A stretch of DNA of 64,000 nucleotides, taken from Kangiella aquimarina DSM 16071 (lineage in GTDB: Bacteria > Pseudomonadota > Gammaproteobacteria > Enterobacterales > Kangiellaceae). The notes under the pieces are model-generated. The model had not been told where the DNA came from, searched no databases, and saw only the letters and a program-made list of their open reading frames with translations. The stretch is from contig NZ_KB893650.1 of the NCBI RefSeq assembly GCF_000374105.1, positions 1,521,145-1,585,144 of the forward strand, in the 5' to 3' direction. The translations under genes were made by a program, and so were the position numbers. Positions within the stretch are counted from its first letter, which is position 1, and the number at the start of each line of letters is the position of its first letter. This document shows positions 1-64,000 of the stretch, one piece after another.

Positions 1-580
1 TTTGCGACGGTACCATACAGACCATTTCTTTGCTCAGGCCACAGTCTGACAGGGCATCGTGCCAGCACTGAATCAGTGCCTGGTTTGAATGCCAAGCTTC
101 TTTACCGCCACGCAGAATCACTACATTGCCTGATTTAAGTGTCAGGGCAGCAGCTTCTACCGCTACATTAGGACGCGCTTCATAAATCATTAGAACAACG
201 CCTAATGGAATACGCATTTTGGCAACCCGAATGCCATTTGGACGCAATGTGCTTGGACCCATTTCACCAACCGGATCGGCCAGGCTCATGACATTGTGTA
301 GGGCATCTACCATGCCATCAACACGCGCTTCATCTAATAATAGTCTATCGACCATTGCATCAGATAGATCGTTTTCCTTAGCGTATTCGATATCTTTTTT
401 ATTGGCTTCCAGGATCTGGTCCTGGTTGGCTTTTAAACGTTTAGCCATTGCCGCTAAGACATCGTTTTTCTGGCTGCTGGTTAAATTACCCAGCGTTTGT
501 GCTGCCTGCTTAGCACGCATAGTCATTTCATACAGCTCTTGCTGTTCTTGACTCTCAAATGATTTCTCTTGCATCGTCAT
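1..580 (-). CDS. proA: Gamma-glutamyl phosphate reductase, N-terminal part (cut by window edge)
   Basis: Second enzyme of proline synthesis: NADPH-dependent reduction of gamma-glutamyl phosphate to glutamate-5-semialdehyde in the cytoplasm. About 193 codons are visible; the C-terminal half, including the catalytic cysteine region, lies outside the window. The translated part carries family segments such as MRIPLGVVLMIYEARPNVAV and LKSGNVVILRGGKEA. The ATG at 580 has a perfect AGGAGG at 586-591, five bases upstream. That site overlaps the stop codon of the glutamate kinase gene (590-592), so the two genes are translationally close and surely one operon. A second in-frame ATG lies two codons in. 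The identification is firm. Confidence 0.93.
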   Translation of the reverse strand, partial: MTMQEKSFESQEQQELYEMTMRAKQAAQTLGNLTSSQKNDVLAAMAKRLKANQDQILEANKKDIEYAKENDLSDAMVDRLLLDEARVDGMVDALHNVMSLADPVGEMGPSTLRPNGIRVAKMRIPLGVVLMIYEARPNVAVEAAALTLKSGNVVILRGGKEAWHSNQALIQCWHDALSDCGLSKEMVCMVPSQ

Positions 581-589
581 AAATTCCTC

Positions 590-1393
590 CTAAGCTACCG
601 ATACTTCTTTACAAGTACGGTGAATTAAAGTCCCTGGATTCTGGTTATCAAACAACTTCATATAACTCTCGTTTTTACCATTACAGATAATGGTGTCGAT
701 ACCGTTTTCTGATGCAAAACGCGCAGCTTGTAGCTTGGTTTGCATACCACCAGTACCACGAGGATTATTGGTGTCTTTACCCACTGCCATGGTTTCATCA
801 TTCACACCCTTAAACTGAGTCACAAGCTCAGCATCAGGATTAACCTTCGGGTTGTCATCATAAACACCGTTAATATCACTACAGATGATTAACAGATCGG
901 CATCCGTTAATGCGGCAACCTGAGCAACCAGATTATCGTTATCTCCAACTGTCAGCTCTTCTGTCGCTACAGTATCGTTCTCATTGACGATGGGCATGGC
1001 ACCAAGTTCAAAAAGAGTCTGGAAAGTGCTGCGGGCATTTTCTGAACGCTCTGGATTTTTGATATCCGCAGAGGTCAGTAATACCTGAGCAACCACATCA
1101 TCAAAGAAACGCTGCCAATGTCGAACTACCATAGATTGGCCGATGGCAGCCAATGGTTGTTTCTCTTTGCGGGTTAGCACCTCGGTGTCCGGCTTAACCA
1201 GGTTGTAGCCAGCAGCTACTGCACCTGAGGAAACCAAAGTGACATTCTTACCGGCTTTGTGACACTTACGAATAAAGTGCGCAATTGGCAGACAGTATTC
1301 TGAAGAGCAGGAACGACCATCAGGAGCAACCAGGGCAGATCCCACTTTAATGACTATATTTTTGTATTGACTAAAATCGATATGTTCGAGCAT
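590..1393 (-). CDS. proB: Glutamate 5-kinase, PUA-less (copy 1, proBA operon)
   Basis: ATP-dependent phosphorylation of glutamate, the committed step of proline synthesis. The 267 residues cover only the amino-acid kinase domain: N-terminal KVGSALVAP, SSGAVAAG near residue 55, NENDTVATEEL and GDNDNLVAQVAALTDADLL in the middle, and GTGGMQTK for the nucleotide-binding end. E. coli ProB is about 367 residues with a C-terminal PUA domain. Here the stop is followed within 10 bp by proA, so the PUA domain is genuinely absent. Ten bases separate it from proA. A near-consensus promoter and a leader of about 155 nt lie upstream. A related kinase gene stands directly upstream (1775-2602). All visible kinase motifs look intact. 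Confidence 0.93.
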   Translation of the reverse strand: MLEHIDFSQYKNIVIKVGSALVAPDGRSCSSEYCLPIAHFIRKCHKAGKNVTLVSSGAVAAGYNLVKPDTEVLTRKEKQPLAAIGQSMVVRHWQRFFDDVVAQVLLTSADIKNPERSENARSTFQTLFELGAMPIVNENDTVATEELTVGDNDNLVAQVAALTDADLLIICSDINGVYDDNPKVNPDAELVTQFKGVNDETMAVGKDTNNPRGTGGMQTKLQAARFASENGIDTIICNGKNESYMKLFDNQNPGTLIHRTCKEVSVA

Positions 1394-1548
1394 GGAAAAC
1401 CTTATGTTTCATTTAAAGGATGTATGAATGGAAATGTCGAATGGAGTGCTAGAAGACAGGACTGCGAACGATCATTTTGACCGATGCAGTAGCAACAGAC
1501 GAAACACTCGACTGGCCTGCAAGGCCTGCCGTTGCTGCGTTTTTTACT
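1394..1548 (-). promoter_or_regulatory. Long, possibly structured 5' leader of proBA
   Basis: This is the stretch between the predicted transcription start (about 1548) and the proB ATG. On the minus strand GCAGCAAC near the 5' end can pair with GTTGC...TGC some 45 nt downstream, enclosing a GGCC-TTGCA-GGCC hairpin. There is no poly-U terminator in it and no convincing leader peptide. A 155-nt leader is long for a biosynthetic operon, so some post-transcriptional control is possible, but I recognise no known riboswitch class. Confidence 0.35.
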
Positions 1549-1554
1549 GTTGAA

Positions 1555-1583
1555 TTAATAGTAAGCACGGTTCGCATTGTCAA
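1555..1583 (-). promoter_or_regulatory. Sigma-70 promoter of the proBA operon
   Basis: Read on the minus strand there is a TTGACA (1578-1583), a 17-bp spacer, and TATTAA (1555-1560). The -35 is perfect and the -10 matches five of six positions. It points at proB copy 1 and gives a 5' leader of about 155 nt. This is a sequence match only; no start site is known. Confidence 0.7.
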
Positions 1584-1774
1584 CATACAGCTTCTAATGT
1601 CAAATTTAATCCCGAGAAAATCTGAGAACGTCTCTAAGCGCCTCTTAGCGGTGTTTAGCTGATTTAACTGGTAGGGTAGTGGCATTAGTATAAGTATTGC
1701 TAACTATCCATGAAGCCAAACCTCAGCGATTCCACAATTTCCTTCAAATTATTTGAAATAACAGTATCTTATGC

Positions 1775-2602
1775 CTAGGATAAGTTGTGCTTATCCGAAG
1801 TTGCTGTTGATACTTGTGTTTGGGGTTTAGCAACAAACCAGCTACCAGGGTTCTGATTTAGCAAAAGCAGGTTATAGGCTTCGGTCTTTCCATTACAGAT
1901 AATACAGTCGATGCCTTTATAGGTTGCAGTCAGCGCTGCCTGAACCTTGCTTAGCATACCACCCATGGAGCGAGGGTTATGGCTGCCTTGGGCATAAGTT
2001 TGGCATTGGGTGTCATCAGGTTTGATGAATGTGATCAGCCTGGCCTCCGGGTTCAGATAGGGATTATCATCATATAAGCCACCGACATCGCTGCAGATAA
2101 GTAGTAAATCGGCATCCGTTAGCATGGCAACCTGTGCTGCTAACATGTCATTATCACCAAATTTTAACTCTTCAGTAACCACGGTGTCGTTTTCGTTAAC
2201 AATGGGCAGGGCGCCGAATTGTGCGAGCTGTTTGAATGTTTTCTGAGCATTGTAAGCTCGTTTTAAATTATTAATGTCGTCGATTGTTAAAAGTACCTGG
2301 GCAACTTCCTGGTCAAAAAAACGTTGCCAATGGCGTATGACGATAGATTGTCCTATGGCGGCCAGAGCCTGCTTTTGTTCAAGGTTGAGCTGGTGATCTG
2401 TTAATCCGAGTTGATTAAAGCCTGCTGCTACGGCACCGGATGAGACAATAACAATATCCTTATTGGCTTTAAGGCACTGTTTGATAAAGTTGGCTATCGG
2501 CAGGCAGTATTCAGCAGAGCAGGCTCGCTCGTCTGGCGCAATTAAGGCCGAACCCACTTTAATGACAATTTTTTGGTAACGGTCAAAGTTAATTTCTTTC
2601 AT
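1775..2602 (-). CDS. Glutamate 5-kinase paralogue, PUA-less (copy 2)
   Basis: A second amino-acid kinase domain protein (275 residues from the ATG at 2602), clearly homologous along its whole length to the adjacent proB copy 1: KVGSALIAP, SSGAVAAG, NENDTVVTEEL, GDNDMLAAQVAMLTDADLL. The GTGGM segment of copy 1 is here SMGGMLSK. No PUA domain. I chose the ATG at 2602, preceded by a weak GAGAG, over an in-frame TTG at 2635 that would lie inside a terminator hairpin. The gene is separated from proBA by about 380 bp containing the proBA promoter, so it is not in that operon. It may be a differently regulated isozyme (for example for osmoprotective proline) or a relative with an altered substrate; the sequence cannot decide. 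Confidence 0.85.
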   Translation of the reverse strand: MKEINFDRYQKIVIKVGSALIAPDERACSAEYCLPIANFIKQCLKANKDIVIVSSGAVAAGFNQLGLTDHQLNLEQKQALAAIGQSIVIRHWQRFFDQEVAQVLLTIDDINNLKRAYNAQKTFKQLAQFGALPIVNENDTVVTEELKFGDNDMLAAQVAMLTDADLLLICSDVGGLYDDNPYLNPEARLITFIKPDDTQCQTYAQGSHNPRSMGGMLSKVQAALTATYKGIDCIICNGKTEAYNLLLLNQNPGSWFVAKPQTQVSTATSDKHNLS

Positions 2603-2621
2603 TAGGATTTCTCTCAAGCAT

Positions 2622-2656
2622 AAAAAAACCCGCAAACCTTTTGGCTTGAGGGTTTT
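2622..2656 (-). terminator. Strong intrinsic terminator in the leader of kinase copy 2 (attenuator candidate)
   Basis: On the minus strand AAAACCC and GGGTTTT (2650-2656 and 2625-2631) enclose a second stem CAAGCC/GGTTTG with an AAAA loop, followed by a run of seven U (2622-2628). The hairpin ends about 20 bases before the kinase ATG at 2602. That leaves no room for a promoter between terminator and gene, so transcription must read through it. This suggests conditional attenuation. Confidence 0.75.
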
Positions 2657-2711
2657 GTGGTTAATCTTATTTATATTGGGTTATGCGTTTTAACTTACCA
2701 TAATAAATATT

Positions 2712-2784
2712 CACACAGCGCAAGCCGAGACTTTCCGGGTACGGGAAGAATTGCGGGGATATCCGTAATGGACTGAGCTGTGTG
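2712..2784 (-). promoter_or_regulatory. Structured element upstream of kinase copy 2
   Basis: An 8-bp perfect inverted repeat, CACACAGC (2712-2719) with GCTGTGTG (2777-2784), closes a 57-nt region. Inside, TACGG can pair with CCGTA, or alternatively TTCC with GGAA. It sits between the upstream S9 gene's terminator and the attenuator-like terminator at 2622-2656, the place expected for an RNA sensor domain. Orientation and class are unknown; the pairing is what I see, the role is inference. Confidence 0.35.
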
Positions 2785-2880
2785 TTGGAATGTGTTCATA
2801 AGGTTGATGATGGCTTTAAAAAGCGAATGGGTCAATGAACTTTTGGTTATATATTTGGTGTGATTTGTCCGGTTAATAGA

Positions 2881-2905
2881 AAAAGGGCCTCATGAGGCCC
2901 TTTGT
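2881..2905 (-). terminator. Intrinsic terminator of the S9A peptidase gene
   Basis: Near-perfect palindrome AAAGGGCCTCATGAGGCCCTTT followed on the minus strand by further U residues, 30 bp after the peptidase stop codon. Confidence 0.85.
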
Positions 2906-2933
2906 CATATTTCAATAGAAGTATTGAAACAGC

Positions 2934-5024
2934 TTACTTGAGCTGATCGGCCAAGTAGGTATAGATCAGTGCATAGAGCTTTGCGGTCTGCTCGTTATTA
3001 GCCGCACCGCCGTGGCCACCTTCTGTGTTTTCATAATACAGAACGTCATGGCCCATAGCCTGCATCTTGGCAACCATTTTTCGAGCATGTCCAGGATGAA
3101 CACGGTCGTCTCTCGTCGACGTAGTGAAGAAGATTCGTGGGTAATCTTCATCTTCATGGACATTGTGGTACGGTGAATAGGTTTTAATATAGTTCCACTC
3201 ATCTTCATTATCAGGATTACCGTACTCGCCCATCCAGCTAGCGCCAGCAAGGAGTTTATTGAAGCGCTTCATATCCAATAGTGGTACCTGGCAAACGACT
3301 GCGCCAAACAGGTCTGGACGCATGGTCGCAACTGTGCCGACCAAGAGGCCGCCGTTACTACCACCACGAATACCCAGGTGCTCTTCGGAAGTGATTTTCC
3401 GTTTAATCAAATCTTCTGCCACGCTTATAAAATCGTTGAACGCAACATGTCGATTTTCTTTCAATGCAGCCTGATGCCAATCTGGGCCATACTCACCGCC
3501 GCCACGAATATTGGCCAGAACATAAACGCCACCTTGTTCCAGCCAGTTTTTACCAGTCAATGCCGAGTAGCTCGGATTCAATGACACTTCAAAACCACCG
3601 TAACCGTAAAGAAGAGTCGGGTTTTTACCGTTGTACTCGATATCCTTAGACATCACGATAAAGTAAGGTACTTTAACGCCATCTTTTGCCGTCACAAAAT
3701 GCTGTTCAACTTTGTATGGCTTTGCATCAAAAAATGCAGGAAGACTTTTAAGCTCGCTGAATTCTTTTTGCTTTTCATCAAAGTAGAAGAGGGTGCTAGG
3801 CTTTAGGAAACTGGTGTAGTTAACAAAGAAGTTATTATGTTTGTCACTGGTTCCTGCAACACTGAGTGCCCCAAACTCTGGCAAATCAATCTTTTTGCTC
3901 TGCCACTTTCCATCAGCATACCAGTAGCGATGTAATTCGCTGCTGACATCTTTCAGCAAGTTAATGAGCAAGTAATCCTTAGTAGACGAAATACCGCTGA
4001 TCGCTGTGCGGTCATCGGGAACCAATACTTCGGTAAAGTTCTTTTTACCTTTCAAATACTCATTAATATCAATCGAAAGTAATGAAGCCTGCTGGAAAGT
4101 CTTGTCACCAATAGTCCAGTCTGATTTTAACTCTAACAATAATTGTCCATTATTGATTGCTCTAAAAGAGCTATCTTTTGGTCGCTCTAGTTGTGTTAGA
4201 CCATCGTCATTAAGCAAATAGATTTCAGATGTGTAAAAATCCAGGCCTTGGTAGATAAGCTTATATGACTCTTCCTTGTCTCGTGTTACAAAGCCCTGAA
4301 CCGCAACATCGGATTGGTTACCAGTAAAAATAGTCGTTGCTTCTTCAAGCTTCTGTCCACGCTCCCAAACTTTGACGATGCGTGGGTAACCGGAGTCGGT
4401 CAGGCTGTCAGGACCAAAGTCCGTGCCTACAAAGACAGTATTTTCATCTATCCAGCTTAAATTGCTTTTCGCTTCTGGTAATTGAAAACCGCCCTTAACA
4501 AAGCTTTTAGTTTCAACATCAAACTCACGAACTACAGTAGCGTCGGCACCGCCGCGAGAAAGGCTGACCAGACACAGTTCGTAATCTGGATACAAGCAGT
4601 TTGAGCCCTTGTATACCCAGTTTTCATTCTCTTTTTCTGCCAAGGCATCAATATCAAGAATCACTTCCCACTTTGGCTCTTCTTTTTTGTACTCTTCCAA
4701 AGTGGTGCGACGCCATACTCCGCGTACATTGTTTTCATCACGCCAGAAGTTATAAAAATAGCCATTCATTTCGCTGACGTACGGAATGCGCTCATCAGAA
4801 TTTAAAATGTCCAGATTGGTTTCATATAACTCTTTATAAAGAGGTTGAGATTGCAGGTAGCTCAAAGAGACTTTATTGTTCTCTTCAACCCACTCAAGGG
4901 CTTTCTTACCTTCTACGTCTTCAAGCCAGATATAAGGATCATTGGCTTCTTTGGCAGAAACTGAAGTAGCCAATAAGCTACTCAGCAAGCCAGTCAGTAA
5001 TAATTTATTCATTCTTATTTCCAC
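2934..5024 (-). CDS. Exported prolyl oligopeptidase (S9A family)
   Basis: Serine peptidase that cleaves peptides, typically after proline; an N-terminal signal peptide (about residues 1-24, ending SVSA) predicts export to the periplasm or outside. The 696 residues match the family length, with an N-terminal beta-propeller and a C-terminal alpha/beta-hydrolase domain. The catalytic Ser556 lies in GGSNGGLL, the Asp in TRDDRVHP (639-640) and His671 in EGGHGG. The start is likely the GTG at 5024, because GGAGG stands five bases upstream; the ATG at 5012 is the alternative and leaves the signal peptide intact. It is a single-gene unit with its own terminator. Probable role: scavenging oligopeptides. 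Confidence 0.92.
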   Translation of the reverse strand: MEIRMNKLLLTGLLSSLLATSVSAKEANDPYIWLEDVEGKKALEWVEENNKVSLSYLQSQPLYKELYETNLDILNSDERIPYVSEMNGYFYNFWRDENNVRGVWRRTTLEEYKKEEPKWEVILDIDALAEKENENWVYKGSNCLYPDYELCLVSLSRGGADATVVREFDVETKSFVKGGFQLPEAKSNLSWIDENTVFVGTDFGPDSLTDSGYPRIVKVWERGQKLEEATTIFTGNQSDVAVQGFVTRDKEESYKLIYQGLDFYTSEIYLLNDDGLTQLERPKDSSFRAINNGQLLLELKSDWTIGDKTFQQASLLSIDINEYLKGKKNFTEVLVPDDRTAISGISSTKDYLLINLLKDVSSELHRYWYADGKWQSKKIDLPEFGALSVAGTSDKHNNFFVNYTSFLKPSTLFYFDEKQKEFSELKSLPAFFDAKPYKVEQHFVTAKDGVKVPYFIVMSKDIEYNGKNPTLLYGYGGFEVSLNPSYSALTGKNWLEQGGVYVLANIRGGGEYGPDWHQAALKENRHVAFNDFISVAEDLIKRKITSEEHLGIRGGSNGGLLVGTVATMRPDLFGAVVCQVPLLDMKRFNKLLAGASWMGEYGNPDNEDEWNYIKTYSPYHNVHEDEDYPRIFFTTSTRDDRVHPGHARKMVAKMQAMGHDVLYYENTEGGHGGAANNEQTAKLYALIYTYLADQLK

Positions 5025-5149
5025 AAGAGCCTCCGCAAGCAGATAAATCTATCAAGTATTTTCAATACAAAATCGCTAATGAGCATAGCAAAGGGCAAAG
5101 TGTTCGGCTAGGATACAAATGTTTTCAAATATTACAGAGGGAAAGTGGT

Positions 5150-5515
5150 TTGAATCATCAGAGAAAAATTATAGAAGAACACTATGACACAAAGGCAAGA
5201 GTACAGTTAGATTTTAAGGGTTATATAAAAATAGCTATTTTTAATCTGGTTGGCTTGCCAGTGGTGTATGCTATCTATTTGTATATTTATCTTATCTATT
5301 TAAATAAAGAGTTAAGTTTTTCTTTTATTAGTTACTTAATATCTTTTATACCCGGTATGGGTTTGTTCTTTATCATTGGCTTTTCAACAAGTTTGATTAC
5401 ATACCCAATTTATCGCTGGTGGTGCGATAAACGTAGAGGTCAACTAATGACAGGCAAGTTTGCAATGATAAGAGAAATAGAAAAAGTGGAAAGACAAGAA
5501 AAAAGCGCAGATTAG
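5150..5515 (+). CDS. Small membrane protein, unknown function
   Basis: 121 residues from a TTG start preceded by AGAGGG about nine bases upstream. Two hydrophobic segments, roughly residues 25-52 and 58-90, predict an inner-membrane protein with charged, lysine- and arginine-rich ends on the same side. I do not recognise a family. It is monocistronic and convergent with the E2 gene, sharing a bidirectional terminator. The TTG start lowers certainty about the exact N-terminus. Confidence 0.6.
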   Translation: MNHQRKIIEEHYDTKARVQLDFKGYIKIAIFNLVGLPVVYAIYLYIYLIYLNKELSFSFISYLISFIPGMGLFFIIGFSTSLITYPIYRWWCDKRRGQLMTGKFAMIREIEKVERQEKSAD

Positions 5516-5536
5516 AAACTAACGCTGCGCTTTTTT
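5499..5536. terminator. Bidirectional terminator
   Basis: AAAAAAGCGCAG and CTGCGCTTTTTT form a stem with A and T tracts on both sides, between two convergent genes. Its left arm overlaps the last codons of the small membrane protein gene. Confidence 0.8.
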
Positions 5537-5554
5537 AACTACCAGTTGCTTGAA

Positions 5555-7273
5555 TTATCGAGCTAACTGCAAGTCTTCAATAACAGCTGCCAAGAAGCGG
5601 GCTGCTTCACCGCCAGTACAGGCGCGATGATCAAAGGTTAGGGACAGTGGCAACATTTTTGCGTTGGTGATGCCTTTATCCGTTAGCTTCAGTTCGTTAC
5701 GGAAACGGCCAGTACCAAGAATTGCTACCTGAGGTGGCGATACTACCGGAGTACCGTAACGGCCAGCGATTGAGCCAAAGTTTGAAAGGGTGATGGTCGC
5801 GTTTTGCTGATCATCCTGCTTCAAAGATTTGGTCTCAATTTTTTCACGTAATTCTTGAACACGAGAACGTACGCCTGCCATATCCATGCGGTCTGCGTTA
5901 TGCACAACCGGAACGTATAATCCGTCCGGAGAATCAACAGCAATACCTACATTGACGTTAGGGTGTAGCAAGCGTTCGAAGTTCTCACCATCAAACCAGG
6001 CGTTCATAGCTGGAACCTGTTTTGCAGCAGTAACAATCGCGCGAACATAGCGTGCTAATGAGTCAGTACCCTTTGGCCATGCAGTAATGTCCGCATCTTC
6101 AACAAGGCTAGTAGGAACCACGGTAGCGTGTGAATTTGCCATACCCATCGCCATGGCGCGACGAACACCACGCACTTTCTCGGGTTGCACTTCCACGCTA
6201 ACAGCTGGTAAGCCTTTGGCCTGTTGTGCTGACATGGCTGGTTGCGATTGACGCGGAGCTGAAGAGCCACCTTTTGAGGCCTGTTCAACATCGTCGCGGG
6301 TAATCGAACCTTTGCGACCAGTTGGATTACAATCGCCCAAATCAACACCAAGTTTACGAGCTAATGCACGTACTGCAGGCGAGGCTTTGTAGGCTAGCGG
6401 ATTTGAAGTGTCAACACCGGCTGTTTGTTGTGGTTGCTCTGCTGTAGTGGTTGAGGCTGTTGCTCCTGACTTGGCCGCTTCACGTACATCTTTCTGTGTG
6501 ATAGCGCCATCTTTGCCAGTACCTTTAACCTTTGTTAAATCCACTTTCAATTTCTTGGCTAGTGCTTTTATTACGGCGTTGGCTGTTTCAGCAACAACAT
6601 GGTTACCGACTTCAACGGCGCCAACGACAGTGCCACTGTCTGCGCGCTTTTCTTCGCCAGCTTCCTGTTTTGCTGGCGCCGCTGCTTTGCTTTCTCCACC
6701 AGAACTTCCGCCAGTGCCACCAAATTCGACAAGAGGTGCGCCGACTTCGATTACGTCACCAGCCTGGCCATAAAGCTTAGACACTTTGCCAGCAAAAGGA
6801 GAGGGCACTTCAACTACTGCTTTAGCAGTTTCCATTTCTACCATCGGCTGATCAACGGTAACCGTATCACCTTCTTTAACAAGCCAACGTACGATTTCCG
6901 CATCTGGCAAACCTTCACCTAAATCCGGTAGTAAGAAAGTATCGCTTCCAGCTGCTGGAGCTGATGACTGTGGCTGGGCTTCTTCTTTTGTAGTTTCAGC
7001 AACTGGAGCTGGTTCAGGCGCTTCTTCAGCTACTTCACCAACTTCACCAAAGGAGACCAAAACCGCGCCGACATCAATCACATCACCTTCTTTGCCATGC
7101 AATTTACTGATACGACCGGCGAATGGAGAAGGCACTTCAACCACGGCTTTAGCAGTTTCCATCTCGACCATAGGCTGATCGACAGTTACTTCATCACCTT
7201 CTTTAACTAACCAGCGTACGATTTCCGCATCTGGTAAGCCTTCACCTAAATCGGGTAAGTTAAACTGTTTCAT
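5555..7273 (-). CDS. 2-oxoacid dehydrogenase E2, dihydrolipoamide acyltransferase
   Basis: Core acyltransferase of a pyruvate or branched-chain 2-oxoacid dehydrogenase complex. The 572 residues hold two lipoyl domains (about 1-75 and 110-187, lipoyl lysines K42 and K151 in ETAKA), then two tandem peripheral subunit-binding domains (about 231-268 and 297-333), then the catalytic domain (about 360-572). Most E2 proteins have one subunit-binding domain, so two is unusual. The catalytic DHRxxDG motif reads DHRACTGG (His549 present, Asp replaced by Thr553). Ala/Pro/Ser/Glu-rich linkers separate the domains. It overlaps the E1beta gene by 4 bp (ATGA). No E3 gene is next to it. Confidence 0.92.
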   Translation of the reverse strand: MKQFNLPDLGEGLPDAEIVRWLVKEGDEVTVDQPMVEMETAKAVVEVPSPFAGRISKLHGKEGDVIDVGAVLVSFGEVGEVAEEAPEPAPVAETTKEEAQPQSSAPAAGSDTFLLPDLGEGLPDAEIVRWLVKEGDTVTVDQPMVEMETAKAVVEVPSPFAGKVSKLYGQAGDVIEVGAPLVEFGGTGGSSGGESKAAAPAKQEAGEEKRADSGTVVGAVEVGNHVVAETANAVIKALAKKLKVDLTKVKGTGKDGAITQKDVREAAKSGATASTTTAEQPQQTAGVDTSNPLAYKASPAVRALARKLGVDLGDCNPTGRKGSITRDDVEQASKGGSSAPRQSQPAMSAQQAKGLPAVSVEVQPEKVRGVRRAMAMGMANSHATVVPTSLVEDADITAWPKGTDSLARYVRAIVTAAKQVPAMNAWFDGENFERLLHPNVNVGIAVDSPDGLYVPVVHNADRMDMAGVRSRVQELREKIETKSLKQDDQQNATITLSNFGSIAGRYGTPVVSPPQVAILGTGRFRNELKLTDKGITNAKMLPLSLTFDHRACTGGEAARFLAAVIEDLQLAR

Positions 7274-8250
7274 TTGTACTCCATGATTTTGCGTGCTTCA
7301 TCGAGGATGCGATCCACGGTCGGCATGTATTGTTTTTCTAAGCGGTAGTATGGCATGACTGTGTCGTAGCCAGAAACACGACCAATTGGCGCGAGTAGAC
7401 TTAGAATAGCTTTTTCAGCAATTTCAGCGGCAATTTCAGAGCCTATCGAGCCAGACTTTGGTGCTTCCTGTACGATGCAGACACGGCCTGTTTTCTGAAC
7501 AGACTCAAGAATAGTGTCCATGTCGATTGGGCTGATAGTCGCCACATCAATCACTTCGGCATCAATACCTTCTGCTGCTAATTTTTCGGCAGCCTGCAAG
7601 GTCTCATGCATCATAGCACCCCATGAAATCAGGGTAATATCTGAACCTTCGCGATCGACGAAACATGCTTCCAATGGGTATTCTTCGCCATTATCTTCTA
7701 CTTCATGCTTAACAATACGGTAAACACGTTTTGGCTCAAGGAAAATCACTGGGTCAGGGTCACGAATAGCTGCCAACATTAAGCCATATGCACGGCTTGG
7801 GTTTGAAGGGATAACCACTTTTAAGCCAGGAATGTGAGCAAACAAGGCTTCAGTTGACTCAGAGTGATGCTCTGGTGCGTGAATACCGCCGCCATAAGGC
7901 GCTCGAATCACCATCGGCAAAGTCAAACGGCCACGTGTACGGTGGCGCATACGGGCAGCGTGACAGAAAATTTGGTCAACCGCAGGGAAGATAAAGCCCA
8001 TAAACTGCATTTCTGCGATTGGCTTCATACCTTGCGCGGCCATACCAACGGCAAGACCAGCAATCATTGACTCGGCGAGAGGGGAGTCAATGACACGGTC
8101 TGTACCATATTTCTTCTGTAGACCATCGGTTGCGCGGAATACACCACCGTTTTTACCGACGTCTTCACCGAATAATACAACATCTTTATCATGCTCAAGC
8201 TCATAGGCCATTGCTGCATTGACTGCTTCAATTAAAGTAATCGCTGCCAT
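7270..8250 (-). CDS. 2-oxoacid dehydrogenase E1 component, beta subunit
   Basis: Forms with the alpha subunit the thiamine-diphosphate decarboxylase that oxidatively decarboxylates a 2-oxoacid and acylates the E2 lipoyl group. The 326 residues are full length, with the transketolase-like pyrimidine domain FGEDVGKNGGVFRATDGL near the start, EMQFMGFIFPAVDQI, RAPYGGGIHAPEHHSES, and the C-terminal domain with VQEAPKSGSIGSEIAA. It starts at an ATG overlapping the alpha stop (TAATG) and its own stop overlaps E2, so the three genes are translationally coupled. Pyruvate, branched-chain acids or acetoin-derived acids are all possible substrates. Confidence 0.93.
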   Translation of the reverse strand: MAAITLIEAVNAAMAYELEHDKDVVLFGEDVGKNGGVFRATDGLQKKYGTDRVIDSPLAESMIAGLAVGMAAQGMKPIAEMQFMGFIFPAVDQIFCHAARMRHRTRGRLTLPMVIRAPYGGGIHAPEHHSESTEALFAHIPGLKVVIPSNPSRAYGLMLAAIRDPDPVIFLEPKRVYRIVKHEVEDNGEEYPLEACFVDREGSDITLISWGAMMHETLQAAEKLAAEGIDAEVIDVATISPIDMDTILESVQKTGRVCIVQEAPKSGSIGSEIAAEIAEKAILSLLAPIGRVSGYDTVMPYYRLEKQYMPTVDRILDEARKIMEYK

Positions 8251-9341
8251 TATTTTGCACCTCGCGCTTTTTCGGCCAGCTTGATCGCTGCTTCACGTTG
8301 TGGTTTTGTCAGTTCTGGTAGTTCCGCGTACAAGTGGTCGAACATTAATTCTGGACCAGGTTTTGGTGTCTCTTCATAAGCCTTAACTGCTGCATCAACC
8401 TCTTTAGCAATTTCAGCTTTCATGGCTTCCTCATCTTTATCCGACCAGGCTTTATTGGCTTCGAGGTATTTGCGCAAACGAACCATTGGTTCATTTTTCC
8501 AGGCTTCTTCTTTGACTTTTGGATCATCATAGCGAGATGCATCGTCTGCGGTTGTGTGGTCACACAAACGGTAAGTGATGGCTTCAATCAATGTTGGACC
8601 ACCACCGTTACGCGCTTTCTCAAATGCATACTCTGCAACCTGCTTAACTGCAATAATGTCATTACCATCAACCTGTACGCCTTCGATACCAGCTGCGATA
8701 GCTTTTTGTGCATAGGTTTCACAAGCGGTCTGGATTTCAGTCGGTACAGAAATTGCCCATTGGTTGTTGTTTACCATGAATACAACACCAAGGTTCCAGA
8801 TACCAGCAACGTTAATGCCTTCGTAGAAATCACCCTCTGACGTTCCGCCTTCACCAATTTCAGTGGCGACTGCACGCTTTTGACCGCGCATCTGAATAGC
8901 TTTTGCAACGCCAGAAGCATGAATGATCTGGTTAGCAATGGGTACACAGATTGGAAAGTCTTCTTTTGCTACGGAGTAATTAGAACCTGATTCATCACCG
9001 CCCCAATAAAGAAGGATTTCTTCCATGGTGATGCCGTGTTTCAACATGGCACCAGTTGAACGGTAATAAGGAATAAGGACGTCTTCAGAAGTCATTGCAT
9101 CGCCATAACCAATGCCGATGGCTTCCTGACCTAATGAAGCAGGGTAGGTACCCATTTTACCGGTACGTTGTAAGGCATATGCTTTTGCATCAAAAGCACG
9201 TAATAGCGCCATATCGCGATAAAGTTTACGCATTTTATCCATATCTTTGGCAAATGCGGGTAGTTCCTGGGTTGGTTTACCCTGAGCATCAAGATACTGG
9301 TGGTACTTGATTTCAAAAGAAGCAACAGTTGTAGTCGTCAA
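8250..9341 (-). CDS. 2-oxoacid dehydrogenase E1 component, alpha subunit
   Basis: Thiamine-diphosphate-binding alpha subunit, 363 residues, first gene of the operon. Family segments include YYRSTGAMLKHGITMEE and the cofactor motif at 163-192. That motif usually begins GDG but reads GEG here, with the NN half intact (NNNQWAIS). The sequence style resembles pyruvate dehydrogenase E1alpha of the alpha/beta type rather than AceE. The start is a TTG at 9341 with AGGAG nine bases upstream. Between the two sits an ATG immediately followed by TAG, out of use for the main frame. The operon is preceded by about 400 bp without genes. Confidence 0.92.
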   Translation of the reverse strand: MTTTTVASFEIKYHQYLDAQGKPTQELPAFAKDMDKMRKLYRDMALLRAFDAKAYALQRTGKMGTYPASLGQEAIGIGYGDAMTSEDVLIPYYRSTGAMLKHGITMEEILLYWGGDESGSNYSVAKEDFPICVPIANQIIHASGVAKAIQMRGQKRAVATEIGEGGTSEGDFYEGINVAGIWNLGVVFMVNNNQWAISVPTEIQTACETYAQKAIAAGIEGVQVDGNDIIAVKQVAEYAFEKARNGGGPTLIEAITYRLCDHTTADDASRYDDPKVKEEAWKNEPMVRLRKYLEANKAWSDKDEEAMKAEIAKEVDAAVKAYEETPKPGPELMFDHLYAELPELTKPQREAAIKLAEKARGAK

Positions 9342-9760
9342 GGCTACATTCTCCTAAGGTTACTGGGAAAGTTGATTCACAATTTTGGTCTAATCGAACC
9401 TTCTCGCAAGATTTGTTCGATTATACGTGATTTATAAAGCTTTTTCGTTAACGGTTTATGAAGAGTGATTTGTTATTCGCCACTTTAAAAATGTACTTAT
9501 TTATTAATAAGTTAGAGCATTCGCTCGGCCGTCAATTTGAGCTTTCCCATGGTTAAAAACAGCTGTTTTCGGTGGCGATTGTACGGATTTTTAAGGCTTT
9601 TGTATAGTGACTGGCTCTTCTGACCAGTGATCCATCAATTCTGTTGTCAGTAGTACGTTTAATGATTATTAAAACTAATCCTTTTTCATCGCTTTTCAAC
9701 CAAAATTCAGCCAGTTATCGAAGTTGAGTTTTCATTGACAGCTAGAATAAGTATCAATAT
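9342..9760. promoter_or_regulatory. Upstream region of the E1alpha-E1beta-E2 operon
   Basis: A 419-bp stretch with no gene. On the minus strand a perfect TATAAT stands at 9420-9425 but without a good -35, so a regulator may help. A 14-bp perfect palindrome, AAAACAGCTGTTTT, lies at 9556-9569 and could be an operator. An ACTGG/CCAGT dyad lies near 9610-9630. I see no clear terminator for the hypothetical gene at 9761-10144. Confidence 0.4.
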
Positions 9761-10144
9761 TTAAGCTTTGATATCCATCTCGAAATAAGCATGTTCCGGG
9801 CAAAAAGCCAAGCCTTTTACACAGTTCTTATTGCACTGTTTCCATTTGCATATTTCAAAGCTTAATCCACCGTGGTTTTGAACCATTAGATCAATTCGTG
9901 CATGAGTGGTATCCAATTTTTGCCATGCATCTCGGTTCCTGACTTTTACACATATTCCAATCTGATTAGCTCTGGCGATATCAATATGCCAATACTGGCC
10001 ACACTCCGAACACTGATTCAAACAGGCCCATTGCGAAGGATTCCAGTCAACTTCATCCAGTCCATGCAGCGGGTGTTGAGGATGGTTGCTGATGATTTCA
10101 TCATCACCAAGCAGGATGTCGGCTAAGGTTGAACATTGGCACAT
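9761..10144 (-). CDS. Cys-rich hypothetical protein
   Basis: 127 residues with paired cysteines (MCQCS at the N-terminus, CLNQCSECGQYW near residue 43, CKWKQCNKNC and CPEH near the C-terminus), a pattern consistent with zinc binding. No signal peptide or membrane segment. I do not recognise a named family. It is divergent from pepN with about 120 bp between them. Codon use is like the neighbours, and the ordered Cys pattern supports a real protein. Function unknown. Confidence 0.65.
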   Translation of the reverse strand: MCQCSTLADILLGDDEIISNHPQHPLHGLDEVDWNPSQWACLNQCSECGQYWHIDIARANQIGICVKVRNRDAWQKLDTTHARIDLMVQNHGGLSFEICKWKQCNKNCVKGLAFCPEHAYFEMDIKA

Positions 10145-10266
10145 TGTGATGTCTTCATCGAGTAAGTTTGTTTTGACGAAGTCTTTTATATCGAATAGTT
10201 TCCATGATTGCTACAATAACGCCAATTTAATTAAGAATAGTTTTGGACATCTAACAAAGAGCTTTT

Positions 10267-12933
10267 ATGAAGACCAGCGATAGTATCTCAGTAAAATACC
10301 GCAAAGATTATAAGCCATCTGCTTTTCTCATTAATAAAGTTTCATTAAATTTTGAATTGTTTGATGATTACGCAATTGTAACTGCTCGTATGATGTTACA
10401 GGCCAACCCGGCAGCTGAGTCTTCTGGTGCTCTGGTGCTTGATGGCGAAGAGTTGGAATTACAGGGTATTGAAGTCGCTGGGCAGAAGCTTGTGCAGGAG
10501 CAGTATGAAGTTGACTCAGAGCAACTCACTATCTGGCTCAATAAAATAGATGGATTAGATTATCAGCAGGCGTCTTTTGAGCTAGTTACTAAAGTCAAAA
10601 TTTATCCTGCACAGAATACCAGCCTGGAAGGCTTATACCTGTCGAGTGAAAAGTTTTGCACTCAGTGTGAAGCTGAAGGGTTCCGCAAAATTACCTATTA
10701 TCTTGATCGTCCCGATGTGATGAGCACCTTTACTGTGCGCATTGAGGCTGAAAAAAAGAAATACCCTCATTTACTGTCTAATGGTAACCAGATTGAGCAT
10801 GGTAGCTTAGCCAATGGTCGTCACTATGCCATCTGGCAAGATCCATTTCGTAAGCCCAGCTATCTGTTTGCATTGTGCGCAGGCGATTATGACTTGCTGG
10901 AAGATCATTTTACAACTCGGTCAGGACGAGAAATCAAGCTTGAAATCTATGTTGATAAAGGAAAGCTTGAGCAGTGTCATCACGCCATGGAATCCCTCAA
11001 AAAGTCCATGGCCTGGGATGAAGAAGTGTTCGGACTCGAATACGATCTAGATATCTACATGATTGTGGCCGTTGGTGATTTCAATATGGGAGCCATGGAA
11101 AATAAAGGGCTCAATATATTTAATACTAAATATGTGCTGGCCCATCCAGAAACGGCGACCGATCAGGATTTTGAAGATGTCGAAGCCGTGATTGCACATG
11201 AGTATTTTCATAACTGGACTGGCAATCGAGTCACCTGTCGTGACTGGTTCCAGTTGAGCTTGAAAGAAGGGCTAACAGTATTCAGAGACCAGCAGTTTAC
11301 CGCTGATCAGACTGATCATGCAGTAAAGCGGATTGAAGACGTTAAAGTCATTCGATCGCATCAGTTTGCAGAAGATGCTGGACCAATGGCACACCCGATC
11401 CGTCCCGACAGCTACATCGAAATGAATAACTTTTATACGGTTACTGTTTATAACAAAGGAGCGGAAGTTATTCGTATGTACCACACCCTATTGGGTACTG
11501 ATGGATTCAGGCGCGGTATGGATTTGTATTTTGAACGGTTTGATGGTCAGGCCGTCACCTGTGAAGATTTTGTCAGTGCTATGGAAGATGCTAATGACTA
11601 TGACCTAATACAATTTCGACGTTGGTACTCACAGGCAGGAACCCCTGAAGTAACTGTAACCAGCGAATATGATGAGTTACATAAAAAACTGACGCTACAA
11701 ATTGGACAGGCATGCCCAGATACACCAGGGCAGTCCAACAAACAACCATTCCACATTCCGCTTAAGCTGGGTCTACTTGATAAAGACGGCAATGATCTAC
11801 CGCTTGAATTGGCTTCTAATAAGGAGCAGTTAACTGGCGACATTTTGCATCTGACAGAAGCGGAGCAAACTTTTGAATTTGTCGGAGTTTCACATAAGCC
11901 CGTATTGTCATTATTGCGTAACTTTTCTGCGCCAGTGCGTCTGTTTTATGATTACAACGATCAGGAGCTGGCTTTTCTGTATGCTCATGACAAGGATTCC
12001 TTTAATCGCTGGGAAGCGGGGCAGAGGCTGTTTGCCCGGGTGATCTGGCAGCTATGCGCTGAGCAGGAAGCTGGTGAACCGATGCAATTCCCGCTTCATC
12101 TGGTCAATGCGGTTCAGAACTTGTTGTCAGATGAGTCGTTGGATGGTCGTTTTAAAGCACTGGCATTAACGTTACCAGACATTAAAGCACTTATTGAAGA
12201 GGTGGAGCGGGTTAATCTTGATCACCTTATTGCTGCGCATGATTTCCTTAAACGTGAATTGGCAAAACAGCTGGAGATGGATTGGCTGGTGCATTATCAG
12301 GCCAATCATCATGTAGGAGCCTTTAAGCAGGATAAAGCAGCTATTGCCAAACGTGCTTTTGCCGGAGTCTGTTTAAGTTATCTTGTTGCGCTTGATAAGC
12401 CAAAAGCCTATGAGCTTGCGGTTAGTCAGTTAGTTAACAGTAATAACATGACCGACGCTGAAACCGCTTTGCAACTCCTTATGCATTCTAATTATAGCCA
12501 GAAAGAGCAAATTGCTGACGACTTTTATCGTAAATGGCAAAACGAAGAGTTGGTGGTCAATAAGTGGCTTTCGGCACAGGCAACAGATCCTACCGATTCA
12601 ACCATTGAAAGAGTTAAAGGTTTAATTGAGCACCCAGCCTTTGATATTAAAAATCCAAACAAGGTCCGCTCCGTGGTTGGAGCTTTTGCTGGTTCAAATT
12701 TACCGCAGTTTCACCGCAATGATGGGAAGGGCTATGTTTTCCTGGCTGAGCAGATAAAACAGCTCTACAGTGTGAACCCGCAGACAGCTGCCCGTTTGAC
12801 GGGAGCTTTTAACCGATGGAAAAAATTTGATGACGAGCGCCAACGCTTGATGTGCGAGCAATTACAGGGTATTTTGCAACTGCCTGATTTGTCCAAGGAC
12901 GTTTATGAGATTGCAAGTAAGGCCTTGGGCTAA
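10267..12933 (+). CDS. pepN: Aminopeptidase N
   Basis: Cytosolic zinc metallo-aminopeptidase (M1 family, E. coli PepN type) that removes N-terminal residues from peptides in the final steps of protein turnover. 888 residues against about 870 in E. coli. The exopeptidase motif GAMENKG precedes the zinc site HEYFHNW (His311, His315) with the third ligand in LKEGLTVFRDQ. No signal peptide. The ATG at 10267 follows a modest AAAGAG. It is probably transcribed alone or with the small zinc-ribbon gene 33 bp downstream. Confidence 0.96.
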   Translation: MKTSDSISVKYRKDYKPSAFLINKVSLNFELFDDYAIVTARMMLQANPAAESSGALVLDGEELELQGIEVAGQKLVQEQYEVDSEQLTIWLNKIDGLDYQQASFELVTKVKIYPAQNTSLEGLYLSSEKFCTQCEAEGFRKITYYLDRPDVMSTFTVRIEAEKKKYPHLLSNGNQIEHGSLANGRHYAIWQDPFRKPSYLFALCAGDYDLLEDHFTTRSGREIKLEIYVDKGKLEQCHHAMESLKKSMAWDEEVFGLEYDLDIYMIVAVGDFNMGAMENKGLNIFNTKYVLAHPETATDQDFEDVEAVIAHEYFHNWTGNRVTCRDWFQLSLKEGLTVFRDQQFTADQTDHAVKRIEDVKVIRSHQFAEDAGPMAHPIRPDSYIEMNNFYTVTVYNKGAEVIRMYHTLLGTDGFRRGMDLYFERFDGQAVTCEDFVSAMEDANDYDLIQFRRWYSQAGTPEVTVTSEYDELHKKLTLQIGQACPDTPGQSNKQPFHIPLKLGLLDKDGNDLPLELASNKEQLTGDILHLTEAEQTFEFVGVSHKPVLSLLRNFSAPVRLFYDYNDQELAFLYAHDKDSFNRWEAGQRLFARVIWQLCAEQEAGEPMQFPLHLVNAVQNLLSDESLDGRFKALALTLPDIKALIEEVERVNLDHLIAAHDFLKRELAKQLEMDWLVHYQANHHVGAFKQDKAAIAKRAFAGVCLSYLVALDKPKAYELAVSQLVNSNNMTDAETALQLLMHSNYSQKEQIADDFYRKWQNEELVVNKWLSAQATDPTDSTIERVKGLIEHPAFDIKNPNKVRSVVGAFAGSNLPQFHRNDGKGYVFLAEQIKQLYSVNPQTAARLTGAFNRWKKFDDERQRLMCEQLQGILQLPDLSKDVYEIASKALG

Positions 12934-12966
12934 TTCAAATTTAACTGATTAAAATACGAGTGAGTT

Positions 12967-13290
12967 ATGTCAATTATTAGATGTATCGTGTGTGGCAAGC
13001 GCATTTCGAGTAAAGCTGAAGTTTGTACCCATTGCGGCGCTGTACTTAAAGGTTCTAGCGAAGAGCAGTTGGAACGCGCAGTTCATATCCAAAAGTTAAA
13101 GCGTAACCGACGTTTACAGAGTTATTCGTTTATAGCCATTCTATTGTTTGCCGCAGGTTTTTTGTTGAAATATGTCCATCCGGAAGATAATGCTGAGCTA
13201 TGGGTGTTAGCATCACATTACATGATTGCTGCCGGTTTTATTGGGTATGTCGCAATGCGTGTTTGGATAATGTTTAATAAAAAGAAGTAG
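12967..13290 (+). CDS. Zinc-ribbon membrane protein
   Basis: 107 residues. An N-terminal zinc ribbon, CIVCGKRISSKAEVCTHCG (residues 6-24), is followed by a charged linker and two hydrophobic segments (about 52-67 and 80-98), ending in a lysine tail. It looks like a small inner-membrane protein with a cytosolic zinc ribbon; the function is unknown. It lies 33 bp after pepN and may be cotranscribed with it. Confidence 0.75.
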   Translation: MSIIRCIVCGKRISSKAEVCTHCGAVLKGSSEEQLERAVHIQKLKRNRRLQSYSFIAILLFAAGFLLKYVHPEDNAELWVLASHYMIAAGFIGYVAMRVWIMFNKKK

Positions 13291-13349
13291 TTATTAAAAG
13301 TAGTTTAATTTACCTATCAATTATTTTTTAGTGTTTTCGGAGAACTAGA

Positions 13350-14369
13350 TTGAAAAAAGTTAATGTCGCAATAGTCGGTGCCACAGGCGCTGTCGGTGTT
13401 ACTATTCGTGAAATCCTGGAAGAGCGTGATTTTCCAGTAGAGAATCTTTACCTGCTAGCAAGCGAGCGTTCTGCTGGCGAACGCGTTATGTATAAAGGTA
13501 AGTCGATTCGAGTAGAGAATCTTGCGGACTTTGACTTTTCAAAGGCAGATATTGGGTTGTTCTCTGCTGGTGGTGATATTTCTGCGGAATATGCTCCGAA
13601 GGCTGCCGAAGCTGGCTGTGTGGTCGTTGATAACACGTCCCACTTCCGTTACGACGACGATATTCCATTAGTGGTCGCCGAAGTGAACCCGGAAAGAATC
13701 GCAGATTACAAAAATCGTGGCATCATAGCCAATCCGAATTGTTCAACAATGCAATTGCTAGTGGCCCTTAAGCCCATTCAGGATGACGTAGGGATAGAGC
13801 ATATCAATGTTTGCACCTATCAGGCAGTTTCAGGCTCAGGCCATAAAGCGGTTGAGGAGCTTGCTAGCCAGACAGCCCAACTGCTTAATGGACGAGAAGC
13901 AACTAAAAAAGTCTATGACAAACAAATTGCTTTCAATGTCTTGCCCAATATCGATAAAGTACAGGATAACGGATATACCAAGGAAGAAATGAAGATGGTG
14001 TGGGAAACTCACAAAATCTTCGAAGATCCATCAATCGGTGTAAGCCCAACCGCGGTGCGGGTTCCTGTGTTTTACGGCCATTCAGAAGCTGTCCATATCA
14101 AAACTCGTGTTCCTCTGGACGTGGAACAGGCCAGATTCTTATTGAAAAACGCTCCTGGAGTGACTGTCGTTGATGACATGAGTAAGCTCGATTATGCAAC
14201 TCCAGTGACTCATGCTAGCGGCAAGGATGATGTGTTTGTGAGCCGTATTCGTAAGGATGTTGGCATGGAAAATGGGCTCGCAATGTGGATTGTTTCCGAT
14301 AATGTTCGCAAAGGTGCGGCATTGAACACAGTTCAAATCGCTGAAATACTTGTAAAAAATTACTTATAG
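13350..14369 (+). CDS. asd: Aspartate-semialdehyde dehydrogenase
   Basis: Converts aspartyl phosphate to aspartate semialdehyde with NADPH, the branch point to lysine/diaminopimelate, threonine and methionine. 339 residues: Rossmann motif GATGAVG at 10-16, catalytic Cys131 in NPNCSTMQ, and SGSGHKAVEEL. The start is a TTG at 13350 with GGAGA six bases upstream. It lies directly before fimV, as in Pseudomonas-type genomes. Confidence 0.95.
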   Translation: MKKVNVAIVGATGAVGVTIREILEERDFPVENLYLLASERSAGERVMYKGKSIRVENLADFDFSKADIGLFSAGGDISAEYAPKAAEAGCVVVDNTSHFRYDDDIPLVVAEVNPERIADYKNRGIIANPNCSTMQLLVALKPIQDDVGIEHINVCTYQAVSGSGHKAVEELASQTAQLLNGREATKKVYDKQIAFNVLPNIDKVQDNGYTKEEMKMVWETHKIFEDPSIGVSPTAVRVPVFYGHSEAVHIKTRVPLDVEQARFLLKNAPGVTVVDDMSKLDYATPVTHASGKDDVFVSRIRKDVGMENGLAMWIVSDNVRKGAALNTVQIAEILVKNYL

Positions 14370-14384
14370 TCGCAAAATTAGCAC

Positions 14385-14411
14385 TTAACAATAGCTAACT
14401 TAAAGTATAAT
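14385..14411 (+). promoter_or_regulatory. Possible fimV promoter
   Basis: TTAACA (14385-14390) and a perfect TATAAT (14406-14411). The spacer is only 15 bp, so the pairing of the two boxes is uncertain; the -10 itself is convincing. Confidence 0.4.
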
Positions 14412-14493
14412 CTTAAGTTCTGACCTCAGAAAGTAGGGCAGTGTTTTGCTTTCTGAGTGGAATTTTAATAAGGGTATTCAAGAGGGAGAACTT

Positions 14494-16827
14494 ATGTTTC
14501 GTAAATTAGCTGCGACTGTCGCTGTATCGACGGCACTAATGACTTCTCAGGCCTGGTCGCTTGGACTTGGAGAACTGAAAACTGAATCAGGTCTAAACCA
14601 ACCACTCAATGCGGAAATTGTTCTCCTTTCTTCAAAGGAACTTCAAGAATCTGATCTGCGGGCAAAAATCGCTTCATTTGAGGCATATGAGCGATATGGG
14701 GTAACTCGCGAACCTTTTCATAGCCTTCTAAGATTTGAAGTCTACACCAAAGGTGATGGTTCAAAAGCTATTCGTCTTTCAAGTGACTCTCCTATTAAAG
14801 AACCTTATGTAAACATCATTATCGAACTGGATTGGCCACAGGGTAAGCTGATGCGAGAATATACCCTGTTATTAGATCCACCAGTCTTTAACAAAACAAC
14901 ACCAGTTGTTACTGCTGAGCCAGCAACAACACAGGTAACTCCTACCCAGCGCCCATCAAGGGTTACAGAAGAAGTAAAACGCACCCCTGAGCCTAGTGTC
15001 TCAAGTCAGCAAGAGCCTCCCGTTACTGAATCGCCTGAGCAAACTACATCGGAGCCAGTTGTTAGAACTGAGCCAACTCAGCGTCGCTCAGCTCCAGTTT
15101 TTGATGGAAATAGCTGGAGTGTCGGTCGTGGCCAGACGCTGTGGAGCATTGCTAGTCAGGTGAGACCTGATAATGCGACTGTTCAACAGACTTTGATTGC
15201 TCTTTATCGCAGTAACCCGGATGCTTTTATCAATAACGATATAAACCGACTTAAAGCGGGTTATAAATTAAAGGTACCAGATCGCTCATTAATCAATGAC
15301 ATTTCTCATGCTGAGGCCTTGAGTGAATATCGAGCTTCATTGTCAGGTAGCCAGGCACCATTAGATGTTCGTAAAACCGTTACTGAAACCGAAGCACGAT
15401 CTGATTCAACAACTCAGGGCGGCCGTTTAAGTATTGCCAGTGTTGAAGATAGCTCGCTCAATCAGGCCGGTGGCTCAGAAACTGAGTCAGGTTCTGTTGA
15501 TGAGCTACAAAGTGAAGTTAATACACTGCGTGAAGCAGTTGAGACACTAAAGCTACAGAATCAACAGCTTAAAGAAGAATTAGAGGCCAAAGAAGACTTA
15601 GCAGATACTGGTGTTAAGTTAGAAGATGACACTTTAGCGGTGTTGTCTGGAAGTGCTGAAGTTGCCGAAGACAGTTTGCCAATTGATTCTCCGCAAGAGC
15701 AGAGTGGCGAAGAAGAGAATGTCGCTGAACAGACTGCTGCTGATGAAGCCGAAAAAGAATCTATTGCAGAAACTGCAGCTACGGACAGCAAACCTGATTC
15801 ATTGCCTGCGAGCAGCTCTAACCCAAAAGAAGAAGCCTTCTATCAGGCTGAGGGTTTCTGGTATTGGGTCGGTGGCGGATTACTTGGGCTGTTAGCGATA
15901 GCCGGTGGAGCCGTCTATTGGCGCAATCGTCAACCGCCGGAAGAGGGCGAGTCGAGTCTAATTCCTAACTTTGGTGGCTCTGGAAGTAAGAAAGAGCCTT
16001 CATCACCAAGAGATTCATTCCTCAATAAGGATAAGATGTCGTTTGATGATGCACCGTCTGATCCAATCAGCGAGGCCGATGTTCTTATCGCTCGCGGTAA
16101 AATGACGGAAGCAAATAGTGTACTTGAAAAGGCTCTTTCAAAAGATCCGAAAAATGACGAAGTGCGCGTAAAGTATATGGAGTTGTTGGCAAGTCAGAAA
16201 AATGCCAATAAATTTCATGAAGTTAAGCAAGGACTTTCAAAAGGTTTTGATTACGATTCAAAATTGGGACTTAAAGTGGCGAGTTTAAGCTCTTTAGTTG
16301 AACCGGCTAAAGCTGCTGAGCCAGCGCCAATGCCTTCTGCAGTACTGCCGGACGAGGATGATGTTTTTGGATTCGACCAGCAGGATGATGGCAAAGAGGT
16401 TAATGTGGACCTTAGTGCTGAGCTGGAAGCTACAGAAGAGCCAGAGGTAGACACAACCTCCTCAGACGACTCACTGGATTTCGATTTAAGTGATTTCGAA
16501 AAAGAAGTTGAAGAAACCGCAAACGAAGGTAAAGTCGCCTCAAAGTCAGTCACAGAGACAAGTTCTGATGACAATAGCATTGATTTTGCACTTGATTCTG
16601 ATGATGAAGAAAAGGTTACAGAAGAATCTGACTCAATGACTTTCGAGCCTGTAGGCGAGCATGAGTCTGATGTTAGTGAGGATGAAGTACAAACTAAACT
16701 TGAGCTGGCAAAAGCCTATCTGGAAATGGGCGACGAAGATTCTGCGAAAGATATTTTGCAGGAGGTTCAAAAGGAAGGTAATTCAGCTCAGAGCGAAGAA
16801 GCAAGTAAGTTATTAGCCAAACACTAG
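14494..16827 (+). CDS. fimV: FimV-type pilus/polarity hub protein
   Basis: Inner-membrane peptidoglycan-binding scaffold needed for type IV pilus assembly and polar organisation. 777 residues from the ATG at 14494, which has a GAGGGAG ribosome site; an in-frame TTG at 14446 is less likely. Order: signal peptide (1-25), N-terminal FimV domain with GLGELKTESGLNQPLNAEI, proline/threonine-rich linker, LysM domain about 207-263, short coiled coil, acidic stretch, one transmembrane helix about 453-475, then a very acidic cytoplasmic part with a TPR-like segment and the C-terminal FimV domain (KLELAKAYLEMGDEDSAKDI). Very low sequence complexity in the acidic part is normal for the family. Confidence 0.93.
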   Translation: MFRKLAATVAVSTALMTSQAWSLGLGELKTESGLNQPLNAEIVLLSSKELQESDLRAKIASFEAYERYGVTREPFHSLLRFEVYTKGDGSKAIRLSSDSPIKEPYVNIIIELDWPQGKLMREYTLLLDPPVFNKTTPVVTAEPATTQVTPTQRPSRVTEEVKRTPEPSVSSQQEPPVTESPEQTTSEPVVRTEPTQRRSAPVFDGNSWSVGRGQTLWSIASQVRPDNATVQQTLIALYRSNPDAFINNDINRLKAGYKLKVPDRSLINDISHAEALSEYRASLSGSQAPLDVRKTVTETEARSDSTTQGGRLSIASVEDSSLNQAGGSETESGSVDELQSEVNTLREAVETLKLQNQQLKEELEAKEDLADTGVKLEDDTLAVLSGSAEVAEDSLPIDSPQEQSGEEENVAEQTAADEAEKESIAETAATDSKPDSLPASSSNPKEEAFYQAEGFWYWVGGGLLGLLAIAGGAVYWRNRQPPEEGESSLIPNFGGSGSKKEPSSPRDSFLNKDKMSFDDAPSDPISEADVLIARGKMTEANSVLEKALSKDPKNDEVRVKYMELLASQKNANKFHEVKQGLSKGFDYDSKLGLKVASLSSLVEPAKAAEPAPMPSAVLPDEDDVFGFDQQDDGKEVNVDLSAELEATEEPEVDTTSSDDSLDFDLSDFEKEVEETANEGKVASKSVTETSSDDNSIDFALDSDDEEKVTEESDSMTFEPVGEHESDVSEDEVQTKLELAKAYLEMGDEDSAKDILQEVQKEGNSAQSEEASKLLAKH

Positions 16828-16857
16828 TTCTTACTGGCATAAATAATGCTCTTTTAA

Positions 16858-16884
16858 TAGCACCGGGTTTAGCCCGGTGTTATT
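16858..16884 (+). terminator. Hairpin between fimV and truA
   Basis: CACCGGG-TTTAG-CCCGGTG followed by TTATT, an imperfect U tract. It may be a partial terminator or an mRNA stabiliser between fimV and truA. Confidence 0.55.
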
Positions 16885-16915
16885 CATTTCAACACAGCGT
16901 ATAGAGAATTTAATT

Positions 16916-17725
16916 ATGGCTAAAGTCGCACTCTGCATTGAGTACGATGGACATAGGTATCACGGCTGGCAAAGGCAGTCCCATGCAGCTTCTGTACAGC
17001 AGACGCTTGAACGAGTGCTATCCAAGATTGCTGACCAGCCAATTGAAGTATTTTGTGCAGGCCGGACTGATACCGGGGTACATGCCACTGGCCAGGTGAT
17101 CCATTTTGAGCTAGATAATGAGCGCCCGCTAAAAGCGTGGACGATGGGCGCAAATACTCAATTACCTGACGATATTGCTGTTCGCTGGGCGCACCCGGTA
17201 GCGGATGATTTTCATGCCAGATTCAGTGCTACTGCTCGCCGCTATCGTTATATCATTGCAAATACTGCGACCAGGCCAGCTATTGCTCGTTCAGGTTTAA
17301 CCTGGTGCAGAGCGCCCTTGGATGTTGATTCCATGAATGAGGCCTGTCAGTTTTTCCCCGGAGAGCAGGACTTCGCTGCATTTCAGGCAGCTAGTTGTCA
17401 ATCCAGAACATCCTATAGAAATATACATCACCTTTTTGTTGAGAGTATTGGTCAATTTGTGGTCATAGATATAAAGGCGAACGCTTTTTTACATCATATG
17501 GTAAGAAATATCGCGGGTAGTCTTATTGAAATTGGCCGCCATAACCAGAAACCGCAATGGGCGAAAGATCTAATCGAAGGTCGCGATAGAACTAAGGCAG
17601 CGCCAACTGCCAGCCCTAACGGACTTTATCTGGTGGATGTAGACTATCCAGAGATATTTGGTTTGCCCAAAGCTACTCTGGGACCGCTTTTCCTGCCTGA
17701 AAAAGTTACCTTGCAGAGTTTTTAG
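16916..17725 (+). CDS. truA: tRNA pseudouridine(38-40) synthase
   Basis: Isomerises uridines 38-40 in the anticodon stem-loop of many tRNAs. 269 residues from the ATG at 16916; the in-frame upstream codon at 16877 lacks support because [12 protein letters not shown] is the natural N-terminus. The catalytic Asp lies in [15 protein letters not shown]-terminal segments [17 protein letters not shown] and [10 protein letters not shown] are typical. It lies 89 bp after fimV and precedes accD. Confidence 0.95.
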
Positions 17726-17794
17726 GAATTGAGATTAAATCGACAAAAGCTTGAAGTGGTTAAACCAGAGCATTATTCCGTTTGCCCTGAAACC

Positions 17795-17803
17795 TGTTAC
17801 AAT
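17795..17803 (+). promoter_or_regulatory. Extended -10 promoter before accD
   Basis: TGTTACAAT is an extended -10 (TG-n-TACAAT) about 25 bp before the accD start; no good -35 is seen, as is usual for this class. Confidence 0.4.
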
Positions 17804-17826
17804 GCGGGCAATTTATTAAGCCACTA

Positions 17827-18708
17827 ATGAAAATTGAAAATATGAGTTGGTTAGAGCGATTATTACCTAAGCGCAACCCTGAGGGTTCGCAAAAAAAGAA
17901 ATCCATTCCTGAAGGTGTTTGGAGCAAATGTTCTGCGTGTGAAAGTGTACTTTATTATGCTGAACTGGAGCGCAGTCAGCAGGTCTGTCCTAAGTGTGAC
18001 AATCACATGCGTATTAAAGCGAGAACTCGCTTAGAACTGTTTATGGATGAAGCTAATCGTAAAGAAATCGGTGCTAACATGAAGCCGGTTGATATGCTTA
18101 AATTCCGCGATTCAAAGAAATATAAAGATCGCATAACTGCTGCCCAGAAAAAGACGAATGAAAATGATGCATTGATTGCTTTTAAAGGATCTGTAAACGA
18201 TATTCCAGTTGTAGCATGTGCATTTAACTTTGAGTACATGGGTGGTTCTATGGGCTCAGTCGTGGGTGAAAAATTTGTCCGAGCTGTTAATGCTGCGATT
18301 GAAACGCGCTCAGCACTTGTTTGTTTTTCCGCCAGCGGTGGTGCACGTATGCAGGAAGCGTTGGTTTCCCTTATGCAAATGGCTAAAACCAGCGCCGCTT
18401 TGGCCAAACTTTCCGAAGCTAAACTTCCCTATATCTCAGTATTAACTGACCCAACCATGGGTGGTGTTACTGCAAGTCTTGCTATGCTTGGTGATATTCA
18501 AATTGCTGAGCCAAAGGCATTAATCGGCTTTGCCGGTCAGCGCGTAATTGAGCAAACCATTCGTGAAAAGCTACCTGAAGGCTTCCGCTTGAGCGAGTTC
18601 TGGTTAGAGCATGGAGCGATTGACATGATTGTAGACCGCCGTGAAATGCGTGACACCGTTTCACGCCTTGCTGCAAAACTATTAAACCTTTCTAAACCCG
18701 CTGCCTGA
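17827..18708 (+). CDS. accD: Acetyl-CoA carboxylase, carboxyltransferase beta subunit
   Basis: With AccA transfers CO2 from carboxybiotin to acetyl-CoA, the first step of fatty acid synthesis. 293 residues: N-terminal C4 zinc finger ([20 protein letters not shown] and following CDNH), then the crotonase-like domain with [10 protein letters not shown] and [16 protein letters not shown]. Two start choices exist: ATG at 17827 or ATG at 17842 ([10 protein letters not shown]). The latter matches the E. coli N-terminus, and neither has a strong ribosome site. folC follows after 17 bp. Confidence 0.95.
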
Positions 18709-18725
18709 AACATTCAAGACGTGCA

Positions 18726-20042
18726 GTGAGTGCCTCTCCTGATTTTGAGACTTTAGATGAATGGATAGCCTGGCTAGAACAGGCTCATCCTGTTCATCAG
18801 ATAGAGCTTGGACTTGCACGAATTCAGAGTGTCGCAAACAAGTTAGGCTTAGATAAGCTCAGCGCCCCGGTTATCACTGTAGCTGGCACTAATGGCAAAG
18901 GAACAGTGGTAGCTGCTGTTGAGTCACTGGCAATTGAGCATGGTTTATCTGTTGCCAGTTATACTTCTCCCCACCTCTTAAAGTTTAACGAACGAATTAA
19001 ATTTGATGGACAGCCTGTTTCTGATCAGATGCTGGTGGAGGCATTTAAATATATTGCTAAATACCAGGGCGATGTTCCTCTAACCTACTTCGAATTTACC
19101 ACATTGGTCGCATTCTGGTTGTTTAAAAGCCAGCCGCTTGAGTTGATAGTGCTTGAAGTGGGGTTAGGTGGGCGCATGGATGCCGTCAATATTATTGACC
19201 CCGATGTCGCGGTTATTACCTCCATTGGCCTGGATCATGTTGCATGGCTAGGTGATACTCTGGAGAAGGTGGCTCACGAAAAAGCCGGTATCATGCGAGC
19301 TAGAAGGCCAGCAATCATCGCAGATCCTCAGACGACAGAGCTTTTGTTACCAGAAGCTGAAATAAGAAATGCAAATAGCTGCCTGGCACAGAAAGATTAT
19401 CATTACACAGAAACTGGCCAGTGCTGGAGTTTTGAGACTAAGGTTAAAGGGCAAAACCTTTCATTTAACGGTTTGGCCAATAATGATTTACTGGTCACTA
19501 ATCTGGCTGGAGCATTAGAAGCTTTTGTTCTACTTTACTCTACTAAGATTTCAGAAAAAGCAGTTGCCAACGCATTCCATAAATTACAATTCCCTGGTCG
19601 CTTTCAATATTTATCAAAAGAGCCAGCCATTATTGTCGATGTTGCTCATAATCCCGACTCAGCTAAGGTATTGAATAGCAAACTGCAACAACTAAAGGGC
19701 CGTGGAGTGGATAAAGTCAGTGCAATTTGCGGTATGTTAAAAGATAAGGATATTGCCAGTTGCTTATCACAATGTACTGAAGTCGATAATTGGTATTGCA
19801 TTGACCTTCCTGGGCCACGAGGTGCTAAAGGTGAGGAACTGCTGGCAAAATTACCTGAATTTGCACGAACAGACGCAAAATCTTACCATTTCCTAGTTGA
19901 TGCCTTTGACGAATATTGGCAACATCAACAACAGAATGAAGCGTTGGTTGTTTTTGGCTCTTTTGTGACTGTGAGTCTGATGCTCGAGTCTTGGCTTGAG
20001 TTACAGAATAAGCTGGCAACCCGCAAGCAAAATGAGGCTTAA
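18726..20042 (+). CDS. folC: Bifunctional folylpolyglutamate/dihydrofolate synthase
   Basis: Adds glutamate to dihydropteroate and to reduced folates. 438 residues with the Mur-ligase fold: P-loop VAGTNGKGTVVAAVE (about 50-65), YTSPHLLKFNERI, EVGLGGRMDAVN, DHVAWLGDTLEKVAHEKAGIMR and C-terminal DVAHNPDSAK. It starts with GTG at 18726, weak ribosome site. It sits in the conserved accD-folC-SPOR-cvpA-purF run and the next gene begins after 3 bp. Confidence 0.94.
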   Translation: MSASPDFETLDEWIAWLEQAHPVHQIELGLARIQSVANKLGLDKLSAPVITVAGTNGKGTVVAAVESLAIEHGLSVASYTSPHLLKFNERIKFDGQPVSDQMLVEAFKYIAKYQGDVPLTYFEFTTLVAFWLFKSQPLELIVLEVGLGGRMDAVNIIDPDVAVITSIGLDHVAWLGDTLEKVAHEKAGIMRARRPAIIADPQTTELLLPEAEIRNANSCLAQKDYHYTETGQCWSFETKVKGQNLSFNGLANNDLLVTNLAGALEAFVLLYSTKISEKAVANAFHKLQFPGRFQYLSKEPAIIVDVAHNPDSAKVLNSKLQQLKGRGVDKVSAICGMLKDKDIASCLSQCTEVDNWYCIDLPGPRGAKGEELLAKLPEFARTDAKSYHFLVDAFDEYWQHQQQNEALVVFGSFVTVSLMLESWLELQNKLATRKQNEA

Positions 20043-20045
20043 GCT

Positions 20046-20882
20046 GTGGATGAAAAATTAAAATATCGTTTGGTTGGTGCATCAGTCATTCTGGCGTTGG
20101 CAGTTTTTTTTCTGCCTATGATTCTCGATAGTGAGAAATACCGTTCTCAAATTGAGTCACAGATTCCAGAAGTACCAAGTGAGCATAAGTCTCAATATAA
20201 AGATATAGAAAACTCTAGTCCTAACCAGCAGCCTGAGTCGCAACTGGATGGCCCTGTTGAGAAAGGCCCATTAGTCATCAATCTTGATGATAATGAAGAA
20301 AATAAACTGTCATCTGTTACTGATTCAGCTAATAAGCAAGTCCCTGTAACACAGGCTTCACAGCAAACATCTGAAAAGCAGGAGCCGGCAAAGGAAGAAT
20401 TATCCAGTATAGATAGTTCAGTCGACAGCGCCAGGACTGAGCCTGCAAATGAAAATAATGATCCAACTAAGGACGAATCACAACCTAATGTAGATACAGT
20501 TATTAAAACTGACGCTAAACCTGAGACAAAGACTGAGTCAAAGCCATCAGAGGACATTTCAAGCAAACAGACTCAGCAAAATGCTGATGTTGAAACGGCT
20601 GCCAAAGCTAGCGACTCAACGGATGAAACCGAATTAGCTTTTTCTGATTCAGCCTGGCTCATTCAAATAGGCTCTTTTTCCAATAAAGACAATGCCACTC
20701 GACTAGTGGGGCAGTTGAGAGATGAGGGCTATAGAGCTTATCAAAGAGTTGGAGACTCTTTTGCAAGAGTTTACGTCGGACCTTATCCGGTAAAAGGTGA
20801 AGCAGAAGGTCGCACATCTGCGTTGGAAAAGCTGGTTGGCGCAAAGGTCAAAGTGATTGAGTTTGACCCAAAGCAACATTAA
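20046..20882 (+). CDS. DedD-like SPOR-domain protein
   Basis: 278 residues: a short cytoplasmic start, one transmembrane helix (about 8-25, LVGASVILALAVFFLPMI), a long low-complexity Ser/Glu/Lys/Gln linker, and a C-terminal SPOR domain (about 200-275, WLIQIGSFSNKDNATRLVGQL). SPOR domains bind septal peptidoglycan stripped of peptides, so a role at the division site is likely. The gene position between folC and cvpA is that of E. coli dedD. GTG start, 3 bp after folC. Confidence 0.88.
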   Translation: MDEKLKYRLVGASVILALAVFFLPMILDSEKYRSQIESQIPEVPSEHKSQYKDIENSSPNQQPESQLDGPVEKGPLVINLDDNEENKLSSVTDSANKQVPVTQASQQTSEKQEPAKEELSSIDSSVDSARTEPANENNDPTKDESQPNVDTVIKTDAKPETKTESKPSEDISSKQTQQNADVETAAKASDSTDETELAFSDSAWLIQIGSFSNKDNATRLVGQLRDEGYRAYQRVGDSFARVYVGPYPVKGEAEGRTSALEKLVGAKVKVIEFDPKQH

Positions 20883-20944
20883 TCATTTCACCTGACTGCC
20901 AGCTCTGTTAAAATAGCCGCCAACACAACACATTAGCCTCCTTA

Positions 20945-21469
20945 ATGATTTGGGTCGATTGGGTTATCCTTGCCATTATTGGCATTTCAGCTTTAATTAG
21001 CTTACTTCGTGGTTTCGTTCGTGAAGCCATGTCTTTAGCGGGTTGGATTGCAGCATTCTTTGTCGCCAAAGGCTTTTATGAGCCGCTTGCCGAACTTCTA
21101 GTCAATCATATTGATACTAACAGCATCCGTCTTGGAGTAGCCTGGTTGTCACTATTTGTGGTAACTCTGGTGATCGCTGGTATTATCAATTATATGGTTG
21201 GCAGAATGGTTGATGCAGCGGGTTTAAGCGGAACCGATCGATTACTGGGTATGATTTTTGGTGCCCTCAGAGGTGTGTTAATAGTGGCATTAATTGTACT
21301 GGGGTTGAAGCAGTTTACCCCGGTGCCAGAGGACGAGTGGTGGGGGCAATCCAGTTTGCTGCCTCAAATGGAGATGGTCGCCGAATGGTTTTATGAGCAA
21401 CTTGGTGAAGTTGTCCCTCAGTTGAAAGAGGGCGCTGAGCCACCAACCGAAATAGACGAGCAGAAGTAA
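20945..21469 (+). CDS. cvpA: CvpA family membrane protein
   Basis: 174-residue inner-membrane protein with four predicted helices and the family start [20 protein letters not shown]. CvpA is needed for colicin V production in E. coli and for envelope stress tolerance elsewhere; its biochemistry is not settled. It is coupled to purF with one base between stop and start. An extended -10 like TGTTAAAAT lies at 20906-20914. Confidence 0.9.
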
Positions 21470-21470
21470 T

Positions 21471-22991
21471 ATGTGTGGTATTGTTGGAATCGTAGGTAAA
21501 AGTCCTGTTAACCAAAGCATCTATGATGCATTAACTGTTTTACAACATCGTGGCCAGGATGCTGCCGGTATTGTGACTACCGATAACGGTCGTCTTTACC
21601 TTCGCAAGGATAACGGTTTGGTTCGTGATGTGTTTCATACACGCCACATGCGTCGTTTAACCGGGAACACTGGCATTGGTCATGTCCGTTATCCAACAGC
21701 GGGTAGTTCCACCAGCGCTGAAGCACAACCACTTTATGTCAATTCTCCTTATGGTATTACCCTGGCACATAATGGTAACTTAACGAACTCTGATCAGTTG
21801 AAAGAAGAATTGTTTTCAACTGATCGCCGACATCTGAACACTAACTCTGACTCTGAAGTCCTGTTGAATGTTCTGGCTCATGAACTGCAGTTAAAAGATA
21901 AAAATCAATTGAGCCCAGATGATATCTTTGATGCAGTTGGTAATGTCTTTAAGCGCTGCAAGGGAGCTTATGCCGCTGTCGCACTGATTAATGGCCATGG
22001 TTTATTGTGCTTCCGCGACCCACATGGTATTCGACCTGCCGTTTACGGCAAGCGCGAAACTGAGAATGGCATAGAATATATGGTTGCTTCCGAGTCTGTA
22101 GCTTTGGATGCGCTTGGTTACGAATTGATTGATGATATTGGAGCTGGTCATGCGGTTTTTATCTCTGAAGATGGAACCTTGCATGAGAAACAATGCTTTG
22201 AGAACAGTGAGTTAACGCCTTGTATTTTTGAGCATGTATATTTAGCCCGCCCAGATTCAATGATTGATAATGTTTCAGTTTATAAAGCCCGCTTACGTAT
22301 GGGTGAAAAGCTGGCAGAAAAAATTCTTCGCGAATGGCCTGATCATGATATTGACGTGGTCATTCCGATTCCAGATACATCCTTAACTTCTGCAGTACAA
22401 TTAGCTCATGAGTTGAATGTTAAAATGCGCCATGGTTTTATCAAAAACCGTTATATCGGTCGTACTTTTATCATGCCAGGCCAGCAGTTGCGAAAAAAGA
22501 GCGTTCGTCAGAAACTCAATGCTATTGAGTTAGAGTTCCGTGATAAGAATGTATTGCTGGTAGATGATTCTATTGTTCGTGGTACGACTTCTGAACAAAT
22601 CATCGAAATGGCTCGCGAAGCTGGTGCTAAAAAGGTTTATTTCGCGTCTGCTGCACCACCTGTTCGCTATCCTAATGTATACGGTATCGATATGCCTGCT
22701 GCGAGTGAGTTGGTGGCCCATGGCCGTACAGAAGAAGAGGTCGGAAAAGTAATCGGTGCCGACAAGATGATCTATCTGGATATCGAAGGTATGGTTGAAG
22801 CGGTTCGAGAGGGTAACCCTTCAATTAAGCACTTTGACTTATCTGTATTTACTGGCGAATATATCACAGGTGATATTGATTCGACTTATCTTGATAAGTT
22901 ACAGCAGCTAAGAAATGATTCAGCCAAAAAGAGTAAGGACATCGAGGATGTAGAGGATGCTGCGATGGTTATGGATCTTCATAATCAATAG
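21471..22991 (+). CDS. purF: Amidophosphoribosyltransferase
   Basis: First committed step of purine synthesis: transfers glutamine amide nitrogen to PRPP. 506 residues, close to E. coli PurF. The nucleophile Cys2 follows the cleaved Met (MCGIVGIVG). The N-terminal Ntn glutaminase domain has [13 protein letters not shown] and the C-terminal phosphoribosyltransferase domain has the PRPP loop [14 protein letters not shown]. It is cotranscribed with cvpA, and the next gene starts 9 bp downstream. Confidence 0.96.
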
Positions 22992-23000
22992 AGAGGCATT

Positions 23001-23561
23001 ATGCGCTTTATCATGAAAGGGCTACTTCGGTTATTTGGCTGGAAGCTTGTTGGCCAATTACCGGATGAAAAAAAGTATGTGGTGATATTTGCACCACATA
23101 CATCTAACTGGGATTTTGTTTTGATGCTGATGGTGCGATTCTGCTTCAAAATGAAAGTAGCCTTTTTAGGAAAGCACACTTTATTTAAACCACCTTTTGG
23201 TTGGTTCTTTAGGATGTTTGGTGGTATCCCGGTAGAACGCTCCTCAGCCAATAAAGTCGTTGATCAGGTTGCTCAGATCATTCGACAAAGAGATCAAATT
23301 CAATTTGCTCTTGCTCCTGAAGGTACAAGAAGTTATAAACCTTATTGGAAGAGTGGTTTTTATCATATTGCACTTAAAGCAGAAGTTCCGATTGTCATGG
23401 CCTTTCTGAACTCAAAGACCAAAGAAATCGGTATTGGGGATATGCTACGACCAAGTGGTAATCAAGAACAAGATCTTGATGTGATAAGAGCATTTTATAA
23501 AGATAAAGCAGGGATAAAACCAGAGTTAGCGAGTGATATACGATTCGAGGAAAAATCTTAA
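23001..23561 (+). CDS. Lysophospholipid acyltransferase family protein
   Basis: 186 residues of the PlsC-like acyltransferase fold, with the HX4D motif as HTSNWD (His33, Asp38) and the substrate motif FALAPEGTRS. Likely transfers an acyl chain to a lysophospholipid or related glycerolipid at the membrane; the substrate is unknown. It follows purF by 9 bp with a GAGAGG ribosome site and overlaps the propeller-GGDEF gene by 29 bp. Confidence 0.85.
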   Translation: MRFIMKGLLRLFGWKLVGQLPDEKKYVVIFAPHTSNWDFVLMLMVRFCFKMKVAFLGKHTLFKPPFGWFFRMFGGIPVERSSANKVVDQVAQIIRQRDQIQFALAPEGTRSYKPYWKSGFYHIALKAEVPIVMAFLNSKTKEIGIGDMLRPSGNQEQDLDVIRAFYKDKAGIKPELASDIRFEEKS

Positions 23562-26500
23562 TTTCATCACCGGCCTGACCAGGCCGCGAAATTCTTTTGC
23601 CTGCATATTTGGTTTTCTATTAACTTTCCTTTTTTTGTTCACAGAGTTGGCTCATGCCAAAACCAACCTGCAGAGAATTCGATTCCACACATACAACATT
23701 GAAAATGGTTTAAGTCAAAGTACTGTTTTAAGTCTTGCTCAGGATAGTCTTGGCTATACCTGGATCGGTACTCAGGATGGCCTAAATCGCTTTGACGGAT
23801 TTGAAAACACTGTTTTCCGCCATTCCCCTACAAACTCTGAAACCATAAATTCCCCAACAATCAGCAACCTCTTATTTGATGGTAACAGAACCTTATGGGT
23901 TCTGACGCCACAAGGTTTGGATAGCATTGATGTTCGCTCTTTAAAAGTGACCCACTGGACTGATTCATTACAAAACCTGATGGTGGAAAGTGCAGATGCA
24001 CCTAGTGTCCCCAAAGAGGTTTGGTCAATTTCTCTAAATACAGATAAAACACTCTCTGTGTTAGGCTCGGATTATTTTGCCACCATTGATATTACAAACA
24101 AAACAGTCAATCAGAATCAACGCTTGACCGATTTTATTGAAGGCAAGCAGTTGAAGAAAATGACGGTTATCGATCAACTGATATATTTCATTAAAGATGA
24201 CTGTATATTGCAGGTTGATTTTGGTGGCTCTCAACGTAAACAGTTTTGTGCTTCTAACATTGAGACCTTCGAGAATTTCTTTGTTTTCCCTGAGTTTCCG
24301 GAGCATATTTATTTTTCCAGAGGGACTGGTTTCTCGCGTTTTAACATGAGCAGTGAAGTGTTTGAGCATTTCGATGTTTTTGACTCAAAGACTGGCTCTC
24401 TGGTTGAGATTGAGTCTTTACTGCCTGACGGAAATGGTTTCTGGCTTGCTACCATAACTGGCTTAAAGTACTGGGATAACACGGCAAAAAAGACCATTCG
24501 TGAATATCACGCCAACTTTAGCGATAAACACTCCATTGCCAGTGACTATACGATGTCCCTAATGAGGGGATTTGATGGGCTTATCTGGCTTGGTACTGGG
24601 TTAGGTGTCAATTACTGGGATTCCCGTGAGCAGTTTATCCACTTACTACAAAAGTCAGAAGTTTCGCAGTTTAGCCGTGACAATATCACAACTTCAATTT
24701 TAAAAGATTATCGTGGCCGATTATGGGTCGGTACCGAGTCATCGGGAGTTTACCGCTACGATGAATCTTATACCGAATTAAACCATTATTCTTCACTGCC
24801 AACTAAAGATGGGCCAGTTACCACTGGTTATGTTGCTGATATGCTTGAAGACAACAGCAGAAACCTCTGGATGTTAACGGGCACCAGTCTTTTTATTAGA
24901 CCCTACGGCAGTGAAAACTTTTTGTCTCTGAAGAGTCTGGCGGATACCAATGGCCAACCGGTAAAACTAACTGATCTGGCAACTATCATTGAGGGGCGTA
25001 ATGGACATATATGGTTAGGAGGGCAGCAGGGCTTCTTTAAAGTGACTTTAGACAAAGCTGTTGGGGAAGAGCTTTCTGCTAAAGACCTGATTATCGAAAA
25101 TATGACCGATAAATTGCCGACCAGTTTTATCCAGTCAAAATATGGTGTTTACACCATGTATGAAGATTTGCAAGGTTATATCTGGCTGGGAGGATCAAGA
25201 GGATTGATACGTTTCAGCCCATTGACCTTTGATCTTCAGTATTACATGAGTAACCCCAACGATCCTGAAACACTCTCCAGTTCTGATATTAATGTGATTT
25301 ATGAAGACTTGTTGGGGGTTTTATGGATTGGTACCGTTACTGGGCTTAATCGAGTTCGTTATAACGTCAATGGCGAAGTCTACTTCCAGAGAATTACTGT
25401 GAGTGATGGTTTCATCAATGACTTTATTTGTTCTATTTTATCGGATGAATTTGGCAACCTATGGGTTTCAACCGCGAATGGTCTAGTTAAGTTCCATCCT
25501 GACAAAGGACGCCCAATTAACTATACCTACGCTGATGGTTTGCAATACAGTGAGTTTTTCGCCAATGCTCAATACGCCGATAATGAAGGCTATCTATACT
25601 TTGGTGGTTTAAATGGTATCAGTTACTTCAAGCCTGAAGACATCGTTATTGATAAGGAACATCAGCCGATAAAAATCACTGAAGTTATTCAGAACCATGA
25701 AAGACAACCTTTAACCAATACTCAGAATAACAGTCAATACAAATCAAGCATTCAATATGGTGAAATTACAGACATCAAGTTCACTGTGTTTAACTATATT
25801 AATGCTAATAACTTAGAGTTTCGGTACAAGGTAGAAGGCTTAACTGATGATTGGATACATCTTGGCAATTCAAGGTTGATCCGACTGCATTCTGTAGAAC
25901 AGGAAAGTTTCAACATTCGAATACAGGTGCGTTATGAAGATGGGGACTGGAGCAGCAAAGAGTCTCAGCTAAAAATTGCTGTAATAAAAGGTTTCTGGCG
26001 CAGCTCAAAAGGTTTTGCGTTGTACTTTGTAGCATTGTCATTATTTGTTTTTGCTGTCTTCTTCTATATTTATCGAAGCATTAAAAAAGCATTGCGCCTA
26101 AAAGAGCGGCTTCTTAAAGAGTCCGAATCTAAAAGTCAGATGCTACTAAAAGATAAGAAGTCTTTGCTCTATCGTGTGGAAGACCTTCAGTACTCATTAT
26201 CAGAGCAGCGTTACCAGGTAGAGCTTTTATCATCCAAACTTGAGCAGTCTGCAGTAGACGACCAACTTACAGGTTTTAGGACGCGAAGTTATCTAAAAGC
26301 CAGTATTCAGCAGGAGCTGGACTCAATCTTATCTACCTGGCGCGACAAGACTGAACTGCAGGGTGTTTATCTGGGCGTGTTTGCGGTTGATGTTGATAAC
26401 CTGGCTACTATCAATCAGCAATACGGTCAGTTATGCGGTAATGAAGTGATTAAACAGCTTGCAGACTGCCTCAGAACAATTTGCTATGGCACAGATACTC

Positions 26501-26910
26501 TGGTTCGTTGGCAGGGTGCAACCTTGGTTATTTTAAGTCGCGGCATTGAAAAGCGTGAACAGATGTTACTCGCAGAGAAGATCCGCAACATTGTTGCTTC
26601 AAGGAAGTTTGATTTGGGCAACGGCAGTACTATTGATGTGACCTGTAGTATCGGTTTTACCCGATTCCCGTTCACAGATAATATAGAAAAGCCGCTGACC
26701 TGGGAGCAGATTATTTACGTGGTAGAGAAAGCCTTAGCAGTAGCAAAGAAAAACAGTCGAAATGCCTGGATAGGAATTTTTGCAAACCAGTTTACCCGTA
26801 GCTCAGAGTTAGATGCTAAGTTAGCTTCTGATTTACCTGCTTTAATTGTCAGTGGCCAGCTCGACTATGTGTCTTCTATTCCAAAGTCTAAGAAGCTGCT
26901 CTGGCTTTAA
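23533..26910 (+). CDS. Periplasmic propeller sensor with degenerate GGDEF domain
   Basis: 1125 residues. Order: signal/anchor segment (about 20-45), two-component-regulator propeller repeats to about residue 690 (YTWIGTQDGLNRFDG, LWVGTESSGVYRYD, IWLGGSRGLIRF, LWIGTVTGLNRV), a Y_Y_Y domain (about 735-815), one transmembrane helix (about 833-853), a coiled coil, and a GGDEF domain (about 905-1075). The domain keeps the N-terminal DDQLTGF but its signature reads RWQGATL (992-998), so the active site is lost and a degenerate, non-catalytic role is likely. The GTG at 23533 lies inside the preceding gene; no better start keeps the whole signal segment. Confidence 0.88.
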   Translation: MIYDSRKNLNFITGLTRPRNSFACIFGFLLTFLFLFTELAHAKTNLQRIRFHTYNIENGLSQSTVLSLAQDSLGYTWIGTQDGLNRFDGFENTVFRHSPTNSETINSPTISNLLFDGNRTLWVLTPQGLDSIDVRSLKVTHWTDSLQNLMVESADAPSVPKEVWSISLNTDKTLSVLGSDYFATIDITNKTVNQNQRLTDFIEGKQLKKMTVIDQLIYFIKDDCILQVDFGGSQRKQFCASNIETFENFFVFPEFPEHIYFSRGTGFSRFNMSSEVFEHFDVFDSKTGSLVEIESLLPDGNGFWLATITGLKYWDNTAKKTIREYHANFSDKHSIASDYTMSLMRGFDGLIWLGTGLGVNYWDSREQFIHLLQKSEVSQFSRDNITTSILKDYRGRLWVGTESSGVYRYDESYTELNHYSSLPTKDGPVTTGYVADMLEDNSRNLWMLTGTSLFIRPYGSENFLSLKSLADTNGQPVKLTDLATIIEGRNGHIWLGGQQGFFKVTLDKAVGEELSAKDLIIENMTDKLPTSFIQSKYGVYTMYEDLQGYIWLGGSRGLIRFSPLTFDLQYYMSNPNDPETLSSSDINVIYEDLLGVLWIGTVTGLNRVRYNVNGEVYFQRITVSDGFINDFICSILSDEFGNLWVSTANGLVKFHPDKGRPINYTYADGLQYSEFFANAQYADNEGYLYFGGLNGISYFKPEDIVIDKEHQPIKITEVIQNHERQPLTNTQNNSQYKSSIQYGEITDIKFTVFNYINANNLEFRYKVEGLTDDWIHLGNSRLIRLHSVEQESFNIRIQVRYEDGDWSSKESQLKIAVIKGFWRSSKGFALYFVALSLFVFAVFFYIYRSIKKALRLKERLLKESESKSQMLLKDKKSLLYRVEDLQYSLSEQRYQVELLSSKLEQSAVDDQLTGFRTRSYLKASIQQELDSILSTWRDKTELQGVYLGVFAVDVDNLATINQQYGQLCGNEVIKQLADCLRTICYGTDTLVRWQGATLVILSRGIEKREQMLLAEKIRNIVASRKFDLGNGSTIDVTCSIGFTRFPFTDNIEKPLTWEQIIYVVEKALAVAKKNSRNAWIGIFANQFTRSSELDAKLASDLPALIVSGQLDYVSSIPKSKKLLWL

Positions 26911-26947
26911 ACGATTGTTTGTAGAAAGTTCTTTAGAACAGACTTGC

Positions 26948-27736
26948 TTAGTGCTGATGTATTAAGTGCAAAACAAACAATAAAACAGTAGCAAATAGCA
27001 CACCGACTGCAAAATAGCCTTTATGTTTTATAACGAATCCATGGGAGTGGGGGGCTTCGGATTCTCCCTCATGTTTGTGAACTTCATGGGTGCCTTCATG
27101 GATAACAGAGACCGGTACGGAATGGTCATGATGGTGGATATGGCCATGGTCATCAACATGCGGTCTATGAATAATTACATGCAGCAAAGTTCCTGAAATA
27201 AAGGCCTGAAAATAATCAATAACATTGTTATGTAGGCCAGTTAGCTGTTGCTCGCCAGCATAATAGCCAATAACTGTTGCCATAAACATAAATCCAAAAA
27301 CCAGCCATGTTCTAAAGTTTCCCCATTGCGGTTGCACGATCCACCAGATGCTCAAACCGACAACAATTCTATGTAAAATTACGGCGTAGGCTAACATTGG
27401 ATTAGTGTCATTAGTTACGATAGCAGCGCCATCCAGCATTGCATGAATCATCAATCCTGTAATGCCCAGGAAAATCGCGAGACTATGAGCCTTATCTGCA
27501 GCCCGCCTAAAAGTGATTTCGATTAGGCCCGGTCCAAAAAAGCCAAGCAACACCATTGGAATTAATGCGTAGCCAATGTGTTCCCAAATGGCTGGTAAAA
27601 CATCTATTAGTAATAATCCACCCACGGACACTAAAACAAAGGCAAAGAGGAAGTTATCAAGTCTACGATTGTATGGGAATAGCCCAACCAGAAAAGGGCC
27701 GAGTAAGAGTGCGATAAGGCTAAGAGCTAGTAACAT
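26948..27736 (-). CDS. ZIP-like metal transporter with His-rich loop
   Basis: 262 residues from the ATG at 27736, about eight hydrophobic segments. The pair HAMLDGAAIV and HRIVVGLSIWW resembles the metal-binding fourth and fifth helices of ZIP transporters. A His/Asp-rich loop (HVDDHGHIHHHDH and HEVHKHEGE) lies between about residues 195 and 230 and could bind zinc or another divalent metal. Family membership is by motif only; the assignment is tentative. The start overlaps the stop of the upstream oxidase gene (TGATG), so the two are cotranscribed. Confidence 0.65.
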   Translation of the reverse strand: MLLALSLIALLLGPFLVGLFPYNRRLDNFLFAFVLVSVGGLLLIDVLPAIWEHIGYALIPMVLLGFFGPGLIEITFRRAADKAHSLAIFLGITGLMIHAMLDGAAIVTNDTNPMLAYAVILHRIVVGLSIWWIVQPQWGNFRTWLVFGFMFMATVIGYYAGEQQLTGLHNNVIDYFQAFISGTLLHVIIHRPHVDDHGHIHHHDHSVPVSVIHEGTHEVHKHEGESEAPHSHGFVIKHKGYFAVGVLFATVLLFVLHLIHQH

Positions 27737-29127
27737 CAATCAATAACCTTGCCTGGATTCATAATACCGTTAGGGTCAAAGGCGTGCTTGATGGATTTCA
27801 GATACGCAATTTCCGTCTCACTGCGCGTGTAACTCAAATAAGGTTTCTTTAAGATTCCCACACCGTGCTCGGCGGAGATGCTTCCCCCCATTTCTTGGAG
27901 CAGGCTGAAAATTTTTGGGTTTACTTGTTCACAGGCTTGCGTGAATTCTTGATATGGCATATTTTCCGGAGCCAGAATATTCAGGTGTAGATTGCCATCA
28001 CCGATATGTCCAAACCAGATGACTTCAAAGTCAGGGTAGTCCTGAGCAACAATATCATTAACGCCAGTTAAGAAGTCAGTGATTTTTTCAGGGGTCACAG
28101 AAATATCATTCTTATAAGGTTTACGGCCGGAAATCGTTTCAGATATAAACTCCCGGTATTTCCACAGTTCTTCAACCTGTTGCTGGCTCTGGCTCATGAC
28201 ACCATCGAGAATTAATTCATCATTCAGACCATTTTCAAATTCAGATAATGCATCATTCATGACTTCTTCACTGTGGGCATCAAATTCTAATAGGCAATAA
28301 TAAGGCGCTCTTTGTTCAACAGGGCAGGCCAGATTATGATGCGCCATGACTTTTTCAAGAGCTTCGTCCGAAAAGAACTCAAACGCGGTCAGGTCTAGCG
28401 CTTTCTGGAACCTTTGAAGGATCGGCATTAAACAATCGAGGTTAGGAATAGCCAGTAACAGTACTGTTAAATTGGCTGGTTTACGAGTTAGCTTCAAAGT
28501 TGCTTCGGTAATAATGCCAAGCGTACCTTCACTGCCTATGAACAGATGACGAAGATCATAACCGGTGGCATTTTTAATTAAGCCTTTGTTGAGCTCCAGA
28601 ATGTCGCCTTTTCCAGTTACCACTGTTAAACCCTGAACCCAGTCGCGGGTTAGACCATAGCGAATAACTTTTATGCCGCCAGCATTAGTAGCAATATTGC
28701 CACCAATCTGGCTAGAACCGCTAGAAGCAAAATCCACCGGGTAATACAGCTCATGCTCATTTGCATACTGCTGAATTTGTTGAGTGATTGCCCCGGCCTG
28801 ACAGTGGATTTGTTGACTGCCAGCATTAAAGCCGGTGATCTTGTTCATCTTATCCAAAGCGATAACCAACTCGCCATTTGCGGCAACAGCACCGCCACTT
28901 AGACCTGTTCGCCCACCAGAAGGAACAACTGCTACCTGATTTTCATTCGCCCATAAAACAATTTCTTGCACCTGCTCGGTGGTCTTTGGAAGCGCAATTG
29001 CTAGTGGTGCGGGCTGCTTGATATTGGTCCAGTCCTTACCGTAATGGTTAAGCGATTCCTGATCGGTAAGCAGGCAGTCATCATCAAGTAGGGTCTTTAA
29101 TTGGCTGATGTAAGTATCTGAAGACAT
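27736..29127 (-). CDS. FAD-linked 2-hydroxyacid dehydrogenase (GlcD/D-2-hydroxyglutarate type)
   Basis: 463 residues from the ATG at 29127 (an in-frame TTG lies six bases upstream). FAD-binding PCMH domain with PSGGRTGLSGGAVA and SSGSQIGGNIATNAGG, and a C-terminal FAD-linked oxidase domain with WFGHIGDGNLHLN and ISAEHGVG. Oxidises a D-2-hydroxyacid such as D-lactate, glycolate or D-2-hydroxyglutarate, passing electrons to a membrane or soluble acceptor. The exact substrate cannot be told. Coupled to the ZIP-like gene. No strong ribosome site. Confidence 0.87.
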   Translation of the reverse strand: MSSDTYISQLKTLLDDDCLLTDQESLNHYGKDWTNIKQPAPLAIALPKTTEQVQEIVLWANENQVAVVPSGGRTGLSGGAVAANGELVIALDKMNKITGFNAGSQQIHCQAGAITQQIQQYANEHELYYPVDFASSGSSQIGGNIATNAGGIKVIRYGLTRDWVQGLTVVTGKGDILELNKGLIKNATGYDLRHLFIGSEGTLGIITEATLKLTRKPANLTVLLLAIPNLDCLMPILQRFQKALDLTAFEFFSDEALEKVMAHHNLACPVEQRAPYYCLLEFDAHSEEVMNDALSEFENGLNDELILDGVMSQSQQQVEELWKYREFISETISGRKPYKNDISVTPEKITDFLTGVNDIVAQDYPDFEVIWFGHIGDGNLHLNILAPENMPYQEFTQACEQVNPKIFSLLQEMGGSISAEHGVGILKKPYLSYTRSETEIAYLKSIKHAFDPNGIMNPGKVID

Positions 29128-29278
29128 GAGCAATTTATTGGGCTGATTGGTTTTGCAAATAGGCGCATATTGTGCCAGAGCTGACCACTAAAAGGAATCC
29201 GCATAGGCCTTTGATGCTAAAAAAGAGTGCTTTCTTAAGCCAGCTTGTGTCTATTTAAGTGGGCAAGTGGTAATAGGC

Positions 29279-29308
29279 AAAAAAAAAGCTTCTGACTGGC
29301 AGAAGCTT
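29279..29308 (-). terminator. Terminator of tRNA-Val
   Basis: AAGCTTCTG and CAGAAGCTT form a stem with a five-base loop; on the minus strand it ends in nine U. It lies about 60 bp beyond the tRNA 3' end. Confidence 0.85.
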
Positions 29309-29365
29309 AAAATAATCTTATCAATACATCATATGATACATAGATATCATAAGGGGGACGGAAAT

Positions 29366-29441
29366 TGGTGGGTGGTACTGGGCTCGAACCAGTGACCCTC
29401 GCCTTGTAAGGGCGATGCTCTCCCAACTGAGCTAACCACCC
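29366..29441 (-). tRNA. tRNA-Val (anticodon UAC)
   Basis: A 76-nt cloverleaf on the minus strand: acceptor GGGTGGT/ACCACCC, D-loop AGCTCAGTTGGGAGAGC, anticodon loop CTTACAA giving UAC, T-loop GGTTCGAGCC, and encoded CCA (29366-29368). It has its own promoter and terminator and no neighbouring tRNA. Confidence 0.97.
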
Positions 29442-29472
29442 AAATTCCATCTGTTCGCTAAGAACGGGGCGC

Positions 29473-29500
29473 ATTATAAAGTGGTTATCGGTTAGGTCAA
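29473..29500 (-). promoter_or_regulatory. Promoter of tRNA-Val with GC-rich discriminator
   Basis: TTGACC (29495-29500), 16-bp spacer, perfect TATAAT (29473-29478), followed by GCGCCCCG. The GC-rich discriminator is typical of stable-RNA promoters under stringent (ppGpp) control. Confidence 0.82.
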
Positions 29501-29614
29501 TAACTTTTTAACGAAAACCTCAAAAAATCTTAATTTTGATTAAGTTATGACCGTTATTGAGTGAATTCACTGGGTAACTAATCTCTGAAAGTGGTTTTGT
29601 AAAGGAAGGCCTCT

Positions 29615-29623
29615 TGCTAGAAT
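29615..29623 (+). promoter_or_regulatory. Extended -10 promoter of gltX
   Basis: TTGCTAGAAT provides an extended -10 (TG-C-TAGAAT) about 39 bp before the gltX ATG; TTGTAA lies 15 bp upstream of the -10. Confidence 0.45.
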
Positions 29624-29661
29624 AGCGGCACTTTTACTTCACAACCATTAAAAGACCGAAT

Positions 29662-31080
29662 ATGACTGTAAAAACACGTTTTGCTCCAAGTCCCACAGGA
29701 TATTTGCACGTTGGCGGTGCTCGTACAGCACTTTACTGCTGGCTGTATGCCAAAAAGCACCAGGGTACTTTTGTATTACGAATCGAAGATACTGACCGTG
29801 AACGCTCAACTGATGAGTCTGTACAGGCAATTCTTGATGGTATGGAGTGGTTGCACTTAGAGCATGACGAAGGTCCTTATTATCAGACCAAGCGTTTTGA
29901 CCGCTATAAAGAAGTCATTGATGAAATGTTAGCCAATGGGCAGGCGTATCGTTGTTATTGCTCAAAAGAGCGGCTTGATGCTCTGCGTGAAGAACAGCAG
30001 GCCAATAAGCAGAATATTGGTTATGACGGCCATTGTCGTGGCTTAAGCGAATCCGATCAGGATTTGTCAAAACCCCATGTTATCCGCTTCAAAAACCCGA
30101 AAGAGGGTGCGGTGGTATTCGATGATTTAATTAAAGGCCGAATTTCAGTAAACAATAGCGAAATCGATGACCTGATCATTGCCCGAACCGATGGCACTCC
30201 AACTTATAATTTCACTGTGGTTGTTGATGATTTGGACATGGAGATTACTCACGTGATTCGTGGTGATGATCACGTCAATAATACACCTCGTCAAATCAAC
30301 ATGATTAAGGCACTCGGTAGAGATGTTCCTTTATATGCACACGTGCCAATGATCTTAGGCGATGATGGTAAACGTCTATCTAAGCGTCATGGCGCTGTCA
30401 GTGTCATGCAGTATCGTGACGATGGCTATTTGCCGCAGGCGTTGTTGAATTACCTGGTTCGCTTAGGCTGGTCGCATGGTGATCAGGAAGTGTTCTCGGT
30501 TGATGAGATGATTGAGTTTTTTGAACTATCAGACGTCAATCGTGCTCCTTCTGCTTTCAATACGGATAAGTTAAATTGGTTAAACCAACACTACATGAAA
30601 GAGTTGCCAGCAGAAGAAGTTCTAAAGCATTTGCAGTGGCACCTGGATCAGCAAGGTGTAGATGTGAGCAACGGTCCAGATATTAAATTGTTGATTCCTG
30701 AAATGGCAGAGCGAGTAAAAACGCTTAAAGAGTTAGCTTCCGCGGTTCGTTATTTTTACCATGACTTTGAAGAGTTTGATGCTGGCGCAGCAAAGAAACA
30801 TTTGCGCCCTGTTGCTAAAGAGCCATTAGAGGCTGTGAAAGGAAAGTTGGAGCAGGCGAGTGAGTGGACAGCAGAGGCATTGCATGGCCTGGTCAGCGCT
30901 ACAGCTGAAGAGCTAGAAATAGGTATGGGTAAAGTAGGGATGCCGTTACGTGTGGCGGTAACTGGCGCAGGCATGTCACCTGACTTGGGTATTACTCTTG
31001 AGTGGATAGGAAAGGAACGCGTGATTAAACGTATTGATAAAGCACTGACCTTAATTGCTGAGCGTGAGGCTCAAGCCTGA
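29662..31080 (+). CDS. gltX: Glutamyl-tRNA synthetase
   Basis: Charges tRNA-Glu with glutamate. 472 residues of the class I type, with the HIGH motif as [14 protein letters not shown] (about 11-24) and the KMSKS loop as GKRLSKRHG (about 236-244). C-terminal anticodon-binding domain present. It stands alone, divergent from tRNA-Val, with its own terminator. Confidence 0.96.
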
Positions 31081-31094
31081 TATTCTGAAACGCA

Positions 31095-31124
31095 TAAAAA
31101 AACCTGCTTCCGCAGGTTTTTTTA
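31095..31124. terminator. Bidirectional terminator after gltX
   Basis: AAAAAAACCTGC-TTCC-GCAGGTTTTTTT between two convergent genes. Confidence 0.88.
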
Positions 31125-31139
31125 TGCCCAATACTTAGC

Positions 31140-31721
31140 TTACTTTGACTCGATACTTTTGATAGCTGCCAGGATTTGCTTGGCATGAGTACCATTGAGG
31201 TCGTCAACACCCGCAGTAATAGTATATTTCATACCGCCAACGTAGAAGTCAGAAGCAATAACTGACTGCCAGTGTGAAAGAGGGAAAACCTGATAACATT
31301 TTTTTGCAGTTCGACAGGTATAGTGAGTATAACCACCGACTTTATGATTATCGTCTAACGATAAGTATTTCTGTTCTTTATCAGCCGCGCCAGCGCGATA
31401 AAGTAAAGTGACGTTCTTTAAGTCTTTGCGGCTTTTATCATGGTTAAAACTGGAGCGTTCAGCTGCATAACCACTGATCACCATGTGAAGGTTTTTATCT
31501 TTAATAGTATAGCTGACGAAGCCTTTTGGCATAATGGATGGTTTCATGCTCCAGTGGCCAGGCATTGTCATATAGTTGCTGGCACCAATATTAACGGATT
31601 TTGTTGTTGCCACGGGTTTGCTAGGCGCATCCTCTGGCTGTGCAACTGTTGCTGGTTTACAGGCAACAAATAGAAGTGCAGAAAGCGCAAGAGTTAATGA
31701 TTTGGCTAGATGTTTTGTCAT
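31140..31721 (-). CDS. Lipoprotein of unknown function
   Basis: 193 residues. A signal peptide ends in LLFVAC, a usable lipobox with Cys21, so a lipoprotein is likely. The rest is a soluble domain with two further cysteines (CRTAKKC) and no family I recognise. It lies 55 bp from the cyanophycinase-like gene in the same direction and may be cotranscribed. Function unknown. Confidence 0.75.
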   Translation of the reverse strand: MTKHLAKSLTLALSALLFVACKPATVAQPEDAPSKPVATTKSVNIGASNYMTMPGHWSMKPSIMPKGFVSYTIKDKNLHMVISGYAAERSSFNHDKSRKDLKNVTLLYRAGAADKEQKYLSLDDNHKVGGYTHYTCRTAKKCYQVFPLSHWQSVIASDFYVGGMKYTITAGVDDLNGTHAKQILAAIKSIESK

Positions 31722-31776
31722 CGATAAATACCCACTTGTTGTTTAACTATGTTACTTACGAAACCTTAAGAAACAA

Positions 31777-32595
31777 TCAGGCCCAGTGTTCGTCGTACGC
31801 ATCACGCTCACCAACACTAAACCGTGCTCCTTCGGCTAGAATGTGCATCTGCAGGCCAAACAGGGAAATCGGATCACCGCTCCCCGCAGACCCCATAGAC
31901 GAGTATTGCAAATTGCATGGGTCAATTAAGGTAGCTGCTCCACCTCCATAAACTTGCAACTCATCTTTTGGGCTTATAAACAAAGCCGTACCATCATCAA
32001 TTCCTACCCCGATGGTAAATGGGTTATAAGACAAAGCTGTTAAAAGCCTGCCGAGACGTCCTTGCTGTTTAAAATGATAATCCACCATAAAGCGATTAGT
32101 CAGTCCGAGTCCAGGTGCCATAGTAACGCCTGACTGCCTAGGTATATTAGCTTCATCACCGCCAGCAATCATATGCTCGCTGAGAAGAGCTGCTGCACCA
32201 AACAAACCAGCTACGTGAGTCCCATCGGCATTAAGTTTGCGCAGCTGTTTAGCTAAAGCGGTACCTCCAATCAGGGTTGAAATCTGAAGCGGACGTTCCC
32301 CAATAATAACAACCAAATCAACACCTGCAAGGTGCTGTAGGGTCATTGGACTGGAAGCGTCCTGACGACTTTGTACATTGTGTGTTTCACACTCGACAAA
32401 GCCATTATTGAGTAAGATTTCCCCAAGCGTTGTTTCTTGCGGGTCTTCGCTGACGTTTAAAATTAAAGCTTTAGCTTTTGCGGTCAGACATAGACTGCGC
32501 ATTTTTTCGGCAACTCTGTCACTGACTGAGTTTAAGCATCCGCCGATCGGGATAATGTAACCACGTTCAAACTTACCGCTACCTTGTGATGGCAT
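31777..32595 (-). CDS. Cyanophycinase-like (peptidase S51 fold) protein lacking its catalytic serine
   Basis: 272 residues resembling cyanophycinase, which hydrolyses the storage polymer cyanophycin. The family's GTSAGA nucleophile elbow aligns with GLFGAA (130-135), putting Phe132 at the catalytic Ser position, and the conserved GGNQ/GGDQ segment reads GERP (99-102). The downstream SEHMIAGG and GVGIDDGTALFI segments are retained. I infer a non-peptidase role for the fold, perhaps binding. No signal peptide. The reading frame is intact and uninterrupted, arguing against simple decay. Confidence 0.72.
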   Translation of the reverse strand: MPSQGSGKFERGYIIPIGGCLNSVSDRVAEKMRSLCLTAKAKALILNVSEDPQETTLGEILLNNGFVECETHNVQSRQDASSPMTLQHLAGVDLVVIIGERPLQISTLIGGTALAKQLRKLNADGTHVAGLFGAAALLSEHMIAGGDEANIPRQSGVTMAPGLGLTNRFMVDYHFKQQGRLGRLLTALSYNPFTIGVGIDDGTALFISPKDELQVYGGGAATLIDPCNLQYSSMGSAGSGDPISLFGLQMHILAEGARFSVGERDAYDEHWA

Positions 32596-32962
32596 GAGTG
32601 AGTCCTTAAAAAATGGTGCTTACTGGCTCCGGGCCAACGAATACCTGCGGGTTTTGTTGCCAGCATTGCTGGAACTGACCTCTGTTATGTTGGACTGAGC
32701 ATAGCACTAAATCTTGTTAAAAAATGTGGCAGAGTTAATGGTAATTGGATTTGAATCTATTATTGAAATCATTAACTTATATGCCAAACCTTATGCAGAG
32801 GTTGGTAACTTATTGATCCTGAAAGTCCCACCTTAGTCTATTGACCTTAGCTACATTAGCACTGCCATTAAATCAGCGTCAATAGCACCATCCGTCTTTA
32901 ACCTTTACAGTTAAATTGATTGTTGCTTAAATGTCAGACTTTCAAATTCATGGGACATCAGA
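32596..32962. promoter_or_regulatory. Divergent promoter region
   Basis: 367 bp between two divergent genes. On the minus strand an extended -10, TGCTATGCT, stands about 110 bp before the cyanophycinase-like gene. On the plus strand TTGACC near 32840 is a possible -35 for the M1 lipoprotein but lacks a well-spaced -10. Otherwise I see nothing in it. Confidence 0.3.
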
Positions 32963-34918
32963 ATGAAAAAACACCAACATATTATTTATTCTCTGGCAGT
33001 TGTTGCAGCCCTTGCCGGTTGTCAGCAGGAGTCAAAAGAGGCTAGCGAAAAGCAGCAAAATGCAGAAGCTGCTACTTCTGAAGTTGTTACCAACGAAGTG
33101 GAAGTATCTAAAGCCGAAACAGTAGTTCGCAAGAAACATAATCCTATAGACGATCATACTTATGGAAATCTACATGAAGTTGATCTTAAGCATCTGGATT
33201 TGGATTTAACTGTAGATTTTGAAGAAAAGTCTCTGAAAGGCTTTGTTGATCTCAGTTTTGACCGCTTGAAGGATAATGTAAGTGAATTAATTCTGGATAC
33301 ACGTGATATCGATGTTTCCAAAGTTGAACTCAATAAAAATGACCAGTGGATTGCTGGTGAGTTTGAGCTGGCTGAGAAAGACGAGGTCATGGGTTCCAAG
33401 TTGACGATCAAGCTAGAAGAGGGCGTTAACAAGGTGCGTGTGCACTATGCCACCCAACCTCAGGCCAGTGGCCTTCAGTGGTTAACTCCTGAGCAGACTG
33501 ACGGTAAGAAACATCCTTTCATGTACAGTCAGGCCCAAGCAATTCATGCACGTAGCTTTGTTCCTGTACAGGACAGTCCTGCTGTTCGCATAACCTATAA
33601 CGCAACGATTCGTACTCCAAAAGAATTGTTGGCGGTTATGAGTGCTTTCAACGAGCCAGACACAGCACTTGATGGTGAGTATCATTTTGAAATGCCTCAG
33701 GCAATACCAACATATCTGATTGCGATTGGCGTTGGTGATCTTAAGTTTAAGGCTATGAGCGATAGAACCGGTGTTTATGCAGAACCTGCAATCTTAGACG
33801 CAACTGTTGCCGAGTTCGATGATACCGAAGAAATGGTCAAAGTTACCGAGGAGCTGTATGGTCCATATCGTTGGGGGCGTTATGATTTATTGATTTTACC
33901 GCCTGCTTTCCCTTATGGCGGTATGGAAAATCCTCGTCTATCATTTATTACTCCTACCGTAATTGCTGGTGACAAAAGTCTGGTTAGCTTAATTGCGCAT
34001 GAGCTTGCTCACTCTTGGTCAGGTAATCTTGTTACCAACGCCAATTGGCATGATTTCTGGTTAAACGAAGGTTTCACTTCCTATGTTGAGAATCGCATTA
34101 TGGAAGAGCTTTTTGGACGTGAGCGCGCTTTGATGGAGCAGTCATTATCCGTTCAGGATTTACGCCAGGCTGTTCAGGATCTACCAACTGAATACACCGT
34201 TTTGAATGTTGATTTAAAAGGTGCCGATCCTGATGATGCTTTCTCTACCGTGCCATATACTAAAGGTCAAATGTTCCTGGTGTGGTTAGAAGAAAAATTT
34301 GGTCGTGAAGTATTTGATGCATTTTTGGTTAATTATTTTGATCACTTTGCATTCCAAAGTATCACTACCCAGCAGTTTGAAACTTATTTAAAAGAAAATC
34401 TATTAGATAAGCACCCGGGAGTCGTAACTGACGAGCAAATCCACACCTGGATTCATGAGCCCATGCTTCCTGAGATGATGCCAAACCCAACATCTGATGC
34501 CTTTGAAGTTGTTGATGCTAAAACTAAGCAGTTGCTGTCAGGAGAAATCACTCTGGATCAGCTTGGCACAGAGGAATGGACGGTTCACGAGTGGTTGCAC
34601 TTTATCAACAACTTACCTGCTGGTTTGCCTCAGGATGACATGATGGCTTTGGATGCGAAGTTTAAACTGACAGAGTCAACCAATAACGAAATTGCTCACG
34701 CATGGTTATTATTGTCGCTTAAGGCTGGATATGATGTGGTAATGCCACGCCTTCAGGATTACCTCATCAGTATCGGACGTCGCAAATTGATCGTCCCACT
34801 GTACAAGCAATTAATGGAAACAGAACAGGGCACAGAGTTTGCTAAACGTGTCTATAAAGTGGCACGTCCCGGCTATCATCCTTTAGCTCAGGCTACTCTT
34901 GATGAAGTTGTAAAATAA
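32963..34918 (+). CDS. M1 family metallopeptidase lipoprotein
   Basis: 651 residues, of the leukotriene-A4-hydrolase/aminopeptidase class. The signal peptide ends LAGC (Cys20), so it should be lipid-anchored at the envelope. GGMENPRLSF is the exopeptidase motif; HELAHSW holds zinc ligands His346 and His350, with Glu369 in LNEGFTSY. The C-terminal half is helical, as in the LTA4-hydrolase group. Likely trims exported or imported peptides, complementing the cytosolic PepN. It has its own terminator. Confidence 0.92.
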   Translation: MKKHQHIIYSLAVVAALAGCQQESKEASEKQQNAEAATSEVVTNEVEVSKAETVVRKKHNPIDDHTYGNLHEVDLKHLDLDLTVDFEEKSLKGFVDLSFDRLKDNVSELILDTRDIDVSKVELNKNDQWIAGEFELAEKDEVMGSKLTIKLEEGVNKVRVHYATQPQASGLQWLTPEQTDGKKHPFMYSQAQAIHARSFVPVQDSPAVRITYNATIRTPKELLAVMSAFNEPDTALDGEYHFEMPQAIPTYLIAIGVGDLKFKAMSDRTGVYAEPAILDATVAEFDDTEEMVKVTEELYGPYRWGRYDLLILPPAFPYGGMENPRLSFITPTVIAGDKSLVSLIAHELAHSWSGNLVTNANWHDFWLNEGFTSYVENRIMEELFGRERALMEQSLSVQDLRQAVQDLPTEYTVLNVDLKGADPDDAFSTVPYTKGQMFLVWLEEKFGREVFDAFLVNYFDHFAFQSITTQQFETYLKENLLDKHPGVVTDEQIHTWIHEPMLPEMMPNPTSDAFEVVDAKTKQLLSGEITLDQLGTEEWTVHEWLHFINNLPAGLPQDDMMALDAKFKLTESTNNEIAHAWLLLSLKAGYDVVMPRLQDYLISIGRRKLIVPLYKQLMETEQGTEFAKRVYKVARPGYHPLAQATLDEVVK

Positions 34919-34937
34919 ACTCCATAGTTTGTTTTTG

Positions 34938-34969
34938 CAAAAAGGGCTTTCTTCGGAAAGCCTTTTTTG
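34938..34969 (+). terminator. Terminator of the M1 lipoprotein gene
   Basis: GGGCTTTC-TTCG-GAAAGCC followed by six T, 20 bp after the stop. Confidence 0.88.
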
Positions 34970-35049
34970 TTTTCGCATATAAGTATTGAATATTTGTAAC
35001 ATCTGATGGAAGTGTTAATCTAATTGATTATTGTTGTCAGGAGTTCGAA

Positions 35050-35616
35050 ATGCAGCATCATGTTTTTAATACACCAATTACCACCAAAGCGAAACCAGGA
35101 TTGGATATAGCAACATTTGCTATGGGCTGCTTTTGGGGAGCTGAGAAGCTTTTTTGGCAACAACCAGGTGTTGTCATGACAAGTGTTGGCTATGCTGGCT
35201 CTGACTATAAGAATCCAACCTATGAGCAGGTATGTAGCGGGTTTACTGGTCATGCAGAAGCACTCCAGGTCATTTATGACCCACAAAAAATATCTTATAA
35301 AGACTTGCTAAAGCTCTTTTGGGAAAACCATGATCCAACTCAGGGCATGCGTCAGGGTAATGACATTGGAACTCAATACCGTTCAGTTATCTTTACTCAC
35401 TCTCAGGAACAAAGCGAAACTGCGCTTGTCAGCAAGAGTGAATATCAAAAGCTGCTCAGCGACAATGGTTATTCGAGTATTACAACTGAAATAGTTCCGA
35501 TGACTGAATACTACTTAGCCGAAGAATACCATCAGCAATATCTATCCAAGAATCCAGGCGGTTACTGTGGGCATGGCGGAACTGGCGTTTGCTTCATAAA
35601 TGATCAATCATCATAA
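35050..35616 (+). CDS. msrA: Peptide methionine sulfoxide reductase A
   Basis: Reduces the S-form of methionine sulfoxide in proteins and free methionine. 188 residues; catalytic Cys27 in [12 protein letters not shown], with EVCSG-like [15 protein letters not shown] and [10 protein letters not shown] segments. Resolving cysteines near the C-terminus ([11 protein letters not shown]) are present. The AhpD-like gene follows 31 bp downstream, suggesting a shared oxidative-stress theme. Confidence 0.95.
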
Positions 35617-35647
35617 ATTATAAATATAGACTATATAGGAGTTACTT

Positions 35648-36241
35648 ATGGCACACCTGAAACCACTTCCAGCTGAAACTCATCCGCAACTTGCAAAAGA
35701 TTTTAAAATTTTCGAGGAAATATTGGGGTTTGTGCCTAATAGCTTACTAACCATGCAGCGTAGACCTAAGATGGTAGAAGCTTTTGGTGTTTTAACTAAG
35801 GCGGTTATGGATCCAGAAGGTGAAGTTGATCTTGGCTTTAAACGTCTTATTGCTCATTTCGCGAGCCGTGCTGCTGGTTGTCAGTATTGCGAAGCGCATT
35901 CATTAATAGCTGCAAATATCCATGGAGTGTCGCAGGAAAAGCTTGATGCTATCTGGGATTATCAAACAAGCCCATTGTACTCAGATGCTGAGCGCGTAGC
36001 ACTAGACTATGCCATGGCAGCTGGCTCAGTGCCAAATGCAGTTGATGAAGAATTGATGGTGCGTATGAAAACGCATTGGTCAGAGAATCAAATTGTGGAA
36101 ATTCTCGGTGCAGTTTGCCTCTACGGCTTTTTAAATCGCTGGAATGACTCGATGGCCACTGATTTGGAGGAGCCGCCCAAGCAGATGGGTGAAAGAGTGT
36201 TGGCCAAGGGCGGTTGGACTGGAGGCAAACACACCAGTTAA
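35648..36241 (+). CDS. AhpD-like carboxymuconolactone decarboxylase family protein
   Basis: 197 residues. The motif CQYCEAHS (about residues 78-85) is the CxxC...H peroxidase centre of the AhpD family, which carries peroxidase or disulfide reductase activity. Helical throughout, no signal peptide. It follows msrA and is preceded by an AGGAG site. Substrate unknown. Confidence 0.82.
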   Translation: MAHLKPLPAETHPQLAKDFKIFEEILGFVPNSLLTMQRRPKMVEAFGVLTKAVMDPEGEVDLGFKRLIAHFASRAAGCQYCEAHSLIAANIHGVSQEKLDAIWDYQTSPLYSDAERVALDYAMAAGSVPNAVDEELMVRMKTHWSENQIVEILGAVCLYGFLNRWNDSMATDLEEPPKQMGERVLAKGGWTGGKHTS

Positions 36242-36366
36242 TGACTATAATGTTAAATTTGTGAGCTATGACTTGCCGTCAGTTTACAAATGGAGGATTA
36301 TTGTTATCAGCTGATTGATTTGTAAGCAGCTCTTATCAATACACAACTAAGAATAAGGTGGATCTT

Positions 36367-36705
36367 ATGGCAGGTAAATTTGTAATATCAAAAGGAAAAG
36401 ATGGGAAGCTATATTTCGTGCTAAAAGCCGGTAATGGTGAAACTATCCTTCAAAGTCAGGGCTACAGTTCCCAGGCCGCTTGTGAAAATGGTATTGAATC
36501 GGTTCGTAAAAACTCCCTAAATGCAGATAGGTTTTCAAAAGAAACTGCAAAAGATGGACGTTTTTATTTCACGTTAAATGCTACTAATGGTCAGCAGATT
36601 GGTAAGAGCCAGATGTATAAGTCTGAAAGTGGGCGCAATAACGGCATTGTATCAGTTGCAAAAAATGCACAAGATGCAAAGATAGAAACTGAAGCTGCGG
36701 CTTAA
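36367..36705 (+). CDS. DUF1508 (YegP-like) protein
   Basis: 112 residues from the ATG at 36367, which has AAGGTGG upstream. It consists of two tandem repeats (about 1-50 and 55-105) each with DG-(K/R)-(L/F)YF-L-A-NG and a conserved NGI-SV end, the DUF1508 pattern. Small, soluble, function unknown; related E. coli YegP is stress associated. Confidence 0.88.
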   Translation: MAGKFVISKGKDGKLYFVLKAGNGETILQSQGYSSQAACENGIESVRKNSLNADRFSKETAKDGRFYFTLNATNGQQIGKSQMYKSESGRNNGIVSVAKNAQDAKIETEAAA

Positions 36706-36722
36706 GACACTTAAGTCATAAG

Positions 36723-36750
36723 CAAAAGCCCTCGATTGAGGGCTTTTTTG
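36723..36750. terminator. Bidirectional terminator
   Basis: AAAAGCCCTC-GATT-GAGGGCTTTTTT between the DUF1508 gene and the convergent YqhA-family gene. Confidence 0.88.
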
Positions 36751-36751
36751 T

Positions 36752-37276
36752 TTAGTGACTCCCTTCGGACTTAGTCGTCAGGTAATCCATTATTGCAAAT
36801 AACAATCCAGAAATAACAAAGGTGCCATGGATAAGCAGTTTCCATAAAACAACATCTGTTTCGATGGCTTCTGGCATCTTATCTAGCTGCATGTAGGTTC
36901 TTAGTAAATCAATACCTGAAATCGCTACGATAGAGCTGATGAGTTTAACTTTTAATGTTGAGAAGCCAACTTTTCCCATCCAGCCAGGTCTATCTTCATG
37001 ATCCGCAACGTCAATTTTTGAAACAAAACTCTCATAGCCACTGAAGATAATAATTATTAACAAGTTAGCCAGTAACGTCATATCAACCAGGGCGAGAATG
37101 CCCAGTATCGTTGCAATTTCTCCGAGTTCACCAAAATGCGTAACAAGATGCCATAACTCTTTGGCAAAGCTACCGAACAAAATAAAGATAGAAATAATTA
37201 ACCCGACAAAAAATGGTGCCAGAATCCAACGGCTACCAAATAATGCTTTTTCAAAACCACGCTCAATATTTTTCAT
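36752..37276 (-). CDS. YqhA family (UPF0114) membrane protein
   Basis: 174 residues, four hydrophobic helices, N-terminus MKNIERGFEKALFGSRWILAPFF-like and the conserved DLLRTYMQLD near residue 125. Inner-membrane protein of unknown function, found widely in Gammaproteobacteria. Confidence 0.88.
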   Translation of the reverse strand: MKNIERGFEKALFGSRWILAPFFVGLIISIFILFGSFAKELWHLVTHFGELGEIATILGILALVDMTLLANLLIIIIFSGYESFVSKIDVADHEDRPGWMGKVGFSTLKVKLISSIVAISGIDLLRTYMQLDKMPEAIETDVVLWKLLIHGTFVISGLLFAIMDYLTTKSEGSH

Positions 37277-37438
37277 TTAATCCCCGTATGGTTTTATTGA
37301 TTTTTGCTTATTCTAATGGAATCCCGGCAAAACTGCATACAAAAGTGTGACTTTAATCGAGTTGTATCAATTCTGTCATTCCGTTGTTATTTGGCGTTAT
37401 GATAATCAAGCCTTAATTAACTTTATGGATTAATAATC

Positions 37439-37975
37439 ATGGCTGCACAACAAGGTGATTTTGAAGGCGAAGAATGCTCCAGTAAAAAACTTTATTTATT
37501 CAGGCATGGAAAGTCAGACTGGGAGGCGAGATTTGGTAGTGATCATGAAAGGCCGTTAGCAGAAAGAGGGCGTATCGCTGCAGAAAATATGGGGAAGCAC
37601 CTGGCCAGAGTTAAACAAGTTCCAGAGCTTATTTTGTGCTCTTCATCCGTGCGTACTAAGGAAACGTTGGCGCTGGCAATGAAGAGTGGAAATTGGCAAT
37701 CGGATGTAATCTATTGTCGTGAGCTGTATTTGGCGAGTGTTCAGGAAGCAATAGAGCTTATTCAAAATCAAACTGGCTCAGTGAGTAAACTGATGGTTGT
37801 CGCCCATGAGCCGATGTGTTCATCACTGATTGCGGAGCTGGCAATGGGGGCTAATGTAAAGTTTCCGACGGCCAGTGTAGCTAGACTATCTTTTCGCGCC
37901 GAACAATGGAACCAAATCAATTTTAGTAAAGGACGTCTCGATTGGTTGTTGACGCCAAAAGCACTGTTTAAATAA
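37439..37975 (+). CDS. sixA: Phosphohistidine phosphatase SixA-like
   Basis: 178 residues of the histidine phosphatase superfamily. The RHG motif is LFRHGKSDWEA (about 22-32) and the second His is in VVAHEPMCSS (about 122). E. coli SixA dephosphorylates phosphotransfer-system and histidine kinase domains; the substrate here is not known. It has an 18-residue extra N-terminus before the core. Confidence 0.83.
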   Translation: MAAQQGDFEGEECSSKKLYLFRHGKSDWEARFGSDHERPLAERGRIAAENMGKHLARVKQVPELILCSSSVRTKETLALAMKSGNWQSDVIYCRELYLASVQEAIELIQNQTGSVSKLMVVAHEPMCSSLIAELAMGANVKFPTASVARLSFRAEQWNQINFSKGRLDWLLTPKALFK

Positions 37976-37993
37976 AAGGTATAAGCTGGATAA

Positions 37994-38021
37994 AAGAAAA
38001 GCGACTAAAGTCGCTTTTCTA
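37994..38021. terminator. Bidirectional terminator
   Basis: AAAAGCGACT-AA-AGTCGCTTTT between sixA and a convergent gene. Confidence 0.85.
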
Positions 38022-38037
38022 AGTTTATTACAGGTTG

Positions 38038-38619
38038 TTAGAAATACCAGTTAAAGAAGAAACCAATATTATTACCATCAAAGGTTTCTCCGGTAGGATC
38101 GTAATCATAATCAATATGGGTATAGCGAACACCCCAAGCCCAGATGTCATAATTATTTTCGTACTCAAGGACTAAGCCCAAAGCGTTTTCAAATTCAGCG
38201 GTGCCGTATAAACCAGGTAAATCAAGCTCTAGCTCTGGGTTCAATTCATAGGTAAAACCAGCACCAAACAAATGACCGTTATTGTTGATTGAACCAATAA
38301 TTGTCAGTGGCATGCGGGAAAAGGTGGCATCGCCATTTGATGCAAAGACACCGCCACTTTTGTAGCCAATTGTGCTTTTTAGTGCCCATTCTTCAAAGTC
38401 TGCCCTGAAACCAAAATCCAACCAGAAACCCTCACCGGTTTTGACTTCGTCACTAGAACCATCGGTAAAGCGAATGTCATCGACTAATGTTTCCCCACCG
38501 AATGAAAGTCCACCACCGAGAATACCTGAAACCTGAGCTTGTTCCTGCGCTTGTGTTACAGTGTTAAAGGTAAGCCCCGATGCCAAAAGTGCCGCAAGTG
38601 CAATTTTATGAGTTGTCAT
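38038..38619 (-). CDS. Small outer-membrane beta-barrel protein
   Basis: 193 residues with a signal peptide (about 1-24, ending VTQAQ). The mature part is rich in alternating aromatic/hydrophobic strands and ends in the C-terminal Phe (FFFNWYF), a signature of outer-membrane barrels. No specific family recognised. Stands alone. Confidence 0.75.
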   Translation of the reverse strand: MTTHKIALAALLASGLTFNTVTQAQEQAQVSGILGGGLSFGGETLVDDIRFTDGSSDEVKTGEGFWLDFGFRADFEEWALKSTIGYKSGGVFASNGDATFSRMPLTIIGSINNNGHLFGAGFTYELNPELELDLPGLYGTAEFENALGLVLEYENNYDIWAWGVRYTHIDYDYDPTGETFDGNNIGFFFNWYF

Positions 38620-38764
38620 TTTTATGTCCTAATAGTTGTATAAAAAGCCTTGCTAATTATAGACTGTAGTTATGTGAATAGAAACTTAACGTTAAACTTG
38701 AACTTGCTTACCTGTGGCCCCATTTATGCCATAATAAACGAGACATTTCGCGAAAGAAGTTGGT

Positions 38765-39106
38765 ATGAGTAACGACCATAATCACAGACATGACCAAGAG
38801 CATGAGCACGGCCTCGCAGTAGCCGATGCCAAACCTAAGCTCAAACAGCCACCTATGTATAAGGTGTTGATTCTTAATGATGATTACACCCCTATGGATT
38901 TTGTGGTTGATGTGCTGCGTAAATTTTTTACTATGAATAAAGAACAGGCAACACGCGTTATGTTGCAGGTTCATCACGAAGGGCAAGGTGTGTGCGGTGT
39001 GTTTACACCTGATATTGCTGAAACCAAAGTAGTGCAAGTCAATGAATTCGCACGTGCTAACCAGCACCCTTTGTTATGTGTTATGGAACCGGAAGACGGT
39101 GAATAA
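38765..39106 (+). CDS. clpS: ATP-dependent Clp protease adaptor
   Basis: Delivers N-degron substrates to ClpA. 113 residues: a His-rich flexible N-terminus ([15 protein letters not shown]), then the core with [20 protein letters not shown], which contains the N-degron pocket. It precedes clpA by 33 bp, the usual operon order. Confidence 0.96.
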
Positions 39107-39139
39107 CTCAATTAAGCGTTACATAAGGTAGGTGGCATT

Positions 39140-41404
39140 ATGCTCGATAAAGCACTTGAAAAATCATTGAATCATGCCTTTCACGATGCTCGTGAAAAGC
39201 GTCATGAATTTATCACCATTGAGCACCTGATGCTGGCCCTACTAGACAACAAAGATGCTTTAGAGGTCTTACGCGCTGTGGGTGCCGATATTGGCGTTCT
39301 TAAGTCTGATCTTGAAAAGTTCGTCAATCAGACCACACCTCAATTTTCAGACGAAGATGATGAGTTTGAAATTCAGCCGACTATTGGTTTTCAGCGCGTA
39401 TTGCAACGTGCGGTTTTCCATGTGCAGTCCTCTGGCCGTGAAGCTGTCAGCGGTGCAAATGTTTTGGTTGCAATGTTTAGCGAACCTGAGTCTCAGGCTG
39501 TTTTCCTCCTTTCCAAGCAGGATATCTCCCGCCTTGATGTCGTTAATTATATTTCACATGGCGTCAGTTCAGATGAAGAAGACTTTCCTGAGCTGGAACA
39601 TGATGAAGGCGAGCAGGAGCCACAGGAACCTAGACCGCTGGACCAATATGCAGTCAACCTCAATAAATTAGCCGAGCAGGGCCGTATTGACCCTCTCATC
39701 GGTCGTGCCAATGAAATCGAGCGTGTCGTTCAGGTGCTATGCCGTCGCCGTAAAAACAATCCATTGCTGGTTGGAGAAGCTGGCGTCGGTAAAACCGCAA
39801 TCGCTGAGGGACTGGCAAAGCGAATCGTTGATGGCGATGTACCAGAAGTAATAGCAGATGCGGTAGTTTATGCCTTGGACCTGGGTGTTTTGCTGGCAGG
39901 TACAAAATATCGAGGTGATTTTGAAAAACGCCTGAAAGCTGTATTAGCGCAGCTCAAAAAAGAATCTCACGCAATACTGTTTATTGACGAAATCCATACC
40001 ATTATTGGGGCCGGAGCTGCTTCAGGCGGCACTATGGACGCATCCAATCTTATTAAGCCAGTATTGGCTAACGGTGAGCTCCGTTGCTTGGGCTCAACCA
40101 CTTTCCAGGAATATCGCGGTATCTTTGAAAAAGATCACGCATTAGCGCGTCGTTTCCAGAAAATTGATATCAATGAGCCAAGCGTTTTGGATACCATTGG
40201 CATCCTCGAAGGTTTAAAAGAGCGTTATGAAAAGCATCACGGTGTAACTTACTCAAAACAAGCCATTCAGGCCGCTGCTGAGCTCTCTGCAAAGTACATT
40301 AATGACCGACAACTTCCTGACAAGGCCATTGATGTCATCGATGAAGCAGGGGCGCGTCAAAGAATTTTGCCTGAAGAGCAACGTAAGAAAACCATCACAC
40401 CTCATGAAATCGAGCAGGTTATTGCCAAAATAGCCCGCATTCCTGAAAAAACGGTTTCCTCTTCTGATAAAAAATTACTGCAGAATCTTGAGCGTAATCT
40501 CAAAATGGTGGTATTTGGTCAAGATCAGGCGATTGAAACTTTATCAGAGTCAATCAAGCTGTCTCGTGCAGGACTCGGTCAGGAGAATAAACCTGTCGGA
40601 TCGTTCCTGTTCGCTGGACCGACGGGTGTCGGTAAAACTGAGGTTACTAAGCAATTAGCACGTTTGATGGGCGTTGAGCTGATTCGCTTTGATATGTCCG
40701 AATATATGGAGCGCCATACGGTTTCTCGTTTGATTGGTGCGCCTCCAGGCTATGTGGGTTATGACCAGGGTGGCTTATTGACGGAGGCTGTTAATAAAAA
40801 CCCTCATGCTGTAGTGCTTCTGGATGAAATTGAAAAAGCACATCCGGATGTGTTCAATCTTCTGTTGCAGGTCATGGACCACGGTACACTGACTGACAAC
40901 AATGGCCGTAAAGCTGATTTCCGTAATATTGTTCTGGTCATGACCAGTAATGCCGGAGCACAGGAAATTATTAAAGGCAATATCGGCTTCAAAGAGCAGG
41001 ATAAGTCACGTAACAACGAAGAAGCAATCAACCGCACATTCTCGCCTGAGTTCAGGAACCGTCTTGATGCTATCGTCTGGTTCAATTCGTTGCCACAGAA
41101 AGTCATTCTGTCTATTGTTGATAAATTCCTGACCGAAGTTCAGGGCCAGCTCGATGACAAGCAGGTTAATCTTCATGTTGATGACACTGCTCGACACTGG
41201 TTTGCACAGCATGGGTACGATGAGAACATGGGAGCTCGCCCAATGGCGCGTCTCATTAGCGATAAAATTCGTCGACCACTGGCCAATGAAATTCTATTTG
41301 GTAAGTTAATGCAGGGTGGTGACGTCTATGTCAGTCTCAAAAATGATGAGCTGGATATTCGTATAGAGCCACATATGGAAAAGCTGCCACAGGGAACTTC
41401 TTAA
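39140..41404 (+). CDS. clpA: ClpA ATPase subunit of ClpAP protease
   Basis: Hsp100 unfoldase that feeds ClpP. 754 residues: N-domain, two AAA+ domains with Walker [11 protein letters not shown] (about 212-221) and [10 protein letters not shown] (about 495-504), and Walker [11 protein letters not shown] and [10 protein letters not shown]. With ClpS, Bpt and Aat this completes an N-end-rule degradation set within 4.6 kb. Confidence 0.97.
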
Positions 41405-41417
41405 TATTGATATAAAC

Positions 41418-41446
41418 ACAAAAAAGGCGCCAATGGCGCCTTTTTC
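41418..41446. terminator. Bidirectional terminator between clpA and infA
   Basis: AAAAAGGCGCC-AAT-GGCGCCTTTTT. Confidence 0.88.
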
Positions 41447-41461
41447 TATAATGCTTACAAA

Positions 41462-41680
41462 TTAACGGGCACGGAAAGTAATACGACCCTTGGTTAAATC
41501 ATAAGGGCTGATTTCAACAGTAACAGTGTCGCCAGTTAAGATACGGATGTAGTTCTTGCGCATCTTGCCTGAGATGTGCGCAGTAACAATATGACCGTTC
41601 TCGAGCTCTACTCGAAACATAGTATTTGGCAAGGTTTCTAACACTTTACCTTCTAATTCAATAACGTCTTCTTTCGCCAT
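41462..41680 (-). CDS. infA: Translation initiation factor IF-1
   Basis: 72-residue OB-fold protein that blocks the ribosomal A site during initiation. Sequence [20 protein letters not shown] is typical. It lies between clpA and bpt/aat, as in E. coli, and has its own promoter. Confidence 0.97.
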
Positions 41681-41736
41681 GTTAAGCCCGTTTCTCCTCT
41701 TTGACTTTCAACAAAATGTTCAAAAAATGCGCGCGT

Positions 41737-41765
41737 ATAATGCACTATTTAGACAATAATCGCAA
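41737..41765 (-). promoter_or_regulatory. infA promoter with GC-rich discriminator
   Basis: TTGCGA (41760-41765), 17-bp spacer, CATTAT (41737-41742), then ACGCGCGC. The 13 bases ACGCGCGCATTTT after the -10 are identical to those after the tRNA-Arg promoter, suggesting shared growth-rate or stringent control. Confidence 0.62.
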
Positions 41766-41832
41766 AGTTTTTGTGTGAATAGGGCCTAATTGGATCAAAA
41801 TTTGCACACTGAATCGGCTAGCAAGGTGTTAA

Positions 41833-42579
41833 TTAGCTAATATCGGAGCTGGGAATGGTTTCTGAGAGTAGTTTCCAGTGGTTGTTATGCAATACCTCGG
41901 CTGGGCGGTATGAGCTCTTATAGCTCATCTTGTGGCAATTCTGAATATAGTAGCCGAGATAGGCATAGGGCAGATTGAGTTTTCGTGCTAGAGCAATGGT
42001 TTTCAAAATCAGAAAAACACCGAGACTTTTATAGCGATCATCTGGAGTAAAAAACGAATAGACGGCCGACAGTCCATCATCGAGTAGATCCAGGCACATG
42101 ATCGCTATGGTCAGCTCTCCATCCTTGACCCTGATTTGGGCTGATTTACACCAATCGGAAAATAGGAAGTCAGCATATTGCTCGTATGATGGCGGATACA
42201 TATCTCCATCTCTATGACGCTCTGTAATGTAGAGCTCATACAACTCATAATCTTCATGGGTGGGTTTTGCCGGTTCAAAATGAATGCTCAGGTTTTTATT
42301 GGCCTTTAAGATTCTCTTTTGACTGCGACTGGGTTTGAATTGCTCTGTTAAAACGCGAAATGGCTGACAGGCAGAACAGTGCGGACATTTTGGACGATAG
42401 ACATGGTTGCCACTTCGACGAAAGCCTAGTCGGCTTAGCTCTGAATAAAGGGTATTGTTCATGGGCAAGGAAGGATCAGCAAACAGGGAAACAGCAGTTT
42501 GATTGTCTAGATAGCCGCAGGCATGCTCGGGCCCTGCGTAGAGCTTGATATGTTGAGTGCTTTTCTCTTTGTTACTCAT
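41833..42579 (-). CDS. bpt: Aspartate/glutamate leucyltransferase
   Basis: Transfers leucine from tRNA to N-terminal Asp or Glu of proteins, making them ClpS substrates (bacterial ATE homologue). 248 residues with the family's CxxC pair, CPHCSACQPFRV (about 60-71), and C-terminal YLGYYIQNCHKMSYKSSYRP. It starts at ATG 42579, 18 bp after aat, with which it is cotranscribed. Confidence 0.93.
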   Translation of the reverse strand: MSNKEKSTQHIKLYAGPEHACGYLDNQTAVSLFADPSLPMNNTLYSELSRLGFRRSGNHVYRPKCPHCSACQPFRVLTEQFKPSRSQKRILKANKNLSIHFEPAKPTHEDYELYELYITERHRDGDMYPPSYEQYADFLFSDWCKSAQIRVKDGELTIAIMCLDLLDDGLSAVYSFFTPDDRYKSLGVFLILKTIALARKLNLPYAYLGYYIQNCHKMSYKSSYRPAEVLHNNHWKLLSETIPSSDIS

Positions 42580-42597
42580 GACAAGAGCCTCGCATAG

Positions 42598-43311
42598 TCA
42601 GCTTTTCCAATCCTTCAGAATCTTACTTTGCCATAGATTTGGGGGCTGTTGCCAGTTAATTTCTTGCTTTAAAAGTTTCAAAAATTCAGCTCGAGGTATA
42701 TCACGCGCGCCCATCCGATACAGATGAGGGTTGCCAACTTGCGCGTCAAGCAATAAAAAGTCAGCTTGTATCAGGTAGTTTGCAAGGTAGACTAAAGCAA
42801 TTTTGGATGCATTGGTTCTACGGCTAAACATGGATTCCCCAAAAAAGAATCTGCCGATGCTGACGCCGTACATGCCGCCAATCAGTGACTCTTGATCCCA
42901 TACCTCGATAGAGTGGGCCAGACCTAGCTCGTGCAGCTTACAATAAGCTTGCTGCATTTCAGGCAAAATCCAGGTTTCAGGCTGGTCGTTTCTCGGTGCT
43001 GCACATTCTTGCACCACCTGTTGAAACGCCTTGTTGATGGTTACGATGTATTTAGCTTTGTTAAGTTCTCGTCTGAGTGAGCGTGATACATGAATCTCAT
43101 CAAGTAGAAATACACAGCGCGGATCGGGCGACCACCATAAAATAGGTTCATCCTCACAGAACCATGGGAAAATGCCATGTCGATAGGCTTCAATCAGCCT
43201 GGGTACTGATAAATCACCTCCAACTGCCAATAAGCCATTAGGCTCATCTTGTGCTAATTGGGCATCAGGAAACAGTGGCGTTTCATCGAGGAGGAAAATG
43301 CTATTTGTCAT
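42598..43311 (-). CDS. aat: Leucyl/phenylalanyl-tRNA-protein transferase
   Basis: Transfers Leu or Phe to N-terminal Lys or Arg, the other branch of the N-end rule. 237 residues with FPDAQLAQDEPNGLLAVGGD near the start, GIFPWFCEDEPILWWSPDPR, and GESMFSRRTNASKIAL. First gene of the aat-bpt pair. Confidence 0.95.
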   Translation of the reverse strand: MTNSIFLLDETPLFPDAQLAQDEPNGLLAVGGDLSVPRLIEAYRHGIFPWFCEDEPILWWSPDPRCVFLLDEIHVSRSLRRELNKAKYIVTINKAFQQVVQECAAPRNDQPETWILPEMQQAYCKLHELGLAHSIEVWDQESLIGGMYGVSIGRFFFGESMFSRRTNASKIALVYLANYLIQADFLLLDAQVGNPHLYRMGARDIPRAEFLKLLKQEINWQQPPNLWQSKILKDWKS

Positions 43312-43485
43312 AGATAGGTCATTTTTTCTTAACTATCATGAAAGTAACAATTTTGTGAGGTTTTGGCGAGGTCTTTGTGGTTTCTATGGTCAGGGCTCAT
43401 TGTTAATCTTAATAACATTCATACAATAAGCTGATTGCGTCATATTCTAAGGGTCGATACTATTCGCCAATCAGTATTCTTTGGA

Positions 43486-43722
43486 ATGACCATGATTCAT
43501 CCTAAACACCACCGCATCGTTTTTTCATTTTTCATGTCGCTTTTAATGTCGTGCATCATGTCATTTATTATTAGCGTTTTTAACGTCGGCTTTGTCAGCA
43601 ACATTGTTACGATATGGCTAAAAGCCTGGGCATTTGCTTTTGTTATTGCTTTTCCAGCTATTTTTCTGATTTCACCTTTAGTTCATAGATTGGTGAGTAT
43701 GGTGCTTAAAGAGTCGGAGTAG
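43486..43722 (+). CDS. DUF2798-like small membrane protein
   Basis: 78 residues from the ATG at 43486. Two hydrophobic helices (about 10-32 and 40-63) after MIHPKHHR, the pattern of the DUF2798 group. An earlier in-frame GTC-rich stretch from 43435 lacks a ribosome site. Inner-membrane location predicted; function unknown. Confidence 0.65.
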   Translation: MTMIHPKHHRIVFSFFMSLLMSCIMSFIISVFNVGFVSNIVTIWLKAWAFAFVIAFPAIFLISPLVHRLVSMVLKESE

Positions 43723-43944
43723 TTATGGCTCATTTAACAAAGCCCTCAGGTTCATCCCTAAACACTGATGGCTTCACCCTGTGACGAAAAGTGGAAGTGT
43801 CAAAAGGGGGCGAGAAAACAGGCTGCAAAACTACTTGTCGCTGACCATGGCTAAAATACCTTGCAGTCTGTCCCCTCAGACTTGATATTACATCTGTGGT
43901 GCGTCATATTGTGTCGTACTTGAACATTCAATAAGAAGGACATC

Positions 43945-44964
43945 ATGGCGGTAAAAGAGCTCAGCCAGATAGAACGTCAACTAGCTATCCTCAGACGCAT
44001 TCCCACCGAACCACAAAAGGTTACCGTTAATGACTTGATTGAATATCTAGAAACGAGTCATAACTTAGGAAATTTAAGTAAGCGCAGTATCCAGCGTGAT
44101 ATGGCCATGCTTGAACGGGTCTTCGGTGTGCATGTAAAGACAATGGGGCGTGAGAACTATTATTACTTTCCCCAGGGTTCTCATATATCGCTCAAGAAGA
44201 TGGGACCCGACTTGGCGCTAGGCTTCCTGTTGATGGAAAAGTACACACACAGCTTATTACCTGAAGCGAGTCTGGATGCTCTTGCACCTTATTTCAAAGA
44301 GGCTAAGCTGGCATTGAAAAACGAAAAATACAAATATGCAGACTGGGAAAAGAGGGTGGCTATTTACCCTAAGGTCTATCCACTCGAGCCGGCAAAGTTT
44401 AATGCCAATCATTTATTGGATATCTATAAGGCACTGCTGCTCAATAAACAGTTTAAGATGAACTACACCAAAAAAGGTGGAGAAACTAAAGACTACATCG
44501 TTAGTGCGCAAGGTGTCGTTCAGCAGGAGCAGGTTAGTTACCTGATTGCAACTTATGAAGGTCAAAAGGCTGAAGGGCTGATTCAGTTTGCTATTCATAG
44601 GATTAATAATATTGAAATCCTGGACTCATCGCCAAAACGAGTTGCCGGTTTTGATATTAGAGAATACCTGGAGCAGGGAGGGTTGGATATCAGCTTGTAT
44701 GATGACCAATGTATCGAGCTTATTTTTAACAGATCAACAGCACAGCATCTCAATGAAACACCTTTAGCAAAAGATCAGACTTTAACAGAGCTCATAGATG
44801 GCAGAGTTCGCGTAACCGCAACAATCAATATTACCCAATCAATAAAATGGTGGTTGCTTGGATTTGGTGATCAGGTGGAAGTTATCAGGCCAAAAGCTTT
44901 CCGCGATGATATGAAAAAGACTGTTCAGGGCATGATGCAGCTGTACAGTCACAAGTCTTTATAG
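43945..44964 (+). CDS. WYL-domain transcriptional regulator
   Basis: 339 residues: an N-terminal DeoR/HTH-11-like winged helix (about 8-65, SKRSIQRDMAMLERVFGV as recognition region), then a WYL domain (about 150-235) where the strand around VSYLIATYEG takes the WYL position, and a C-terminal extension (about 260-335). WYL regulators sense small ligands or nucleic acids and often control stress or defence genes; none of the neighbours is a defence gene. The next gene starts 12 bp later, so it probably leads a three-gene operon. Confidence 0.85.
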   Translation: MAVKELSQIERQLAILRRIPTEPQKVTVNDLIEYLETSHNLGNLSKRSIQRDMAMLERVFGVHVKTMGRENYYYFPQGSHISLKKMGPDLALGFLLMEKYTHSLLPEASLDALAPYFKEAKLALKNEKYKYADWEKRVAIYPKVYPLEPAKFNANHLLDIYKALLLNKQFKMNYTKKGGETKDYIVSAQGVVQQEQVSYLIATYEGQKAEGLIQFAIHRINNIEILDSSPKRVAGFDIREYLEQGGLDISLYDDQCIELIFNRSTAQHLNETPLAKDQTLTELIDGRVRVTATINITQSIKWWLLGFGDQVEVIRPKAFRDDMKKTVQGMMQLYSHKSL

Positions 44965-44976
44965 GATATAAGGTTA

Positions 44977-45546
44977 ATGATGAATATCTGGTACCTGCAT
45001 GGGTTTCGAAGCTCAGCCAAAAGCCCCAAAGTTAATGCAATGCAGCAGGCTTTTCCAAGCTGCAATGTTCAAGGGATAAGTTATACGCCACACTCGCCAG
45101 TAGTCGCTGAAGAAATACTGATTAATGAATATGAAAAACTGATTGGTAAAGATGATGACTTAATCGTCGTTGGGACTTCTCTGGGTGGATTTTGGGCAAG
45201 GTGGCTCGCTTCTGAACTTCCGATAAAGTCGTTAATGATTAATCCTTCACTACATCCTGACAATACACTCGAAACCGGTGAATTCAGTGTTTATGGTGAG
45301 TTTAATGAAATGATTAGGGTTACTGATAAAGATCTGCATGACTTTAATCATTATAAAGTTAACCAAGAACCCTATGGCCAAAGCGAAGTAGTACTGGCCA
45401 TGGATGATGAAGTGTTGGATTCATATAAAACAGTTAAAGAACTGGAAGGCATTTACCCCATTCATAAATTCGAAACTGGGACTCACAGGTTTACAGAATT
45501 TGAGAGGGTGTTTCCTATCATAGAGAAGATGATAAACAGTAGGTAA
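44977..45546 (+). CDS. YqiA/YcfP-type alpha/beta-hydrolase
   Basis: 189 residues: MNIWYLHGFRSSAKSPK at the start and the nucleophile elbow VGTSLGGFWA (Ser about 68), the C-terminal His in FETGTHRFTEF. Fits the UPF0227 group of small esterases. Follows the WYL regulator by 12 bp. Confidence 0.82.
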   Translation: MMNIWYLHGFRSSAKSPKVNAMQQAFPSCNVQGISYTPHSPVVAEEILINEYEKLIGKDDDLIVVGTSLGGFWARWLASELPIKSLMINPSLHPDNTLETGEFSVYGEFNEMIRVTDKDLHDFNHYKVNQEPYGQSEVVLAMDDEVLDSYKTVKELEGIYPIHKFETGTHRFTEFERVFPIIEKMINSR

Positions 45547-45552
45547 GTATTT

Positions 45553-46026
45553 ATGACCATTTTTTATATCGCCGCAGGCTTGCTAACAGTAGTTCTTGCA
45601 AGTTACGCAGCATTTCTTTTGTTTAAGCTCCAAAAACAAAATAAGGCAATTAAGCAATCAGAATTAGCTCAGGCTGAAAAGCATGATGCTCAAATGAAAT
45701 CGATTATTGAAAGCATCACCTCAATCGCAAAAGCGATGAAGCATGAGCAGTGTCCTACAATTGAAGGTTGTATCCGTCTAAAGGTTCTAATTGATCAGCT
45801 TCGTCTCGAAGAGCAGCTTAAGGAAAATTTTACAGTCTTTTATACTGTGTATGACAAAACTGCACATATTCCGACGCATCAGGGATGGAAAGATCTAAAA
45901 ACCAAGGAAAAAATGGTGCATACCAAACTGATGATGGAGATTGAATCTGAATACGACTCAGATATTAAACAAGCCGTTGAAAATGTTCTTGAGCAATTTC
46001 AGAGTGAGGAGCGGAGTATTTCTTAA
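45553..46026 (+). CDS. DUF2489-like membrane-anchored protein
   Basis: 157 residues: one N-terminal transmembrane helix (about 3-25), then a charged helical cytoplasmic domain with the conserved CPTIEGCIRLKVLIDQL segment. Resembles DUF2489. Last gene of the WYL operon, 6 bp after the esterase. Function unknown. Confidence 0.78.
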   Translation: MTIFYIAAGLLTVVLASYAAFLLFKLQKQNKAIKQSELAQAEKHDAQMKSIIESITSIAKAMKHEQCPTIEGCIRLKVLIDQLRLEEQLKENFTVFYTVYDKTAHIPTHQGWKDLKTKEKMVHTKLMMEIESEYDSDIKQAVENVLEQFQSEERSIS

Positions 46027-46033
46027 TTAAGAA

Positions 46034-46110
46034 TGGCGCACCTGGCAGGAGTCGAACCTGCTACCTCAGCCTCCGGAGGGCTGCGCTCTATCCAAATGAG
46101 CTACAGGTGC
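46034..46110 (-). tRNA. tRNA-Arg (anticodon CCG)
   Basis: 77-nt cloverleaf: acceptor GCACCTG/CAGGTGC, D-arm GCTCATTTGGATAGAGC, anticodon loop CTCCGGA giving CCG, T-loop GGTTCGACTCC, encoded CCA at 46034-46036. It is preceded, in the same direction, by an interrupted copy of its own 5' half. Confidence 0.97.
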
Positions 46111-46139
46111 ATTATTTATATATTACAACCTTTCTATAA

Positions 46140-46232
46140 ACTTCTGATGCGCTGAGGTCATTTTAGAGCTTCGCTCTAATCCAAATGTACCCTATCTTCT
46201 AACGAAGACGGGGCAGACCCAGCTACAGGTGC
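46140..46232 (-). pseudogene. Interrupted tRNA-Arg copy (5' half with hairpin insertion)
   Basis: On the minus strand the first 12 nt, GCACCTGTAGCT (46221-46232), are identical to the 5' end of the adjacent tRNA-Arg. The following D-arm, CATTTGGAT-T-AGAGCG (46172-46187), repeats the tRNA with one extra T. Between them sits a 33-nt insert whose TCTTC-GTTA-GAAGA forms a hairpin. The anticodon arm and 3' half are not recognisable. It lies between the tRNA promoter and the intact gene, so it is probably transcribed. Confidence 0.68.
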
Positions 46233-46245
46233 AAAATGCGCGCGT

Positions 46246-46274
46246 ATTTTCACAATTATTCTTGTGTTTATCAA
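46246..46274 (-). promoter_or_regulatory. tRNA-Arg promoter with GC-rich discriminator
   Basis: TTGATA (46269-46274), 17-bp spacer, GAAAAT (46246-46251), then ACGCGCGCATTTT directly before the interrupted tRNA copy. The discriminator matches that of infA exactly over 13 nt. Confidence 0.62.
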
Positions 46275-46275
46275 G

Positions 46276-46944
46276 CTAAAACGGGCAGGGAGATTCTACG
46301 GTTATAGTTTTGCCGGTTTTAGGATGAGTAATGGTCAGGCTTGCTGCATGCAGCAACAAGCGCTTTGCTTTAGTTTCTGAACCGTTTTTATGGTATAGGT
46401 GGCAACCAAGGATTGGGTGGCCTAATTCAAAGCAATGAAGGCGTAGCTGATGGCTACGGCCAGTTATGGGTTTGAGTTTGAGGCGAGTGGTTTGTTTATC
46501 CATATCACGATCGAGCACTTCCCATTCTGTAATGGCTTTCTTGCCTTGCTCAAAGTCTATTTTTTGTTTAGGTCTATTTGGCCAGTCGGCAATCATGGGC
46601 AGATCGATAACACCGCTGTCTTTGTCAACAATACCGTCGACGACTGCAATGTAGTACTTATCAGTCTGGCGCAATTCAAATTGTTTACTGATCTCTCGAT
46701 GAGCAAATTTGGTTTGCGCCAGGATCATAACGCCTGATGTTGCCATATCGAGGCGATGAACGATTGAAGCTGTTTTCGACTTAGGATGATGCTGAAGTCT
46801 GGTAACGACACAGTCTTTATTTTCTTCATGTCGCCCCGGGATACTCAATAATCCAGCAGGTTTATTCACAAATAGAAAATGCTTATCGGGGTGAAGGATA
46901 CGCACTGGCTCAGGGCAGAAAGGGACTATATGGTAATCAGCCAT
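46276..46944 (-). CDS. RluA-family pseudouridine synthase
   Basis: 222 residues, with VNKPAGLLSIPGR and the catalytic-Asp motif IVHRLDMATSGVMIL (Asp about 64), then RLKPITGRSHQLRLH. Modifies uridine in rRNA or tRNA; the exact site cannot be assigned. No S4 domain. Its start overlaps the cmoB stop (TAATG), so it is in the cmoA-cmoB operon. Confidence 0.9.
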   Translation of the reverse strand: MADYHIVPFCPEPVRILHPDKHFLFVNKPAGLLSIPGRHEENKDCVVTRLQHHPKSKTASIVHRLDMATSGVMILAQTKFAHREISKQFELRQTDKYYIAVVDGIVDKDSGVIDLPMIADWPNRPKQKIDFEQGKKAITEWEVLDRDMDKQTTRLKLKPITGRSHQLRLHCFELGHPILGCHLYHKNGSETKAKRLLLHAASLTITHPKTGKTITVESPCPF

Positions 46945-47945
46945 TACTTGCCTGCCTTTTTACGAGAGCCAGGTTTGGTGGCAATTATGACGGCACGCTT
47001 GGGTGCTGGATAACCTTCAATGGTCAAGTCCTTATTCTGCGGATCCAGATAATCTTCAAGCGACTGGAAAGTCATCCATTCTGTTGCACGCTGTTCATCT
47101 AGGCCTGTCTTAGCAACATTTGCGATTTTAATATCCTGAAAGTCGAGCTTTGCCATCCAGTTCTTTAGCATACCTGTTGTCGGAATAAACCAGACGTTAT
47201 TCATTTGGGCATAACGGTCTTTTGGTATAAGACACTGATCAGCTTCTCCATCAATCACCAATGTTTCAAGCACAAGTTCACCCCCAGGGCGAAGCAGATT
47301 TTTCATGTGCAATATATGATCGATAGGGGAGCGACGGTGATACAGAACACCCATCGAGAAGATTGTGTCGAAACCTTGATCCGATAAGTTCTCAGGCAGA
47401 TATTCAAGGCCAACCGGCAGATAGTGAACCGGGTAGTCGGCCAAATAGGTTTGCATCACGGCAAACTGCATTAAAAATAACTGTGAAGGGTCAATACCGA
47501 TAACCAGCTTAGGATTATGAGCTGCCATACGCCAGCAGTGGTAGCCATTACCGCAGCCAACATCCAACACGATACGGTCTTCAAGCGAGCTGATTTGGTC
47601 TTTTAGTCGATCCCATTTCCAGTCAGAACGCCATTCGGTATCGATGTGTTGGCCAAATAAATGAAATGGACCTTTGCGCCAAGGATGAAATTTCATCAGT
47701 AGCTGTTTCAGTTGCTTTTGCTCATCTTCTGATAATTGAGAAGTACTGCCAATTTCAACCTTACTCGCCAACTCAATATGATCAGGAGTAATATCCGGGA
47801 GCTCTTTAAGCAGTTTAATCCAGTCGCTTAAATTGCCATGTGTGTAGTCAGCCATTCGTTGATTGACGGCATGCTTGAATTGATCAAGCCATGGATGAAG
47901 TCGGGTATCAGCGATAGCGTTATAGGTGTTAGTAAAATTAATCAT
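46944..47945 (-). CDS. cmoB: tRNA U34 carboxymethyltransferase
   Basis: Transfers the carboxymethyl group of carboxy-SAM to 5-hydroxyuridine at wobble position 34, forming cmo5U. 333 residues; SAM-binding VLDVGCGNGYHCWRMA (about 126-141) and GIDPSQLFLMQF. Works with CmoA, encoded 16 bp upstream. Confidence 0.94.
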   Translation of the reverse strand: MINFTNTYNAIADTRLHPWLDQFKHAVNQRMADYTHGNLSDWIKLLKELPDITPDHIELASKVEIGSTSQLSEDEQKQLKQLLMKFHPWRKGPFHLFGQHIDTEWRSDWKWDRLKDQISSLEDRIVLDVGCGNGYHCWRMAAHNPKLVIGIDPSQLFLMQFAVMQTYLADYPVHYLPVGLEYLPENLSDQGFDTIFSMGVLYHRRSPIDHILHMKNLLRPGGELVLETLVIDGEADQCLIPKDRYAQMNNVWFIPTTGMLKNWMAKLDFQDIKIANVAKTGLDEQRATEWMTFQSLEDYLDPQNKDLTIEGYPAPKRAVIIATKPGSRKKAGK

Positions 47946-47961
47946 AATGGCTTTGGCTTTA

Positions 47962-48690
47962 TCATTTTACGGCAATAAATGATGCGAAGTTGTAATGCTG
48001 AAACCAGCTATCGAATTGGTTGAAGCCTGCATTAGCAAAACGCTGATAGTGTTTTTCACGAGTATCGGGTAGCAACACATTTTCAAGCGCTGCGCGCTTC
48101 TGCGCAATTTCCATATCACTATAACCATTCTGCTTTTTGAAGTCGTGATGCAGATCGATAATATGTTCGTCGAGATCTTTATGTTGCAGGGTTATTTTTT
48201 CTGATAAAACCAGACAGCCGCCAGGTAGCAACGCATCGTAAATTCGATTAACCAGTTGCTGTCGGTGGCCTCTAGGTAAAAACTGTAGTGTAAAGTTCAG
48301 AATAACCATGCTGGCTGATGACATTTCAAGCTCATTGATATCAGCTTCCATCACTTCTATGGGCATGGCAAAGTTATAACTGGATTGAATCATCTGGCAA
48401 CGCTCAATCATGGCCGGTGAATTATCTACAGCGATAATTCTGCAATCTGAACGATCAACCGTTTGGCGAATGGCTAAGGACGCTGCACCCAGCGAGCAGC
48501 CCAAATCGTAAATAGTGCTATTCGGCTGGACAAAACGCTGCGCAATTTCAGCAATGCCCTGAATGATGGTTGTGTAGCCGGGTACTGAGCGCTTTATCAT
48601 ATCAGGAAAGACTTCGACCACTTTTTGGTCAAACTCGAACTTCTTGATATCCTGAGGCTCCGCGAAAATGGTGTCTTTACGCTCTGTCAT
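47962..48690 (-). CDS. cmoA: Carboxy-S-adenosylmethionine synthase
   Basis: Makes carboxy-SAM from SAM and prephenate. 242 residues; methyltransferase fold with YDLGCSLGAASLAIR (about 61-75) and the early segment KFEFDQKVVEVFPDMIKRSVPGY-like. Prephenate dependence links it functionally to the neighbouring divergent chorismate mutase gene. Confidence 0.94.
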   Translation of the reverse strand: MTERKDTIFAEPQDIKKFEFDQKVVEVFPDMIKRSVPGYTTIIQGIAEIAQRFVQPNSTIYDLGCSLGAASLAIRQTVDRSDCRIIAVDNSPAMIERCQMIQSSYNFAMPIEVMEADINELEMSSASMVILNFTLQFLPRGHRQQLVNRIYDALLPGGCLVLSEKITLQHKDLDEHIIDLHHDFKKQNGYSDMEIAQKRAALENVLLPDTREKHYQRFANAGFNQFDSWFQHYNFASFIAVK

Positions 48691-48717
48691 AATGGTTCAA
48701 ACAAGCCGAAAAGGCTT

Positions 48718-48748
48718 TTAACAACTTTGGCCGCAATTCTACTATAAT
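48718..48748 (+). promoter_or_regulatory. Promoter of the chorismate mutase gene
   Basis: TTAACA (48718-48723) and TATAAT (48743-48748). The spacer is 19 bp, longer than ideal, but the -10 is perfect and followed by AGGCGCC. Confidence 0.42.
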
Positions 48749-48804
48749 AGGCGCCACTTACCCATACTTAAGCCATGGTTTTTAATGAATAGGGTGCATA
48801 CACG

Positions 48805-49071
48805 GTGAATTCAGAGATAATACAGAACTTACGCTCAGACATTGATGAGCTGGATAAGCAATTAATGGCACTGGTAGAAAAGCGAGCACAGCTCGTTCTC
48901 AGGCTCAGCGACGAAAAAAAACAGCTGGGTATGACTGAGTATGACCCTACAAGAGAGCAGGCCATCATTGAGCGTTTATATCAGGAATTTAAACCGACAT
49001 TCAGTCAGTCCGAGATCGAGGCTATATTTAAACCAATCTTTAAGGCCAGCTTGAGAATACAGCAGGCATAA
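48805..49071 (+). CDS. Chorismate mutase, AroQ class
   Basis: 88-residue stand-alone helical chorismate mutase that converts chorismate to prephenate for Phe/Tyr. Helix 1 NLRSDIDELDKQLMALVEKR has the active-site Arg and Lys/Arg pattern of the AroQ fold. Start GTG at 48805, AGGGTG upstream. Divergent from cmoA, whose enzyme uses prephenate. Confidence 0.87.
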   Translation: MNSEIIQNLRSDIDELDKQLMALVEKRAQLVLRLSDEKKQLGMTEYDPTREQAIIERLYQEFKPTFSQSEIEAIFKPIFKASLRIQQA

Positions 49072-49096
49072 AAAAACCCGCCTAAAATAGGCGGGC
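49070..49096 (-). terminator. Intrinsic terminator on the minus strand after aroQ
   Basis: CCCGCC (49077-49082) and GGCGGG (49090-49095) with seven A at 49070-49076, which is a U tract only for minus-strand RNA. The plus-strand product lacks a U tract. Yet no annotated minus-strand gene ends here: it would end the candidate small RNA. Confidence 0.82.
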
Positions 49097-49157
49097 AAAA
49101 GTTGCGTCTCAAAATGAGAAGGAGGTATTTTGAGATGCGGGATTTAGCACTAAGGGG
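49070..49157 (-). ncRNA. Candidate small RNA with anti-Shine-Dalgarno loop
   Basis: An approximately 88-nt minus-strand transcript is predicted. A plausible promoter lies at 49164-49193 (TTGTTA, 18 bp, TAGTAT). A perfect 9-bp hairpin, TCTCAAAAT/ATTTTGAGA (49107-49115 and 49127-49135), carries the 11-nt loop ACCTCCTTCTC. The intrinsic terminator at 49070-49096 completes the RNA. The loop contains ACCUCCUU, the same as the anti-SD tail of 16S rRNA, so it could pair with ribosome binding sites of mRNAs. The structure is seen; transcription and function are inferred. Confidence 0.5.
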
Positions 49158-49164
49158 TAGTTAA
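49135..49164 (+). other. Alternative reading: 9-codon ORF with perfect ribosome site
   Basis: On the plus strand the same hairpin loop shows AAGGAGG (49119-49125) nine bases before an ATG that opens a tiny frame of nine codons, MRDLALRGS. It could be a leader peptide, but no regulated gene follows closely (the S9 peptidase ATG is 205 bp on). It is the complementary face of the small-RNA loop. Confidence 0.2.
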
Positions 49165-49368
49165 TACTAATTCCACAGCCTCCACTTTAACAAAGCCGCC
49201 AGTTCTGGCAATTTTCTAAATGTAACAAAGCATTTCTGCATTAAATATCTTTACAAAGCTCATAAATATCTAGGCTGGCACTGGGGTTAGATTTTTTATA
49301 TGCTGTCCGCTTTGTTATTTTTGAACACTGTATTTTTTGGGTTAATTGATACGTTCGTAAGGGGACCA

Positions 49369-51414
49369 ATGAAAAAGTTATTGATTTCTTTGAGCTTGCT
49401 GCTGGCCTCATCTGGCTTGATGGCAAAGAATGATGGCATGACTTTGGAAGATATTTCAAAGTTACAGTCTGTTACTTCTTTAGATGTTTCACCAAACGGT
49501 GAGTACATCGCATTTACACAGTCCAAACCACGCACGCCATATGTTGACGAAGATGGCACAGCCTGGAACCAATTGTTTGTTATGAAAAAGGGTGGCGAAG
49601 CCCGCCCATTCATCACTGGCGAAGTCAGCATCGGTGGTGTCCAGTGGGCACATGATAGCTCGGCTATTTATTACACTTCTAAGCGTGGTGAAGATAAGCA
49701 TAACTCGCTGTACAAAATCCCAGTTGATGGTGGTGAGTCACAGCAGGTTTTAAGTTTTGAAACCGATATTGGTGGTTACACTATTAGTCATGATGGTTCT
49801 AAGCTTGTATTTCTTGCCAAAGAGGAAGACCCAAAGCATTTAGAGAAGCTTGATAAAAAAGGTTTCAAAGCCAAGGTTTATGAAGAAGATATTAAAATGA
49901 CTCATGCCTGGTTATATGAGTTAGCTTCAGAAGAAGATTCTCAAAAACCAGCAAAACTGGACATTAAAGACCACGTGTTATCAGTGGCTTTTTCGCCTGT
50001 GAATGATGAGTTAATGGTTCAAACTTCTCCAACATCCTTGATTGATGACATCTACATGAAGAAGTCGCTGAAGGTTGTTGATTTGGATGGCGATATCGTG
50101 GCCAGCTTCAAGACTGAAGGCAAGCAGGGTAAAGCAGTTTGGTCAACTGATGGCAAACAGATTGCTTTCCTGGGTGCGAATGACTACAACGATCCCACAG
50201 ATGGTGCTTTATATATCGCTAACGTAGTGGATGAAACTATCTATAAGCGCGTTGCCAATTTGACTAGCCACGTTATGGATATCGCCTGGCAAGGTGATGA
50301 TGTGATTTATATTGAGCACCAGGGCGTTGAAAGCCGAATTGTTAGAGCTGCTATCAAGCGTAAGATTGCTGATCGTCCAGTGGTTGATTATGGTAATGGT
50401 ATTCACAGTCGTTTGAGCGTATCTAACACAGGTGATATTTATGCCATGACTGATACCGCTTCTCATCCTCGTGAAGTTTATGCTTTTAATGCAGACGGTT
50501 TCGAGCGTCTAACAAACAGCAACCCTTGGTTAGCTGATAAAGCGCTTGGCAAGCAGGTGGCTTATGAGTATGAAGCGCGTGATGGCCTGAAAATCCAAGG
50601 TGTTCTGGTATATCCATTGAACTACAAGAAAGGCAAGCGCTACCCAATGATTGCCTTCATTCATGGTGGTCCAGAAGCGCATGAATCCAATGGCTGGAAA
50701 ACTAACTATGGTGATCCTGCACAATATGCGTCAGCTCAAGGCTACTTCTCTTTCTTCCCAAATTATCGAGGCAGTACGGGCCGCGGTGACGAGTTTGCAC
50801 GCCTTGATCAACATGGCTATGCCGATCCTGAGTTCACTGACATTCTTGACGGTAAACTGGCGCTAGTAAAAGACGGCATGGTTGATACCGATAAAGTGGG
50901 TATTACCGGTGGTTCTTATGGTGGTTATGCGACTGCATGGTCATCTACTGCATTGTCTGAGCACTATGCAGCTGGCGTGATGTTCGTTGGTATTTCAAAT
51001 CAGCTTTCTAAATTCGGTACTACAGATATTCCTAATGAAATGCAGGCCGTTCATGCTCGTGCATGGCCTTGGGATGATTATCAGTGGATGCTGGAAACCA
51101 GTCCGATTTATCATGCACCCAAAGGTAAAACGCCTTTGTTGATTATGCATGGTGAGGCTGATACTCGTGTTCATCCATCGCAGTCAATGGAAATGTATCG
51201 TTACCTCAAGACGCTTGGTAATGCGCCTGTACGTTTGGTTCTTTATCCTGGCGAAGGTCATGGTAATCGTAAAGCTGCAGCGCAACTTGATTACTCCATG
51301 CGCCTCATGCGCTGGATGGATCATTACCTGAAAGGTAAGGGTGGTAATCCTCCTCCTTATGATCTTAAGCATGAAGAGAAGCTGGAAAACGGTTCAGATA
51401 GCTCTGATAGTTAA
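49369..51414 (+). CDS. Exported S9 peptidase (acylaminoacyl-peptidase type)
   Basis: 681 residues from the ATG at 49369, with AAGGGGA upstream; an earlier in-frame ATG at 49300 has no such site. Signal peptide about 1-19. A PD40-like beta-propeller (about 30-400) is followed by the catalytic domain with Ser516 in GGSYGGYA, Asp598 in GEADTRVHP and His631 in GEGHGNR. Cleaves dipeptides or acyl-amino acids from peptide ends. Differs from the first S9 peptidase, which is S9A. Confidence 0.92.
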   Translation: MKKLLISLSLLLASSGLMAKNDGMTLEDISKLQSVTSLDVSPNGEYIAFTQSKPRTPYVDEDGTAWNQLFVMKKGGEARPFITGEVSIGGVQWAHDSSAIYYTSKRGEDKHNSLYKIPVDGGESQQVLSFETDIGGYTISHDGSKLVFLAKEEDPKHLEKLDKKGFKAKVYEEDIKMTHAWLYELASEEDSQKPAKLDIKDHVLSVAFSPVNDELMVQTSPTSLIDDIYMKKSLKVVDLDGDIVASFKTEGKQGKAVWSTDGKQIAFLGANDYNDPTDGALYIANVVDETIYKRVANLTSHVMDIAWQGDDVIYIEHQGVESRIVRAAIKRKIADRPVVDYGNGIHSRLSVSNTGDIYAMTDTASHPREVYAFNADGFERLTNSNPWLADKALGKQVAYEYEARDGLKIQGVLVYPLNYKKGKRYPMIAFIHGGPEAHESNGWKTNYGDPAQYASAQGYFSFFPNYRGSTGRGDEFARLDQHGYADPEFTDILDGKLALVKDGMVDTDKVGITGGSYGGYATAWSSTALSEHYAAGVMFVGISNQLSKFGTTDIPNEMQAVHARAWPWDDYQWMLETSPIYHAPKGKTPLLIMHGEADTRVHPSQSMEMYRYLKTLGNAPVRLVLYPGEGHGNRKAAAQLDYSMRLMRWMDHYLKGKGGNPPPYDLKHEEKLENGSDSSDS

Positions 51415-51431
51415 TATCGGAATTTGATAAA

Positions 51432-51461
51432 TAAAAAGCCCGCTATTTGCGGGCTTTTTTG
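51432..51461 (+). terminator. Terminator of the S9 peptidase gene
   Basis: AAAAAGCCCGC-TATTT-GCGGGCTTTTTT, just after the stop. Confidence 0.88.
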
Positions 51462-51477
51462 TGGAGCTCAGTCTTGT

Positions 51478-51775
51478 CATTCCCGCGAAGGCGGGAATCC
51501 ATATTCTTTTCTGTCATTCCTATATTTTTTCTTTCGCTACTAAGCGAGTTACTTTTCTTGCGTGGTCAAGAAAAGTAACCAAAAGAAGACCACCCGATAT
51601 TGAGGCCACGCTTCGCGTGACTTCCTGCGTCACTTCCAAAATACTTAACGCACCAGAATTTACATCACATCCCTGTGCTGAAAATTCTTATCAAAATCAT
51701 CCACGATTTTGATTGCTATATTTTGTACGTGTCTTAGCTCAATATAAGGGGATTATTGGTGCTACTCATCTAACT
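51478..51775 (+). repeat. Dispersed repeat element, copy A
   Basis: Starts with an 8-bp hairpin ATTCCCGC-GAAG-GCGGGAAT (51479-51498), then a TTTTCTT...AAGAAAAG dyad near 51553-51576, CACCCG, ATTGAGG and TTAACGCACC, ending TTGGTGCTAC...CTAACTTAG. The same blocks occur in the same order, inverted, at 61432-61715. The stretch contains no credible gene; the open frame across it only translates the repeat (for example VIPAKAGIH). This explains the gap between the peptidase and lipase genes. Confidence 0.82.
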
Positions 51776-51778
51776 TAG

Positions 51779-52423
51779 TTATTCATCAAAAAAGCCATGC
51801 TTTAGAAAGTGTTCTATCTGCTGCTGTACTTTTCGATTGTTCATGATGAAGGTGTGGCCGTGGTCGACGGTGATGAAGTCTTTCATCTCAGGCAGGCGGG
51901 CGCTTTCGACGGAGACTTTGCCGTCATGAGGGCCGGCAAAAGCATGATTAAACCATGGGTCGGAGGATTTGGTGCCTATCATGATTCCGACATCTGCTGA
52001 AATTGGCTTTAGCTGCTCAAGTAGTGGATTGTTGTTGATATACAGTTGTTGCCCGGGTTTCCCAGTCGCTAACTTGTACCACAGCTTGTCTTTATAGAGC
52101 TCTGCTACTTCGCTGCCCTGATTGGGGGGAGCGATCATGACGATGCGGCCAAGTTTGTTTATTGAGTGGTGGCTCAGGTAGTAGCGGAGCATGATTCCAC
52201 CCAGTGAGTGAGTGACAAAGTGAATAGCTTCGTATTCATTGCTATAAATAGAGCGAAGTAACTGACCGATATGTTCAACAGCAATGGTTTCTATTGGCTT
52301 GCTTCGTGAGTCGTAGGACTCATTGATGACTTGGTAACCCTCATCTTTAAAGTACTTTTCCAGCGAACGCATTGAGAATCGGGTGCGGCCCATGCCGTGA
52401 ATAAGGATAACTAACTGCTTCAT
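51779..52423 (-). CDS. Lipase-like alpha/beta-hydrolase
   Basis: 214 residues, no signal peptide. Oxyanion start VILIHGMGRTRFSM and nucleophile elbow VTHSLGGIMLR (Ser about 73), a His near the end in DHGHTFIM. The alpha/beta-hydrolase is likely an esterase; natural substrate unknown. The terminal part of the dispersed repeat lies directly downstream of its stop. Confidence 0.8.
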   Translation of the reverse strand: MKQLVILIHGMGRTRFSMRSLEKYFKDEGYQVINESYDSRSKPIETIAVEHIGQLLRSIYSNEYEAIHFVTHSLGGIMLRYYLSHHSINKLGRIVMIAPPNQGSEVAELYKDKLWYKLATGKPGQQLYINNNPLLEQLKPISADVGIMIGTKSSDPWFNHAFAGPHDGKVSVESARLPEMKDFITVDHGHTFIMNNRKVQQQIEHFLKHGFFDE

Positions 52424-52620
52424 TATTATCGGTTTTATGAATTTATGTGTGACAGTGTAGCGGGTTTCTTGTCTGACCAGAAGTTTTGAACCGAAGATTC
52501 TTCATATTCCATTGAGTTACACGAAACCGATATTAATAAAATATCGGTTTGCGGTTCTATAAATTATTAAAATTCGTTATTTGTGCTAGTATGCTGAATA
52601 TCATTCAGAATGAGGTCCTT

Positions 52621-53112
52621 ATGATGGTAGCATATTCACCAGAAATTGAACTGGACTCTGTGGATCAGAAGATCTTGCAGATTCTACAAAACGATGGTCG
52701 TTTGACCAATGCCGAGCTTGCCAAGCAGGTTCATCTTTCTCCTCCAGCGGTCCATGCGCGTGTGAAGCGATTGGAACAGAAGGGTGTTATTGCTCGTTAC
52801 GTTGCTTTGGTTGATAGGCAGAAAGTGGGTTACGACAACTTATGTTTTGTAGAGTTTAGCCTGCAGCTTCATCGCTATGAGCAGATCCAGAATATTTTAG
52901 ATAAGGTGACGTCCTGGCCAGAGGTCTTAGAGTGCCATAACGTGACCGGAGAATATGATTATGTGCTTAAAGTTGCGGTAAAAAATACCCAGTCACTTGA
53001 GCACTTTATTTCCAAGAAAATGATTCCACTGGAAGGAGTCGCCAAAGTTCATACCACTCTGGTATTGAAGGAGGTGAAAGCCACGACGGCTATCAATATT
53101 CTTGACGATTAA
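52621..53112 (+). CDS. Lrp/AsnC family regulator
   Basis: 163 residues from the ATG at 52621, with GAGGT upstream; an in-frame upstream ATG at 52549 is unlikely. Winged helix SVDQKILQILQNDGRLTNAE with recognition LAKQVHLSPPAVHARVKRLE, then a C-terminal RAM domain ending VTGEYDYVLKVAVK. Its position 29 bp before methionine gamma-lyase parallels MdeR-type activators of mdeA in Pseudomonas, so a role in controlling that gene is likely. Confidence 0.9.
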   Translation: MMVAYSPEIELDSVDQKILQILQNDGRLTNAELAKQVHLSPPAVHARVKRLEQKGVIARYVALVDRQKVGYDNLCFVEFSLQLHRYEQIQNILDKVTSWPEVLECHNVTGEYDYVLKVAVKNTQSLEHFISKKMIPLEGVAKVHTTLVLKEVKATTAINILDD

Positions 53113-53141
53113 TGATTGATTAAGTTAAGAGCGAGAGTCGT

Positions 53142-54344
53142 ATGAGTTCAGGTAAGTTTTCCAATATTGAAACTAAAGCAATCCATTCTGGCCGTATTGG
53201 TGATCCCAGCTTTGGGTCTTTAGCCACGCCAATTCACCAAACCTCTACCTTTGTTTTTGATAATGTAGAGCAGGGCGCAAATCGCTTTGCTGGTGAGGAA
53301 CAGGGGTATATTTACAGTCGTTTAGGCAACCCAACAGTGCGCGAACTTGAACAGAAAATGGCGGCTTTGGAAAACACAGAAGATGCAGCGGCTTTTGGTT
53401 CTGGCATGGGTGCTGTTTCTGCAACGTTACTGGCCAACCTTAAAGCCGGTGATCATCTGGTAGCTTCTGCAGCTTTATATGGCTGTACCTTTGCATTAAT
53501 CAATCACAAACTGAAAGATTTAGGTATCGAAGCAACCTTTGTTGATATCACCAAGCCGATCGAAGTTGAAGCAGCTATAAAAGAAAACACCAAGCTGATT
53601 TATTTTGAAACGCCTATCAACCCGAACCTGGTGTGTGCTGATATGCAAGCGATTTCTGATATCGCAAAAAGACATGACCTGCTGACGATTCTGGATAACA
53701 CCTTTATGTCACCAGTGTTACAGCAACCCAGCGATTACGGTATGGATTTGATCATTCATAGTGCTACCAAATATTTGAATGGCCATGGTGATGTTGTAGC
53801 CGGCATCACCTGCGGCAGTGCTGAGCAGATTGAAAACATTAAAATGACCACCCTTAAAGACATGGGTGCGGTCATGAGTCCTAACGACGCCTGGTTAATT
53901 CTACGAGGCTTAAAAACCCTTTCTGTTCGAGTTGAACGTCATTGCGACAACGCGGAGAGGGTTGCGGAGTTTTTAGAGGCCAATGATCAGATCGAACAGG
54001 TTTATTACCCAGGTCTTAAAAGCCATCCAGCTCACCACCTGATTGGTAAACAAATGAAACGTGCCGGTGGCGTGATTGCATTTGAAGTGAAAGGTGGATT
54101 TGATGACGCCGTACGCTTTATGAACAGCTTAAAGATGTGTCGTATTGCTGTTAGCTTGGGTGATGCAGAAACCTTGATTCAACACCCAGCATCAATGACC
54201 CATTCGCCTTACACACCAGAAGAGCGTGCCGCTGCTGGTATCAGCGAAACGTTAATTCGTATTTCTGTTGGGCTGGAGCACGTGGATGACATCATTGGTG
54301 ATCTTGAGCAGGCTTTAAAAGCCAAACAGATTAAAGCAGCATAA
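53142..54344 (+). CDS. megL: Methionine gamma-lyase
   Basis: PLP enzyme that splits methionine into methanethiol, ammonia and 2-oxobutyrate, and can release sulfide from homocysteine or cysteine. 400 residues; the PLP lysine is K210 in SATKYLNGHGD, and the Cys typical of methionine gamma-lyases (LYGCTF, near residue 115) is present, which favours this over cystathionine gamma-lyase. Beside an Lrp regulator and a convergent sulfide:quinone oxidoreductase, fitting sulfur amino acid catabolism. Confidence 0.9.
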   Translation: MSSGKFSNIETKAIHSGRIGDPSFGSLATPIHQTSTFVFDNVEQGANRFAGEEQGYIYSRLGNPTVRELEQKMAALENTEDAAAFGSGMGAVSATLLANLKAGDHLVASAALYGCTFALINHKLKDLGIEATFVDITKPIEVEAAIKENTKLIYFETPINPNLVCADMQAISDIAKRHDLLTILDNTFMSPVLQQPSDYGMDLIIHSATKYLNGHGDVVAGITCGSAEQIENIKMTTLKDMGAVMSPNDAWLILRGLKTLSVRVERHCDNAERVAEFLEANDQIEQVYYPGLKSHPAHHLIGKQMKRAGGVIAFEVKGGFDDAVRFMNSLKMCRIAVSLGDAETLIQHPASMTHSPYTPEERAAAGISETLIRISVGLEHVDDIIGDLEQALKAKQIKAA

Positions 54345-54363
54345 TTTGCAATGATTGATATAA

Positions 54364-54392
54364 GAAAGGGCGACTAAACAGTCGCCCTTTTG
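54364..54392. terminator. Bidirectional terminator
   Basis: AAAGGGCGACT-AAAC-AGTCGCCCTTTT between megL and the SQR gene. Confidence 0.85.
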
Positions 54393-55667
54393 TTATTTCT
54401 TTTTCAGTTTCTTCACACCTATCATATCCATAACCATCTTTTCCCAGAATGGTTCGGAAGTTCCACGGCGAACTTTGTGCAAGAAGTATTTCTCAAACAA
54501 AACCTTGGCGTAATGAACCCATTTGCCGCTACCAGACCAGTTCAAGTTGCGTGGTGGTATTTGCGGTTTGGCAATGAAGGCCACGCCGCCATCACCAAAG
54601 TCTGCAAGGCATAATGCGTTTAAACTTGGCTTTGTGTCGGGCTCTTTACCATTTATCAATGCCTTAATATTGTGTACTGCTGCCGTAACCATGGATTCGA
54701 TCATGTAACCAGTTTTGGGGACGCCAACGGGAACTGGAGTTTTGCCAATTGGTGGTATTGCTACGCATACACCCACGGCAAATATGTTTTTGAAAGTTGG
54801 GTTCCTTTGGAATTCATCGGTCAAAATAAATCCTTTGGGATTGGTTAGTCCTTCAATGCCAAATACAGCATCAATGCCACGGAATGAAGGAAGCAGCATT
54901 GAGTGTTTAAACTTTAGTGGATCATGCTTGATAGTCTGTCCGTCACGGAAGTGTTCGGTCACATGAATTTCATCGGCTGTGATTTCATCAACTGTGGCAT
55001 TAGTTATCCAGTTGATATTGGCATCTCGTAGCTTGGACTCTAAAAGACTCTTTGTATCTCCCACACCGTCCAAACCTAAGTGGCCAATATAGGGTTCTGA
55101 AGTCACAAAGGTGATTGGTACCTGGTCGCGGATTTTTCGTTTACGTAGGTCAGTGTCTAGAATTAGCGCATACTCATAAGCAGGACCAAAGCATGATGCT
55201 CCCTGAACGGCTCCAACAACGATTGGGCCTGGACTCTCGACAAACTTTTCCCAATGTTCGCGTGTGCTGTCTGCGTGGTCTGTTTTACAGATTGAGTGTG
55301 TAAAGTGCTCCGGACCTAAACCTTTAATATCATCGAAAGCAAGTGCGGGGCCTGTGGCAATGACCAGGAAGTCATATTCTAGTGTATCGCCATTGTCCAG
55401 TTCCACCTGGTTACTTTCTGGTTTCACTTTTTTTGCTGCACTATGAATAAAGTTAATTTTCCGCTTCGCAAATATTTCAGCAAGTTCGACGCGGATTTGT
55501 TCTTTTTTTCGCCAATTAACGGCTACCCATGGGTTGGATGGAGTGAATTCAAAATAGGGGAGGTCGCTAACCACGGTAATCTCAGCTTGTTCTTTGAGCT
55601 CGTCCCTCAGCTCATAAGCCATTGGAATACCGCCAATTCCTGCGCCAAGTACTATAATTTTTTTCAC
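54393..55667 (-). CDS. sqr: Sulfide:quinone oxidoreductase
   Basis: 424 residues; membrane-associated flavoprotein that oxidises sulfide and passes electrons to quinone. N-terminal FAD motif VLGAGIGGIPMAYEL. The three redox cysteines fall at C127, C159 and C353, matching the C128/C160/C356 spacing of characterised enzymes, so it should be active. C-terminal segment VKKLKKK is basic. It removes sulfide that MegL-type enzymes release; the gene is convergent with megL. Confidence 0.92.
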   Translation of the reverse strand: MKKIIVLGAGIGGIPMAYELRDELKEQAEITVVSDLPYFEFTPSNPWVAVNWRKKEQIRVELAEIFAKRKINFIHSAAKKVKPESNQVELDNGDTLEYDFLVIATGPALAFDDIKGLGPEHFTHSICKTDHADSTREHWEKFVESPGPIVVGAVQGASCFGPAYEYALILDTDLRKRKIRDQVPITFVTSEPYIGHLGLDGVGDTKSLLESKLRDANINWITNATVDEITADEIHVTEHFRDGQTIKHDPLKFKHSMLLPSFRGIDAVFGIEGLTNPKGFILTDEFQRNPTFKNIFAVGVCVAIPPIGKTPVPVGVPKTGYMIESMVTAAVHNIKALINGKEPDTKPSLNALCLADFGDGGVAFIAKPQIPPRNLNWSGSGKWVHYAKVLFEKYFLHKVRRGTSEPFWEKMVMDMIGVKKLKKK

Positions 55668-55803
55668 ACGCTACTCCTTTTGGGCACTTCATTATTTGTA
55701 GTGCTTAGATTTTATTTATATTAGAGTAGTCTTAATTACTAGGCATGCTCATGACATAGATCAATTATTGTACAGTTAACATATTGTGACTGTACCTAAC
55801 AAG

Positions 55804-55831
55804 CACAAAAAAGCCCGGTTGAACCGGGCTT
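55804..55831 (-). terminator. Terminator of the hypothetical membrane-anchored protein gene
   Basis: AAAAAAGCCCGGTT-GA-ACCGGGCTT, with the U tract on the minus strand. Confidence 0.82.
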
Positions 55832-55853
55832 GATTGAATCTAAAAGCCTTAGA

Positions 55854-57581
55854 TTATTTAGCTTTGAAGCTGGTCTCTGAAACGACACCTTCGTCAGTAA
55901 TATCAAGTGTTCCTTTGATAGTACCGTCTACTTCTTTAAGCTTTTCAAACATAGCTTTCTGGTCTTGAGCCATTTCTGAGTTGGCATCCATATCGTTCAT
56001 CACAGAAGTGATAAGCTCCATGTATTTGCCAAAGTTCATGCTCATGCTGAACAGGCCATTGCTTGTGATGTCTTTGTTCGACTTGATGCTTGGTAATTGA
56101 GATAGAGCATCGGTACCAACCAACATTACTAAGTCATGACCACGTAGAGCAATGCTTGCTGGCATGCCCATTTGGTCTTGCAATGATACAGCGTCACCGC
56201 CGTCTTTAATGTCCATTTGTGCAAACTGAGGAGCAAATGAACTCAAAGTCATTAACAAGTCCTTAGGTTTCTGTGCACTAACAGTAACAATCATTTGCAT
56301 GCTGTCTGCTACGGCCATTGGGTTAGATGAAGCTTGCTCAAGGCCAGCCATATCCATCTCAACAACACCGAAGCCAATACCTTTAATGCCTGCAACCATA
56401 CCAGTCATCATGCCAAGCATCATTGGGTTTTGTTGCTTAAGGCCAGCTTGCATTTCAGCCAAAGGAGGGCACTCATAAGGAGTTTCCGTCAAACGCTGCC
56501 ATACATCAGTAATTACTGGAACCATCTGATCCATGTCGAAACCTAGACCAAAGCTCATTACATAGTCATCATTGTTCAAGTTTTCTGACAAGTGACCACG
56601 TAGACCTTGCAGGCTCTTCAATAAGTCAGCGTTAGCGCCTTCAAGCATAAACTTGAAGTTAGCTTCGTTAGCACTGAACTCAGTGTAACCGCCAGACATG
56701 GTAGGCCAGTTAGCTGTCAATGCTGTGAACTCTGAAGCACATGCAGGAGTTTGCATATCAGCCAAAGCACCTTGTGCACCATTAGCAACTAGCAATTCAT
56801 CTAACATTACACCAAAGCTATTAGCTTGTGGGTTTGTTACACCCTTCATGATGGCTAGGTTATCAATGAAGAACAAAGAATGTCCCATGTAACCATGCTC
56901 AGACATCATGGTAGTCAAACGACCAGAATCAGCGATGCTATTGGCTGGCTTGTTTAATGCAACTTTAATGTCTTTATCGTCAGTTAGAGGAGTGTTTACA
57001 GTAACAACAGCTTGGTTGTCATGAGAACTGATTACTAAAGAATATGGAACAGATTTGTCACTTGAGAATGAGTACTCACGGAACTCAACGCCATCCATAT
57101 TTTTAACGTCAGCAGTAACGTTTTGCTCAGTTTCGATTTGCTCGATAAGCTTAGCAAAAGTATCTGTGCCATCTAACTCTAAACGCATTACAGGTAAAGC
57201 GCCAACCATGTAGAATGCTGCATTTGGAGTTTCTGTAATACCAAGAGTTTTAACGGTAGTCTTGTCAGCAAAAGACTGCATGTATTTTGCATAAAGACCA
57301 AGTCCGATGCGTGCTGCATCAGGAGAATCTGGACCTAGTTCGAAAGCGTCATCTTGCATATCAATGAAAGTTGACGGATCAAGACCAAGCTTGTGGCTCA
57401 TGGCCATAGCTTCTTCGAAGCTGATAGGTGTAACACTACCTGTGAACAAAACGGTGTCGGCTGGAACATAGGCAAGAACAGAATTATCCTTGGCCGCTAC
57501 AGTAGCGCTGCCCCCTTTGTAAAAGTAGATTCCCGCTGCAACTGCAAGTGCAATTACGATAACAATTAATAATTTTTTCAT
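55854..57581 (-). CDS. Large membrane-anchored protein of unknown function
   Basis: 575 residues from the ATG at 57581, with AGAAGGA upstream; an in-frame start 63 bases earlier is unlikely. One N-terminal helix (about 1-18) anchors a large periplasmic domain with repeated Met-rich stretches and C-terminal TLDITDEGVVSETSFKAK. Only two cysteines in the mature part. It resembles DUF3352-type proteins but I am not certain. No enzymatic motif is visible. Confidence 0.7.
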   Translation of the reverse strand: MKKLLIVIVIALAVAAGIYFYKGGSATVAAKDNSVLAYVPADTVLFTGSVTPISFEEAMAMSHKLGLDPSTFIDMQDDAFELGPDSPDAARIGLGLYAKYMQSFADKTTVKTLGITETPNAAFYMVGALPVMRLELDGTDTFAKLIEQIETEQNVTADVKNMDGVEFREYSFSSDKSVPYSLVISSHDNQAVVTVNTPLTDDKDIKVALNKPANSIADSGRLTTMMSEHGYMGHSLFFIDNLAIMKGVTNPQANSFGVMLDELLVANGAQGALADMQTPACASEFTALTANWPTMSGGYTEFSANEANFKFMLEGANADLLKSLQGLRGHLSENLNNDDYVMSFGLGFDMDQMVPVITDVWQRLTETPYECPPLAEMQAGLKQQNPMMLGMMTGMVAGIKGIGFGVVEMDMAGLEQASSNPMAVADSMQMIVTVSAQKPKDLLMTLSSFAPQFAQMDIKDGGDAVSLQDQMGMPASIALRGHDLVMLVGTDALSQLPSIKSNKDITSNGLFSMSMNFGKYMELITSVMNDMDANSEMAQDQKAMFEKLKEVDGTIKGTLDITDEGVVSETSFKAK

Positions 57582-57702
57582 GTGTATCCTTCTCTTTGTT
57601 GTAGTACCGTGGCAGATTATAAGGGATGCAACTATCAAGACCAACGGATTTTGTGTATCTTTGACTTACAATCAGTAAAAGAATGTTTCAAAAGGAGCGA
57701 TT

Positions 57703-57987
57703 ATGCCTGATTCCACCCAAAACCAGAGCGATATTCTCATATTGGCCGAAAAGCTCATTCAGGCTCTGGACACCGATAGTCAATTGTCTGATAAAGAAGA
57801 GGCTGCGCTGACCCGATTAGAGTTTGTGATTGAATCCAAGCTATTTCTGCAAGATAGCCGTGAATCTCCAGATGAGTTTCTACTCGAACGCTTCCAGGAC
57901 CGCTTGGTCGAGTTTGAACAGGAACATCCTTCTTTGGCCGGTTTAGTGCGCCGCATTTCGAACAGTTTAAGCAATATGGGCGTATAA
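57703..57987 (+). CDS. DUF4404-like protein
   Basis: 94 residues, entirely helical, with the C-terminal LVEFEQEHPSLAGLVRRISN and NSLSNMGV that mark DUF4404. Preceded by AAAGGAG. Small soluble protein of unknown function. Confidence 0.75.
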   Translation: MPDSTQNQSDILILAEKLIQALDTDSQLSDKEEAALTRLEFVIESKLFLQDSRESPDEFLLERFQDRLVEFEQEHPSLAGLVRRISNSLSNMGV

Positions 57988-58002
57988 GCCTTTTAATGCT
58001 CT

Positions 58003-58036
58003 CTGATAAGGCTATGCCTTAGCCTTATCAGCCTTT
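58003..58036 (+). terminator. Terminator of the DUF4404-like gene
   Basis: CTGATAAGGCT-ATGCCTT-AGCCTTATCAG, perfect 11-bp stem, followed by a weak pyrimidine tract (CCTTTCC). Confidence 0.68.
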
Positions 58037-58225
58037 CCGTATTTCCCTCTACGATTACTCTATAGTCCCTGACAGTTTTCAAATCGTTTCTATAAGCCCT
58101 TATTGCAATACTTTGTTACGCAATGTGCGGGTTCTAAACAAACAAAGACTAAACCTTTTGCCAGATAAGGCGCATCTTAAATGTGTAGTCAAAAATAATG
58201 GCTACTCATAAACGGAGGAAATTCT

Positions 58226-58990
58226 ATGAACTATAAAATAAAAACGTTAGCCATTGCTGTTTTGATGGCAACAGGTGCGGGTGTAGCAAATGCAAATGGC
58301 CAGACATGTGATGTGGATATGGCTTATGATGTTAATTTAAACGGTAATGAAATTGTTTTTACCAAGAACAATCAAGAGTCCGTTGTTATTAAAGACAGTA
58401 ATTCACTGTCTTTGGATGGCAAAGCTCAGAGCTTAACGGCTAAGCAGGTTCAGCTTTTGCATGAGTATGCACAGCAAGTTCGTGAACTATTGCCCGCGGC
58501 CAGTGAAATTGCGGAAGATGCTTCATTATTGGCGTTAGAGGCCGTTCGTGATGTAACAGGTGTTTTACTGGAACATAACCCAACTAAAGCCGAGGAAATT
58601 ATTGCAAGAGTCGACACGATCGCCGCTGAATTGAAAACACACATCAGTGAATCACATTTACGTCCAGAAGCCATTGGCGATTATCTAGCCGGTGCCGAGT
58701 TCGAGAAAGAGTTTGAAGCGCTGATGGAAGAAAGTATTACCGAGTTTGTTCAGGTTAATATTCCAACCATGGTTGCGGCGGCTATGAGCGGCAACGAAGA
58801 AAAGGTTAAAGCCTTTGAAGAACGTATGGAGAAATTTGGTCAGGACATGGAGTCCAAGTATGAAGCCAAAGCTAAAATCATTGAACAAAAGGCTGATGCC
58901 TTGTGTGATTTGGTGAAACAAATTGAAGCCAAAGAGGATTCATTTGTTAAAGCCTTTGCTGATTATGAGAAGTACCAACTGATTCAGTAA
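58226..58990 (+). CDS. DUF2884 (YggN-like) exported protein
   Basis: 254 residues with a signal peptide (about 1-23, ending ANA). The mature part begins with CDVDMAYDVNLNGNEIVF and is then helical and very rich in Glu and Ala, the pattern of DUF2884/YggN. Periplasmic, function unknown. GGAGG-type site before the ATG and a strong terminator after. Confidence 0.85.
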   Translation: MNYKIKTLAIAVLMATGAGVANANGQTCDVDMAYDVNLNGNEIVFTKNNQESVVIKDSNSLSLDGKAQSLTAKQVQLLHEYAQQVRELLPAASEIAEDASLLALEAVRDVTGVLLEHNPTKAEEIIARVDTIAAELKTHISESHLRPEAIGDYLAGAEFEKEFEALMEESITEFVQVNIPTMVAAAMSGNEEKVKAFEERMEKFGQDMESKYEAKAKIIEQKADALCDLVKQIEAKEDSFVKAFADYEKYQLIQ

Positions 58991-59008
58991 AGCAATTATG
59001 GCTCTCCC

Positions 59009-59046
59009 CAGTCCCAGGTCGACAGCATGTGGCCTGGGACTTTTTT
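59009..59046 (+). terminator. Terminator of the DUF2884 gene
   Basis: GTCCCAGG (59011-59018) and CCTGGGAC (59033-59040) followed by six T. Confidence 0.86.
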
Positions 59047-59143
59047 ATGAACAACTTTTTACATTTTCTTATGGCCTTATAGTAGACACCGTATCAGGCC
59101 GCCTATAAGCTCTTATGACACAATAAATCCAATGGGGACTTTC

Positions 59144-61267
59144 ATGAGTAGCAAAACTATTTTTAAAGTAGCGGCAGTAACTTTGCTGGTCAGCCAGCTT
59201 CTTGCCTGTGATGAACAAAAGGATGAGCAGCCTACGGAGCAGACTGCTCAGGTAAGTCAGGCAGAAAGCTCGTCCGTAGCAGATAATGCCTCAAATGCTC
59301 AACAAGAAGCGGTAACACAATTCACTAAGTACAACATCTACAATAAAGAAGACCAGGCAGGATCGCTGTCGGTTCAGCAGTCCGGCAATGTTTACAGCAG
59401 CGATATGGAGTTGGGCTGGAATAACCGTGTCGTTAAAATGCAAGAAGTCATCACAGTTGATGAACAGGGTTATATTACTAGTCAAACAGTTAAAGGGGTT
59501 TCTGCATTTGGCGCACCTATCGACGAGTCCTTTAATCAAAAAGGCAGCATCGCTCAATGGCAAAGTACCAATGAGCAGGGTGAGGAAAAAGTTGATGGTA
59601 AAAAGTTTTATGTGGCGATGGACGGAACAGGCGTTGCAAACAGTGCCTTACTAAAAGCGATCAGCAACTCAGAAACTGGAAAAGTAGACCTGTTGCCAAG
59701 TGGTCAGGCAGGCATGATTAAGCTTGATTCTGTAACGTTGGATAATGGCCAGGAAAAGAAAACGGTTCACTTGATCGGTATTACCGGCTTTGGATTCTCA
59801 CCTAGCTTTGCCTGGTATGACGATGAGTATAATTTCTTTGCTACCGATGGCGGTGGCTGGTTCGGTGTCATCCCTGAGGGTTGGGGCCGCGAACATCTGG
59901 AGCAACTTCAGGAAATCCAGAAAAAAGCTGACAACCAATACCTGAAAGATTTAGCTGAAAAACTAATCCATACTTCCGAGAAGCCAATTCTTGTCACCAA
60001 TGCTAATTATGTGGATGTTAATACCGGCAAGTTGATTGAGGGACAGTCGATACTGGTTATCGATGGTCGTATCTCGAAGATTGGTACAGACATTCCAGCT
60101 GGCGACTACACAAACGTTGACGCGAGCGGTAAGACATTAGTTCCTGGGCTATGGGATATGCATGGTCACTTAAGTAAAAGTGATGGTCTTTTGAATATGC
60201 CAGCAGGCGTGACCAATGTGCGCGACATGGGCAATACTCATGACAACATTGTTGATATTGAGCGCATGAGTGAGGCCAATGAAATTTTAGGCAGTGATGT
60301 TTACCGCTCAGGCTTTATGGACCGTGAAAGTCCTTATGCCATGAAGATGGGTAAGACTGTTGATTCATTGGAAAGCGCCAAAGCTGCTGTGGACTGGTAT
60401 GCCGAAAATGGTTACCCACAAATTAAAACCTACAGCTCAATGGAGCCGGAATGGATTAAACCACTTGCTGAACATATACACAGCAAAGGCTTAAAACTCA
60501 GTGGTCATATTCCGGCCTTCATGACCGCCGAAGAAGCCATCAATGCTGGCTTTGATGAAATTCAGCACATCAACATGATTTTCCTGAACTTCCTCGGCAA
60601 AAATATTGATACGCGTCAGCGACTACGCTTTACCATTCCTGGTGAAAAAGCGCATGAGCTTGATTTGAACAGCAAAGAAGTGAACGACTTCATGGCGCTG
60701 CTTAAAGACAAGGGCACTGTAATCGATCCAACGGTATCAGTATTTAGAAGTTTGCTGTTGGGCGAGGCGGGTAAAGTTGACCCGGAAAATGCAGCGATTT
60801 ACGAGCATCTTCCCGTTACCGTTGCCAGAGGGTTCAAAAAAGCCTGGATGGACATCAAGCCTGAAGAGCGTGATGCCTACAATAAGTCTGCTGACGCCAT
60901 GGTCGCCATGGTCAAAAAGCTCCATGACTCAGGCGTAACCGTTGTTCCGGGTACCGATAGCATTGCTGGCTTTACACTGCACCGTGAATTGATTCTGTAT
61001 TCGCAGGGTGGCATCTCCAATGCCGACGTTCTGAAGCTAGCAACTATTACTTCGGCCGAAGTAGTTGGTAATGAAGAAAATGTTGGTTCCATTGAAGAAG
61101 GTAAACAGGCAGATCTGGTCTTCATTGACGGTAATCCATTGGAAGATATGAATGATATTCGCAAGGTTGCCTTAGTTATCAAAGGTCAAAATCTTTATAA
61201 GCCTGATGAGATTTATGAGGAAATTGGTGTGAAACCATTCACCAAGTCAGTGGGCTTTGAGCTGTAG
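59144..61267 (+). CDS. Amidohydrolase-superfamily lipoprotein
   Basis: 707 residues from the ATG at 59144 (GGGGA upstream). Signal peptide with lipobox LLAC. An approximately 270-residue N-terminal domain of unknown function is followed by a metal-dependent amidohydrolase domain (about 285-690): HGH metal site in LWDMHGHLS, later His in LSGHIPAF and QHINMIF, and Asp in PGTDSIAGF. Probably hydrolyses an amide or ester outside the cytoplasm. Substrate not deducible. Confidence 0.88.
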   Translation: MSSKTIFKVAAVTLLVSQLLACDEQKDEQPTEQTAQVSQAESSSVADNASNAQQEAVTQFTKYNIYNKEDQAGSLSVQQSGNVYSSDMELGWNNRVVKMQEVITVDEQGYITSQTVKGVSAFGAPIDESFNQKGSIAQWQSTNEQGEEKVDGKKFYVAMDGTGVANSALLKAISNSETGKVDLLPSGQAGMIKLDSVTLDNGQEKKTVHLIGITGFGFSPSFAWYDDEYNFFATDGGGWFGVIPEGWGREHLEQLQEIQKKADNQYLKDLAEKLIHTSEKPILVTNANYVDVNTGKLIEGQSILVIDGRISKIGTDIPAGDYTNVDASGKTLVPGLWDMHGHLSKSDGLLNMPAGVTNVRDMGNTHDNIVDIERMSEANEILGSDVYRSGFMDRESPYAMKMGKTVDSLESAKAAVDWYAENGYPQIKTYSSMEPEWIKPLAEHIHSKGLKLSGHIPAFMTAEEAINAGFDEIQHINMIFLNFLGKNIDTRQRLRFTIPGEKAHELDLNSKEVNDFMALLKDKGTVIDPTVSVFRSLLLGEAGKVDPENAAIYEHLPVTVARGFKKAWMDIKPEERDAYNKSADAMVAMVKKLHDSGVTVVPGTDSIAGFTLHRELILYSQGGISNADVLKLATITSAEVVGNEENVGSIEEGKQADLVFIDGNPLEDMNDIRKVALVIKGQNLYKPDEIYEEIGVKPFTKSVGFEL

Positions 61268-61780
61268 TTTAGAGGTACAAAAGTATAAGGTCGTCACTCC
61301 CGCGAAGGCGGGAGTCTATTTTTTTAAAGAACTTATATGGATTCCCGCACCCGAGGGCATTTCCTTCGGTCACCTTCGCGGGCGACCGCAGGAAGTGCCC
61401 GTGGTGAATGACAAGACTCTAAGTTAGGTAGCGTTCTGACATTTATACTTTCAATATGACTCTTTAATTATCAGGCTAGCACCAATAACCCCTTTTGATT
61501 GAGCTGAGTAGTAGCCAAGACATAGCAATTCAAAACAGGACGTTTTGAATAGTAAAATTCGGGCCACGGATGGAACGTATTTTACGGTGCGTTAAATGGC
61601 TTGGCGGAGACGAAGGGAGTTGAGCATAGCGAAACCTCAATCACGGGGTGTCCTTTCTTTTCGTCTCTTTTCTTTAGACAAGTAAAGAAAAGGGACTCGC
61701 CGAGGGGCGAAAAATGTTTTCCATAAAATAATACAAAGTCACTGGATACCGCGGTCTAGCCTCGGTATGACATTTAACAC
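61268..61780. repeat. Dispersed repeat element, copy B with palindromes
   Basis: Over 500 bp without a gene. Reads as the inverted counterpart of copy A from about 61432 to 61715 (TTAACGCACC, ATTGAGG, TTTTCTT...AAAGAAAAG). Outside the shared core are palindromes: ACTCCCGC-GAAG-GCGGGAGT (61296-61315), the same hairpin as in copy A but with a paired T-to-C and A-to-G change, and a larger one around 61337-61415 with GGGCA...TGCCC arms. Confidence 0.78.
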
Positions 61781-61806
61781 AAAAAAGCCCTCGTTTGAGG
61801 GCTTTT
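61781..61806 (-). terminator. Terminator of fdxA
   Basis: AAAAAAGCCCTC-GTTT-GAGGGCTTTT, U tract on the minus strand. Confidence 0.86.
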
Positions 61807-61808
61807 CT

Positions 61809-62132
61809 TTATCTTTCCAGATGTTCCAATTTATTCGGCTTGCCATCCCATTCTTCGGCATCCGGTAGCGGATCTTTCTTTTCGGTGATATTCGGCCATT
61901 CTTCGGAAAGCTCTGCATTTAATTCGATGAAGTGTTCCATGCCGGCTGGAATATCATCTTCTTCAAAAATGGCTTCGGCGGGGCACTCTGGCTCACACAA
62001 TGCGCAATCAATACATTCGTCTGGATTAATAACCAGGAAGTTTGGCCCTTCATAGAAACAGTCTACCGGGCAGACTTCTACACAGTCAGTATATTTACAT
62101 TGAATACAGTTATCGGTTACGACGAATGCCAT
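61809..62132 (-). CDS. fdxA: 7Fe ferredoxin
   Basis: 107 residues. Cys pattern [17 protein letters not shown] binds one cluster (a [3Fe-4S] type), [12 protein letters not shown] the second (a [4Fe-4S] type). Electron carrier; exact partner unknown. C-terminal extension rich in acidic residues is typical of FdxA. Sits next to mutS, as in many Gammaproteobacteria. Confidence 0.95.
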
Positions 62133-62173
62133 TAAAGTCTCCTAGCTAAAGTTCACGGCAAGCTAACTGCCCG

Positions 62174-64000
62174 TTATTGTAGCGATTCTTTCAGCTTATA
62201 CAATAGTTCAAGCGCCTCGCGTGGCGTCATCTCATCAAGATTGGCTGATTGTACTAACTCCGCCATTGCTTCCAGTTCAGGGTTTGATTGCGTTGACTCT
62301 ATTAGTTCCAAGTCTATCTGTGGCAGTTCGGTTTCATGAGTGCCGTGCTGCTCAAAATGCTGGAGCAGAAGACGGGCCTGCTGGATAACCGTTTTGGGTA
62401 AACCCGCCAGTTGCGCCACCTGAATACCATAACTTTGATTGGCGGGGCCAGGCTGGATCTGATGTGAGAATATCAGTTTGTCCTGACCACCATCTTTGTG
62501 TTCGGTAGCAGAGAAGTGCAAATTGACCATGGCATCCCATTGTTCTGCCTGCTGCGTCAGCTCGAAGTAGTGAGTAGCAAAAAGGGTATAGGACTGTAAT
62601 TTTTCGTGGATATACTGAATCGTTGCCGATGCCAATGCCAAGCCATCAAAGGTGCTGGTGCCGCGGCCAATTTCGTCGAGCAGGATTAAACTATTGCTGG
62701 TGGCGTTGTTGAGGATATTGGCGGTTTCAGACATTTCTACCATAAAGGTTGAGCGGCCACTGGCCAGATCATCAGAAGCACCGATGCGAGTAAAAATACG
62801 ATCGATGGGACCAATTTCTGCAGCATCTGCTGGAACATAAGAGCCTATGTAAGCGAGCAGGGTGATAAGAGCCGTCTGCCGCATATAGGTTGATTTACCA
62901 CCCATGTTGGGACCAGTGATGATCAGTGAGCGTTCCTGATTATTGATGGTTAGATCATTCGGTATGAACGGCTCTTTGCTGTGGAACTCAACCACTGGAT
63001 GGCGGCCCTGTTTGATTGTCAGTCCTTCATTGTTACTTAAGGCTGGACGATTAAAACCCAGGTTGGTGGCTCGTTCAGCAAAGCAGGCCAACACATCGAT
63101 TTCAGCAATCGCACTGGCGGTGGATTGAATTTCCGCTACGTGCTTTTGCAGCTCCTGAATCAACTCATCATAGAGCCGTTTTTCCAGCGCCAATGCACGG
63201 GTCTTGCTGGTTAAAACCTTCTCTTCGTATTCTTTGAGTTCGGGCGTTATAAATCGCTCGGCATTTTTCAATGTCTGACGACGAATATAGCGTACCGGTG
63301 CTTGATGACTCTGGGCGCGTGAGATTTCGATATAAAAACCATGCACCTTGTTATAGCCAACTTTTAAGGTGTTGATGCCAGACTCTTCTTTTTCACGTTG
63401 CTCTAACGCCAGCATGAACTCGTTGGCGTCATCGGCCAGCGAGCGCAGTTCATCCAGTTCAGTATTATAACCCTCGGCAATGACACCGCCATCACGAATG
63501 ACCATTGGTGGTTGTTCAACCAGGGCGCGCTCAAGAAGTTGCTGAATATTCGGCAGTGGCTCGATATTCTGTGCTTGATCTAAAGAGATATTGAGTTGGT
63601 TTAATTCCTCAAGCAACAAACTTGATTGAGTTAGCCCTTGTTGCAAACGTTTTAAGTCGCGAGGGTTGGCGCTGGCTAAAGCAATGCGTGTGACAATCCG
63701 TTCAATATCGGCAACTTCGGCCAGAATCGGTTGAATGGATATAAAGGCGTGATCATGAATCAAGTTCTCAACGCTATCCAGACGCTTTTGGACGTTGGCA
63801 TGATTGCGCAAAGGAGTATGCAGACAGCGTTTCAATAAACGCGCGCCCATAACCGTCTGCGTCGAATTCATCACCTCAAACAGTGTATTGCTGTGGCCGC
63901 CCTGAATATTTTCAGTGAGCTCCAGATTGCGACGGGTTGCCGGATCCAGAACTAGCTGATCGCTGTGTTCCAGTTTTTGTAACAGGCGAATATGAGGCAG
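62174..64000 (-). CDS. mutS: DNA mismatch repair protein MutS (N-terminus beyond window)
   Basis: Mismatch sensor of post-replicative repair. 608 codons of the C-terminal part are present; the frame continues past the right edge (LPHIRLLQKLEHSDQL and DPATRRNLEL). Visible: clamp/lever domain, ATPase domain with Walker A ITGPNMGGKSTYMRQ and Walker B LILLDEIGRGTSTFDG, and C-terminal dimerisation helices. The mismatch-binding N-terminus is outside. Confidence 0.96.
   Translation of the reverse strand: MPHIRLLQKLEHSDQLVLDPATRRNLELTENIQGGHSNTLFEVMNSTQTVMGARLLKRCLHTPLRNHANVQKRLDSVENLIHDHAFISIQPILAEVADIERIVTRIALASANPRDLKRLQQGLTQSSLLLEELNQLNISLDQAQNIEPLPNIQQLLERALVEQPPMVIRDGGVIAEGYNTELDELRSLADDANEFMLALEQREKEESGINTLKVGYNKVHGFYIEISRAQSHQAPVRYIRRQTLKNAERFITPELKEYEEKVLTSKTRALALEKRLYDELIQELQKHVAEIQSTASAIAEIDVLACFAERATNLGFNRPALSNNEGLTIKQGRHPVVEFHSKEPFIPNDLTINNQERSLIITGPNMGGKSTYMRQTALITLLAYIGSYVPADAAEIGPIDRIFTRIGASDDLASGRSTFMVEMSETANILNNATSNSLILLDEIGRGTSTFDGLALASATIQYIHEKLQSYTLFATHYFELTQQAEQWDAMVNLHFSATEHKDGGQDKLIFSHQIQPGPANQSYGIQVAQLAGLPKTVIQQARLLLQHFEQHGTHETELPQIDLELIESTQSNPELEAMAELVQSANLDEMTPREALELLYKLKESLQ

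Follow-up and report, generated by a model that had tools for sequence, protein, structure and literature searches.

A genus-wide candidate small RNA with an anti-Shine-Dalgarno-like hairpin loop in Kangiella and a likely metalloprotease target in one clade

The minus strand of a 64,000-nucleotide stretch of the Kangiella aquimarina DSM 16071 genome (the window) appears to encode a small RNA (sRNA) of ~107 nt (49070..49177; ~49176-49070), which carries an anti-Shine-Dalgarno (anti-SD)-like hairpin and is fixed in the genus as sampled. We consider it likely that this is a trans-acting, OmpR-type-regulated RNA that would block translation, probably with the assistance of Hfq, which the genome encodes. 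In the mechanism we propose, a sigma-70-type promoter of its own would drive transcription of the RNA, whose loop core CUCCUUCUC and hairpin 3′ arm, AUUUUGAG, would pair with the Shine-Dalgarno (SD) region of a target mRNA, blocking 30S binding and so repressing its translation. For one Kangiella clade, the likely repressed target would be the message of a secreted M4 metalloprotease.

The predicted promoter consists of a -35 hexamer TTGCCA (49206..49211; ATAGCC-like in many relatives according to the promoter scan and alignment) and a -10 hexamer TAAAGT (49184..49189; five of its six columns invariant in 20 genomes), separated by a spacer of 16 nt. Downstream lie a 5′ hairpin with the C-rich loop CUACCCC (49139..49176), the anti-SD-like hairpin (49107..49135), and an intrinsic terminator (49070..49096) comprising a 9-bp stem (49096-49076) and a seven-U tract that runs to 49070. 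In the anti-SD-like hairpin, the 9-bp stem UCUCAAAAU/AUUUUGAGA (arms at 49135-49127 and 49115-49107) presents the 11-nt loop ACCUCCUUCUC (ACCTCCTTCTC) at 49126-49116. The 5′ end of the RNA was placed from the -10 box and its 3′ end from the U tract. A sequence-only reading of this DNA had put the promoter, the 9-bp stem, the 11-nt loop and the terminator at these positions, with the U tract on the minus strand; re-reading, scanning and folding returned the same positions, and the terminator scan the same strand.

All promoter-like and terminator-like sites found here lie on the minus strand, and the scans alone are weak (two promoter-like sites vs. 0.9 in shuffles, and two terminator-like sites vs. 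0.3). For the inferred RNA of 107 nt, the predicted folding energy is −37.1 kcal/mol, compared with −15.96 kcal/mol (sd 2.7) for 200 dinucleotide shuffles (z = −7.83), and it is this fold energy together with the conservation of the hairpin, rather than the scans, that excludes chance. We regard a minus-strand sRNA gene with its own sigma-70-like promoter, two hairpins and a strong terminator as the probable interpretation of this architecture.

The hairpin was recovered in all 20 Kangiella genomes searched, using a DNA search, a hairpin search and a covariance model, with 0–3 differences from the window's 27-mer. The sequence-only reading had proposed an sRNA gene on the minus strand, its loop resembling an anti-SD, and had suggested a covariance search in related genomes; the search placed the locus in 20/20 genomes, and the proposal was borne out by the conservation of stem, loop and terminator in relatives, which keep a terminator, but one of different sequence. 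Loss of the hairpin beside retained neighbours, which that reading would have counted against itself, was the reverse of what we observed, as genomes lacking the adjacent chorismate mutase gene still carry the hairpin.

This gene, encoding a type II chorismate mutase (CM_2; 48805..49071, plus strand), is the convergent neighbour and lies outside the sRNA, while the divergent neighbour, an S9 prolyl oligopeptidase-family gene (49369..51414, plus strand), stands beside the sRNA in the loci of 19/19 relatives. CM_2 was not found in six of the 20 genomes, all of them distant Kangiella (tblastn without a match in 6/6, with the interval read directly in 4/6), and these six still keep the sRNA. In G006, tblastn also gave no CM_2 match, yet the gene was present on reading the locus. 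The free-standing CM_2 gene is fast-diverging (38–97% identity where matched), while the genes on either side are retained. The sRNA terminator directly adjoins the stop codon of CM_2, as would be expected of a terminator or cis-antisense element of this convergent gene; we rejected that interpretation as extremely improbable because the sRNA is conserved in the six genomes without CM_2 at the locus, and the terminator U tract lies on the minus strand.

No convincing homologue was found outside Kangiella in 20 sister-genus genomes (family search over 40 genomes and covariance model); the sole match from another genus in the family search (G168) was weak, with a terminator without the hairpin and no anti-SD loop. 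A sample of the order comprising 148 genomes, searched with stricter filters that lose weak matches, gave ten matches, nine from Kangiella and one from G050, the latter without an anti-SD loop. A narrow exact hairpin pattern applied to a wider contig collection returned 21 stretches, 13 of them from Kangiella or Kangiellaceae; the remaining eight were judged from their flanks to be chance occurrences and were discarded as homologues. From these searches, the sRNA appears to be confined to Kangiella or, elsewhere, to have diverged beyond their reach.

In the 20-genome alignment, the 29 nt of the anti-SD-like hairpin show a mean column conservation of 97%, with 23 of 29 columns invariant. The -10 box reaches 98%, a repeat that precedes the promoter 82%, the terminator 71% and the 5′ portion of the RNA 60%. 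The sequence-only reading had pointed to the identity of the loop with ACCUCCUU, presumably the 3′ tail (anti-SD) of 16S rRNA, but in the alignment this identity is not the conserved feature. The exact 8-mer is present in 12/20 genomes; loop position 2 is C in 12/20 and U or A in the other eight, so conservation does not extend to the exact 16S tail, and the invariant core is CUCCUUCUC, which is kept together with both stem arms. The frozen stem of this hairpin yields no covariation.

The 5′ hairpin diverges with compensatory changes in the own-species clade. With its structure read by eye from the sequences, 95.2% of cells are paired (11 sequences, 10 distinct), and 22 cells are changed on both sides, compared with 8.4 in shuffles (0/500 reach 22) and at most five when the structure is slid. 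Two of the five covariation measures were not clear of the shuffles; the pairs with two-sided change number seven (29/500 shuffles as high), and the further pair types 17 (246/500). The six distant genomes without the chorismate mutase gene have a different 5′ hairpin.

Read on the plus strand, the conserved site presents AAGGAGGT followed by an ATG 8 nt downstream, and in the window's species GAGAAGGAGGTATTTTGAGATG precedes a 9-codon ORF, so that the hairpin might instead hide the SD of a tiny ORF. We give this explanation next to no credence and rejected it because the ORF is not conserved among loci: it has nine codons (MRDLALRGS) or five (MRTHS, MRVYG), with sequences that differ among the translated loci, and its ATG is lacking from the six distant genomes as well as from two that carry a CGCTT variant. 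The confinement of promoter-like and terminator-like sites to the opposite strand also argues against it.

The best candidate target of the sRNA is a gene whose product, a secreted metalloprotease, has Peptidase_M4, M4_C, FTP and PepSY domains. Its leader contains a perfect complement of the sRNA in six genomes of one clade, 19 nt long in G014, 18 in G001, 16 in G008, 13 in G006, 12 in G005 and 10 in G018. These complements lie within 3–24 nt before the ATG, ending 3 or 6 nt before it, in the SD region, and their counterpart in the sRNA is the loop plus some or all of the hairpin's 3′ arm. The predicted net interaction energies were −19.0 for G001, −16.0 for G014, −15.6 for G008, −11.9 for G006, −11.8 for G005 and −4.3 for G018. 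In a sample of 211 genes of G006, chosen so as to include the M4 gene, this gene ranked first by duplex energy (z = −4.7) and second by net interaction energy, where a gene judged by eye to be LolA-like came ahead of it. The match in the M4 leader is just 7 nt in the own clade (G000, which is the window's genome, G003, G011 and G013), and G019 has 6 nt elsewhere in the leader; the predicted net energy in G000, the sole own-clade genome run, was 0.0. The M4 gene gave no match in 9/20 Kangiella genomes.

This pattern of complementarity points to the mRNA of the secreted M4 (thermolysin-like) metalloprotease as a likely target in one Kangiella clade. As the pairing extends over the loop and the 3′ arm for up to 19 nt, describing the RNA as an rRNA mimic understates its specificity, and the use of the 3′ arm by the longest complements offers a reason for the frozen stem. 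A stronger version, to which we give less than an even chance while holding it possible, is that the whole hairpin (anti-SD loop plus 3′ stem arm) would serve as the seed of a genus-wide, OmpR-type-controlled sRNA and would open into an 18–19-bp duplex over the ribosome binding site (RBS) of the metalloprotease.

Genome-wide, there was little or no excess of complementary RBSs. The pattern GAGAAGGAG-ATG had 55 matches in 20 genomes, 12 of which were the sRNA locus itself; the 43 non-self matches compare with 29 controls, and six of the 43 precede the M4 gene. No excess was seen for AGAAGGAG-ATG in three genomes (13 vs. 13 controls) or for a 17-mer with up to three mismatches (157, self included, vs. 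157 controls among the matches listed, which are those of genomes other than G001). In G000, the exact 8-nt complement before an ATG gave five matches vs. nine controls, among them catalase-peroxidase-like and ribosomal protein L2-like genes (named by eye), and no outstanding match by duplex and net energy was found among 252 genes of ~324 kb, called by a rough custom ORF caller. Two (L164 and L166) of the 17 near-complement sites inspected coincide with what could plausibly be the start of a long reading frame. On the preferred reading, the sRNA would presumably have targets in its own species too.

A generic CU-rich sRNA, acting on many weak targets through 6-nt CUCCUU-AAGGAG pairing and showing the long M4 match as an accident of lineage, would fit the absence of this match in the own clade and its range from 7 to 19 nt across species. 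NfeR1 and other anti-SD sRNAs are predicted to control large regulons (according to parts of PMC10746234), which is in line with the same idea. Nevertheless, a frozen 3′ stem arm is not what a generic anti-SD would produce, and the eight extra matched bases beside one of the 43 GAGAAGGAG-ATG matches have a chance of ~7e-4, an estimate that ignores base composition and shared ancestry; we consider this explanation rather unlikely. Another explanation is that the sRNA is real and its hairpin mainly sequesters something other than mRNA, as a protein-binding decoy or a sponge for another sRNA. The two stem arms vary no more than the loop does, a constraint beyond what a simple anti-SD loop would need, and this role would also suit the little or no excess of complementary RBSs. 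We judge it distinctly improbable, given that a decoy predicts none of the perfect 10–19 nt complements of one gene's RBS seen in six genomes. CsrA-type decoys require GGA motifs, whereas the loop here is CU-rich.

For the RNA as a trans-acting repressor, the reading we prefer, the region upstream of the promoter suggests a mode of control. A tandem 10-bp direct repeat (49218..49237, minus strand), reading TGTwACnnnnTGTTACAwTT in many relatives, lies just upstream of the -35 hexamer at near-constant spacing, and 10 of its 20 columns are invariant in the 20-genome alignment. The exact double TGTWACNNNNTGTTACAW motif occurs at the sRNA locus in 12/20 genomes; it is degenerate in the window's species, and the upstream half-site is degenerate there and in four close relatives. 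Across the 20 genomes, TGTWACNNNNTGTTACAW, a pattern written from the sRNA locus itself, gave 21 listed matches (two of which are one palindromic site), and its reversed control gave six. The sRNA locus accounts for 12 of the 21, in 12 genomes, and nine lie elsewhere vs. the six controls. In Salmonella Typhi, TGTWACAW is the motif associated with binding by OmpR (in the consulted text of PMC3586657), and the sRNA promoter is probably under the control of an OmpR-family response regulator. An OmpR-type double box was also observed 80 nt before the ATG of apparently one 173-aa protein in three genomes (L212 in G014, L214 in G006 and L215 in G005), and this gene may possibly be co-regulated with the sRNA.

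The sequence-only reading had recognised no family for the RNA, and the Rfam 15 families agree, as none reached its gathering cut-off across 49070-49193; the best score was 30.1 of 49.5 bits for RF02837 (anti-hemB). Membership of the anti-hemB, toxic sRNA, ar14, suhB, Hrs1 and Phe leader families was rejected, all scores being below the Rfam cut-offs. The RNA resembles anti-hemB in having a CCUCC loop followed by a terminator; RF02837 exceeded 49.5 bits in none of 41 genomes, and its sub-threshold matches also appeared in E. coli, Caulobacter and Deinobacterium controls. The suhB family (RF00519) scored 18.1 bits in the window against a cut-off of 41. Elsewhere in the window, two matches to the TwoAYGGAY RNA (RF01731, cut-off 43 bits) were observed, at 51622-51740 on the minus strand (47.4 bits) and 61507-61612 on the plus strand (49.8 bits).

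In kind, the candidate resembles the alpha-r14 or "cuckoo" sRNAs (NfeR1; RF02344, ar14), which are trans-acting, carry an anti-SD motif in hairpin loops and pair with translation initiation regions (as described in parts of PMC10746234, PMC7143759 and PMC3927594). The cuckoo RNAs have three hairpins with CCUCCUCCC and hypervariable stems, while the Kangiella sRNA has one CUCC hairpin with CUCCUUCUC, the loop ANCUCCUUCUC and a frozen, invariant stem; a single relative (L022) matched RF02344, at 27.2 bits against a cut-off of 58.8. The Burkholderia double-hairpin or toxic sRNAs (RF02278; ncS27, bdhR1) and Bordetella S17 are similarly short, with largely two hairpins and CU-rich unpaired stretches (in excerpts of PMC5688073 and PMC11722255). 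Against its cut-off of 50 bits, RF02278 scored 17.6 for the window and 27.4 for the relative L023, and, unlike that family, five of eight pairs of the first hairpin are broken in the aligned relative. AbcR and MmgR (alpha-r15, alpha-r8; suhB RF00519) also leave anti-SD motifs unpaired, and these are believed to base-pair with the RBS (portions of PMC7143759), but these RNAs were described from alphaproteobacteria. Like anti-SD-loop sRNAs, the Kangiella RNA has, by its sequence, a conserved unpaired C/U-rich motif complementary to AAGGAG, a promoter-like site and an intrinsic terminator. It would work like them while belonging to none by Rfam score, and its frozen stem is distinctive.

A second anti-SD-like hairpin with a terminator was observed in the same genome outside the window (G000:C1:1411570-1411642, minus strand; L043/L081, covariance model), and the DNA search found it in 6/20 Kangiella genomes. 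Its CUCCU-bearing loop (CCCUCCU in 5/6) lies within a GAUAUAAGAU stem. Measured in three copies, the hairpin follows the stop codon of a 178-aa gene by 46–62 nt (60 nt in G000), and a paralogue of this gene is nearby (L176). Two copies scanned gave no Rfam match to E 0.1. The hairpin may be a 3′UTR-derived sibling sRNA.

We found no sRNA described for Kangiella in the papers searched, and a comparative-genomics study of the genus (PMC6000758) uses the terms "sRNA", "small RNA" and "non-coding" nowhere in its main text. The consulted portions of that paper stress secreted peptidases for Kangiella, so an RBS-blocking sRNA acting on such an enzyme, a secreted protease, would offer a way into the control of this proteolysis. 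The locus represents a conserved candidate regulator for Kangiella with a testable target. If our reading is true, stem and loop would be equally constrained in this anti-SD sRNA, the opposite of the cuckoo pattern. Should the whole hairpin act as the seed, its frozen stem would be target-pairing sequence, beyond a scaffold, and an osmotic or envelope signal would act at the post-transcriptional level to switch secreted proteolysis in this marine, protein-eating genus.
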